From positions 32,622,338-32,686,337 of the forward strand of contig NC_091932.1 in assembly GCF_041260155.1 (NCBI RefSeq): 64,000 bases of DNA, read 5' to 3'. The DNA is from Ptychodera flava. Lineage: Eukaryota > Hemichordata > Enteropneusta > Ptychoderidae. The translations under genes and the position numbers were made by a program. Positions 1 to 64,000 of the stretch are shown here, piece after piece. The notes beneath the pieces are model-generated. The model had not been told where the DNA came from. It ran no database searches and worked only from the letters and a program-made list of their open reading frames with translations. Numbering within the stretch: position 1 is the stretch's first letter; every line of letters starts with the position of its first letter.

Positions 1-89
1 GAAACAGGAAGGAACAAGAGATTATCTTTCATAGGCTTTAGAATGAAATTCAAAACCTAATACAAATGCATTCCAAGTACTGTAAGTAT

Positions 90-1257
90 TGATATTAATA
101 TTTTATTCCAAAAAATGGTATCATGTCTACATTTATAAGTCTATGCTATAAAATCTGTCAACTACCATACTCTTTTTTGAGTTGCTATAGCAACTGAGAT
201 TACAAAACACTATGTTTCTGAAAACACACGCACCGTAACGTTATTCAGCACTGGACAGCTATCCATGTCACATAATTTTGTCTTGGAACAGAACTTAAGT
301 ACAAAAAATACAAGCCACAAAACCTTTGCTATCTAGACACATTTCTGTTGCACAATAAATTTCTCAACAACTCAAGCCAACACCAACAGGGTTGATTCCT
401 GGTGACATCACAATGACCAAGTAATACGCACAAATAAATAACTTTAATATTTTGATAAGATTCTTGAAAATTATGCATAAGCATGGACAAAATGGTACTC
501 TATATTGAAAAGGCACACAGAAAACAATCTGTATGTACTGATTTGATTCACATTTTCACTGCTTTCACCGTTCATGTCATTCACAGTTAGTCCCAGTTTG
601 AGGCTAACGTAATAGCAATGACCACTATCGTAGCTTTGTAACTAAAGATTGGAATAAATTACACGACATAAGCTTCTCCTAAACAAATTTTTGAAATCAG
701 CCCTAGCTCTGAAAATATAGTTGTTTCTGCTGTGGCTTAATTTGCAGTTGTTTCTCTTACTTAAGCTGTGTGCACTTACAATTCTCATTCCATCTTTGAC
801 GGCCTCAATGTTGGCCATACTGACTTTTCTGTTGGTCAGAAGTTGTCATAAATTGTCATCAATACTGCCCTTGTTTCCAGTCAATTGCTGTCGTTAAACA
901 GACAAAAGCAGTAACTTTTGATTACACTCTCATCGTTTTTGTTCTCCTCCCTAAATTATATCGAAATGGAAAGGATTTAGTTTTGACAGACATTACATTG
1001 TTTACAATATGCAATGTTATACTAGATGAATAAATTCTAGTCCAAATGAAATTTCAATTGTCAACAATAACATTGGGCATCACACACATACAGGCCATGT
1101 TGATGAGCTGAACACAAGGCATTTAAACACAATTTTGGGAGTAGAGCGAGAAACTATGTTATCACAGACAGAACAAAAATAACAGCCAGGTAAAAGGTAT
1201 TGGAGCTTTAGTGGTGCTATCACTATGGTTATAAAATTATCACTCTGTCTTAAATTG
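90..1257 (-). other. MED23: Probable MED23 3' UTR
   Basis: AT-rich non-coding sequence after the stop. A reverse-strand AATAAA lies at 102-107, so the 3' UTR may be about 1.15 kb. No other gene is seen here. Confidence 0.45.
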
Positions 1258-1429
1258 CTATTGCTGTGCTTGTTGCTGTTGTAGTGGCTGCTGTTGTTGC
1301 TGTTCGTGTCCTTTGCTGATATGTGTGATGAATCGCAGTCTCATCTGCATGGGCTGTTTCAGATTCTTGATGCATCTCTCAACTTCATGCTTGACCAGGT
1401 CACCAGTGAACATGTACTTGATATGATAT
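1258..1429 (-). CDS. MED23: MED23 exon 35, terminal, Gln-rich C-terminus
   Basis: Encodes YHIKYMFTGDLVKHEVERCI, then the MRLRFITHIS block, and ends in a low-complexity tail EQQQQQPLQQQQAQQ before TAG. Vertebrates have a Pro/Ser/Gln-rich tail at the same place. Confidence 0.95.
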
Positions 1430-1676
1430 CTACATCCGTTGTTAAGCAATATACAGTTATCATCTTTTACTATTGTGCAATTCCAACATTATACTAACAA
1501 GTATATTTAATAATCCAAGGGCAAGATTTCATGTTAATTTATGTGAGAATAAAATTAGGTAAAACAGAATGTGATCATAGCTGTTTTCTCCGTCTCTGTA
1601 TCTCTACCATGTTCCTTGTTCTCGGTGCATCTATGTACACTTTTATATGTCCACCTGCATCTCACTGAATGAGAAT

Positions 1677-1739
<63 letters not shown>

Positions 1740-4700
1740 CCACACACAATAAAGGATACAAGAAATCGCTGATTGAATCCATGTGGTTGAGCACTTTGAC
1801 ATTCTTGTCCACTTGTTCCAACATCTCATAAAGCTCTATAGTCAACTGAAATAGAAAAATCATGACATCATATGCAAATATACCAAACACATTGATATGA
1901 TGACACTGAGAGCATGCACTGCAAGTTCAAGGCAGTGGTTATGGCCTTCTCAACAGATTCAGGGAAATAAACTCTGAGAAAGTCAGTCCTAAGCAGCCTG
2001 TTGAAGTATGTTTCTTCCGCGCTTTGCCAATTGATCTCGTACTTCGCATCACTTGAACAGAAACTTGCCCTCCCTCCTCTCCCTAAAGCAAGCAACTACA
2101 ACATACAATCTCCCTTTAGGGGAGGGATTATAACATGTGCTCCAACATAGTGAGCAATTTCAAGATTAGTCTTTCTCAGGTGGACAATTACTATAACCCC
2201 CTTTCTTTGCAATTACACCATATGCCCCAATCTGGCGGGCAATTACACAATAAACTCTCACCCCACAGGTGAGTAACCACAACATACTGTCCCCTGCATG
2301 AGCACTTACAACATGCACTTACTAACATGTGCTAAACTACTGCATACATTTGCCCTAAGTGAGCTATTACGACACATGTCAAAGTGATACCGAAGAAACG
2401 CTACGATAAAACATAAAATGTCTACTATTGATTACAAATTGATAACTGATGGCATTTTCCCAAAGTGACTCCAAACACATCCCCTTAACACCGTACGCAC
2501 TGTATGAAATTGACTAAACATTTATGTCTGTACACTGACTTACATCAATCAAACATCTGGTTCTTTCTTGGTGAAATCTCTGTAGGAAGGGTCCAACCAG
2601 GTGGCAAACAAACAAAAACTGCTCTTCTGTCTTGACCAATGGCTTCACTTGCTCCTTGAAAAATCTGAAAATCAAATAAGTGGATAGTTTCTAAGGATGA
2701 CTGACTATTGGACAACATCGTCCAAAACTAGATGTTAATGGTACCCTGACAGCTGTCTAGATATTATTTGGCAAATATGCCCGATATTTCACTTTTGTAT
2801 TTGAAGCAAAAACTGCCATACGATGAAGATTTTTCTTGTTTATTAAAGAGAAAACTCTCAATCCTTACCATTGAGTATACCTAGGAACATGTTAAAAATT
2901 TGCAAACACTAACAAAGACATTCAAATAAACGCCAGATGTTCACAAGCAGTGACCACCAGGAGACTTCAGACTACACGCTACCATCCTCTTTAGTTTATA
3001 CAGAATTAAAGTGGGCAGTTTGAAAATGTTCCGTAACAAAACCACATATTAATATTATTGATGGTAAGATATGCCAAACAATGCTGACTTGTGTTCATGC
3101 TTTAGTTACTGCAGCACTGTATCACAATCAAGAACCCCACCTTCTACCCTTTATCCCGGGGATAAATTAGAAATTATTGAGTGGAATTTTTTGTTCATGC
3201 TCCATCTTACAGTTACTATGAAACATATCCTTCCATTATGTGGACACTTCTGTGAATTAAACACAGAAAACCTTTCTGAACCGAACACAGTAATTCTCTT
3301 TGAACTGGACACAGTACACTAAGGTCTACTGGTGCTTGCTTTACAAAGACTCTACAGTACACATATAGACAGTTCTTTATTGCACAGATGGAGATGCTAT
3401 AAACAGAAAACTTACTGTGGTAACATTGTGAGCTGTCCAATACTGGAATGATGCCACACTGAGTGGGTGAGAGCTATGATATAGGCACACGTCATCTCAC
3501 TGAAAGACGAGTGACTTGCCGTGAAATCAAACATGGCGAATGGATGCGTCAGACCAGACAGAGATGAACCATTCGTAGACGTCATTATGTCAGTCTTCAT
3601 GACCTCCAAGACTCTTTCATGCAAAGACATCCAGTATGGCTCCTGTAACAAAGTATTGAAGCAGTTTAACCCTTTCAAATTCATGCTTTGGTATATACCT
3701 ATTGTATACAACGGGATGGGTAGATCTATGTACATGGAAATGGGAGGAGAAAGGGTGAGAGGTTTGATTCTTAAATTTCTCATTTACATGTTTTGCCCTA
3801 TCATCACCTTGGTTTGGACCAATCCTATGGTATTTAATGGTGAAGATGGACTTATAAACATACAAACAGGGTTAAGTGGTAACCTTTTCATCACCATGGT
3901 TTGGCCCATGCCCCTTGTTATCAATTGTGAGTGTGGGGACCTATTCGCAGCAAATAGGGGAGAACGGATTAATCTATGCAGATTTGATATCCTTCACTGC
4001 TGAGATTTGGTAGATTCAAACCAAATTGTTATCAATGGTACAGGCTAAACCATGTGGAGGATAGCAGAGGTGATCAACTCAAAGTATGAGAAGATTACAA
4101 ACACAGAAATCTGTGTAGGTGTTTTGACACGCTTACCGGCAGTGATGTGAGTACAAGGCCTAGGCCATTCATCCATTTCATGATGTCTTCTCTTGCAATC
4201 ATCGTATGGCTGAAATGGTAAAATTCAAATCTTGACATCTAAACAGGGACTGAATTAACTCCTCAGTCACTTCTCATGTTCCTTACTCTTGGGAGGAACC
4301 TTTACTGTTTACAAGGTGAATACAATCTGATACATATACAGGGGTTTGAATTTTTTACAAATACATTTGTCATCGTAGGGACTTGCCATTGGCTGACCCA
4401 ATCCCTGATAGATAGATGTGCCTTCTTAAACTTCAATCTGGTTTTTTTTTCATACACTTCATTCTAATAGAAATGTGCAACTGGTAAGACAAACTAGTGT
4501 TAGATCATTAAAACCACGGAACAAACTATATTTGGACTGATTATGGGGTCGCTCTCTCTGAAAGGCTAAACTTCTGAACTTCACAGCGTGACAAATTTAT
4601 ACTCACTACTTCAGTACAACATCCATGATGGCATTGCCGACTATTTTGCCATTTACAGGTAATGCCATGAGTTCAACACAGGTCGTGTGTAGGGCATGGG

Positions 4701-7700
4701 CAGCCGGGTTTGGAAACTCATTAAATCTCCAGTCTATGTTTGGTGCCGGCACTGATCCAGATATAGGTGAAACAGAGTTAAAGAAACAACAGGCAAATGA
4801 TATATACATCAGTGTTTAACATGCCATCTTAAAAGTATGGTTTCAATCTGATTTTTCGAGGCAAAATTTGCTGATTTTTGGCAACTTTCGCTTATGCGCT
4901 GAAACTGAAACCTATCTGTACATATTTATATTCTGTGAAAATTTGAAAAATAATATGCAGGGCAGATGGAAATAGGCAATTGATGTAAATTTTTTACACC
5001 GAACAGAGATAACAAGTACTTATATTACATATAAGGTCGATTTCCTTTTAAATTAAGAAATACAACCCATATCTATTGAGAAATGTTTACAATGACAGAC
5101 TATGTATGAAGAAAAGTAATAGATTAAAAAGGCACAAAGAAACATGATTTAGGTTTACAAAGTATTAAGTTTACAATTTTTAGGTTAGCAGGTGCATGTG
5201 CATGCATCTTTCTCTTGCTTGAAGCCGCTAATTGCGTACAAAAATAAAGTATATCACGCCCCTAGATGACAATACCTACATGCAAGGGAATACCAGGAAG
5301 ACCAGATTTAACATAGAAGGTGCCTTGGGGATAGATATTCAGACTATACAACTTTAACCACACTTTTTGCAAACTTTGAGCGAAAGTTTAAATCTTTCAA
5401 TTTCAAGGTGCGTATTACCTTGAGAAAAAAGACAATGATTATAATCTGAAAAATGACCTTTAACTACAGTATGCATCATTTGGGCAAGGTAAATTCTCTC
5501 TTTTTCATTAACATGTTATTTTTTGTGATTTTCTGGCACTTTTGTACTGCAAGGATATTGTCCACCAGCTTGGCCATCAGTCTGTGATAATAGGTTTGGT
5601 CCGGTATCCAGTTAATTTCCTCGATAGGTTTTGCAATGAATTTCATGTAATCTGAGCTCAGGCACCTGAAATAAAATGAATATATCATAGAGTCATGAAC
5701 CCATTTAACACAGAAAACAGGTTTAAGCATTAGCTGTGTCAAACACAATGAAAATGGAAGCATAAAATCTTACAAGATGAATTTCAGTAAAGATGATTTA
5801 TAGCAACAAACTAAAATGTATTCAAATCAAAAATAAACTTACAAAGGGATAGATTGCACGTAATCATTCATATATGAATACAAAGTTTTTTTTTAAATAT
5901 TGCCGTCATTTTTATCGTATGGCCATATAATAGCGATATTTCGGCATAGAGTTGCATGGAGGGAGTTCTAATATGAATATAAACTTTAACGGCTGACTCG
6001 CAGTGTGTTTGCAAGGTTATATCTGATTGGTCGATTGTCACTATTCACAGCAACTTAGGGAGTTTATTTGTATTGTTTTAATTATATTGGTAAGATTCAG
6101 CCAACCAATAGGATAACAGCTTCGCAATCGCTGCAAGTCGGCCCAACATTAATCCAGCTAGGGGGTCTGATACGGATGATATGACCCATCTACAGGGTCT
6201 AATGCAGATTTTGATTGGTGATTGTTGGGTCTGATATCAATTAATAGTGGTGGATGTAAACTTACCAGCCAGGGGGTCTAATATGGACATAAACTTACCA
6301 GCCAGGGGGTCTAATATGGATGTAACCTTACCAGCCAGGGGGTCTAATATGGATGTAAACTTACCAGCCAGGGGGTCTAATATGGATGTAAACTTACCAG
6401 CCAGGGGTCTAATATGGATGTAAACTTACCAGCCAGGGGGTCTAATATGGATGTAAACTTACCAGCCAGGGGGTCTAATATGGATGTAAACTTACCAGCC
6501 AGGGGGTCTAATATGGATGTAAACTTACCAGCCAGGGGGTCTAATATGGACATAAACTTACCAGCCAGGGGGTCTAATATGGATGTAAACTTACCAGCCA
6601 GGGGGTCTGATATCTTTCAGAGATCCAATAATGGCTGCTACTAGTTTGCGTTTCAATGGTGGGCGGTCCCGAAGTCTTCTCTCATAATAATGTAATGTAT
6701 TGTACAGGTAAGTGACTGGACGGTCTGAAATATAAGAATTGCAATTTAAAATGTAAAAAGTCTGTGCCACAATTCTAAATACATTGTGTATTGAATAGAA
6801 ATTAACGACATGAGCATTTCACCTTGCGAGTCAACCAAATAAAATAAAGAAAGAAAGACATTACAGTAATGCGCTTTTCAAAACAGAAAGCTTTACACTT
6901 TAGCTCAGTCTTTCCTCAAAGAAACTTTGAACCATTCTCTTTTGTAAGCAAGAACGAGAATAACAGGTCACTGTGTAAAGTTTGGGATTAGAGAAAACAA
7001 AAGATCTACGAGTTGAAATTCAAAATGGCTGCTATACCCTATGTAAGCTACATTTGTAAAACAAATTTTTTGAGTTTCACAAAAATAAAATAGTGAAAAG
7101 TTTGTTTACTCCTCAGGCACAAACAGAACATTGAAAAATACTGTAAAAATGATAGTGACCTAAAAATCTTAGCCCGAGGCATGTTCTACCTTAAAGGCAC
7201 TGTTCGCGATCCCTGGGATCGCCTTTGTTCTAGTCTGTAAGAGGATTATGGAGGTGTGATAGCCTTTTGTTTTCCATTGAAATTGTAATCTGGTGGGTAA
7301 ATTTTCTGATGAGACAATCTGGTGCCAACACATGCCTTTAACCTGTTCACCCCCATTTCCCAGTAAACAGGTCCACAATCACAACTGATAACAATAGGTT
7401 TGGGCCGAACCATGGTGGTGAAGGGGTCAAGCAGGGCTGCAAAGATAACAGACTCACCATGGAATTTGTAGAGTCCGCCAAGGTGATCTAGTAAAGTTTC
7501 CAGTGATTTAGACACAGGTGGCAGTTCTAGGAATCTATGAATCACGATATCAAACACCTGGAACAGCAGAGGAAAAATACACAATATTCATTTATTAGAT
7601 ACACTTCCTAAAATGAAAGCTGATGCATTATTTTGATCTGTTCATACTGGAGAAGTCTGAGGGACTTTATGTAATAGTCTACATGACTATACTGTAAGTA

Positions 7701-10700
7701 TACACACATTGATTTGCCACAAGGGTGGCATATATTTTTTCCCCCTTAAGCCTGACACAGTTTGTTATAGCCAATCAATATGTGTTTTGTAACATATTGC
7801 ATCAACTTTTCTTACTGAAAAATCAACGAGTTTTTTTGCTATCACTCATCTTAGTCACAGATGATACTGCCATCTTTTATGCATTCTAGAATGTGTGCTT
7901 GCATAGATGCCGCTTTAAGTTACCCAGTCAACAGATGTTCTAAACTATTAACAGTTTGGGAAACTGGTAACCAGTAACTGGCTATTTGCATGTATCAGCA
8001 CCAAAATTATGCATACCATGTGACCGTAAATTAACGAATCACAACAGAGAGTTTGCATAAAATGTGTTTCAATACAAAGCAGTGTCCATGCATTTTGTCC
8101 AACATGACAATGTCATTCCATCCATTTCGATAAAAGATTGAATGCATTATCTGTGGTAACATATGAAACATTGTAGGCTCTCTTCCCTATCACTAGATTT
8201 CTTGTCTTGGAACCTTAAGGAGTGTGAACCCATGACTATTCTCTACCTGACTAGCTGTTCAGAAATAATTCCACAAGAAGAATGAGTTTCAGCCAACCAC
8301 TGGTTAAAGCACATTAATGCTTGTACAGTATGTGTGCAAATGCATTAGGGTTACAGACTCCGGTTGGCTGATTTCTAATGAGTGAAACAGACCTTGATGA
8401 GGCAAATACCATTAAATTTGACATTTAACCTACATCTTTGTTCTAAAGCATCACAAAGTTTAACGGGCACACTTGGGTATAGTACACAAACTTTCCTATA
8501 TCTGCACTGTTTGACTCTTAGCACGTCTATAATTTCCACTGAATTTCATTTTCATTGAATCGATATGCTTTCATTTCAATCTCATCTCTTCCTCGTCAAA
8601 TTTAAATCAAAAAGCTTGCACATTTTGTTTTGTGTTTTTTGCTTTGTGTTTTTTTTAAGTGGCTCAAGCAGTCTTTAACACCCAATTACTAAAACACTGA
8701 AGTTGATACACAAATGGCACTATGCTTTCTTTTTCCAACTATGTTGACAACGTCAACATTTGCAGCAGAATTAAGTGAATACGTACCGGTAAGAATCGAA
8801 GACACACATTCCCAAAGTAGATTGGCAGATATTGATGTGTTGTCTGGTTGACATAACCACAGTAGTCCTGTAATCCTTCAAAGTAAAACTTCTCAGGGTA
8901 TTTCTGAAAGAAAAAAATGCAGGAGATACAATAATCACATTTCAAAACATATTTGGCCCTACTTGTGAGTTCAGCACAGATGGGGGGGTTGGGGGGTTGG
9001 GGGGTGGGTACAAACGGTAGGATTGCAAATAAGCATTTCGATTCAATGGTCATGACTATATGCACCGTGTACAACATTCAAAGAGTACCAGTACCAAGAT
9101 TAAGGTAGAATGTGCCTCAAAATTGCAAGTTTAACCCTTTCATCACCATGGTTTGGCCCAAATCCATTGTTATCAACGGCAATTGTGGACCTGTTTACAG
9201 GATATTGGGGGTGTAAAGGTTAAAGAGAGAGCAAGACTATAATTTTAATCAAATCTACAATGTGTTCCATATACACATACACGCATGTTCATCCTTCCAC
9301 ATAGTGGTCTTTGTGGGAAAACATCACATTACCTACCCTGTGGAAAGCCATGTGTTTGGTATGCCAGTCAGTCTGAAGCCAATGCTCTGGTGAGTTCTCC
9401 TTGACAAACTCACTAACTCTGTTCCTGAACTCACTGGTCTTGAGTAAGAGAAGCTGGATGATGAAGAAACAGACTTGTGCCTCGTTTCCCTCGTGGTTGC
9501 GTAGCGCCTGAAACACAAGGGGGAATGTGGTAATTAAGGGGATACAATCAAAACAGACCAACAGGCAACAAAGAAGATGAAATAATGATGGATACAACCA
9601 ATTTAAACCATCTGGCAATCAAAGAAGTCTCCTTGAAATATGACTGTCGGTATGAGCTGTAGGCTGATATCAGATTTTGCATGATAGATCAAATGAGGTG
9701 AAATAACATTGGATTGAGAGACAAAATTTTGCCTTCAATCTTTAAGAACAGAATAACGCCAAAACAATGTACAAATCCTAACACAACAATTTTGTCTTCA
9801 AGTAAAAATTTAATTTTGTCTTCAAAATTTTGCTCATACTTATTGGATCTCTGAAAGATATCAGACCCCCTGGCTGGTAAGTTTATGTCCATATTAGAAA
9901 CTCCACTTGAAAATTGAAATTAAAATATTGATTAATAAGTCTTGATTTCATGAATTATTAAGAGTAAGGGAACCGGTACCTGTGCTTGTAATGAAATTGG
10001 CAAGCATCTCTATTCATTCAGATACTACATGTATAACAAATTTATCTTTGAAGAGGCTCTAGAATACAACTTACACACAAATTTAACAGGTCAAATGTCA
10101 CCAGTATGGATGGAACTTTCTTAATATACGGTACTAAAATGCATAGGAATTACTGTCACATCATGAAAAGACTTTATTTATTGCACTTACCAGACTGAGA
10201 ACCAATTTATCCAAAGCTACGATGTTGTATTTCCAGATCATGTCATTTAGGGTCTCAATACACTAAGTGAAGAAAATAGAGAAAATTACAAAATGTAGGA
10301 ACACCCAAAAAAAATCGCAGCTGAATTCAAATGTTACACAAATATTTTTATTTCACTTTTCCATTGCTAATTTGTGAATTTGTAAAATTTCTGTACCTTT
10401 AGATGAGCTATTCAATGGTACTTTTAACATTGCACAGCAACTTGTAAATTTGTAATGTACAAACATAAAATAGGGATTTATTTCCAGGCATTATCTCTGA
10501 TTTGCTTTGGTGACACTGCACAAATTAGGGCCAGTCTTTGTGGATCGATACATCTGACCATCAGCTGACTTACTTTGTTCACATGTTGACCGGCAACTGA
10601 AGTTGAGAACTCATAGACCAGGAAATCAGCAAATGTTCTGATGTGAGCTGACAGCGCCCTCGCTCCAATTCTCTCCAGTACCTTAGGCGCCACTTGGTTG

Positions 10701-13700
10701 ACACGGTCACTGTCCAGGAACATCTTCCAAAGCAAACTGAAATAAATCAAAACAAGATGTTGTGAATATACACTGAAGGCATTATAACCAAGAAATCTAC
10801 AAGTGAAAACTTCAATTGTACAATAAAAATATGAAATTTCACTGCTGTCAGCCAATTGTAGTATGTATACATGTAATCACAAATTTATTAACTACTGGTA
10901 AAACATGACAAAATTGCAAAGAAGTTTCACTTCATTCATATGGATATGTTTATGGACTGGAATTATGTTTGGTTTAGCACTGTTTGCAGTTATTGCTATT
11001 GTTCTTCTGTTCCCCTTGTGTTGTTGATTCTTCATATTTCAAGTCTGACTAAGTATGCAATCTGTCCAAAAAATTATCCTATAATTTTTGTCCAGTCATT
11101 GTCTGTACTCTGAGATATCACACATAAAAGTCCATCGGATAGCAAAGCAATTAGAGCAAGGTGAAAATGAAGAAGAGAAGCTTCAAGTTTAGATTTTGAT
11201 ACTACAAAGTCAGGCCTGAACTCAGTATGTAACCTGATATATAATATTGGTGGACCACATTAAAAGACACATGTGCACAGCTTCAGAGTGTCTATACTGC
11301 CTGCCTGTTTTTGTTTCTTGCCCACTTCATGAACTTTTCTCAATCACTGCTGTAACCCCTGCAGGAACCCCTTCATGGATGAACTACATTCAACATGGAC
11401 AAGGAGTCTGTCAATCAACAGCCTTAATTTACGTCTTACTCTCTTTTGATTTTTTTCAATCAAAGCAATGCAAATCTGTGCTTTGATAATTATTTTTTGA
11501 ACTCACCACAGAAACAGTGCTGGTGTGCCTTGTGAGAAATGGTTGACTATTTCTGTCTCATTGGTCATGGCTACAGTGAAGAAAAACAGGAGAAAAAATA
11601 CCGCAATTATACGGTGTCGCTCAAATTTGATCAGAATTGGTATATACCAGTATGGGTTACCAATGATCAACAATAAATGTTGTTTCTATCTGTTCAGTGG
11701 AGGAAAATTCTACATTGATGTTATGACAATGATTTCTGCACAGTACAACCAGAAAAACAACAAGAAATATTTAAACCAGAAAAACAAGAATGACAAAAGT
11801 AATTAAGGTCTGAAACTTTAGGTACTGGAGGTCAACTTTAGCAACATGCATAGCAGAACCAAGCCCCTCTTAGTTTGACCATAGACGGTCTTCCCCCCCT
11901 CTACTGTCTATGGTTTCAGCAGGTCTGTTAATATGTAACAGTTCATAAACAATGACAGGAAATGACTCAAGATCAGTGGAGTTGGCCTGTTTCTTACTGG
12001 CATGCCATCACTCATGCACATTTGCAGGATTTCACTTTTTCTTACCTCATTTGCACATTTTTGACACTGATGTGTTCATTTGAACAAATTCACATCTCAA
12101 CCCCTGCATCTACCTGTACACCAAATACTGAGTTGGTAGCTTAGGCGGTATGGGAGCCTTTGTGTGTGACGGACATACATCTGCACATACATACCCACAA
12201 ATATACAGACATACAGATGCCACCGACTCATCATATAAGCTCTTTTTGGTATTTATATACAAAACCAAATATGAGCTAAAAATTAGATCATTATCACTGT
12301 GCACACTGCATGACTTTGGAATCTAAATATTTCTTCCATGCTTCACTGAACATATATAACGCATCCATATATTATACATTATATTATACATGTACTGTCA
12401 AAAACGATAGATTTTTGCGTGAACTAAAAAGCTGAATGGATCAGGCATTCCATAACATTGACCTTTTCTAGGCACCCCTAGAGCAGCATCTGTGCACTTT
12501 TACTTTTGGACAGTTTCAAGGGACCCTTCCAACTACTGCCAGAATGTGTCCTGCACTCTGTATGTGTAGTTGCACAATGTCAGGAGTGTGTCCATGATAG
12601 CATTCCATAACTGCTATAAACGGGGAAAAACTGCCAACATTGCATGAAAACAGGTCACAATTTGACTTTCCAGTACTGAATGTAAGATGTATGATAATAA
12701 GATTATTGCAAAAATACACTGCAAAGAATGCACAAGAGATTGGACATCAAAGATTATCCCTTTTCCTCCCATTTCCCTCTATGGAGATCTACGGTTGTCT
12801 TGGCAAACAATGGGCTCATACCAAAATTAATGCGGTTTGATGGAGAAATAAAACATGTTTTCAGCTCCATTCTTACTTTTCCACTTCTTGAATTCATCCT
12901 CAACATTCTTCTTGAGAACGGCTCTGTTTTCCTGGGTGGCCGGGTTCTGTCTAAAGAACTGCTGCAGTGCCACAGGGAAACAGCTCAGCGTGTGGCTGGC
13001 CCAGTTGTGAGGAGTGTTGTGAACCAAAGTCGTCAAGATCTCTTTACACCAGTTGCCTGTAATAGACTCAAATCCTGGAAAGAAAAACTTCTTCCTTTAT
13101 TTCACATTTGACGTAAATATAAAACAGGGTGCACTTCATATAACTCGAGAGTTGGCTTGATTTGCATTCGACACTGGCAATAAAAATTAACTTGTTTTAT
13201 TTTGTTTGTGTTTCTGATGTATTTATGGTCTAACTTGTCAGCTGCGTGAAACTTGCATGACCTCAGGTAATTTAACAGCTCATGATTGCTTTTCTCAACA
13301 TTTGCTGAGTAAAGACAGCATATTTTTATATACCCCGTAACAATGGCAACAATATGACAGCATTTCATGAAATAAACAAAGCCTTTTGAAAAGAAATTAA
13401 CTGTTTATGAATACATATTTGCTGACACTGATGCATTTAATGAAACAATAAGTTTTTTGGGTCAAGGATAAAGGAAAAAACAAAAAGGTATGCAATTTTA
13501 AGGCTGGACCTGCATACAAAGTGTAGTGTCGAAGATCAAAAAGGCCAAATTTGTTGAAAGCAGGTTGAAGTAAAATTAGGTGGCAATTAAACACACTGAT
13601 GTGACAGCTATCCTGAAAGATACATGATATACTCAGGATCAGACAGTTCCTTTAACCCAACCATCCCTGACCTACTAAGAAGAGTATAAACCCTGACATA

Positions 13701-16700
13701 AAAAATTGGGATTAAACCATAAATGGTAGAGCTTGCTTCCACTGTCAATGATTAAACAAAGTTTTATCTACGGACAAGTTAAGATCCACAGTGCTGCCTT
13801 TGTGATTTATATTATAACTTTCACGCAGCAGCTTATCAGATCATAATCTACTTTTTTACTGAATAACACAGGGATCTCCTGTTTTCTGACCTTGTGCCAT
13901 ATCACCTTTATTGCTGAAGCTAGATGGCCTAATGATCTCCCGATGTTGTTCTTTCAAGTCAAAGTTTCAAGCAGCTGACAAATAAGACGTGTGCGATGTG
14001 ATGGAAGTTTAATGTCACACTTGCATTTCAGCACAAATTCTGTGGATATCACGTAACACCATCAATGCAGTCAGGGGTAAAGTGGTAAAGAAATATTGAC
14101 CAATACCTTAAATTTTAGAGAATTAACCAGATCTTTCAGAACATCCAAATAAAGCTCGATTGGAGAAACATGTAAAAAAACACAGACATGTAAAAATAAA
14201 CTTGTGTTTGTGGCTGCAACACCACAAACTGCACCCTGGCAAAACTCAAAAGATCTAAAACCCTTCTGATGTAAATGCAATGAATACAGACTTGCATCCA
14301 ATCAGATTAAAATCAGATGTAGTGATGGTAACGGTGTAATCTTTTTCTGGTCTTCACATCTTGTCAGCTGTGGTAGCCTCTCTGCATCTGACGTCACCAT
14401 TGCCATCTCTACTCTACATCAGATTTTAACCAGATTGGCTGTGGGTCATACAATGAAAGCTGTCTTCTATGGACAATACTAAAATATTCAAAGTGCGCTA
14501 ATTTTGAAAATTTCTGATAACAACATGACACATTCACATGCAAATACTTGTAAAACACTATATACAAAAATTCTTTCTGTTAAAGAGTTGACATAATTTC
14601 TCACATGTCCATAGTATCAGATCTTACTGTATGAACTTATTGGTAGCAGTGTCTGCTGTTTAAATTGTGCGATGAAGGATGCTGAAAAAGAATAGCATTA
14701 TCATCAGAAAAATTACAAAATGTAGGAAAAAATATCTGCACAAAGACAGAGTTAATGACACGATGACCTGTAAAGATCAAGACATTCAGTGATATTATCG
14801 GGGAAATTTATTTGTTCACAAGGAAATCTTACTCCTTGTTTCTGTTGTCTTGCCAAAAAATTACAATAACTCTAATTTTTGTCCCTCTCTGGCCTGAACG
14901 GTATGTATGGATATCGTATGTGCTTTGTACATCATTGTAGCACTGCATATTTTTTATGCAATGTGATGTATTCTTGGATGTGACGATAGGGCGCTATTTC
15001 AGCAGGAGACAATGAGCAAGTTTAACATTGTAAAACAGTGATCCCTTGCGATGGTAACATGTGAAGATGTGGCATATTCAATGAGTATGACAGTCACTTT
15101 ATACTGTGTTCTGCCAGAAACTCTGTGCCTGACTGCTAGTCATATTACAGAAATGAACCTATTTCACTCATTACATCCATCATGTAAAGAGTGAAGCAGG
15201 CACAGAATACTGCCACAGAATACCTGGTGAAATAGAACAATGTGGTTAGTGACGGTAATATCATGGGTAGTATACCGGTACATGGAGATGGAGATAATCA
15301 AGGCTGAGCAAATCCAGTGGTTAAGGTAGAATGCAACTTGTGGACAGATCTTCGATATTTGGCCTATCAAATTTTTTAATTATTTTCTGATCTACCACTT
15401 GTGGGACTCATTTTTAAGCTCATTTTCATCATTTTCACAATGTTAGTTTTTCATAAATCAAAAATTATAATTTTTTTTCAATGGAGCTAAAAGACAGAGA
15501 TGGCGACCATTTTGAATTAAGAGTATCGGCAACTGTTAGGTAATTTGTTTCTCCAGTACCAAACATGCATGGTTATCCTGAGTTTTATTATTGATTTGTT
15601 AAGAGAGTGATTGAAAGTTTCACTGAGCAAACCTTGAGCAAAGTTTAAGACTTTCACTATCGAGATGCATACAAGACTGCTACACTTATACCCATATACA
15701 AATATTGGTCAAGGAACACGAGAACCATTGAACAGTTTTGTTTACTCCTGTATATGTATGCTAGTATAATTGCTACATTTGAAATAATCATTGATGTAAC
15801 AATTTTAAAATCCAGTGTGATCGAAAAGCTACCCTATGATATCATTGACCATATATAATGTACAACAGTGCTATACAGCATTGACATATTAATTTACTGT
15901 ACTATTAATATACTGTGCTGTTGTCATTTTACACTGGTCCACAGAATTCCTTTATTTTAGAGGAGCCGTAGTTGTGTTTTGCCCAGCATATTTGGGTTCC
16001 TTACAGTTCATAATATTTCTCACGGCGTTTCCATTGTGATACTTTAACATGCACAACAGTGTGACTATTACAAAAAAAAATCTGACATCAATATTTTACA
16101 GAAAAAAGCACTGAAATTTGTTTTCATAATATTTGATAATTCTGATTATTTTACAATATTATTCTCTTATACGACGTTGTTGAACTTGTTGTTCAGTGGG
16201 ATCATATCACTACTTGTAAATTCTGAAAGACAAGCTCCACTTTGTGCTTATTTCCTGGCAAGAGCTCAAAATTACCTTATAAAGTAGCATGTGTTTTATA
16301 ATTTCTATGGCTGTGAGATGGTTTTAATTGTGAGCATGCATAATTAACCCTTTGAGTATCACCTCTATAAAATAAAACCCAGACAATTTTTCAGGTCCAA
16401 ACATTTCTTTCAGATTTTGACCAAAATTTTGACCAAACTTTTGACCAAAAACTTGAGTCTATGAAAAGTGCTATCCATTTGGTCCAAAACTTTCGAAAGA
16501 ATTAGAGAAAAATTAATAAAAATTGGTAAAATGTTGCACTAAAGTTTTGGTGTGAAACTTACAGCACTCAAAGGGTGAAGAATGTTAAGAACTCTTGTAT
16601 GTAAAGATCATTATTTGTATCATATCTTACTGACAAAAAAGTAAGTATTGCTTTTCCTATATAGATACAGAATGCACACTATTTGCTGAATGGCTTTCAT

Positions 16701-19700
16701 TTTGGCGACATTAACAGAGCTAACATTTGCTTCACAGCAACATTTTGTGATCCATTCAAATGCTATTGATTGCTAGCTGATAGAGGGCGCCATTACCTGT
16801 CACATGCATGGCCCTGGCTATGGTCAGCACAAGGGCTCTGTTCAGTTCTTCAGACTCGCCAGACAGTAACTGTTTGGGATCATTCAGAAACCGAGACAGC
16901 TGAGGCTGGACTTCAACGCTGCCTAGACCAGTAATCAGTCGCAATGCAGTTGCTTCCACGCTGAAAAGGAAAGAGACGAAAAAGAAGACCCTAAATGATC
17001 AGGAATATCAATCAGGAATATCAATATATTGTGTAGCGTTATATTTTGATGAACAGCACCCTCTGGAGACCAAATCTGGTGAATCCTGAATATTTGAAGG
17101 ATCAAGTGTTCGTTTGCCTCCATGACAGACAGTTAGAATTCTTGAGGCATGAAGATATTCAGAGGACTGATTGCAAAAAGTAAAGAAATGTATGGCTTAC
17201 TAAAGAGTTTCCTGAATTGGGAAAATTTAATGCAATGAAAATGGAAATGGCATATGAAAATACAGCATCAGGAGTTGGTAGAAGTGAGAGAATGAAGACC
17301 TCAAAACATGACTGGAACCCTACGAGGCTAATATTCAAAGTAAGTAGTTTAGCTGTGGTCAAAGCACACTGCATAAAGTTGATACTATTCACTCAGAAAT
17401 TTAGAAAAGTATTCTTCATTACCCTGATGACTGCCATTCTATCCATTAATTTTATAGGAAAAAAAAATTGAATTGAATGTATCAAAAAGGCTAGGCAGCA
17501 ACAATATAATCTTCTGTATAGGTTTCAAAATGAATCCCAAAACGCTATACACCAGAAAAAATCCATTGGTATTTTGGCACATGAAAATCTGTCCCTGAGG
17601 TTCATTTTTTGCCCTAACCCTTTCATTGCCGTGGTTTGGTCCAATGCTATTGTTTCCAATGGTTAGTGCGGACCAATGCATACAGTAATAGGGGTGAACA
17701 GGTTAAACTGGATGGGAAACTTACCAGAGATGCAGCTGATGTTGATTGGTTTGTGGTACTGAGGTGAGTGAGTGAAGATGACTCAGCAATTGTACTCTGT
17801 AGTGTGGCTGTATGTGATGCAGTCTATAGCTGAACATTTCTAAGAGTGTGTGAAGGATTCCCCAGGCATGGCTTCGGAAAACATTCGGTAAAAGTTGACC
17901 TGAAAATTCAAAAAGTGCAGAGAAGTCAGATTTTCTTTACATATTACACATTGCATTTGCTTCTTTTCAACAGAAAATCTGTGACAAAAAATTATTCAGG
18001 CTGCGTTTATAATCACAAGTCATAGTTATGACATAATAAAAACATAACTATCGAACCAACAGTAATTTTTGTTAACATGAATGAATAAATTAATATTTCT
18101 TCTTTGTAAACTTTAAAAAGGGAAAATGTCAAAAAAAAGATGTACATAAGTAGCCTCTGATTTTTAAGCAATAAGAAATCTCAGTAATGACTTGTAATTC
18201 TTGGCAAAATTTTGTGATTTTGATGTTGAGTGTATTTATTTATTTCTTGACTTGTAAAATAGATAGAATTATGACTGATTTTCAATGTAGGGAACAGCAG
18301 GTATATTAAAGGGAAGCTAATGATGCAAGTGAATGTTCAATAATCACAATTCAGTAGGATCTCTCCATGAATGAAGCTCTTCACAAACTTTAATTTCAGA
18401 GAATCAAAGTGGATTAACCCTTTCACCAACATGGTTTAGCCCAAACCATTTGTTATCAATGGTAAATGTGGACCTATTTACAGGAAATTGGGGTGAACAG
18501 GTTAAAATTTCAGTCAACTATGCATAAAGACAACTTATCACCATAAATAAATAAATGTAATAATGAATTTTGAAAAAATGAGAAAATGGATAGCTACAGC
18601 AGGATGGAGTGACAGTGGAACAGAATTACAGCCTATCACTTACTGATAAAACCTTTGATTCCCAGTGACTCTATCTCCATGTATACAAGCAGTCTACTGT
18701 AGGTTTCAACCAATGCTGGGGCTAATGCCAGGGTGATTTTACTCTGAGCCATCTTGATCACCTTGGTTACGATGCTATGGATTAGGCTACATTATGGGAT
18801 AAAAATTTCTTGTAAGAATTATGAACATTGCATCAGTGGATGTATACTGATAGAGAGAAAGAAACATATCTGTGTAGATGTCGGTAATACAAAAATAAAG
18901 AAACATCCCCTGGCAATGTGTCTTGGAAGCTTGCAGCTTATTGGTCAGCTGGATACTATTGGCATTAATGAATCACTTCCAAACAGCCAATCAGCTACTT
19001 AGTTGCTAGGTTTCAGACTCCTTAAGTTGCTCTAAATAATGCACATTTGCCCAGCATTTTCATGTGCAAACACATAGACGTACATAAATAAATACATATG
19101 CAGTGTTGCAGCCAGGAATCGCCTTTGCGACAATGTCCCAAAAAAATGAACCCATTGTCCCACATTCTCATATACTGAGGGTCACCTTGGGTGCACCCAT
19201 GAGTCAACTGTGTTGGGTGTTGTCTGAAAGTAATATCTGTTGTTGACAATTACTTTTGTTTTGCATGATTATTTGGAGGCTTATATTTACGTACTTTCAG
19301 AGCTATGTTTAAAAGTAATTAGAATGCTGCACTTGATATCATAACTTGCCTGTAGTCTGACTGAGCTACGCAGTCTCGATAACTTTACTTTTTTTGTGTG
19401 TGAAACTAATTTGTTACAAAATAATATAAAATTTGATTGACAACTGCTGCATTTTGTCCAAAAAATGTGCAAAATGTCCCAAAAAATAAACTGCAGTTAC
19501 TGTAGTGGTTTCCCCTGATTTAAAATTCCTGGCTTCAACACTGCATATGATACATGTACGTCCATAATTACATATACAATGTACCTATAAATTCATACCA
19601 ACATACACATGTACATATTATATTTAGTTTCAGTTTCATGGAGTTGTACATACATGGCCTTGTTTACAGCAACACATTGGCAGTAGAAGGCTGAGACAGA

Positions 19701-22700
19701 TGTACTGTTCTGTCAATACTGCCAATATGCAATATGCTATCACCTCTGTCTCTATTGTCAGTGCTGTTAATGGGACAAAGTCGGCCATTTTTCATGAATT
19801 TTGTTTGATACGAGATACGACTTATATTGTTTGACATGTTGAAAGATACTGAATGAATAGGTGACCATGCATATATCTGACCCCGGTTTTAGACAAATTA
19901 AATGAAACCATAGCGAAAATGAATTAATGCCATGACCATTCATTTTCGCGATGGTTTTATGTATCGTGTCTAAAACCGGGCTTGAATATATGCATGGTCA
20001 CACATTCATTCACAACCTTTCAACATATCAAACAATATAAGTAGCATCTCGTATCAAACAAACTTCATGAAAAATGGCCGACTTTGTCAGTCCTTGAATG
20101 CACGCTGTCAATGTTATTACTGTTGTCAGCAGATTAGGCTAAACTGCATCCACTATTCCGGTTCAAGAGAGCTTGTTCAAAGTCAACAATCAACATTTGT
20201 CAGTCGACGCTAAAGTCTGAAGTCCTGGGCAACATATGGTCATCATACAAGACAACAGACTCATACACTAGAAGTTGAATTGACTGTCATGTACAAATTG
20301 TTGTGAGTAACCCAACATCAACAGTGAATTATGGAAACTCTGTTACAGTTTTAGCGTATGTTATATTTGTATCATTTAAGTCTTTTCGTGCATACAATAT
20401 GGGTCTAAGACCATTTAAAATATACTTTTTATCTCTATGGATTTCTCACTATACCTCCATACTCAAGCATTTTTACTTCAAATTTGGCTTGAAACTACCG
20501 TACTCGTCCGAGTATAAGCCCCCGGTTCGGCAACACTAAACAGCGGTAAAACTAGGGGAGGGGCTTATACTCGAGCAACCCCATGTTATCTGCCATGGAC
20601 GCTTAATTTATGCTAATTTTATGATTTTTTTTCAATACCACTCGATCTTTCTATTGCTCATGCCTATGTTTTGGCGATGTGTCCGTCAAATTCGGCCGAA
20701 AATCACACGAAACGAGCATTTTTGAAGCAAATTAAGTACCAGGTATGAATTTTGAATATGCTGGGGAACGATTGACGGTTACATGACAGACAAACTTGCT
20801 ACTTTTCACAGTAAAATCGAACGTAGAAGATGACATGGTGGCATAATCCCTATAGGAAATAGCCATTTGGTTTCCAGACTTGGGTTTTTTCTCGCTTATG
20901 TACATTCGTCTATGGGGCGAATAGTCCCAGAGCTGAATAGCTTATGAGTGACTGTGTGCTGATCAACAGTAATGTGAACAGGCATGCACTGCCTACACTA
21001 CATCTTGTGAAAACAACAACATAGCAGTGAAAATTGTAATAGTCACCAGGAAAAGTCTTCACAAATGAAAGGATAATTGCTTCAAACAAAAGAAACTGCA
21101 TGTTTTGAGCATGAAAACATCGTGGCCGTGAATGAAAATAAACAATGGCGGACGTAAGTGAGACTATTCTATTTAGGCGACGGGGGTGAGCAGGGTCAAA
21201 GAATCACGATAGTACTGGGAAAACATGTCATTTTCCTTACTATGCTGTCAAGGGAACTCCAGTTTCCCATTGTTTTAACATCTTTTAAAGTTTCTTTATT
21301 ATGTAAAAGTAATTTTACCAAGTTTAATGACCAAATATACTCTCCTAACCATTCTGTATTTGACTTACACTAGGGTAGGAGCTTATACACGGATGTAATA
21401 CATTTTCAAAAATCCTCTGAAATCAGTAGGGGGGCTTATGCACGAGCAGGGGCTTATACTCGGACGAGTATGGTATAATGTTAATTTTGGCCAGCTTACC
21501 CATGAGCCAACATCATTCATTCATTATTTCATTTGTCCATCCATCCATTCATTCATTATTTCATTCATTCATTCATCCGTTCATTCATTCATTCATTCTT
21601 TCATTCGTCCATACATTCATTCATCATTCATTTGCTCATTCCACCATCCATCCATCCATTCCATTCATTCATTCATTCATTTATTCATTCATTCATTCAA
21701 CACAATAAACCTGAGCTCACCTCATTTTAGCATGGATGGTGAGAGAGTCTAGCAAACTCATGGTCAGTGGTGTAGTTGGTCCTGATGCAATACAGTTGAG
21801 ACCTGGCATGGGTGTAGTGGTCTTGTTGGACGAAGAACCATAGATGAATTCTACCAGAACACCCATTGGCAGTGGAAAATAATCAGTGTTTGTGCTGTCT
21901 GTAAATTCAAATAAAAACCACAATTTTACGGTGTCGCTCAAATTTGATCAGAATTGATACATACCAAAGATCAACAATAAGTGTTACTTTTTTTTTTTTT
22001 TTTTTTTTTTTTAATTTTTTTTTTTTATTCAGTCCATCATCCAACAGGCGTTAGCCCAATTACAGGATGAGGTAATAACCCACTAACCCCCAATGGAGCA
22101 CTGAGGAGTAAAGTGCCTTGCTCAAGGGCACAACACCGTGCTGGAGTCTCGAACTCACCATCCTCCGACAGTGAGTCCGTTACTCTGGACCTACCGGGTC
22201 TTGAACTGGGTCTCGAACTCACCACCCTCTGACAGTGAATCCGTTACCCTAACCACTGGGCCACGGTGCCTCCCAAAAGTGTTATTTCTATCTGTTCAGT
22301 GCAGGAAAATATACGTTGATGTTATGATAATTTCTGCACAGTACAACCAGAAAAACAACAAGAAATATTTAAACCAGAAAATTAAGAATGACAAAAGTAA
22401 ATAAGGTCTGAAACTTTAGGTACTGAAGGTAAACTTTAGCAACATGCATAGCAGAGAATCTTTCAACCATGGATGTACAAAAATAGACATCCATGGTTTC
22501 AGCAGATCTGTTAATATGTCACAGTTCATAAACAATGACAGGAAATGACCAATTAGCTGTTTCAGTTACTGCTACAACTCCCAAACATAATAGGTACCCT
22601 GCATACAAATAGGTTAAAGGTCAAAATCCTCTTATTCAGATGTGTGGGCTGATTCAGTTCACTGCCACCACTCCTGCACACTTGCAGTATTTCCCTTTTT

Positions 22701-25700
22701 CTTACCTCATTTGCACATTTTTGACACTGATGTGTTCATTTGAACAAATTCACATCTCAACCCCTGCATCTACCTGTACACCAAATACTGAGACAGTAGC
22801 TTTGGCGGTATGGGAGCCTTTGTGTGTGACGGACATACATCCGCACATACATACCCACAAATATACAGACATACAGACGCCACTCAGACTCATCATATAA
22901 GCTCTTTTTGGTATTTATATATAAAACCAAATATGAGCTAATAAAAACACACAAATCATAAAGCATCAACAACAAAAAATGTCCAGATTCTGTATTATGG
23001 CTGTCATATTTGCTAGCCACGGTTTTCACTCGAGCAGGGTACCCTCCATCAAAACAACCTTTGGTGGAATAGGCCTTAAATCGATTGATAGATACGCACC
23101 ATCAAGCAGTTGTAAATGGCCTGTAAGTAGCCAGTCATGGAACTTGTCAGTTCTAAGCTGTAACATGTCAAGATGGCAATATCCACAATGCTCACAAGCG
23201 ATATAAAGGGATGTATTGCTAACTTTTCCCATCATGAGTTTGACTGACAATGATAGGAAGGAAGTAAACTTCATTTCAACGTCAGCGATGCCTGTGTTAC
23301 AAGTAGAATCGGAAGTGGCAAGCCTTCTGCATTTGCTAAATCAACCAAGACCTTGCTAGCTGTATTGCCATTTGTGATTGGTCCTCACAATTTTGACGAA
23401 ATGGTGAAATGCTACACACGACACTGTCGAGTGTTCACACATGGTTTGTTGGTGAGACTATACTATGTGAACCTAACCAAGCCCTACAGACCAGACGATG
23501 TATGGCTTTTGAACAGACATAAACGTCACTATGTCTAATAAAAAATTACTGATTGATGAATAACAATCCTTGAGAGTAGAGAGTTACAACTGAGGAATCA
23601 CAGCCGTCCATCTAGGAACATCACTCTGATAATCTCTTGAAAGTTACAAGTCATTGACAATGACATAGTCCCCACATGTAATAGGAGTATTAGTCTTGAT
23701 GGGGCAGGGAAATGTGGTCATTAAGAAGTATCACTGGAGTGTATATGTTCAAATCTATGGACACATAGGTCTATGTCGTTGTTCCCAATTTGCAACAAGA
23801 GGCATGTCTAAGTTATGGTTCTAAATCGGGAAAAAAGATCAGACCTAGCTGTACTGGCCAGCCAAGAAAAACATATGGGCATAATAAATGAGGTACAAGA
23901 TGTGACATCTTAAGGTCTATTATTCTATCAAAATTAAAGCGTATAGAACTTGTGGTTACTGAGTTATGCATATATACGCTTAATCAAGGTCAAAGGTCAT
24001 CAAGGTCACGTGACATTTAAAAAAAAATTGTAATGCTAATTAATTCATATATGCCAAAATTCAGACCTCTAGCTCTATTGGCTTGCCCACAATTATATAT
24101 GTGCATAATTAATAGAGGTAAAGCATGTGCTGTCATAAGGTCTCCCATCCTACTAAATATAAAGGACATAGCACTTGTGGTTACTTATTTATTGACATAA
24201 TTGTGTATTTTAGGTAAAAGGTTATCAAGGTCACATGACATTTTGTCAAAAAATTTCTATCCTATAGTCTATCCCTATATAACAATCATACATCTAGCTC
24301 TATTGGCTCGCTCAAAATTAGATATGCACACAATTAATGAGGTACAATATGTGGCGTGATAAGGTGTCCCATCATACCAAATATGAAGGGTGTGGCACTT
24401 GTGGTTCCTGAGTTATGGACAAATATGTATATTTGAGGTCAAAGGTCACCAAGGTCGCATGACATTTTGTCAAAAATATTGTCTTGATAAGTTATCCCTA
24501 TATACCAAAAATCAGACCTCTAGCTCTATTGGCTCGCTCAAAATTAGATATGTGCATAATTAATGAGGTACAATATGTGGCGTCATAAGGTGTCCCATTA
24601 TACCATATATGAAGGGTGTAGCACTTGTGGTTACTGAGTTATGGACAAATATGTATATTTGAGGTCAAAGGTCATTGAGGTCACGTGACATTTTGTCAAA
24701 AAAAATTGTATTGCTAAGTTATCCCTATATACCAAAAATCAGACCTCTAGCTCTATTTGCTCACTCAAAATTAGATATGCGCATAATTAATGAGGTACAA
24801 TATGTGGCGTCATAAGGTGTCCAATCATACCAAATATGAAGGGTGTAGCACTTGTGGTTACTGAGTTATGGACAAATATGTATATTTGAGGTCAAAGGTC
24901 ATTGAGGTCACGTGACGTTTTGTCAAAAAAATTGTATTGCTAAGTTATCCCTATATACCAAAAATCAGACCTCTAGCTCTATTGGCTCGCTCAAAATTAG
25001 ATATGCACATAATTAATGAGGTACAATATGTGGTGTCATAGGGTGTCCCATCATACCATATATGAAAGGTTTAGGACTTGTGGTTACTGAGTTATGGACA
25101 AATATGTATATTTGAGGTCAAAGGTCACCAAGGTCACGTGACATTTTGTCAAAGTGTCTGAGATATCTGCGTGAACGGATGGACTCATGGATGGACTCAC
25201 GGACGGACATGACCCAATCTACAAGCCCCCTGGACTTTATCTGTGGGGACTAAAAACTGTGTCACTGCATCCTTTTTGCAATATGAATACGATGAGAAAC
25301 TAAATTTTTGATTTCTTGGCCTTATACATGGGAGTCTATGGACTGCCTTATACATGGGAGTCTATGGAGGTGAAAACTAAAAAGTCCTCTAACACAACCA
25401 AATTTGATCGCATTGTGAAACAAATCGACGTGCATCTGTATGGGGTAGGGTACTATCCTTGTACCAAGTTTGAACAAAATCGCTCCAGGCGTCTCTGAGA
25501 TATCTGCGTGAACGGACGGACGCACGGACGGACAGACGGACGGACGCACGGACGGACGGACGCACGGACATGACCAAACCTATAAGTCCCCCCGGACGGT
25601 GTCCGTGGGGACTAATTACAGTAGTTTGTACTCACATGCATTGCACAGAAGTGCAATCCTGTAGTCTGTCATGGGCAGTGTCTTCATGTTAAAACTTTGC

Positions 25701-27327
25701 TGAAGAAAACTGGAAATAGAATGTCAGATGGTAAGAGATCAACATCATACATGTATAAATTGATAATGCATTTCACTTTTGTACATTTGTCACAACAATG
25801 GAGCTTTCTACAGACAGGAAATAAGATATCTTCAACTAATTACAGTTGAATGCACCTCAAGGACAGTTTTGAGATACTTCAATATTTACAATAATTTTCT
25901 TTAAAGCCTGAGCGCCAAAGTCAATTTTTGTCGCCTATATCAAAATGTACACCATGCGATTTTTTTCTAATTTTTGATAAAATTTTGATAAAATCTGAAG
26001 CCAATCAAATGTGATGTTCATTTGATCCAAAATTGTCAAAAATTACAGAAAAATTCACAAAATGGTAAAATATTGCACACTATAATTTTGTTGGGAAAAA
26101 TTATAGCGCTCAAAGAGTTAAAGCCTCCGCACCACCCCACCCCACCCCCTCCCCTTCAACAATTTAATATCACCAAATAGTGTTCCATGGCAAAAGATGG
26201 GAACAAAAGAGACATGAAGTTTGGAAAATGTATGATTTGTCTCATCACAGAAACTGTACAATATTTTTAATAACTTACTCTAGCTGTTCCTTCAGTGCCT
26301 GTGGTATGGGTTTGTGTTCCATGGATCTCTGGTCCAAGGAATCGTCACCTGGTTTCTTGACTGGTTTACCATCTCTGCCCAAACCTTTCTTGCTCAGCCC
26401 ACTTGCACTGTGATGGGGAGAAGTTACACATGGGTGTTACAGAGGAAAGAAACCATACCACATACAGAAATGAATCACAGAGTTTACTTTGATTATCAAT
26501 GGTTCCTTACAGTTGTCCTCACTTGACCATTTCTACATTAAAAACAATTTCTTTTCTCCACATAATTTAAAGACACTGACCTATTCATCCCTAACTCACT
26601 GTAAACAAGTCCACTCCCACCATTGATAACAATTTGTTTGGGCTAAACCATGGTAGGTTGAGGGTTAAACTGCAAGTCAGTTTATCTTAGATTTTGTAAC
26701 CTGTACTTTCACATTATGCAAAAAAAATTCTACAAGATTTTAACAAACTGAAAAGAGGTAGTGTCTATACTGAAAATTACTCACCCTTTTATTAAGTCTG
26801 AAGCTTACAGGCCCAGGCTGGCCTACAATGTATTTCAACTCCACCCTAGGGGGTGTGACTTATTTATTAATGATGAAAGGCACCCTCAGACAAGCAAAGA
26901 TGAATACAATAAGGAAGATGGGCCAAGTGTCCCCCTGGTTTCCCACTTTTATCAAAGCAAATGTCTACATGTTACTTAAGAAATAAATTATGTTTGACGA
27001 GAACTATGCAAATAGCACTTTATTTCTTGAGGTGTATATTACCTTGCCACAATGACTTACTCTAATGTTTCTTGCAAGCCGTGGGGCAGAGCTCTCTGCT
27101 CTGCTGTATCATCACCAGGTTTCCTGGCAAATCTTGCATCTCTGTTCTGTGCTTTCTTGTTGAGATGAATCCAGATACATGTCATGGCAAATGCATGTGT
27201 GCATTGTGGTTTGTTGATGTCAGGTACGGGTAAGTTCTGTGATATTTCAAAGTATGCATCAGTGTTATTAAGTACACCTTGCATCATTCCTTGTATCTTT
27301 TTCCCTCCCTCCCTCCCTCCCTCCCTT

Positions 27328-27380
<53 letters not shown>

Positions 27381-30300
27381 AACGATAAAAGATGAATTTG
27401 ATTCAAAATGATACTAAAAAGGTAGAAATTATTGAATTTCTTTCTTTCTCTTTGTATTTTTTAATAATATCTTCAAATTGAGTTTAGGACCACATGGAAA
27501 AACTAAAATAAGTTGTTGAAAAACAGTACGATCATCTCACGATGATTTACTCAGATGTTGCTGGAATCCCTACCTCCTCTCGGTTTTCTGTCGTACATAT
27601 TCAGAAATACAAAGGAACTTGTACAGAGAATTACTGATTAGTATGGTACTTGATTTTCACCATGTTTCAATATGTCAGCTTCTCTGTCAGCCTGTCTGTC
27701 TCTCTGTCCATATACCTGTCGTCAGCCTGTCAGCCTCTGTCTGTCTGTCTGTCTGTGTCAGCCTGTCTGTCTACATCTGTCTATCTGTCTGTGTCTGTCA
27801 GCATATCTGCCTCTGTCTGTCTTTCTGTTTGTGTCTGTCAGCCTGTCTGCCTGTGTCTGTCTGTCTTGTCTATCTGTTGGGCTATCTGTCTGTCTGTCTG
27901 TCTGTCTGTATGTCTGTATCTGTCAGTCTGACTGACTGTCTTTCTTGTAAAATACCAAATGAAAGCAAGACCAGCTGACCTCTTTTTCTGGGTAGAGCAA
28001 CTCAAAGAGTTTCATGACAGGCAGGAATTCACTCAGTGGGTTCTTCTGAATGCTGCCAGATATGAACTGTAACAACACCCACATCAAATGGTCTCTTCCT
28101 TTGGTAAGGTTCCGCTTACTGAGCTGAAAAGATGAAATGTAAAACAAGCTAATCCACAGGATAAAACCTTCATACTGAGTAAGTCTGCACATGTAGGGTG
28201 TACATGAAGTAAATTTTCTGATCTCACTTCAATAAAGTGTTAGCACAATCATGAATTTTATGATACATTTTGGATATATACTGGATGAAATTGGTGTCTG
28301 GGGCTTGTGACATTTGTTGTACTTGTGTGAGCAGCGACATTTTAAAAGGCAAAAACTCTAAGTTCAGGTCTGCTGGTAGCTTGATACTTGGGCAGCAAGA
28401 GACTATGTTAGTTATAAATGCTTGAACTGCTTGAACATTCACATCTATCATTTTGTATGAAAAAAGTTGGTTAATGATAAAAAACATCTTCATGATAAAG
28501 TAATGACTAGTGCCTGTAATCTTGCTAAGTATCAACAATGATTTCTCTAAGAGGGTGTTACAAACCTTTTCATGCAGTGACAAGACCATGTGAGGAAAAC
28601 TGGCAAACTGAAACAACACAAAGAAGATCAGCTGGCTTGAGAGGTGTTGCCATAGCAACTGACTGGCAGCTCCCCCATCTGTTGAACCCTCTTCAGACTC
28701 TGTCCTCTCCATGGCAACCAGCACCAGGTCCACCAACTGCTCTTCTAGGACTGGGCATCTCTGTTTTTGCTGCAAAAGATTTTTTTAGAATGTAATAAGC
28801 TTGTACTAAACATGTAACAAGCATGTACTAAGCATACAATAAACATGTAATAAACTGCCTATGGAGGAAATTAAAACCATGGAAACCGTGATGATCAGGT
28901 TGAGAAACCATTATAACTATTACTTATTCTTAACTGTTCTTGACTAGAACACAGCCATTTTGTACTATGAAAATATTTCTGTGCAGGAAAATTTTACCTG
29001 TTCTTTTACAGGTACCATTTCAATATTGATCAGATTACCCTGGGTATTCCTTCATTGTTAAAAAAGACACTGAACCTTGTTTCAAACAATACGTTTGTGT
29101 ATTTTTGTTTGTCATCCTGTGCCTAAACCTACATAAGTAAAATCACACCTAAATTGCAAAAACCATACATTTATTTCCTCTCCAAAATCCACACTTCACC
29201 TTCACTACCCTTTAACAAAAGATGCATACGGCAAAGTTCCTCAGGAGAATGAAGTTGAACACAACAGTGAATACTGTTAGTTTGCTGTGTTACCTGTTTG
29301 TTCAATCCAAGCATGCTACAGACCATGTCTCTGGAGTAGGGCTGTTCCAAAACATATCTTAGCAGCTCAGTCTGTGGCCGGCACAATTCCTTTGAATGAG
29401 AAAATATGATGTGATTAATCAATAACCCCACTGGCAGACAGGTATACACAAGATTTGGGTACAATGCGCGATATATAGCATGAGCTATTAGGTAAGTTCT
29501 ATATGGGGTGAATTGAACCCAAATCAAGTCTTATATATTGCTCTTGTATTATATCAAAATTTATATTTCTTGCATTGAAAAGTTGATTTCGCTGTAGTTT
29601 TAGCACTGTAAAAGGAGAAAGCACAATCAAATGTTGAGCTCTCGTCCAATCAGAATGACACATTGACATACGCATAAGATTTGTTAGAAATGAAAATAAT
29701 TATTCAGAGAATGGTCCAAAAAAGCTATTCATAGTAAATTCTGATGAGTTCTTCCCTATTCTTCAGCAAAAAAAAACTCTTTGTCAACACCTGAACAGTT
29801 TTTCAAGGCAAATGTAAATACTGAGGAGCTCACGCTCTTGACCTCTGAATCACAACACTTTGGTTTCACCCTATTGTTTGCTATGAGCAGTTGCAACTAT
29901 GTACTGACAAATGGGGAGAAAGGGGCCCTGGACCACTATTTCTGAATATTTGCGTCACCTCAGTGTTGTAATTAAATTGTTGGCAGAAACAAATGTAAAC
30001 CCTTTCATGACCAAAGTTTGAAACACAAAACCTGTTTATTTTGTATGGTATAGCTGGACCTCTATACCAGAAAATCAGGCGAGAGGCTTGTACTTGACTT
30101 TGCAAGACATTCACCTGAGTCAGTCTCCTAAATATTATACCAGTATCAAATTACAAGCCACACCCAGTAATACCAAAGGATGATGGATATTTACAAGCTT
30201 TCAACAAACTGAAGTAAACCTGTGTGTTGTTAGATTTTCCACAGTGTTTATTGAATGTTGTGTTTATTGTTCTTACGTAGGAAACTATTTGATTGTGTGT

Positions 30301-33300
30301 TTGTGCGTAAATGCCTCTTATCTTCTTATGACTCTACAGATTGTACAGGTTTTCATGGCCTATGCAAACCTAGATGCTCTGCTAGACATAGACCTCTATT
30401 ACACATTCCTTACTGTAGAGTTAATGTTACAAAAAATGGCCTGATTGGACATACGTCACAACTTTTTAATGATTTTATTGATACAGTTTGCTACGTCGAT
30501 GTTTTTGAAGAATCTCATTCAACTTTTAAAAGACATGTTAATTTGTTTTTGTCATTGTTTGATGTTTAGGGTACTTTTTGTTTGTTTAAATTTTAGTGTA
30601 TTTTATCCTTTTCTTTATTTTCTTGTCTGTAAGTGGCTGTTGATGAGCAAATACAATAAAATAAATTAAAATAAAAATTATTAAAACCATATTACTTACT
30701 GGATAAAACAGACCTAAAGCCATGGCAGATGAGAAAAACCTCAATATACATACCTTATCATAGGGTAGTAATCCTCTCAAGATGAAGGTCAGTGAGGAAG
30801 TTTCTAACTTCCAGGCATTTCCGGTGGCTCCGGAGTGACCCACTACAGGCAGCAACTTTGGACGTCCTGGAAGAGTAATATGAAAAAAATTATCAACTTT
30901 TATAAAAGTGATGTACTTTATAAATGAAGCACCTGGAAACCCCCTACCTTAATGAATTTTTCACCCCTACTTGACAGTGTGTAGATCACTCCTCACCAAT
31001 GGTAAACAATGGGTTAAACCATGGCATAGGGGTGAAGGGGTTAAAAACACTTTGTATGCCACTTGGTATTCATCAGGGACACTGTATCCTGACTCCAGAC
31101 TAAACACACTTGTGATTTTCTTCACAACCTCTTACCCAGATTCAAAATTCCAATATATGCTAGAGTATTCAAGACTTTTTATTCAACTCCCTCTGAGAAA
31201 GTACTTATAAAAACATTTCTCTCTGTTTTGAACTCAACATGGTGTAAGTTATGGTCACTGTACTAAAAAGTTGCAGGAGGGATTCTGTTGGGGCTTATAA
31301 ATAGATAGTAAATGTTACTTCAGTCCTGTTCTGTTTTCCAAGATCTTCAGTGATGCAATGACATTACATCACAACAAAGATCAGATATAATGCGTAGAAA
31401 AGTTATTATGTTTGAGGAAGTATTAACACCGGTTTAGGTAGAATGCGCATCAGGGACAGATATTCAGACTCTCAAATTTCTACAATGCTTTTTTGATCTA
31501 CTACTTGTGAGGGTTCATTTTAAAACTCTTACACGAAGAGAAATTTTCACTTAAAGGCACTGTTCGCGATCCCTGGGATCGCCTTTGTTCTAGTCTGTGA
31601 GAGGATTATGGAGGTGTGATGGCCTTTTGTTTTCCATTGAAATTGTAATATAGTGGGTAAATTGTCTGATGAGACAATATGGTGCCAACACAGGCCTTTA
31701 AGCTTTATGAAAATTGAAAATTAAATCTTTTCTCCCTGGAGTTAACAGGGGCAGTAGCCATTTTTAATTTGAAATATCGATAAATGTAAGGTAATTTGTT
31801 TCTCTAGCACCAAACTTTGCCCTGTGACCCGTAATTTTTATTCTGGTTTGCTGAAGAGTATCGTTGAAAGTTTCATTGAGGAAAGTTTGAGCAAAAGTTT
31901 ACATCTTTCATGATGTGCATACAATGCCTCTCCTGTTCCACTGCTGGGGATCTCTTTAGTATATCAGCACGGTACAAGGATCCAGTGTAAGTGATACAGT
32001 GGTTTCTGAACCATGTACCATTGTCCTCTATCCTAAGAAAATACACTGTCATGTATATCAACCTAGTATAAGTATGTAAGTGACTAAAACTGCTGAATAA
32101 TTCTAGGCAAAAATTGCATTTGTCCAGTGAACTTCACAAAAAGAAATTTCCAAAAGGATAGGGTAATGAAAAAATGTAATGTACTTGCAAGGAAAATGAG
32201 GTTCTTATAGCCAAAACAACTAAGAAGCATGCAGAGTTTACAAACAGAGAGGTAGGAGAACTGAAATAAATAAATGCTGCAAATTCCACAGGTTTTAGAA
32301 CTAAACACAACAGTGGGTAATGTATACACAAAACAGTCTGAAATCATATACAACTTGCGCAACTGCCATTGAGCGACTATCTCGGATATTATACTGCCAC
32401 ATCATTTGCTCAATTGGCAATTTTCTGTCGCAATGCAAAGACACCATTTTCTTTTCATGGCATTGAAAATGCCTGGTCTGGTGCTTTTACCGGTATTCAT
32501 CAAATTAAATTTCTCTCATTAGGGTAACAAAGTTGAACTTTACGGACACGATGGCTCAATCAATGACATGATTGGTCAATCAATTGACCTCTCACCTGTT
32601 ATGGATGCCATGTGAGCTGTAGGTCTGAAACTGTCCACAAAATTTGATAAGACTTCTCCCAGACCCTGCAATAGAAAATGTATTTTATCAGATATTAACT
32701 TTTGCAGTTCCAACGTTCATATATCTGGAAATGAGCACTAACACCTTCAATAAGTTTTGCTACTTTCACTGATTTTGAATCCTACAAAACAAAGCTTTAA
32801 AATGCACAATTTTACTTCTTTTTTTAAATATGTTCTCAAAACTCACTTTTGCAGGACAATTCTGGAACTACAAAGACAATGAACTGAAATACAGGTGACA
32901 CACTACATTCAAAATTTATGGAGCATCTAGAATTTATGAGGTGAAACTCAAATGGATATTTTATTTGTAAACGTTCAAATATATGTGTATTTTTGTTCAA
33001 ATCATTTGTAGTTATGAATTCTTTGCCCCTTTCCCTTTTCATGACTATCTCATCAAGTTGGCTAAAAACCAGAAAAGCCCATAACAATATTTTCAATCCG
33101 ACTGCACCATTTGAAGGCCCTACAAAATCACATAGACATACTTTTCAATGACTTGTTGTGCTCAGACACACATAAACATGGTGATTTTCACCCAATACTG
33201 GTATACACAGTGGTACATATCACAGTGATATTTAGGGTACCCTGGTTTTTATACTGACTTGCATGATTTGACATTAAAAGGGTTGACCCCTTTACAACAA

Positions 33301-36300
33301 TGGTTTGGCCAGATCACCTTATTTTTCACAGCAGAGTTTGACTTCTACATTGGAAAATGGGGGTAAAAGAGTTAAAGCAGTATTGTCCATCTTATCTGTA
33401 GAATTGAAAATTGATAAATATTAATCATGGGGGAATTCTAGTTGGTGTACAATACAGGTACATGTATGATGGCCAATCTTTGCAAAATTGATTATTTCTA
33501 AAAGATAATCTGAATACAGGAAATCACACTGTAAGTTGGATGGACCAAAGCCAAGGAGTTTCCATGGCAACAATACTCACCCAGTGTGTGGTGCGTTTTT
33601 TATCATTGTAGAGGTTTCTGATTTCATTGATGGCAAGGTAACTGGGCAGTAGACAGGCATTTCTGTCAAGGATGTATGACACAACCTAAAAAGTGAAATT
33701 AAAACTTTTTTACTTACTTACCGTGGTGATAGAAACTAAACAGTATAAACAAACCAGAACTTACAACTGATGAAATTGATAACATTAATGTTAAGTTCAC
33801 ACCTGTCTATATACACACACAGATACTTAACGCCACATCGGCTATGTCTTTTGAATTTTTTTTAATAATTTTTTTTGAAATCAAAGGCAACTTATTTAAA
33901 AATGTTTAATGAAGTGTGAGCAAAGAATATTTTTCAAACATTGGCAACAAGCACACAGCTTAGATTTCAACAACCAAATAAGTTTTGAGTTGCAACTTAA
34001 ATATGGCTGCCATAAATACCGGTATAAATGTAAACATCTGAATTTACCAGTAATCTTACAAAATCCATTGCAAAGGATTGAAATACTAGCATTTTCAAAG
34101 ACAATAACAGGAATCCAAAACATCTCTCCAAAGTTTTGATGGGATTTTTGGTGAGTTAAGTGCAAAGAGATACAGCTTTAAACATGACCTTAAAATGCAC
34201 ACATCAAACGATGCAAAATACACTCATGCATACATGAAATCAGATGATTTTATACAGTATATATGGATAGGCACACACAGTCTTTCCAGGATACACACTT
34301 TGTATGTGAGTGAAATACGGTCAAATGAGTGGAGGCAAGAAAATCTCTTGTTTGAGCGTCCATTCCCTGTTTGCACAATCATCCGCTGTCACAAAATATA
34401 ATGTCTATTTGGACAAACACCAAACTAAAAACACTGTAAGTCGGCTTGTAAAATTACAGTCACTAAGGATTGACTGTGCAATACTACCATAACTTTGATA
34501 GCTTTGATAGAAAACTGTGAGTTGTCCTTACCTTTGTGGCTACTTCTAACTGCTTGAGAGATGAAATATTAAGATTTACCGGTATTGTCTGGATTTTCTC
34601 TAAAATCACACGCAGTAAATCTCTGCAGCCCTGTTATAAATAAAAAGATGCAGAAATTATTCATGATTTCACATGTAAGAATGTTTTATTAAAAGATTTA
34701 AATTTGTGGTTTTATTTGTCTGTCTTTATAAAGGCTATCACTTTGTATGTTTAACTTGTTAAATGTAATGTCAATTGGTTTACATCAAATAGTTTCACAT
34801 ACATTGATAGTTGCATGTATTCAAGAAATGATTACACAAAAACGAATATGTCAAGTCATTTTCAAAACTCTTCCCCAAAATACACACACATCAAACTACC
34901 GGTACGACTTTGAGCAATCAGAATTCCTATCACTTAGCAAAATACTAATGAACATAAAATTTCACTGACTTGCCTTGTAGTCAACACCTCCAATGACTTT
35001 TCTGATAACAATAAATGTTTGACACCACAAATCTGAATTTGTGTATGTCAACTTATCACACTTCAGCAAGCAGTCACAGATCAACCTGTTGTGTTTGGAA
35101 AAATAAGAATACACAATAGAAAGTGAATAAGTTTTTTTAATGCACAAATGGTTTACTCTTTGAAATGTTGCACAGACAACGTCACAATATTAAAGTGTTC
35201 TAGTGTACTATTTTTTCATTAACATATATGAAAGTTACAAGTTTTACTATGACATGAATTACCAAATTTAATACATTTATGCAGAGTTCGCGTTTACGCA
35301 AAAATCGTGCGTATTTACGCATTGAAATTGACTCTCTACGCATTTTTTTTCATTGTTATGCGTTTTCTATACGCAAAGGATAACACCAAAAGCACTCCCC
35401 ACAACTGAGCTTAGGCGACAACCAGACGAAATTTGTTGCAACACATTTCTGTCAATCACTCATTTTGTGTGGAAAGTTTCGGATTCTCTTGGTGTTGTTT
35501 TAAAAATCGGCATCGTAGTTCACACGTTATCACGTTAGGCACGTTATCATGTCAGCTGTGCCTATGAATTACACGCGAGCGATAGTTTCTGAAACCTATG
35601 ACACAAAGTGAGTGATTGACAGAAATGTTGCGACAAATTATATAAATGCCAACCGTGCACGATCATCGCGTCTCGCTGTTCCCAAATTTTGATCAATCAC
35701 ACATGCAGCATGGCGTCGAAGCAGACAAATCTGTTTTCTTTCAACTTTGTTCTATGAGTCTGTGAAAAAAATGATTCATCGGTAGAGCTCGTCGGAATCC
35801 CGATAAATTTTGAACACTGCAGAAGTGTCTGGATAAGCTGCCATAACTCTAACTTTTGGGTTGCCCGATGTGTTTTGACGGTGTCATGTATACCTTCGCT
35901 GTTACGTTTCAGCATTGTTCAAGTTGTTCAAGTTGTTTGTTAAACTGTTTTCATTAAAATAATGTTACATCGTACAATCCGAATATGTAGTGTAGGTTTA
36001 TTCAACGGCACATTGTATTTTGCAGTCAGTTTTTTCATCAATCGAGTGCGAAAGTGAAATTACGCACTCAAATCAAGCCATTACGCAATTTTAGCAGACA
36101 AATGCGTATGCCGTACGCGAGGAGAAAAAAGTCACCGCGAACACTGTTTATGAGAGTATTGGTAGAAATGATTAAACTAAAATGTGAAATTTGGACAAGA
36201 CTGAAGATAAGTGGACAAAAAATTTTTTGTTTGAATTGTTAGTAACCTAGGGAGTCCATTCATACAATCACTCCCTATCAGAGACCCTAGGATTAAGAAA

Positions 36301-39300
36301 ATCCATTGTATATTGTAACCAAAGGTGTGTCCACTAATCTTCAGTCGTCCAAAAATTTGGTTTGTTTAAAGACTGGATGACAATAAAGTTTATGACTTAC
36401 TTGGGAGGTATGTGGGCTTTCTCCACGGCAGTGCACAGCATATCACAAAGTAACTTGATTCTTTGATGGCTTTTAAGGGAGTGAATGTAAGCGACATAAT
36501 ACTGCATCATACCCTCATGGGCTTCCTAAAGTGACAAAGAAAATCACTCACTTTTGTGACTTCTCTCAAAGTGAAAGGACTAGACTCTTGTGCATGCCGT
36601 AGTCGTGAATATGTATAGGTACTGCCAGACTTTGCAGAAACAAAGAAGAATCTAAGCTTGAAGATACTGCAGGACCACCACAAATTCTATGCAAGAATTG
36701 AAGACACTGGCCTTGAAAGCTACTACCGGTATAATCTAGCCACAGTGACTGAGTGGAGTGCTCCGTGAGTAATTCCTAGTGTTCTACGTACGTCACATAT
36801 AGTGTATTGGGCATATGCATTTCAAATCAGAGCTGAATTTTCAAACATTTACCTGGGGCACAGACTTCCAGAAGGTTCTGAATGCTTCAAGACAGCATAT
36901 TATTTTGGTCTTGTCATCTTCTTGAGAATGCAGAACAAAGCTGTAATGTCAACAGGGACAAAAGTTGTGTAAAAACTTTAGTAACCAATTTGTAGTGTAA
37001 TACTGTATTTTTTTATTAACATTTAATGATACTATAAGAATACTTCAAACCACATTTGTAACATTATGATTGTAAATTGGAAACTTTCCAAATCTTGATA
37101 TCATAAAGAACCCGTAGATGTTTGGAGATCTGGAGGAAGCATCCATTTGGTAACCGGAGCTCAGTGGGGTCACCGTATACATGGAGCTTCTTTGAATGTG
37201 AAGCTTACATGTTTCCATGTTAGAATCAATACAAGTTAACGTAGTTGAGCATATTTCAACATGAATATCCTTCACATGCATACAAAATTATACTCTTGCA
37301 ACAGCTGAACATAATGCATATTTCTGTGTCAAAAAATGATAGTGGTTCACAGTCTGTCCTACAGTGATCTTTCAGGGAAAACGTTGATGACAATGTGCTT
37401 GAACCACACTACAGGGTCTGACGGGGTCATAGTAATGAGCATCAATTTTTTACACTTACCCACAGAATGCCTCTTCAATTGCACTTGTTTTCTACAGGGA
37501 GAATCAAATTTCAAACAAACCAACATTTTATTTTAAAATCTGTGAAATCCACAGGCTATGTCTAAAAATCTCTCTTGCTGGTCATATGGGATGGGAATTG
37601 ATTTGAAACATGAACACAACCATGTAACTCATTGATGTGCACACCTTACTGCATTATGCTATGAAAATGATATGCAACAACCTTGGTAACCACTACAAAT
37701 ATTCACAGTTCATAAGAAGAAAAGATATAGTCGCTTGCCTAAAGCAGGTAAATCTTTAGCAAGGTAGGTGAAATGTCAAGATTATGCACCCAGCTGGCAG
37801 GCGGAAATAATAACCGATTCAAATGTAAGGTATGCAGTATGCAAAAAACAATTGACAGTGCCGGTGCCGCGCCGATTTTATCCCTTGCCGATTTCGTACC
37901 CGCACATGCGCAGACTATCCAACATGGTTTCTATTCATAAAACGGCCCCAGACATGTACCCCGAATCTGAAGCCACTTTCCTCTATCATATGTCAGCCGT
38001 TTCGACTTTTTGTTGAGAAGCATTCTTATCATAGCCTGTCAAATCGTATACTTGTACCGAAATTCCTGCAGATGAAACAGTATTGGTCGATAATGGGGTG
38101 CAAACTGGCAAGAACGCGTACGCCACCGAGGGGTACCAGTCAACTCCCACCTTTTCCAACCCGCCCAGAACCAACTCGCCTGGTGCCAACTCGTCCGATA
38201 CTATTTTGTAATTTTTATAAGTACCTGGTACGTATAAAAACGTTTCATTTCTTAAAACAGCCTACAACAAATATTAAATTTCTAACATTGAGAACCACAG
38301 ATGGGAGCAAGGGCTTGAAATATGTGCCAACACGAAAAGTTTTTATTGCGAATTTCATGTTTTGCAAATCTCTTGAACGAATAAATTTCGTTCGGTTTCT
38401 TTACGTATAGGGAAAGTTACTGCAGTTACTGGCTCACGTCTTTGGAACAGCAGGACCGTCTTCCACGAGTTACTGGCCCGGCATGAAAATAGCTGGCCTC
38501 AGGCCATCGGGTTTGCGTACATGGAATCTACAACTATATCATTGCGGCAAAAATATCATTGTGTCTTGTTTTACAGGATTTGGGTTTTGCCCGATCTTTT
38601 TCGTCCTCAAGAAAAATACTTATGCTTAAGATGCTATTGAGCCTGCTTGTTCAGAACTATGACACAACACCAGGGCCTTAAACACTACAATACTTGAATC
38701 TACACTGCCACTATGCTACCAAATGCTTTCTTCTACAGCTAAAATTTTTATCATGACGTAAAGACTGCATAAATTTGCCACATGAGGAGCTTGTAACTCA
38801 CATATATGATAAAGTTGTCATACTGTGAATACTGAATGAATGCTGCAGAAGTATTCCGTATCTGTGGTAATATACACTTCACATTGCTACCAGACTTTTG
38901 GAATTAGGCCTATCACCTAATTTTATTTCTGGTTGTAAAAGTTTACCATCAGAAATGAAAACATATTTCTATCCTTTTAATGTCATAAAAACACAGATAA
39001 TTAATGTAATAAAAACTGAACAAATATTTCTTTAATGTAAAAATTATCATGAACAACATGCAAAACATCTTGATTTGTAAAATTTGGAACTCCTGAATGC
39101 CGAGAAATCGGCAACTGTAGAACTGAAATCGGCAGCTATAGCAGTTCTATGTTCCAAGTAAATTAGACCAATTGATGCACTTCCCAAAATTTATAATACA
39201 TTTCAACCAATTTAGACACTTAAAAGTGACCAACGGATAGATTATAAGCTTACGAAAGAAATTTTAGCGTGAACTTGAATATTGAGTCGAGGGTCGAAAT

Positions 39301-42015
39301 CGGCAATTGAAGAACCGAAATCGGCAGCTATAGGCTAGGCCTAGCACTTCTATGTTCCACGTAAATTAGGCCTACACTGATTGATGCACTTCCCCAAACT
39401 TATAATACATTTTCAACTAATTTAGACACTTAAAAGTGACCGGGTAGATTATACAAAATAAATTTTAGCGTGAACTTGAATTTTGAGTCGAGGGTCGAAA
39501 TCGGCAACAGAACCGAAATCGGCAGCTATAGCTGCCGATCTGATCCCAGTGAAGCCCTGTTGGATAGTCAGCGCATGCGCGGGGGACGAAATCGGCAAGG
39601 GATAAAATCGGCACGGCACCGGTACTATTTAGATAGCTCAGGCAGGCAACTCTTCAAAGTTACCTAGTGTTCTCCACATCTTGGAAACAGAGGGATAACC
39701 AATTTACATAACAATGCATAATTGGCATGATCTATTGTTGTGAAAATATATTCTTGTGTACTGTTATTAACATATGAATAGACTGTTCCAAAAAAAGAAC
39801 GGTAGCCCATTCCTAAAAATCCCCTCATAGAGACCCCTGTTAAAGCCGCACTTTTCAATCCCAGGTTCTCGCATTAGTGGAGTTCTCCTTGTAATCAAAC
39901 ACTTGGCCAGTATGATGTTTGATTTCTATAACATTAATTACACAAAGTGATCTCAACCTTTTGTCACCCTTTGCTAATCCTGCAAACAGAGTTTGTACAA
40001 GCGTTTGATTGATGGTTGGTTCCAATCACCAACGGTCATTGATTCCCCCATCACCAAAGCTTGAATTTCCTAAAAAATTGTCTTCCAGTCGTGTTAGAAT
40101 TTGAATATAACCACAGAGTTAGATCGGCAGCAGCTTTGCGCTGACCACTTGGCGGTCTGTCTGCATTTTTGCGGCCCGAAAAAAACTAAAAAGTGGCATT
40201 TTCTGGAGCGTGTGCCCGTGTGTTAGCTGTTCGGTGTCCACTTGCACAATGAACGCCGTCATAGCTTCTCGTCCTTTCAAAGGGAGGCTCCGCCTTCAAT
40301 ACCTATTCAGATGTTTTGATATTTTCTAAGTGTTTCCTAGTTTTTTGAATCCTCCACCGATATATGGCTAAATGCACTTGTGCTTTAGAAAATATATATG
40401 ACTTGTGCACAACCAATATACCTGACCTAAACACCACATGCCAGTGCTACAACTCTTGACAAATGCAGTCTTTAAGAAGCATGACAATGCTTTTATTTTA
40501 CAGGGAAACCTGTCAGGACCCAACACAGCAAATGGCTCACAAGAGTTCAGTTTGCAGAGATTTGCTGTTCAAGGGAGGTCAATTTTACATTGTGTCACAG
40601 ATTAGGGACTGGAAAGAGAAGAGCGTCCACACATCAATGCCAGATTAATGTTCGATTGGTTAAAAAATGTAGCAATTTTGAAACATACCAAAACATCTGA
40701 CAATATGTCTTGAAGCTTTGATTCCAATGTTGCCATTGGAACTGTGTCCTGAGGCTTCTTTTGATCTGTAGTAATAAAGAAATTAACATGTGTGTGAACA
40801 GACAAATCTGAAACTACTGTAATCGAAAAAAAGTTATTTCAAAACCAGTTTCTAAAAATGTATAATTTGCACATACCGGATAAAGGAAATTGCTCAACCC
40901 ATTTATCACAAAATACACTATGTGAGTTCCATGTTTACTTTGCAATGGCCATTTTGACCATGTACCACTTGGTGGTATTAAACACAAAAGATTGGCATAA
41001 ATTGTGTTTTGCCTGTATGAAAGCTCAAAAAACAGACAAGTGATGCTTCAAATATATTAATTTCATAGTGAATTCCTTGATATCAAATTTGAATCAGACT
41101 ATACTACTGCTCTGAATGTTACTGTCTGTGTCTGTCTTTGTGTCTGTCTGTCTGTCTGTCTATAAAAATGATACGTTTTTTTACAACAGTAACAGAGCTC
41201 CCTGCAAATATGAATTGTTGAAATCTGAGAATTTTCTTCACATACTTGTGAGAACGAAAACACCCCTTTGTAGTTGGTTCGGTCTTTTGGGGGAAGGGCG
41301 CCGAATAAAAGTTATAGTAATACACTGAAACTTTCTTTCTTTCCTTCTTTCTGTTTCTTTCTTCCTTTCTTCACATTTGACAGTTCCCATCTGACAGTTC
41401 CTCGATAGTCGAGTCATATAGGATGCCATAAACCCAAAAATACACTCACAGGTAATAAACCCTCGAGGAGACGCTGATCTACTCTACAGATGGCAGGATC
41501 CTGGCGTACACTTTGCTGTATGTGTATACATTCATTTCATTCACTGCACTGCATTGCTGCAGTACAGTAGCTCGAGGTTTTGCCTGGGTATTTGGGTCGG
41601 ACGGCTCTGGTTTTGCCGTCCGACCCAAATACCCAGGCAAAACCTCGAGCTACTGTACTGCAGCAATGCACTGCACTGACGTGGAGTCTTCTAAAAGTCA
41701 CCGAAAGTACGGCACCAGCTATTTGTTTTGGGTGACCTGCGAAGGACTCGGAAGGGCCCTCGTTTCATTCCTTGAATCACGAAATGCACAGTTTGTAATT
41801 TTATAATTTTACTAATCAATGCGTTCATACGCTTTGCATATGGGCAGTATATTCAGATCAGTAGCAATCATGAACTCCAAACGAACCAGACAAGGCTATC
41901 AATGCATTTAAAAACAAAAACATTCACGCCACGCTAGTGCCGAAGATTTGCAGATCCCCTTACCTGTGAGTTTGATATCGAAGGGAAGCTTTGAATCTGC
42001 CGACGCAATAGACAT
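1258..42015 (-). CDS. MED23: Mediator complex subunit 23 (MED23), 35 coding exons
   Basis: MED23 (also CRSP3/Sur-2) is a tail-associated subunit of the nuclear Mediator complex that links activators such as phosphorylated ELK1 and E1A-type activators to RNA polymerase II. The whole protein can be followed in order from exon 1 (42015) to the stop at 1258-1260. Diagnostic family strings seen include VLEQPYSRDMVCSMLGLNKQ, RTFADFLVYEFSTS, NSPEHWLQTDWHTKHM, HSVWHHSSIGQL and MRLRFITHIS. Summed exons give about 1,436 residues against about 1,370 in vertebrates; the excess is an N-terminal extension, a duplicated linker exon and a Gln-rich tail. Every exon phase is consistent except at intron 29. The gene lies head to head with a myosin light chain gene. 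No frameshift or internal stop was found, so it looks functional. Exon boundaries were set by hand from splice consensus and family conservation and may be off by a few bases in places. Confidence 0.97.
1681..1745. repeat. (CT)n(CA)n microsatellite
   Basis: Simple repeat 15 bp beyond the donor of MED23 exon 34. Confidence 0.95.
1760..1845 (-). CDS. MED23: MED23 exon 34
   Basis: Encodes LTIELYEMLEQVDKNVKVLN then HMDSISDF. Donor TTCTT|GTATCC is weak and is followed at once by a (TG)n(AG)n microsatellite in the transcript. Confidence 0.88.
2544..2664 (-). CDS. MED23: MED23 exon 33
   Basis: Encodes FFKEQVKPLVKTEEQFLFVC through RTRCLID; LVGPFLQRF is conserved. Confidence 0.96.
3416..3642 (-). 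CDS. MED23: MED23 exon 32
   Basis: Encodes EPYWMSLHERVLEVMKTDIM through SSIGQLTMLP, with FDFTASHSSFSEMTCAY and HSVWHHSSIGQL. Confidence 0.97.
4137..4209 (-). CDS. MED23: MED23 exon 31
   Basis: Encodes HTMIAREDIMKWMNGLGLVL then TSLP; phase 2-0. Confidence 0.92.
4610..4751 (-). CDS. MED23: MED23 exon 30
   Basis: Encodes PAPNIDWRFNEFPNPAAHAL through AIMDVVL. Only AG available is GATCAG|TGCC, giving a two-base start. Ends CTGAA|GTAGTG, phase 2. Confidence 0.92.
5548..5665 (-). CDS. MED23: MED23 exon 29
   Basis: Encodes CLSSDYMKFIAKPIEEINWI through LVDNILA. The best donor is GCA|GTACAA, which leaves phase 0, whereas exon 30 needs a phase 1 partner; the junction is unresolved (microexon or non-canonical splice). 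Confidence 0.85.
6251..6613 (-). repeat. 33-bp tandem array of a MED23 splice donor (11 units)
   Basis: Eleven head-to-tail units of 33 bp (unit 5 is 32 bp). In gene orientation each contains CCCCCTGGCTG|GTAAGTTT, the end of exon 28 plus its 5' splice site. Units at 6285 and 6548 have GGACAT in place of GGATGT; unit 3 has one change in the donor (GTAAGG). The unit at 6581-6613 includes the real exon end. Decayed unit-like sequence continues to about 6157. Not a CRISPR: no spacers. Confidence 0.97.
6595..6724 (-). CDS. MED23: MED23 exon 28, whose end and donor seed a tandem array
   Basis: Encodes DRPVTYLYNTLHYYERRLRD through GSLKDIRPPG, with TG of Trp as its last bases. Acceptor TATTTCAG (AG at 6725-6726). 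The donor CTG|GTAAGTTT lies at 6593-6594. The last 16 exon bases plus the donor are repeated ten more times downstream, each with the same donor; only this first donor keeps the frame, because TGG is followed directly by TAA. Confidence 0.95.
7191..7341. mobile_element. TTAA-ended MITE, family A, copy 1
   Basis: 151 bp, ends TTAAAGGC / GCCTTTAA, contains GATCCCTGGGATC and TTGTTCTAGTCTGT. TTAA ends fit piggyBac or Kolobok MITEs. Confidence 0.8.
7458..7557 (-). CDS. MED23: MED23 exon 27
   Basis: Encodes VFDIVIHRFLELPPVSKSLE through GLYKFH plus the first base of Asp. Donor CATG|GTGAGT. Confidence 0.97.
8787..8903 (-). CDS. MED23: MED23 exon 26
   Basis: Encodes KYPEKFYFEGLQDYCGYVNQ through NVCLRFLP; phase 0-0. 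Confidence 0.97.
9131..9223. mobile_element. MITE, family B
   Basis: TTAACCCTTTCATCACCATG start, TTAA end; intron 25 of MED23. Confidence 0.75.
9337..9507 (-). CDS. MED23: MED23 exon 25
   Basis: Encodes ALRNHEGNEAQVCFFIIQLL through KHMAFHR; HEGNEAQVC and VKENSPEHWLQ are family signatures. Confidence 0.97.
9840..9897 (+). repeat. Inverted copy of the exon 28 end plus donor, in intron 24
   Basis: About 58 bp identical to the reverse complement of the array edge: exon 28 bases from 6631 downwards, the donor, and the start of a GGACAT-type unit. It lies on the strand opposite to MED23, so it is not an exon of that gene. Confidence 0.93.
10191..10262 (-). CDS. MED23: MED23 exon 24
   Basis: Encodes CIETLNDMIWKYNIVALDKL then VLSL; 72 bp, phase 0-0. 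Confidence 0.95.
10574..10736 (-). CDS. MED23: MED23 exon 23
   Basis: Encodes LLWKMFLDSDRVNQVAPKVL through GQHVNK with RTFADFLVYEFSTS. Donor AAA|GTAAGT. Confidence 0.97.
11507..11570 (-). CDS. MED23: MED23 exon 22
   Basis: A 64-bp exon encoding MTNETEIVNHFSQGTPALFL, matching NENDIITHFSMQGSPPLFL of vertebrates; phases join exons 21 and 23. The ~680-bp repeat copy A starts 33 bp upstream of its acceptor. Confidence 0.88.
11604..12279. repeat. Interspersed repeat copy A
   Basis: About 80-90% similar to 21921-22941. Starts CAATTATACGGTGTCGCTC; its last 45 bp form a hairpin-like end with AGCTC..TTTGGT..ACCAAA..GAGCT. No transposase. Superfamily unknown. Confidence 0.85.
12877..13074 (-). CDS. 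MED23: MED23 exon 21
   Basis: Encodes FESITGNWCKEILTTLVHNT through EDEFKKWK, including PHNWASHTLSCFP. Donor AAAA|GTAAGA. Confidence 0.96.
15320..15672. repeat. Interspersed repeat, family D
   Basis: Begins AAGGTAGAATGC and ends CGAGATGCATAC. Shares GATCTACCACTTGTG, GATGGCGACCATTTTGA and GTAATTTGTTTCTC with 31432-31920 and 50098-50352; a short piece is at 5320-5418. Confidence 0.7.
16344..16576. mobile_element. MITE, family C, copy 1
   Basis: Starts TTAACCCTTTGAGTATC and ends GCACTCAAAGGGTG; inner TTTGACCAAAATTTTGACC repeats. Confidence 0.7.
16797..16960 (-). CDS. MED23: MED23 exon 20
   Basis: Encodes VEATALRLITGLGSVEVQPQ through ARAMHVT. Acceptor TTTTCAG, donor ACAG|GTAATG. Confidence 0.97.
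17615..17706. mobile_element. MITE, family B
   Basis: Starts TAACCCTTTCATTGCC and ends GGGGTGAACAGGTTAA; 18 bp from the donor of exon 19. Confidence 0.7.
17725..17899 (-). CDS. MED23: MED23 exon 19
   Basis: Encodes QLLPNVFRSHAWGILHTLLE through NQHQLHL; the HAWGILHTLLEMFSYR block is nearly invariant in the family. Confidence 0.97.
18414..18505. mobile_element. 92-bp MITE, family B, clean copy
   Basis: Starts TTAACCCTTTCACC and ends GGGGTGAACAGGTTAA. The inner part TGGTTTAGCCCAAACCATTT and GTTATCAATGG recurs about ten times in the window (3879-3972, 7338-7430, 9131-9223, 17615-17706, 26578-26668, 30958-31044, 33290-33375, 46998-47089). Confidence 0.8.
18644..18786 (-). CDS. MED23: MED23 exon 18
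   Basis: Encodes SLIHSIVTKVIKMAQSKITL through MEIESLGIKGFI; phase 2-1. Confidence 0.96.
19775..20087. mobile_element. Foldback/MITE with about 150-bp arms
   Basis: ACAAAGTCGGCCATTTTTCA at the left is inverted at the right end; arms meet near 19930. Moderate divergence between arms. No clear TSD. Located in MED23 intron 17. Confidence 0.8.
20498..21473. mobile_element. TIR element with TA target duplication
   Basis: Ends CCGTACTCGTCCGAG... and its inverted copy (25 bp, one mismatch), flanked by TA at 20496-20497 and 21474-21475. About 976 bp with no transposase. The TA duplication suggests a Tc1/mariner-type non-autonomous element. It lies in MED23 intron 17. Confidence 0.75.
21515..21700. 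repeat. (CATT)n/(ATTC)n microsatellite
   Basis: Imperfect tetranucleotide run 20 bp beyond the donor of MED23 exon 17. Confidence 0.95.
21721..21898 (-). CDS. MED23: MED23 exon 17
   Basis: Encodes STNTDYFPLPMGVLVEFIYG through SLLDSLTIHAKM. An interspersed repeat begins only 22 bp upstream of its acceptor, and an ATTC/CATT microsatellite follows the donor. Confidence 0.95.
21921..22941. repeat. Interspersed repeat copy B, interrupted by a SINE
   Basis: Same family and orientation as copy A, with the SINE at 21988-22274 inserted near its left end. The copy begins 22 bp from the acceptor of MED23 exon 17. Confidence 0.85.
21988..22274 (-). mobile_element. tRNA-derived SINE with poly(A) tail
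   Basis: Minus orientation: GGGAGGCACCGTGG head, A box GTGGCCCAGTGGTTAGGG (22248-22265), B box GAGTTCGAGACCC (22208-22220), a second B-box-like copy (22143-22156), the widespread GCCCTTGAGCAAGGCAC core (about 22110-22130), and an A/T-rich tail. TSD AAGTGTTACTTT / AAGTGTTATTTC (21979-21990, 22277-22288). It interrupts repeat copy B, whose paralogue at 11604-12279 lacks it. Confidence 0.88.
23850..25170. repeat. Tandem repeat, period about 227 bp, about six units
   Basis: Units share CTCTATTGGCTCGCTC, AATTAATGAGGTACAATATG, CACTTGTGGTTACTGAG and AGGTCAAAGGTCA; older units at the left are more diverged. The right end runs into GATATCTGCGTGAACGGA and a GGAC-rich tract; that terminal block recurs at 25492-25612. 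Located in MED23 intron 16. Confidence 0.92.
25502..25570. repeat. (GGAC)n-rich simple repeat
   Basis: Imperfect GGAC units, part of a block that also ends the 227-bp tandem array. Confidence 0.9.
25636..25709 (-). CDS. MED23: MED23 exon 16
   Basis: Encodes FLQQSFNMKTLPMTDYRIAL then LCNA, matching the conserved FLQQSLRNKSL...KIALLCNAY block. Donor CAT|GTGAGT. Confidence 0.93.
25901..26121. mobile_element. MITE, family C, copy 2
   Basis: Starts TTAAAGCCTGAGCGCC and ends GCGCTCAAAGAGTTAA, with TTAA at both ends. Confidence 0.75.
26279..26407 (-). CDS. MED23: MED23 exon 15, symmetric duplicated exon
   Basis: 129 bp, phase 2-2, so it can be included or skipped without changing frame. Encodes ASGLSKKGLGRDGKPVKKPG, then DDSLDQRS, then IPQALKEQLE. 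The RDG-KPGDD-(D/E)QR-P-L-E-LE spacing mirrors the end of exon 14, and the two donors are nearly identical (TAGA|GTAAGT). Confidence 0.85.
27061..27236 (-). CDS. MED23: MED23 exon 14
   Basis: Encodes NLPVPDINKPQCTHAFAMTC through GLQETLE. Its last third (RDARFARKPGDD, then RALPHGLQETLE) resembles the whole of exon 15, which points to exon duplication. Ends in phase 2 (GA|GTAAGT). Confidence 0.95.
27301..27376. repeat. (CCCT)n(CT)n microsatellite
   Basis: CCCT units followed by about 24 CT units, 65 bp upstream of MED23 exon 14 in the gene direction. Confidence 0.95.
27675..27945. repeat. Imperfect (CTGT)n microsatellite
   Basis: About 270 bp of CTGT/CAGC variants. Open in several frames only because of its composition. 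Confidence 0.95.
27980..28123 (-). CDS. MED23: MED23 exon 13
   Basis: Encodes LSKRNLTKGRDHLMWVLLQF through LLYPEKE. Phase 0-0; donor GAG|GTCAGC. Confidence 0.97.
28566..28769 (-). CDS. MED23: MED23 exon 12
   Basis: Encodes 68 residues, QKQRCPVLEEQLVDLVLVAM through HMVLSLHEK. The donor is AAG|GTTTGT, a weak site. Reading through it stays open for about 113 more codons (to a TGA at 28224), so intron retention would give a defined alternative end. Confidence 0.96.
29294..29389 (-). CDS. MED23: MED23 exon 11
   Basis: Encodes ELCRPQTELLRYVLEQPYSR through LGLNKQ, one of the most conserved MED23 segments. Phase 0-0. Confidence 0.97.
30300..30685 (+). mobile_element. 5'-truncated non-LTR retrotransposon 3' end
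   Basis: One frame reads SARHRPLLHIPYCRVNVTKN, GLIGHTSQLFNDFID, then VDVFEESHSTFKRHVNLFL and a stop at 30567-30569, like the C-terminus of LINE reverse-transcriptase proteins. About 100 bp later it ends in AATAAAATAAATTAAAATAA. The family cannot be named. Located in MED23 intron 10. Confidence 0.5.
30754..30866 (-). CDS. MED23: MED23 exon 10
   Basis: Encodes RPKLLPVVGHSGATGNAWKL through LRGLLPYDK, the conserved block before the PQTxLLRYVLEQPYSRD motif. Confidence 0.95.
31432..31920. repeat. Interspersed repeat, family D, holding a nested MITE
   Basis: Begins GGTAGAATGCGCATC, ends GATGTGCATAC. Split by the family A MITE at 31551-31701. Confidence 0.7.
31551..31701. mobile_element. TTAA-ended MITE, family A, copy 2
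   Basis: 151 bp, nearly identical to 7191-7341, inserted inside a family D repeat (31432-31920). Confidence 0.82.
32596..32665 (-). CDS. MED23: MED23 exon 9
   Basis: Encodes GLGEVLSNFVDSFRPTAHMA, then SIT and the first base of Gly. Acceptor ATTGCAG, donor ACAG|GTGAGA. Confidence 0.93.
33581..33685 (-). CDS. MED23: MED23 exon 8
   Basis: Encodes VVSYILDRNACLLPSYLAIN through TTHW; ILxRNACLLPxY is a family signature. Phase 0-0. Confidence 0.95.
34532..34630 (-). CDS. MED23: MED23 exon 7
   Basis: Encodes GCRDLLRVILEKIQTIPVNL through VATK; 99 bp, phase 0-0. Confidence 0.92.
34974..35085 (-). CDS. MED23: MED23 exon 6, with a GC splice donor
   Basis: Encodes LICDCLLKCDKLTYTNSDLW through VIRKVIGGVDYK, with the conserved IGGVDYK block at the very end. 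The donor is AAG|GCAAGT, a GC-AG intron with an otherwise ideal consensus. Confidence 0.92.
35282..36146. mobile_element. hAT-like non-autonomous element, 865 bp
   Basis: Ends CAGAGTTCGCG and CAGTGTTCGCG (inverted), with subterminal TTACGC/TACGCA repeats at both ends and a 6-bp duplication TTTATG (35276-35281 and 36147-36152). CAGNG ends are hAT-like; a 6-bp TSD is shorter than the usual 8. An inner inverted repeat lies at about 35425-35640. Located in MED23 intron 5. Confidence 0.7.
36401..36525 (-). CDS. MED23: MED23 exon 5
   Basis: Encodes EAHEGMMQYYVAYIHSLKSH through KAHIPPK. Acceptor CTTTAG, donor CAA|GTAAGT. Confidence 0.9.
36853..36940 (-). CDS. MED23: MED23 exon 4
   Basis: Encodes FVLHSQEDDKTKIICCLEAF and on to SVPQ, the family segment before the first helical repeats. 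Acceptor ATTACAG, donor CAG|GTAAAT. Confidence 0.88.
37460..37491 (-). CDS. MED23: MED23 exon 3, 32-bp microexon
   Basis: Encodes KTSAIEEAFC plus two bases of Gly, matching the conserved KTEVIEEAFPG block of the family. Acceptor CCTGTAG, donor GG|GTAAGTG. Its phases (0 in, 2 out) fit exons 2 and 4 exactly. Confidence 0.8.
37857..39626. mobile_element. TIR element of about 1.77 kb
   Basis: Inverted ends of about 65 bp: AGTGCCGGTGCCG..., GATTTTATCCCTTGCCGATT and ...GACTATCC on the left match the reverse complement of 39562-39626. No transposase reading frame and no clear TSD. Contains a tandem duplication near its right end. Located in MED23 intron 2. Confidence 0.72.
39103..39530. repeat. Tandem repeat, period about 195-200 bp
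   Basis: Two and a part copies of a block starting with GAAATCGGCA and containing TGATGCACTTCCC and TTTAGACACTTAAAAGTGAC; part of the TIR element at 37857-39626. Confidence 0.8.
40689..40765 (-). CDS. MED23: MED23 exon 2
   Basis: Encodes DQKKPQDTVPMATLESKLQD and on to SDVL. The internal Met-Ala-Thr aligns with the start of vertebrate MED23. Acceptor TACTACAG, donor TTG|GTATGT. Confidence 0.85.
41541..41679. repeat. Near-perfect 65-bp-arm palindrome
   Basis: Arms 41541-41605 and 41615-41679 with two mismatches and a 9-nt loop; includes CTCGAGGTTTTGCCTGGG. Located in MED23 intron 1. Confidence 0.93.
41964..42015 (-). CDS. MED23: MED23 exon 1 (codons 1-17)
   Basis: Starts MSIASADSK and ends ACAG|GTAAGG; phase 1 end. 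The upstream ATG (A at -3) adds 33 residues before the Met in exon 2 (40734-40736) that aligns with the vertebrate start, so either Met could be used. Confidence 0.7.
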
Positions 42016-42420
42016 AGTTTCATCTGCTATTCAACAAAATAGATTTCTGAATAATGCGTTTATGTAAATGTTCCCTTTTTCGAGGTTACAGATTGTCCTG
42101 TCGGTGTCGCCGCGTTTCATATGGGAGCAGCCATCTTTTCGGAAGTACAAACAAGAGATTTTGAAATCTGGACGCTATTGGCGCTTTGGGACTCGACCCT
42201 ACGAATTTTACAAAGGGGCTTCAGTGCTGTAGAGACAAGTGCAGTAGGAGTTTTATTCTCTGAAGATTTTTTCGAGAGACTAAAATAAATAGGGGTGCTT
42301 TCAGAATTTCAATGTAAAATTTACTATGTTGTTGGCGAGTCTCTGAACTTGAAAAGGTGCCTTCGGATTTTGATTTTGGGCGTGACGCACCTACGTCACC
42401 TCCTGCTGCGGTCTGCGCAG
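42016..42420. promoter_or_regulatory. Probable bidirectional promoter between MED23 and the myosin light chain gene
   Basis: The first MED23 coding exon points left and a strong first-exon donor (CACAG|GTACGT at 42480) points right, less than 470 bp apart. On the minus strand AAGATGGC (42130-42137) matches YY1; CGGAAGT (42140-42146) is an ETS core; TGACG (42383-42387) and ACGTCA (42393-42398) are CRE-like. The stretch is richer in G+C and CpG than its surroundings. No TATA box is clear. The sites are motif matches only. Confidence 0.5.
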
Positions 42421-42480
42421 TCTCTGTGAAGACAAGGTGTGAGCGCTGTCGAGTTCGACAAGGTGTACGAATTTTCACAG
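42400..42480 (+). other. Candidate 5' non-coding first exon of the myosin light chain gene
   Basis: Ends ATTTTCACAG|GTACGTAG at 42480. The coding exon of the myosin gene has an acceptor 29 bp before its ATG (AG at 50490-50491), so an upstream non-coding exon is required, and this is the best CpG-rich candidate. The pairing over 8 kb is inferred. Confidence 0.35.
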
Positions 42481-44500
42481 GTACGTAGTTAGGCCGATAT
42501 TTACACCAATATGTACGTTAACAGCCTCGAATGGCCACAATTCGTATTTTTAGCACTTTCCTTATGTGAGTGTATCAGTTTTAGTTCACAGGTTGTCGTT
42601 TTAAAATCGCTATTTTCTTTCCAATGGGATGTGTACAATTTGAAGCTAGTGTACAACAGTTGTGGTGCACTGGCTTCCTTGTCAAGGTGATCCCTGCTAT
42701 GAAATAAGTCGACTTCCCGTCATTTTCATGAAGACCTTCGATCATTTATGTCTGTATGTGTTCGGGAGCGAGAATTAGTGCCTTGTGATCGAAAGTTTGT
42801 GGTAAGGCACGAATCGCGTTTGGCCAACCCGATCAGGTGATTCAGTATCGAAGTATTGGGGCAAGGCTATGCAGGAAGCAGTGCGCACAGTACTGTATTC
42901 TCCTTCCTGTGCACTATGGAGGTTTTTTCACCTCCACGCTCGCACATACCACAGCTCCCACAGAGCGGAAGCGGCGACACTTTTTTAGTGAGAGCGGCTC
43001 AACCATATTTACATTATTTCTTGATTACGCGTAAAACTGGCTCATTAGTGTTTAAATTCAAAAGTTTGAAAGTGTCAGACATCTAGATTGTGTACACAGT
43101 GTACTATGTTGTGAAGCACAGAAGGTATACACTGCATACTTGTCATTCCAAATCGTACCTTATTTGGTAAAACTCACATTTGCATGAGAATATACGGTAA
43201 ATTTCGCGTTTATATTGCTCACCGTGGCACATCAACAGTTTCACAGGCTCCTATGAAACTGAACCCAAACATGAAAATTTGACCATTGTTCCTATAAGTA
43301 ACTTACAGTGGTTCACATTGTTCTGTGTTTGTAGACTATATCAAAACTTTCATTTAGTTTACTTTCACTCAGTGGAAAGAGACAGTGCTGTCTGGATTAT
43401 ATATACAGAAAGATTGGTCTGTGGACTTGTAATCCCAGCCCCGGGGCAACATCCACCGCTAGCGTTGTTCAAGGTGAAGCATTGTCCCTATAATGTCTTG
43501 AACTGGTCAATTTGAAATGATTTTCAAAAGTAGCTATGCGTAGATGAATCTGACACAATTTGTGCTTAATTACATCTTGAGACTTCACCAGCAGATGTTC
43601 TCAGACTCAACAGTTCACCATGTTTTCTCCACAGTGTACAACTTGAAATGACTCTGAATTTTGAGCCTTCGTTTCAGGGTTAGCATTTCTTAGCTTGCAG
43701 GCACATTTCCTGTCTAATTGACAATTAACTGACCCTGTGTCGTCAAGCAGAGTGTGTTAAATATTTTGAACACTTTAGAGGCAGCACTTAATCAAATTCC
43801 CTTTTTGATTATTCAGTAAGAATTTGGAAGAAGATAGAGTTTCGTAAAGGCATACTAACTCTCTTTCTGTCAGATTCATCCGTTATGGTCAGGTCAATTT
43901 GATTAAAAACTTGTCCTGTATAACACACTCTGACACACCTGACCAATTAAATACAAATACTACGTGCATATAAACCATGATAATTTCCATGCACATGCCT
44001 AGCAAAGATGAGTATTTTAATATGATAAAAAATGATGAACATTGACTTGACCTGATACAGCTTGCTTTGATATAAAACCAATTTTACTAGGTTGAACCGG
44101 AAAGGGCTAACATTTGCGGTGTTTGAACATCAAAGTGTTGTGAAATAAAAAATGACCTGAGGGACAGCAGCAATTTTGATGCACTTAATGATCCATGCAG
44201 GTTATAAATTACTTGCATTGATTTTCATCAAAAGGCAGGAGATGAAATACTGAAAAGGAAGCAAGCATATGGGGAAATTGAAGATCAAAGGTCATTTTGT
44301 AATTTTCCTCAAAGCATTGACAACTCATTACCAACTAAAAGGAGAAACTTGTCAAATTCTTAGACTTCAATTCGATCCCATATTTAGTTGTAATGGACGT
44401 ACCACTTCACCAGTCACTTAGAGTTGAACTCTTCTACCACAGATCCAGATTTTCAGTTGTCCTTTCAAAAATTTATTTTGTCCCTGCCAGGCCTATCACT
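42481..44500. other. Intronic/intergenic stretch without a recognised gene
   Basis: The first few hundred bases are CpG-richer, in line with a promoter-proximal intron. No conserved coding sequence seen on either strand. Confidence 0.6.
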
Positions 44501-44509
44501 TCCCCATCC

Positions 44510-44757
44510 GAGTCAATAACAAGTACGATTGAGCCAAATTGTATATGTATATACTCATCTGCTGGCATGGTACATTGTATGTTATAGCGTGTTTAGAAAG
44601 TAAACATTAATTTAGGTGGCCTTTAGCTCATATCAAGTGGGCTAAAACAAGGGCCAATAACAAACATGATTGAGCCAATAACATATATGTATATACTCAC
44701 CCACTAGCATGGTATGTTATAGATAGTTTAGATAGATGTTTAGATTGTAAATATTAT
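44510..44757. repeat. Tandem duplication, period about 140 bp
   Basis: GATTGAGCCAA, ATATGTATATACTCA, GCATGGTA and GTTTAGA recur in order at about 44529 and 44669; ends 66 bp before the MULE-like element. Confidence 0.75.
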
Positions 44758-44823
44758 GTTTGCAGTTTCTCTGTCTTTCAGGGGCCTTGAATTCAAATGT
44801 AAAGTCAATGCAACATATATGAC

Positions 44824-46243
44824 TAGATTGAAAGATTCCGTCGCGTGCGGGCGCTCCGGCGCACTGCGACCTACGACCCTTTACCATGACACAAGGCACA
44901 CTGTTGAAATCCTGTTCTCCTACAAAATTTTGTTGGAACCAATCGTATTACAGAAACGAGTTAATTGACAGTATGTAGGGTAACAAGACCGCCCATATCG
45001 CTCGCTCAGTGCGTGATCGTGATTAGCATATTCAAAACTGTCGCCCGGCTTTTGTTCCGCCTAAGCTTATATCATGTCTCGTTTGTCAACAAACACAACG
45101 TGTTTTTTCAAACTCAAAGTATTGAAAATCAAACGGCCGAAGCTATACTCACGTTGACGTCTGTGTCTAGCGTTCTGATTTGATCATTATGGCCGATCCG
45201 AACAATCGCTGACTCGCATTGCTGAGGCAGTCAGTAAATTTTCTGATGTATATAATATTATGTTGAAAACAGAGCAAAGAGACGCACTCAAAGAGTTTTT
45301 GCGGCGGCAGAGATGTGTTCGCTATTTTACCAACAGGGCCCCACGGTATGGGAAATCTATGATTTACACGCTGGCACCCAAAGTTATGGACACACTTAAG
45401 AACCGTTCAGGATCGATCGTTCTGGGGATTTCGCCCCTGATTTCACTCATGAAAGATCAAGTGCAGAAGTGCAGTGAAATTGGTGTGAAGGCAGCTTTGA
45501 TCGGTTCAGATCTCCGAAACGACGTACGCACCAAGGAACAAATATTGTGCGAGGTAAATTCCAGGTTGTGTTCAGTTCATTAGAGGCTATCATGACGAGA
45601 GAGTGGCGGAGATTACTCAGTTGTGATGTCTATCAAGAAAATCTTGTTGGAATTGCCATCGACGAAGCACACTGTGTTTATTTTTTCACTAAGGCAGGCT
45701 CCGCTGTGATGGCCATACGTCAAGGGTTGCTTCAGTTTCTCGGCGATATCGGTCGTTTTCAAAAAGATCGACCTTTTCTTCCGAGAGTGTACAGTCTCCC
45801 CGCAGACTGCACATTCTGCTGCGCTCAGCGAGAAAGACACTATGGAGTTTTTATAGGCATCAATTGAGCCATACAGACAACTGTATCTATATGTAAGTTT
45901 TTTCTCCGACATGTGGCTAGCGTGAGCTTACACACACGTGTCGTTGTTTTCATCTGCCGAGTAGAGCGATTATGCAATGTCGGCGCTGCCGTTGCAGTTG
46001 ATTGACATTGTTGTCTTGACTACCGCGTGTACATTATGCTCGTAAACAGCCCACATGAGCAATATTCAAATTACACTACCACAATTTACATATTTTAAAA
46101 GTCTGTGAAGTCAGTTGTGGGCCCGGCGGTACTTTTTTTCTTTGAGTTTGCCGCGGCCAAGTACAGTGTGCCTTCAGTCGTGGTAAAGGGTCGTAGGTCG
46201 CAGTGCGCCGGAGCGCCCGCACGCGACGGAATCTTTCAGTCTA
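44824..46243 (+). mobile_element. 1,420-bp MULE-like DNA transposon carrying a RecQ helicase fragment
   Basis: Terminal inverted repeats of about 81 bp (TAGAYTGAAAGATTCCG at both ends, four mismatches over the length) are flanked by an exact 10-bp duplication CATATATGAC (44814-44823 and 46244-46253). A 9-11 bp TSD with long TIRs is typical of the Mutator superfamily. No transposase is seen inside; the internal coding sequence is a partial RecQ-type helicase, so this is a non-autonomous or gene-carrying copy. It lies in the first intron proposed for the myosin gene. Confidence 0.88.
45260..45700 (+). pseudogene. Partial, frameshifted RecQ-family DNA helicase
   Basis: RecQ enzymes are SF2 3'-5' DNA helicases. 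Reading starts MLKTEQRDALKEFLRRQRCV; a changed Walker A region keeps YGKS; then IVLGISPLISLMKDQVQKC (motif Ia) follows. One missing base near 45553 moves the frame, after which FQVVFSSLEAIM, YQENLVGIAIDEAHCV (DEAH box) appear. Similarity fades after about 45690, and the C-terminal helicase half, RQC and HRDC domains are absent. It is confined to the transposon at 44824-46243. Confidence 0.8.
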
Positions 46244-46997
46244 CATATATGACATGTCCCATATATTTTAACAAACTACACCTTATATGATTTATGAACT
46301 TGACAGGGTAAGGTTACACTTGTGATTCACATATACCTATTAGCAGCAACTTATAGACATTTTAATAATTTGAAGGTTAAATACTTTATGTATACCAGGA
46401 AATATTCAAATCTACATGTACACTCATAGTGCTTACTTTGTGAAAACACCCATGTCGGTAATATACATGTGTTTCACTGTAGCTCAGGAAATGTATTTTC
46501 AATAAGTAAGTGGCGTCCTTAATTTAAAAATTTCCAAGCGGAAATTTTTTTTTACCTGTCAAAGGCTTTTCAAGAACTTGAGACCATGCTTCCGAAGTTC
46601 CAATTTGACCCTACATTCAAACTAAATCGGAAGCACTAAAAATCCCCGACTTGCTAAAGACTGGAACAATGATAGACAGCTCACTTGCTTACTCTGTCTC
46701 ACTTTTTTCAAGGCATACTGTCGAAAGAATACAGTTCAATTTTGGCATTGCAGACACTTTCCCTCAGGCTGCTCAGAGCTTAATTAACTGTACGGTGAAA
46801 GACTGCTCCACCGGCATAGACAAACCTTAAATGCATGTACATGTACACTAGACATTATAATCTAAATGAACCTTTCAACCTTTCTGTGTACTCTGTTATT
46901 GTAAAGATTGTAATAGGAACTTGTATGGGGAACTAAACTATCAGTCAGTCAGTCAGTCAATGAAAAGAAACCTACATGTAGCCATGGTTTAAAGACT

Positions 46998-47089
46998 TTA
47001 ACCTGTTCACCCGAATTCCCTGTAACTAGGTCCAAATCATCATTGATAACAATTGAATTTTGGTCGAACCATTGTGGTTTAAGGCTTAA
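46998..47089. mobile_element. MITE, family B, opposite orientation
   Basis: Starts TTAACCTGTTCACCC and ends GGCTTAA. Confidence 0.65.
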
Positions 47090-48506
47090 AGCCTGTTATT
47101 TCAGAATTCAAACAAACGGGAACTTGCATCCAAGAAAACCAAGTCAGCACTGTGCTCGGAAGTCACTCTTTGGATTTGCAAATCAATGTACATTATTTTA
47201 AGCACAAGAAAGGGGAAAGAATTTGATAACTTTGTAAGGATTGAATCTCTGCACTGTTCATATACGTATTTCCTTCATCTTTGATAGATTTTTTATTACA
47301 ATTCATGCTGTTTTGAAAAAATTATATACTTTGAATGAAACTTTCCTGGAAGAAAGCTAAGGAAAATATTTAAACACTTATAGTAGGATCTATAATTTTC
47401 ATAGTTTCAGTAAAATGAGCTGATAAGTTTAAGCAGCATTTGATTTTTAATACCGTATAGATCACATTTTAAAAGTGAAGTCTGTCTTTGTTGGGCATCC
47501 TTTCCTTTTTATCCATGGAGGCAGTATACAAGAACACTCTGACAGTCTGACTCTGCGTTTAGCCCCAGATATGCTAATACACAAATGTACTCAGATTTCA
47601 CGGACAGCTTTCTTCCCCTCTAAGATCAATGCCATTGGCATGCAGTAACAAATGCAACGCATTATTTGTTGGGTGTTGCTTCTAAGTTGTCTGTTAAAGG
47701 AATAATCTCATGAAAGTCCACTCTTGACACATTTGCCGGCTTTTAGGCTTTTGTCTTCAGCGGCTCAAGTTTACACTTCTTAGGATCTCACGCATTGTTG
47801 AGGAAATATTGGTGTACTGGTCAGAGATTTCACTGAAAAGTGTAAGAAACTGTTACGTAAGAATTACTTTGTAATGGAAATCTGGTGGGCCCACCTCTGA
47901 TCGGAAAAAAGCATCACATAGCTTTCAGTTAGACTCAAAGAACCAACTCTTACAGTAATGTTGAAAGTGAAGTGTAGTGGCAGTTCAAAGGATTTCAGTG
48001 CGAGTGATTCAGCTATTTCAAAAAAACACTGATGTGTAGGTTGTTAACATGTAAATGTAGTTCCTTCAAAAAAAGCTAGTGTGTGGTAATGTATTTGGAG
48101 TACTGAAAACAAGGTTGCACTCATAGATATGCAAGGATTTCAGTCTAGAATCTCAAAATGTGCGCGTACAGGTGTATCAGGTCATTTTCTTACTCTGGAG
48201 TTTTGTATCAGGTTCCTAATCTAGAAAATGATCAGCTCACTGCTTGATTCTAGAATAAGGATTTTAAGATTATTTATTACCGGTACTGCAGAATACTCGT
48301 GTATAAAAAACAATTGACAAGGGAGATAGGGCATACATGTAAGACCAAATGAATATTTAACAAATCACCAAATCATTGCCAAATTGATCAAAGATTTGTT
48401 AATTATATTCCCCAGAGGGCACATTGACCAGATACATATTTATGAAGCTAGAATTCTTATGAACAAGATGGCACATATGTGTATTCTTTTGGAATTTTGT
48501 AGTCCA

Positions 48507-48718
48507 TTAACCCTTTGAGCGCCAAAACCAATTTTTGTCTCCTATTTAAAGAATACAACCCAGTCAATTTTGTAAAGGTTTTTGCAAAAAATAGGATAAA
48601 ATACTGGTGTCAATAAAATATGAAGTCCATTCAGTCCAAAGTTATCAAAAGAATTGAAAACTTCCCAAAAATCAATAAAATCTTGCACTAAAATTTTGGT
48701 GGGAAAAATTACAGCCAA
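48507..48718. mobile_element. MITE, family C, copy 3
   Basis: Starts TTAACCCTTTGAGCGCC; shares the ATTTTGGTGGGAAAAATTA segment with copy 2; the right TIR is truncated. Confidence 0.65.
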
Positions 48719-50097
48719 GTTTGTCCTGTTAGTTGATGATGTAGACAACTCAAAACAAGTTTTGTTATCTCAGAATGTTAAAAGAATTTGTTTGTAAAAC
48801 AATTTGATGTATTTTGTCTGACTACACAATTTGACTATCTGTAATCAAAGACAAGTGAGGCAGTCAGTGTGGTTTCAGTGTTCATTACTGTGAAAACAGC
48901 ATGATACATGTAGCATGCCACTGATGTAAACATTCCACCACAATAAATTTGTAATACCCACCAACAATCTTTCATCAGCACAGTAGGTGATCGGAAAGAA
49001 ATCTGTTGAACTCTGATACTTAGCGACTCAGTCACTATGTTTATTTCTTGGAATAAATTTCATGATTGATTGTAAGAGATGTTAGTAGTGAGACATTAAA
49101 TGAACCACACGCATGTACCACTCTTACTGATCTTTGATGCATTTTCACACAACTTATAATATAGGAGTCAACATGATTGTTCATTCTACGTTTTACATAG
49201 TCTACCATTTTCCTTTTCAACCAATATGTACATGTAACCTACCTTTCACATCAGTGTACACCACTAAACATGAAATCCCAGCCCCTTCCACTTGCTTTTA
49301 CAAAACACACTACAGAAACTATCAGGCACCGTAGATTAATGAGGGAACAAATTTTGATATGTAGTGTAAGATCATGGTTCATGTATTTGAATAGTCTTCA
49401 TTGATAACACATCCCTGGATTTGCATTCTTAGAGTTAAATCAGGTTGTGCTAGAATGGGTTTTGATAAATGCCAACTACAGTACCACTGAAAATTTTGAA
49501 AAAATCCCAGTAACAAATGGCACAGTAAGGTACTAATTACACCAAAGTACAACCGGTGATTGTTAACTTTCTGGTGGACATCTCTACATTGCTGATTGAA
49601 TTTTGTAGAGAACAACAATTTTATCATCCTGTGCCATGACACATAGTAGAGGATATGTGTATATCATTGTAGACTGTCAATGAAGGACTGTCATTGTATT
49701 GATTGAATGAAACATTCCATCATTCAGTTGTTAATTATTGAGATATTTTCATCACCATCAAGAGTTTCCACGAAGTGGAAAGATTCCAGTCTTGTAATGC
49801 TTACGCTACGTGATCATAGAAACTAAAACAGGCCACAGTATATCTACCCATGACAACAGAGATTTTGAATGACTCTGATTGTAAATGTATCATCCCTCAG
49901 TGCTTTGTGTTAGGTCCAGCCACATACACATAGGTATTGTTGGAAGTAGGGGATGCCCAAACTAAAATATTTTCAATGAAAGTGTATAGAACAAGAAGAG
50001 ATATATGTAGAGGCAGCTGTCATAATATTGCAAATATGTCATTCAACCTATCATTGAATGATGTGAAAATCAAGGGTTCATTTGGCATTGTACAAAC

Positions 50098-50352
50098 TGA
50101 GGTAGAATACGTCCCGGGGACATGTATTTTAACTCTCAAACTTTTGCAGTATCATGGTGGTTCATTTTGACAATTTAATTTATCTCAGTTGCACAGAGAT
50201 GGTGACCATTTTGAGTTTCAAGTGTTGGTAAATTTAGAGTAATTCGTTTCTGTGATATGAAATTTTGCGTTGTTACCCCTTATTGTTATTGTTCAAAGTT
50301 TCCTTCTGGAAAATTTGAGCAGAAGTGTTATTTTTTCAATTTCAAGACACAT
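50098..50352. repeat. Interspersed repeat, family D, upstream of myosin coding exon 1
   Basis: Begins GAGGTAGAATACG; ends about 140 bp before the acceptor of the myosin exon. Confidence 0.65.
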
Positions 50353-50491
50353 CGTAACTTAATCTTATGATAACCGTAACAGTCTCTGTTACATGTGAAT
50401 GACTTGAATTTTTCAATTTTGTCATTAATATCAACCCTATATTAAAGAGTGACAGACAAAAGTGACATGTTCTGTTTTTTTTTTTTGGCAG

Positions 50492-52192
<1,701 letters not shown>

Positions 52193-53010
52193 ACCCTGCC
52201 ATAACCTTTGAACTCAACTGTGTGTGTGTAGTTTCAAATGCTTCCATGACTTTCTTAGTGACAGATAGTAATAGAAATTATTACCTTATGAATATTAAAA
52301 TCTAAGTCCCCAGGTATCAATTTCCGATTAACATTTTTGCTTTTTAGTCATTCAACGATGCATATGTAGACTTACATTTCAGCATTTTGATATCCTACTC
52401 ACCCCTAATTTACAGGGGTATGATTCGTTTGACCATATATGGCAAAGAAAACGCTGCAGTACCTGGTACTTTCCAAGTATAGTTCAATGGCAATGAAACC
52501 TACGCCCAATGAGAATTATACATGTCTTTATCTGGAGTGATGGAGACTTCATTGTATCACAAACCCTTCCTGTTGAATCATGGTATTCCATTTTCTCTGT
52601 TGAGCATTTTTGATTGAAAATCAGTCGAGTTTTGCAGTTATACCAATGTGCTCTAAGATGTGAGTACCACTTCAAAGCAGGTATCAATAGAGGTTTTGAT
52701 AGCAGACTTTGTACAGGAAAGGTTGCTCTACAAATGGCAATGACTATTGTAAAATGGAATTTCGATGAAAAGGCAAAAGTGTTGTCGGAATTTGACTTCA
52801 TAATTAATGTAAAATAACGAAAAAAAACAAGTGACTCATCGATGTTTATATAACAAACCCTAACTTGTAAGCCTATTTAGAGGATATGTATGCGCTTCTC
52901 TGTATTACATTCACGTAAAGGCAATCTCTTATGTTTCAATAGTGAGTTACAGCGGGTCAGGTGCCATCAAATTCAAATCAAGGTTCTGTTAAAAAAAATA
53001 ATAAATAACT
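52193..53010 (+). other. Probable 3' UTR of the myosin RLC gene
   Basis: Non-coding, AT-rich. AATAAA occurs at 53000-53005; a second candidate is at 54442-54447, so the 3' end is uncertain. Confidence 0.35.
52433..52442. promoter_or_regulatory. Perfect CArG box
   Basis: CCATATATGG fits the SRF consensus CC(A/T)6GG. It lies 241 bp after the stop of the myosin light chain; actomyosin genes are common SRF targets, but a downstream site may be chance. Confidence 0.3.
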
Positions 53011-53470
53011 TCAGTTGAGGTAGGCGTCCATCACAGTTGGTTTCATTCGCCACATTGTAGGCATAACATTTTTAAACTTAGATTTTTCAGAGAAGAATAT
53101 TGTACAGTGGACTTATAGCATTAGTTTTGTGTTATGGTGCTTTAAAATATCAGCTGCAGTCAGGCTGGAATAGAAGTGATGTACACTTAAGTTTATATCA
53201 ACCATTATTAGGATAAACGGATAACTTCACCATCACTATGCAAACGATATGCCAATATTCAAATTATATGCCAATGATTGAGTAAATGGAACAGATGTTA
53301 TTGTAAATCCACCTTAAGCAGGAGGTCTTGTAACTTGTTGCTATCATTCAACTTTGTCTTTTGTCGTGTCATTTTAAGAAAAATATAAGGTAGGGTGAAA
53401 GGAACAGAAAGTATACTTTCATAGCAATTAATAATATTAAACGATGAAGATTATTATTTCTAGGTAAATT

Positions 53471-53602
53471 CAACAACTTAGCCGGCTATTGAACCACTCT
53501 TTTTTTGGGAGTGGAGATTTAGCCGAGTGGTTCTCTCTGTGGCCTCTCCGCTAGGCGACTTATGCCGTATGTTGTGGGTTCGAACCCGATTGAAAACTAG
53601 CC
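53471..53602 (+). mobile_element. tRNA-derived short retroelement with 17-bp TSD
   Basis: TTATTTCTAGGTAAATT is repeated exactly at 53454-53470 and 53603-53619. Inside are an A box TAGCCGAGTGG (53520-53530) and a B box GGTTCGAACCC (53577-53587) spaced like a type II (Leu/Ser) tRNA. Acceptor and T stems do not pair well, so it is a pseudo-tRNA or SINE, not a tRNA gene. Confidence 0.75.
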
Positions 53603-54569
53603 TTATTTCTAGGTAAATTTTGACACCATACCCTTAAGATTTGCCAATTTCAATATTGTTTATTGCTAGACAAAACTGTCTGGTCATACCCTATCATACT
53701 TTTGTTGAGTTTTTGTAACAACATATTTAGAGAAGTTTAAAAGTATTTAAACATTTACCATATGTACATCTGTCTTTGGTGCCTCAGCTTGTTGTCATTT
53801 GTCATCTCATGTTTTAAGTTTCAAAAATTGTATAGCTGTCTTTATATACCAACAAGTTGAAGTTCTGTTTTGCTGTTATCCTGAGGATTTTTCCTCTGTC
53901 TTCTATGGTACAATGAAAAGTAAGGTTATAGAGTTTGAATTATCATTTTGCTTTGTACAGGTCTTGTACTTTATCTTATTTTTCTCACAGAGGGCGCTAT
54001 TCTCAAATACTCGTGCATTCATTATATTGATGATGTCTTTATTGGTATGAGGTCCTTGAGAACTCAGAAAGCAATGTTCATTATTATTTTTGTTAATAAC
54101 TCAAACATTCTTTCCTCAGGAATAACATTTGAATTCGAAAATGGCGACTTTTGTAGATTTCTTATAAATTAAGAGCTCGACCACTGCATATTTTAGGAAA
54201 GAATTATTCAAGAGTTATGTTGACTGTACACACATTCCAACTTATCTTTTTCTATTGCATTCTCTCTCTCCTTGATCTTTCTGTAAATTTTGGCAATGAT
54301 TTTAAAGTAGACATTGGTATTATTTTATTCCAACTCTGTTGATGTAGGGTGATACACTGAACCATCTTTATTTTTGTACGGATGTTGCGAGGACTTTTAT
54401 TGATCTGACATATATACAATAATGTACAAGCTACTTTCCAAAATAAAAACTTGCTGATTACAATCATATTTGTTGGCTGGTGAAATTTTGTCGTGCAAAT
54501 CCCTAGACTTGTGTCCTGTGCCTCAGTTACCTTTGCAAATGTTCTTCATGTTTTTGTTCAACAAGCACC

Positions 54570-54720
54570 TTAAAGGCCAGGGACTTGATCCCTGGGATTA
54601 AGTTTGTTCTAGTCTGTAAGAGGATTATGGAGGTGTTAAAGCCTGTTGTTTTCTTTTGAAATTGTAATCTAGTAAGTAAATTTCCTGGCAAGACAATCTG
54701 ACGCCAACACAGGCCCTTAA
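54570..54720. mobile_element. TTAA-ended MITE, family A, copy 3
   Basis: 151 bp, more diverged copy; ends TTAAAGGCC / GGCCCTTAA. Confidence 0.75.
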
Positions 54721-55479
54721 AGGGAAGGGGTCGTCGGAACTGCACCTGTTTAAGTTACAAATAATGTATTTCATGCATGATATCAAGATGCATCGTGTCA
54801 ACATAGCTGCAACATTTAATTTTACATTGGTCTTATGGGTCCTATGCGACCTTTCAGTGCACTTATGCTAAAATAATCGAGCTTGTTAACTTGTAAAATT
54901 TAACAAGCCTTGAGAAACAAATGAAAACTGCAGATTCAATCATGGTCCTACTGCATAGGGTAGAAGGTCTACAGTCCTTATCAACTTATGAACTCTTCTA
55001 AAATAAGCGACTTGCACTGTAAATAGCGCCCTCTGTGTTACATGACCGGTCGCGAGAAAACCTGGTAACTACATGCTTGTGAAATAGGCACCATTTGAAA
55101 ATTGTACAGAGTGTCCGTCGATTGAATTTGTTTCTAAAAATGCTTAACCTGCTTACTTTTTACTGTTTTTCCTACATTGATGGTTATTGTAGTTTGTAAT
55201 AGCAGCGCGGTTGTAAAAATGCAATTCCTTTAAAAAATTGAGCTTTTAAATCGCCTGTCCGAGAAAGGAGTGCACACAACTACAGGACCAGTGTTTGATA
55301 TGAGCGATAAAATATTTATTACTGACAACTTTTGGATTTACTGCAACACTGCAATTCTCACAATATTAATATTGCCAATTACCAAGTGCCTCACGTGCTG
55401 TTATGATATGTATGTGATGGAAATTGTTAGGTATATAACATCTACATACTACTGTACGTGACAGACAACGAAATATTAG

Positions 55480-56419
55480 CAGGGCTCGAAATTAGCGGTA
55501 GTCCCGCGTCCACAGACTACCAACTTTTCTCTGGGGCTACCAAAATCCATGAAATGGTAGTCCACACGGACTACCAAAGCCTGAGACCTGAAATTCAGTC
55601 AGTACTTGGCATGCCATGCCCGGTCTGTCACTTTGGGGTGAGCTATTAAAATGCAGTCAAACCCAGCTGGACACAGAAAGAAGGTCGTGTTTTTGTCATG
55701 ACGACTATCAAAATTGGCATTCAACTCTGAGAGTAAAACGGGTATTAAAGATGTTCAATATTATATAATATTGCACAAACTTGGGACTATGTGCCCGAGG
55801 GTATGTGACCATTTGCCCGACATAAGGAGGGCAAATGGTCTCCTACCTCGAGCTTACATAGTCCCTATTTTAGGCTATGATATTTTTATTACATGCCTCT
55901 CTTGCATAATTTTCACTCAAAAATTTTTTGGGTCACATACATATGACAATTATATGCTTCCAATTGTTTCTATGTTATACGAAAATCTGTGGAAAAAATT
56001 TATTATTTTAATCATCGAACGGCACATTGATATATTTAAATCATTGTTATGCGGTTTGTCGAATTTTTTCGCATAATTTTGTGAAAACAGTATTTCCTAT
56101 GTAAAACATGTAATTTCATTCTTTTTTAAATCCCGAAGTTGTCATGTTGAAAATAGTTCCGGTTCACTTTCAGTCAAATGATAACTATGCAGCCCGCGAC
56201 GTCATCGTCGAGTTACCATTGAATCCTATGGAGCGCGCGACTTTCGATATACAAGGCATGTAATAATCACATCATATGACTAGAAAATTCACTTCATGGG
56301 CAGAATTAAGAAAAATAGCCAAACATGCATGGGCTACCAGTCATTGTCACTGGGCTACCAACTTCAGAAAATGGTAGCCCAAGTGGACTACCAGGGGAAA
56401 AAGTTAATTTGGAGCCCTG
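55480..56419. mobile_element. hAT-like element, 940 bp, with CAGGGCTC ends
   Basis: Ends CAGGGCTCGAAATTA and CAGGGCTCCAAATTA in inverted order, followed at both ends by GGTAGTCC / CTACCA subterminal repeats; 5-bp duplication ATTAG (55475-55479, 56420-56424). CAGGG(C)TC ends are hAT-like. An inner hairpin of about 30-bp arms is at 55785-55870. No transposase. Confidence 0.72.
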
Positions 56420-56424
56420 ATTAG

Positions 56425-57351
56425 GATGTAGCATCTTTCGTCATCAAAGTTTGCCATATTTTTTCAGCGATCGCAAACTAGGGAACTGTTTCAAGAGTTT
56501 CACATTTTTTGCCACTTTCCATCATGTCAATATTTTTTTTACAAAAGTAGTAATTACATGTAAAGTCCGCAAATATTACTTTTTCACTCCCCATATTTTA
56601 TTTAATTCGTGACTAGCCCTTCCCAGGTTTCACGGAGCATCCCGACGTTCACGTGATAAAAATGCCATTAGTGGCTGCATTACTGTAGCGTGTGAGATTG
56701 CACCAAAACGTCAAAATCAGTGGCGTGATTCGGTTCCCCGATTTGCATCATTGCAACTGTGAGTACCGGCCGATGTAATAGGAAGACAGAGCTACTAGCC
56801 ATTTGATAATCTGCAATAATTTTATTTGGAATAAATACCGGTCTAACTAGAATTATTAGTCCCGGAAATTATCATCACTCGTCCGTTCTCTGTATTGATT
56901 TCATAACTGACCTTTTAGTAAGTGGAAAGCCTGACTATTCCTATTGCTTTAATATGTTGTGTGTCTGTGGAATATGAATGTGAAAATGTGCCCTTGCCGG
57001 TTAAAAATACCCTTCCAATTATAGTAATTACCACCTCAGTAAGACGCAAGATTTTACGTTAAAATAAAGTTAAACACAAATAATCGTGGTCACTTCTCAC
57101 GGCATTTTGACCTGGCTAGCTTTCAATTACAGAGACCACATGTTTGTTGGTAACCACCAGGCAGCTGAAACCGAGTAACGGCTCGTCAGTTGGGGTCATG
57201 TCCTTAAACGCACTTTTAATGGCGTACCGATGTGACGTTGAAAGCAACAAACGCGAAAAACGTTTTATAGAACACTGGACTTTTTCCGAAACAAATTGTG
57301 TCAATGGTGATCAAGATTCCAAGTGTACTGTGCTTGTAATGCACCATATAT

Positions 57352-57410
<59 letters not shown>

Positions 57411-57979
57411 TAAGTACGCAGGAAAAATAGCCGGATGACCATTTCTTTCAAAATACAGTATCATCTTGATGATGTTTGCGACATATTCGAATTGCATCAG
57501 AATTCAGACCAACTTCAAAATCAAGCCTTATGATAATCAAAGGTTGCAGAAGCAACCTCGTTGCATGATTCTCGTCACTAACATGTCGCTGCTGTAAATA
57601 CTAAGTTTTAAGCTTGCCGTACCCAAATCGTAACTTGTGCTGTTGAAATGGCAAAGAATAGCCAAATCATCAGAAAACGTGATTCAACGTCTGAGGGTGT
57701 TCCCGTGCTAAATAAAGCACTTTAGTCGAACACAGGAAATTATTCGCAACAGTGCTTGCAAAAGTTGAGCGATTTTGAATATTAAAACAGGCTGAACTGA
57801 GTTGCCTTGCGCAGAATCAGGGGACATTAAGAAACGACAATAAAAAGAAGCCTTCAGTCGACAACAATAAGGCCCCAGGACGTATTGTAAGCATTGTTGG
57901 TAACTATACACATTGCCCCATCCTTGACAGTTAAGAAGACCGCAAACAAAAAATACACAGTTAACACGCAGTATTTACA
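56425..57979. other. Intergenic stretch
   Basis: Apart from the TTTA microsatellite nothing is recognised. Confidence 0.55.
57347..57411. repeat. (TTTA)n microsatellite
   Basis: About 16 uninterrupted TTTA units. Confidence 0.97.
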
Positions 57980-58015
57980 GGCTCAGCGAAGCTATGGCCG
58001 CTCTGTACCGTGAAG
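57980..58015 (+). other. Candidate short first coding exon
   Basis: ATG at 57994 in good context (GCTATGG) starts MAALYRE and runs to a strong donor GAAG|GTAAGT at 58015; TTTACAG lies just before at 57974-57980. No following exon is recognised before the window ends, so this is a weak call and the gene is unknown. Confidence 0.25.
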
Positions 58016-59509
58016 GTAAGTCACAGCGCTTTCTTGTAACCGGTAAAAATGAATTTATGCAAATCAGCTTACATGGAGGCAGATTAATGACTCATCGGCA
58101 ACAATATGTTCTGTTTGTTTAATGTGATTATTTTAATGACTAGCGAAAGCGGTCAAAGTACACTCGCTATCATATGGTGACCTAATTAATTTGCTGGAGG
58201 TGAAAGTAAGAAAAGAGTGTTGTTTTACGCTGTGTTGACATTTCAGTATTCTTAAGTATTAAAAATACACGACAATTTGGTGAAATTGTTGGGGACAGTG
58301 GTAATTAAGGGACGACCTCTTAGGTGTTGGTGTTCCTACGATTACACAGATTAGACTTATAGGCCCTACTTGATTTGGCGTTGAAGGGAATATTAAATAT
58401 TTCTGAGAGTGCGCATTAATTGTGCAGTGACCTGTTTAACATATAGCGCACGTAGTTCTGAAGTTATGTAGATAAGGTATCTCAGAAATTAAGACTGACC
58501 TCTTAGTTTTATCATCCCCGCGAGCAGCGGAGGAGCAAAACTTTTGATCCTAACAGAAAATTTGATCCAAAATGTCACGTAACGGTGGACACCGCAAAAA
58601 CGAAGTTATAAAGTTTATTGTACACATGTAACATGACTGATAGGCGATGCATAGATAAGTACCATAGTTACGGCACGGGCCGACGGTGAATTTTGTGTAT
58701 TGTGGAAACGTTTAGAAAAGCACTTGGTTAATGAGGGTAACGTGTTCATGATAGTATTTTACAAATTTCTAAAGCCAAATTTAAGATCACTTTAGCCTTT
58801 ATACAATTACATTGATATGTGAGTGTGATATTGTAACCTGTCTTGTCTGCGAGAAATCACAACAATGAGACCCAACAAACAAAAACTGGTTGAGCACATT
58901 TTAGAAAGAACATTTAAGATCTAAGATGAAGCTCTTGAAACGTCGTTCTGTGTACTGACAGTCTCAGTTGGCCTATCTACTTCAAATTTCTAAAAAGGGT
59001 GTTTTGTAGGCATCACAACAAAAAGATGGGCTATGTGCTGACTCCAAAGTGGCCACAAACGTAGAACAAACAGCACCAATGACTCAAACAGGTTCACTGC
59101 ATCGATTTTACAATTACTGGGGCACTGCCGTAATGCACGACCATAAAAACTTGAATCGGACGGGATCCATTACCATCCATTAATTCGATGACTTTAATCC
59201 ATTATCGGTAACGGTGTTTCAGCTCATTCCGATACACGATGAAGCTATTAATCTTTGTACATGGCCTCCCTGTCACTCTATGATTTTGCACTATATGTGT
59301 ATGTATTTCTGTCTTCTTATGGTCGTGCTCTCTCTATCGGTTAGTATGCTCTTATGAACTTCGTTTCATTGTAAAGGACAAGTTGGATACCTTCCAGCTT
59401 GATTGACTCCATTTAAGAGGGAGCGACTTTCTTCGGGGAAGGGTTTCCGGAGTTCTGAAAGAGCGAGGCGAGCCGTGACATTTTTGACATTGCGTATGGC
59501 TATATTCTT
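58016..59509. other. Stretch without a recognised gene
   Basis: No conserved reading frame or repeat copy seen. Confidence 0.5.
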
Positions 59510-60033
59510 TCAATCCGTGACAAATTACGTCCACCCCTTCTGATGTCGTGATTCTTGATATATCATATTCTAAAACACTTGTTTTGACATTTTCGATTTG
59601 AAATTTCGATGATTTAAGTCATGGCAATGCCCCAGTCCTCAAACGTTCACAGTGAATAAAACAGAAGGCAGATGCAAGACATCCTTCTTTTTATATATAT
59701 TAATACAACGGCACCAGACTTTAAATCAAATAAGTCAAAATGTCGTTTTAGCGGGACCAATCACGTCCAGGTGATGTGTCATCTTTCAGCTTTTCTGGGC
59801 TCTCATCGGGGTAACTATATCAGTGGGCACATTGCTTTTATTCCTTCTGGCCTATACAAATTTAATATTCAATAAGGTCAAGTCTTAATCGCTTCTTTTT
59901 TTTTTCTTTTTTTCTTTTTTTTTTTATTTCACAAAATTTCTGTTTATCCATGTAAATATAGTGAAATACAGTGAAATCTTTCCTTACAGACACCTCTCTA
60001 ATTAGGACAACTCTTTATTAAGGACAAGTCTTA

Positions 60034-60965
60034 GGGACCGTTCAGTTTTTACGGCCGGGGGGGGCCGGCAAAATCTTGTCGCCGGTGTTCAAAAAAATGA
60101 TGACCCCCCCCCCCTGCATTTTTCGCGAAAAAATGATGACCCCCCCTTTGTCAGACGAAAAATTTGATGACCCCCCCCCCCCCCACTGAAAAATAGCCAA
60201 AACCCATATGTCAAATTTACCCGCATGGTTTGGATTTGAACTCCGGTACGCGGCGCACTTTATTCGTGTAGCAGAGATGCCAGTGTACAAACTTCTCAGC
60301 CACATCCATGCAAACGTCTGTTAATTAGGACGACTGTAAGGCAATTTTTAACTTCATTTCCATAGACAACTTATGTCCATGGACATTGTATAAAGTAAAC
60401 TTCATTGGAGTGGTTCGCCAAAGGCAGCCGGTTAAGAGGGTCATGGGCCATTACGTAAAGTCAACCTTATTCTAGTGGGCAACCAAAGGTGGCCCACTGG
60501 TAAAAAGAGGGTCGATCATGGCCATTGCATGAAGTAAACTTTACTGAACAGGGCCGCTGAAGGCGTCCGGCCGTTAAGATGGTCATGGGGTATTACAATA
60601 AAGTCAATTATTGTAGTGGCCGCCACAGGCGGCCCGCCAGTAAAGAGGGTCGATCATGGCCATTGCATGAAGTAAACCTAATTGGAGTGGGCCGCCAAAG
60701 GCGTCTGCCCGCTAAGAGGGTCATGGGTAATACATAAAGTATATTTATTGTATTGGGCCGCCGAAGGCGGCCCGCCGGTAAAGAGGGTCAATCATGGCCA
60801 TGGCATAAAGTGGACTTTATTGTAGGTATTATGTTTTTGAAAATGTGGTGACCCCCCCTTTCCTACCAGTGAAAAAGTGATGACCCCCCCTTCTTGGATT
60901 CCAAAATTATGATGACCCCCCCTGGATTTTGCCGGCCCCCCCGGCCGTAAAAACTGAACGGTCCC
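60034..60965. mobile_element. Harbinger-like TIR element flanked by TTA
   Basis: Ends GGGACCGTTCAG...ACGGCCGGGGGG in inverted order (about 41 bp, one indel), flanked by TTA at 60031-60033 and 60966-60968. A TWA duplication is typical of PIF/Harbinger. Next to each end are runs of ATGATGACCCCCC motifs. No transposase. Confidence 0.65.
60391..60835. repeat. Tandem repeat, period about 139 bp with a 70-bp half-period
   Basis: About three copies. Each holds a GGCCGCC-AAGGCGGCC-type palindrome followed by GTAAAGAGGGTC-ATCATGGCCATTG and, half a unit later, GGTCATGGG-ATTAC. Confidence 0.85.
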
Positions 60966-61710
60966 TTAATCGCTTCTTGAATATGAGTTTGACCCAAAGC
61001 GCCCTCTATCGCTAGTTTGATGGAAACGGGGCAGAATACATGGCCATCATGTTGCTAAGGCTTTGCTACAGCGCCTACTTGTCGTACACAAGGGCGTTAC
61101 ATTTAATCTTTCATTTTTTCAAATTTTACTCCTATAATCGGGTCACTGATGTTATATATAAACAAATTATTTAATGAATATCACATTATGACCATCAAGA
61201 GTTTAAAAACTAAAATTTTCGCTAGTTACATGTACCAGTCAAGCTCGAGCACGGTAATGAGATCACCCAGCACGGACGGCCGCAGCTGTTTACCGGCTTT
61301 CATTAGCCGCACCCGCGTACTCGTGTGCGGGATACAGGGTAGCCGTACGTATCCAAGGAGTTTTTGTGCGGTCGGTGTTAGTTTCCAGTTTTTATATGCT
61401 TGCTAACTACTAGTACGCGAAAACAGCGAAAAAAAACACTCATAAACGAAACAGCACTGCTAAATAAATGTCAGTACGACGGGTGTCTACTAAAAGAAGT
61501 GTACGGCCGCATACAAAGTAGCCCCTCTCTCACCGTATAGTGCTTTTTTTCACTTGTGCTGTCTACGACTTTACCGAGAAGCCAGACTGGCAGATTGTGT
61601 TACCTCACTGGCCAACACAATCTGCCAGTCTGGCTTCTCGGTAAAGTCGTCGACAGCGCAAGTGGAAAAAAGCACTATACAGTGAGAGAGGGGCTACTTT
61701 GTATGCGGCC

Positions 61711-61809
61711 TAGCTCTGCATGGCAGGGTTGTGTGTTACCGGCGTTTAATACGGCTGTGGTGGTAGGCCGTATAACGCCGGTAACACACAGCCCTGCCAT
61801 GCAGAGCTA
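61711..61809. mobile_element. 99-bp hairpin insertion element
   Basis: Arms TAGCTCTGCATGGCAGGG... of about 43 bp, nearly perfect, around a short loop; flanked by TATGCGGCC (61702-61710) and TATGCTGCC (61810-61818), a 9-bp duplication with one change. The other foldback arm lacks it (about 61510). Confidence 0.8.
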
Positions 61810-62706
61810 TATGCTGCCGTACACTTCTTAGTAGACACCCGTCGTACTGACAATTATTTAGCAGTGCTGTTTCATTTATGAGTGTTTTTTATTTCGCTGG
61901 AAACTGGAAACTAACACCGACCGCACAAAAACTCCTTGGATACGTACGGCTACCCTGTATCCCGCACACGAGTACGCGGGTGCGGCTAATGAAAGCCGGT
62001 AAACAGCTGCGGCCGTCCGTGCTGGGTGATCTCATTACCGTGCTCGAGCTTGACTGGTACATGTAACTAGCGAAAATTTTAGTTTTTAAACTCTTGATGG
62101 TCATAATGTGACATTCATTAAATAATTTGTTTATATATAACATCAGTGACCCGATTATAGGAGTAAAATTTGAAAAAATGAAAGATTAAATGTAACGCCC
62201 TTGTGTACGACAAGTGGAGGCTGTTCAGTGCAAAGCCTTCTTAGCAACATGATGGCCATGTATTCTGCCCCGTTTCCATCAAACTAACGGTAGAGGGCGC
62301 TTTGGGTCAAACTCATATACAAGAAGCGATTAAGACTTGACCTTATTGAATATTAAATTTGTATAGGCCAGAAGGAATAAAAGCAATGTGCCCACTGATA
62401 TAGTTACCCCGATGATAGCCCAGAAAAGCTGAAAGATGACACATCACCTGGACGTGATTGGTCACGCTAAAACGACATTTTGACTTATTTGATTTAAAGT
62501 CTGGTGCCGTTGTATTAATATATATAAAAAGAAGGATGTCTTGCATCTGCCTTCTGTTTTATTCACTGTGAACGTTTGAGGACTGGGGCATTGTCATGAC
62601 TTAGATCATCGAAATTTCAAATCGAAAATGTCAAAACAAGTGTTTTAGAATATGATATATCAAGAATCACGACATCAGAAGGGGTGGACGCACTTTGTCA
62701 TGGATT

Positions 62707-64000
62707 CTTTCGAGATCTTTCGCACCGCGCCGGATGTCATTCGTGATTTTGGACTCCGAAACAAATTTTTGCTTATAATCATGTTGACAACAACTTATAG
62801 AGAACTTCACGCAAAATTATAATGATTAGAGATTCGTTTACTTATATGCTTAAATTATGTCGGGAATATGACAAGGATGATAAAATTGTAGGTCACATGT
62901 GTAATTCTATGTGGTTTCGTTAAAGTTAACTTTTTGGAGTTTGCGGAGCAGGTCTGTCATATTTTTGGTCTTTTATGAAAAATAGGCCCGAATTGGGGAA
63001 ACAACTCTTTGTGCAAAATACCAGGTGGATTATTAGTATTCATTAAAGCAAATTACATTTACGAGTATTTTTTCCGTAAAAATGTCATTTTCAATGTTGA
63101 ATATTGAATATTTTCATGTACCTTGCATCTTACATTGTGAAAAACATAAACCAGAGTAGGCGACAACATTTGTCTTGCAAACCTCTGTGGAATAGAATCT
63201 GTCGCTGAATCGAATTGGGGTTCGAGGTTTGATATTAACTCTTTATAATATTCGTTTTTTACGACAAATTGTGACGTCAAAGACGCCCCCTCCCCATATA
63301 TCTGCATCAAACCCTCAGTTCATGACAAATACGCAAACAATATCCGGTACAATCACTTCGCAAAGTAGACAAACACGCCTATTCTTTAACCTGTAGCACA
63401 GAGTATCATAGACAGAGTGGCAACACCTATTGTTTAAGGCGTGAAGGGGTTACGTAAGCAATCCGTGTTTGCCTCGCCTCACGAAGCTCTTGGCTCTCTT
63501 TTCCGAAGAGTGCCGACCATGCACCCTTCGGTAATTTCGGATTTTCACCATTGTTAAGCGAAAGTATGTTCGACAAAGTTTGTGTTGTTGTTGTCGTGTG
63601 GTGCTGATCGGAATTGATGTGCTGGCAAAAACGGGAGTGTTTTGAGCTTCAGGAAAGTGGGTTTTACCGTTTTAAAAATTCCTCTCATATTTTTATGAAT
63701 ATATAATGAGTGTGTTTGAACCAAATTTGAAAGTCTTTATCGATACTGTCTGGTTTTACTCAATGGTTTACGGTCAGTCATACCGTCTTTTACACGTGCG
63801 TCAAGAAAGGACATGTTTATGAAACTGCTGGCGTGTTATGTTTTGATTGGCGTGAAGCAGTGTTTCTGGCCTGAGAGCTCACAAAGTAACTATGGTTGCT
63901 ACGCGACTGGCAGTACGATGCCATCTCGTCGTATGTTTCGCATAATCTCGTGTAATTATCAACCACAAACAAAGCCTCCAAAAAGTTTAACACCTTTGAA
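62707..64000. other. Right end of window, no recognised gene
   Basis: The last ~600 bp are somewhat richer in CpG and could be a promoter of a gene outside the window, but no exon is supported. Confidence 0.5.

Follow-up and report, generated by a model that had tools for sequence, protein, structure and literature searches.

Minisatellite-like duplications that extend across exon-intron boundaries and carry splice signals in many of their units, so-called mirages, have been described in amphioxus, where they also show length instability (PMC3087553, PMC3902484). According to the available portions of these reports, the mirages of Adh3, the globins and TnC do not interfere with splicing, as was only suggested for that of PGBD5 (PMC3087553, PMC3902484), and the BflGb6 globin mirage consists of a homogenised core with divergent edges (PMC3087553). 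A second related system is the VNTR in intron 18 of human ABCA7, the 25-bp unit of which begins with the GT of the exon 18 donor; in the text available, approximately 2% of transcripts are stated to keep one unit, independently of VNTR length and leading to a stop, and a longer VNTR is associated with more skipping of exon 19 (PMC5954066). Human minisatellite expansions altering exon and intron structure have been recorded as well, and as far as the accessible text goes they are not a closer match to the locus described here (PMC2812944).

In this study, we analysed a 64,000-nucleotide stretch of Ptychodera flava DNA (the window), in which the coding region of MED23 runs from position 42,015 to 1,261 on the minus strand. 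The assignment to MED23 made in a preliminary description of the sequence is borne out by the exon at 10736-10574, which matches human MED23 in PDB (E 4.8e-21), and by the predicted protein P0001, named mediator ... subunit 23-like isoform X2 [Ptychodera flava], which has a Pfam Med23 match and is covered for 1424 of its 1432 residues by 35 exact minus-strand segments. The eight residues left uncovered occur singly where two segments meet, the pattern expected when introns split codons. The exon bearing the array is the 28th of these 35 coding segments, as had been proposed; it occupies 6595..6724 (minus strand; residues 1075-1118 of P0001 matched exactly, AG/GT borders) and ends in KDIRPPG-W with the split codon TG/G, that is, in phase 2 (a slash marks exon-intron borders here and below). 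Exon borders place intron 28, which hosts the array, at 5666..6594, and intron 24, which also concerns us here, at 9508..10190 (both minus strand). P0001 reads IRPPGW-CLSS, joining the exon-proximal donor to exon 29, and since it carries the label isoform X2, further MED23 isoforms probably exist.

The array itself occupies 6251..6613 (minus strand), where TRF reports a period of 33, 11.0 copies, 96% matches and a score of 677, confirming an 11-fold head-to-tail repetition of 33 bp per unit that continues into intron 28. The first copy is the end of exon 28 with its authentic donor, CTG/GTAAGTTT (6587..6597, minus strand), and ten further copies lie inside the intron. Each unit combines 19 exonic nt from the exon end with 14 intronic nt containing the donor and the intron start; the repeated part had been described as 16 exon bases plus the donor, of which the composition holds and the exonic length does not. 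CTG/GTAAGTTT is found in ten of the eleven donors and CTG/GTAAGGTT in one, at a spacing of 33 nt and once 32 nt. GTAAG is kept in all 11 units, and nine of the ten extra donors are identical to the authentic one over 11 bases, which settles an earlier count of nine or ten extra units keeping GTAAGT: ten extra units exist and nine carry it. Mean pairwise identity is 0.96 over ten of the 11 units (the one with a 1-nt deletion, unit 7, being left out). Of the remaining variants, units 2 and 10 carry ATG in place of ACA, unit 9 has a T-to-G change, and unit 1 has the C of the exon instead of T. The 18-mer GACCCCCTGGCTGGTAAG, allowing up to 3 mismatches, matches the window 12 times (11 times in the array on the minus strand, once at 9864-9881 on the plus strand) against 0.02 expected, thus excluding a chance origin, and none of 100 shuffles reaches 12. 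An exact 22-mer gave no match in viral contigs, as expected for an animal gene.

Like the amphioxus mirages of Adh3, BflGb6, BflGb9, TnC and PGBD5, as far as their descriptions are accessible, the MED23 array has a unit that spans the exon-intron boundary with splice signals in its copies, and it likewise adjoins the authentic site and, as in BflGb6, has a homogenised core with divergent edges. It differs from them in its hemichordate host, its gene and its 11 copies of a 33-bp unit, compared with units of 10-72 bp in Adh3 and 150-160 bp in the globins in the available text, which also mentions no inverted copy in a second intron. With the ABCA7 VNTR it shares a short unit that repeats the exon's donor (GTAAG in 11 of 11 units); in contrast, the ABCA7 unit starts at the GT, lies in the intron and is present in about 12 to 427 copies, and the length-dependent splicing effect given in the portions available concerns skipping of the next exon. 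No report of a donor array in MED23 was found in the literature searched. The novelty that had been claimed can therefore extend at most to the gene itself, because boundary-spanning donor arrays are known from amphioxus and ABCA7, to judge from the accessible parts of those papers. The array is most likely a hemichordate mirage and mostly a passenger; as a mirage, it would represent a boundary-spanning minisatellite in a hemichordate.

The coding consequence of the extra donors is uniform. Use of any of the ten yields TGG TAA, that is, a stop after W1118 of 1432 and a loss of 314 residues, and although five of them add a length not divisible by three, the stop comes first in all ten cases. 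That extra-donor use truncates MED23 is thus confirmed, while the position given previously, a stop at about residue 1,124 with about 312 residues lost, has to be replaced. A dose switch, in which a sizeable proportion of splicing goes to the extra donors, the resulting mRNAs stop after W1118 and are degraded, and copy number sets MED23 dose, could draw on this shared early stop, which precedes coding exons 29-35, on the authentic donor's 11 bases being present in nine of ten extra donors, and on the drop of ABCA7 expression as its VNTR lengthens, as given in the available text (PMC5954066). However, the stop is automatic for an exon ending in phase 2 (TG/) followed by a GTAAG donor, and is a by-product of phase and donor consensus with no sign of design or selection. 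Furthermore, in the same partial source, unit retention in ABCA7 is independent of VNTR length and it is exon 19 skipping that changes (PMC5954066), amphioxus mirages were reported or suggested, in the accessible text, not to disturb splicing (PMC3087553, PMC3902484), and no second P. flava protein is named among the best 120 of 586 protein matches, although truncated MED23 forms may be hidden in the two-member cluster of P0001 or may never have been annotated. The dose switch is accordingly unlikely in our judgement, and the tunable switch proposed in the preliminary description gained no support beyond being possible.

Distal to the array, intron 28 contains sequences not stated in the preliminary description, which did not state the inverted copy treated below either. 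Two consecutive units with altered donor signals are found at 6145..6203 (minus strand), with a local score of 53 against a best of 33 in 200 dinucleotide shuffles, and a segment at 5960..5986 (minus strand) reaches 36, where the highest of 200 shuffles is 33; it may represent either a last, incomplete decayed unit or original intron sequence out of which the array expanded. The 158-bp stretch between these relics (6144-5987) has a match of 18 only, within the shuffle range, and no second copy within the window. Four more unit-like matches in intron 28 (scores 22, 22, 20 and 18) are weak and are not counted as units, being close to what shuffling gives at the same rank (95% points of 20 at third and 19 at fourth rank). 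Decayed units thus probably continue the array to 6145 and further to 5960. This extension suggests that the array is old, and the contrast between near-identical proximal units (0.96, ten of 11 units) and decayed ones at 6203-6145 suggests that it was once longer and that its exon-proximal part has since been homogenised, a relative timing read from unit similarity.

These relics also bear on the quality of the assembly. One amphioxus mirage seems to be aberrantly assembled in the draft genome, according to a supplementary legend (PMC3087553), and misassembly could likewise have altered the unit count or created the inverted copy here. We regard such an artefact as highly improbable, given the private changes in units 2, 7, 9 and 10, the relics flanking the array, and an inverted copy with its own single-copy flanks; moreover, the published P. 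flava assembly, which we guess to be the source of the window, was built from PacBio reads as far as the available text states (PMC11175523). In that hemichordate assembly paper, genes were predicted with the help of RNA-seq and Iso-Seq (PMC11175523).

The twelfth match to the 18-mer belongs to an inverted copy, 59 nt long, of the end of exon 28 and its donor at 9840..9898 (plus strand) in intron 24, recovered by both an inverted-repeat search and blastn. It comprises 37 exonic nt, the donor and the first 22 intronic nt, lies antisense in the MED23 pre-mRNA, and is 97% identical to the exon 28 junction (blastn E 2e-24), with 3,208 nt between the arms. It departs from the first junction at two positions, both accounted for by the ATG variant that units 2 and 10 also carry. 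Among the 22 pairs listed for window positions 1-40,000, this is the sole inverted repeat of at least 50 nt and at least 95% identity. A query with 32 of the 35 coding exons (all but the three that correspond to residues 163-196, 231-254 and 847-866) found exonic copies elsewhere in the window for exon 28 alone; for two other exons only the flanking intron matched elsewhere. A dispersed repeat family that had acquired the exon end and inserted at two places would explain one inverted copy away from the array, but no additional copy exists in the 64 kb (18-mer with up to 3 mismatches; blastn), the 30-nt flanks share no common word longer than 6 nt, and the intron 24 stretches on either side are single-copy in the window, making this origin extremely improbable.

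The inverted copy is informative for how the array may have arisen. It holds a single unit, in which the look-alikes ATATCAGA of the exon end and ATATTAGA of the intron stand exactly 33 nt apart (9858, 9891), and slippage between them would have given birth to the array. An alignment between the relic at 5960-5986 and the end of the inverted copy extends through AACTCC, with 23 identical columns out of 26, 2 mismatches and 1 gap. This extension match is suggestive of a fossil of a one-unit ancestor, but the idea was not adopted since the copy does not share the decay of the relics: with no private change in 59 nt beside decayed relics, it is not simply a fossil of the array's age. Instead, the inverted copy may be a side product of the unstable segment that produced the array, for instance through templated insertion during break repair. 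Turnover of the array presumably continues by slippage or unequal exchange, and such turnover would keep the donors alike without selection on them.

Whether the inverted copy could act in RNA was considered by computed pairing. Its duplex energy is -107.4 kcal/mol with the exon end and first donor and -62.1 to -77.6 kcal/mol with the ten extra units, compared with a mean of -25.7 and a minimum of -41.1 for 200 mononucleotide shuffles of the copy, and among approximately 800 windows along 32 kb of transcript, the 13 best all fall within exon 28, the array or the relics. In the minimum-energy fold of a 3,751-nt stretch the first donor lies inside a helix with the inverted copy, and one scramble of the copy raised the fold energy by 52 kcal/mol. 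Together with arms of 59 nt at 97% identity, these values favour the reading that the copy pairs in the pre-mRNA with the exon 28 donor or with array units, which might mask the first donor and send splicing to the stop-producing units, or might bring the exon 28 donor near the exon 25 acceptor and so yield a circular RNA of exons 25-28 (171+117+100+130 = 518 nt). On the other hand, with the copy scrambled the first donor is paired anyway, with exon bases 6632-6647, so removing the inverted copy would not free it; a 600-nt limit on pairing distance precludes the long helix and leaves the copy paired with nearby sequence; energy folding at the kilobase scale is a poor guide to what happens in living cells; and intron 24 could already be spliced out by the time exon 28 is transcribed. 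We thus hold such pairing to be quite unlikely. Inverted complementary intronic elements favour circular RNA, and as in circRNA loci with such elements, the inverted-repeat search places complementary stretches in both introns flanking exons 25-28; unlike those loci, the MED23 arm includes the donor itself and its partner is multi-copy. The fuller model, in which the intron 24 copy would hide the exon 28 donor for as long as intron 24 remains in the transcript, the array would offer ten unmasked stop-yielding donors, the rate of intron 24 removal relative to transcription would set the amount of productive MED23 mRNA, and some molecules would form the exons 25-28 circle, is very unlikely. Pairing of the inverted copy with the donor is nevertheless the only reading considered here that would be new, and an active copy would provide a natural example of a gene in which an intron contains the antisense of a donor further downstream.

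The array as a structured RNA (6251-6640) was rejected, as none of 100 shuffles folds less well (z +3.63), and accessibility does not favour the first donor: unpaired probability is at most 0.0011 for all eleven donors and 0.0003 for the first, so the low overall structure of the array does not raise donor accessibility. Two of five other MED23 donors have equally low values, and three have higher ones (0.0048 to 0.0225). Given this poor folding and the lack of a donor favoured by accessibility, the array itself shows no feature suggestive of a regulatory design.

Taken as one explanation, a minisatellite of the mirage kind, born by slippage and still turning over, with splicing mostly exon-proximal and the inverted copy as a by-product, is likely. 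Splicing would occur mostly at the exon-proximal donor with little retention, because exon definition ties this site to the exon; neither sequence nor accessibility singles out the first donor, and its preference, if real, would thus come from its position at the exon. One or more units may be retained in a minor fraction of transcripts, which would then stop after W1118 and be degraded. This explanation is consistent with the tandem structure and unit variants, with distal decayed units scoring above the shuffle maximum, like the non-homogenised edges of the globin mirage (PMC3087553, accessible text), with P0001 joining the exon-proximal donor to exon 29, with the reports, or in the case of PGBD5 the suggestion, that amphioxus mirages leave splicing undisturbed (PMC3087553, PMC3902484), and with one-unit retention in ABCA7 of approximately 2% in the tissues measured, according to the available text (PMC5954066). 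The silent decoy, offered previously as one of two alternatives, likewise agrees with the mirage reports and with the donor choice in P0001. Against this explanation, P0001 is a predicted protein labelled isoform X2, and the slippage model is based on one relic and a short extension match. Furthermore, the intron-proximal donor is preferred in DOK7, where it is also the stronger one (PMC5585400); should the site closer to the 3' splice site win among equal donors as well, heavier use of the extra units would be expected. As a mirage, the MED23 array would also provide a clean natural series of eleven near-identical donors for the study of spliceosome choice among equal 5' splice sites and of array birth.

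Several further features were observed in the same gene. Intron 29 (window 5558-4767, minus strand) looks like a U12-type AT-AC intron by the U12 consensus, GACA/ATATCCTTG ... TTCTTTAACTCTGTTTCAC/CTATATC, and its AT-AC borders yield the reading VDTISGSV of P0001. At this site, 10 of 120 fetched MED23 proteins read D/E-N-I-L, as if translated into ATATCCTT, 60 read D/E-T/S-M/I/V and 50 fit neither pattern; the D/E-N-I-L reading is possibly a recurrent misannotation. Residues approximately 471-529 of P. flava MED23 (window 27236-26281, minus strand) form an insertion missing from the Branchiostoma protein P0002; within the insertion, two consecutive exons encode similar sequences (KPGDDTAEQR and KPGDDSLDQR), which may reflect an exon duplication. 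Other repeats include an inverted repeat at 19774-20088 (151-nt arms, 87% complementary, 13 nt apart), a tandem array of 5.7 copies of a 226-bp unit at 23873-25153 within a MED23 intron, and dispersed repeat members in MED23 introns at 7336-7430, 9131-9225 and 17617-17707, the first of which is inverted relative to the other two (71-82% complementary). Adjoining TC and CA dinucleotide runs occupy 1680-1748, only a few bases past the exon segment that ends at 1756.
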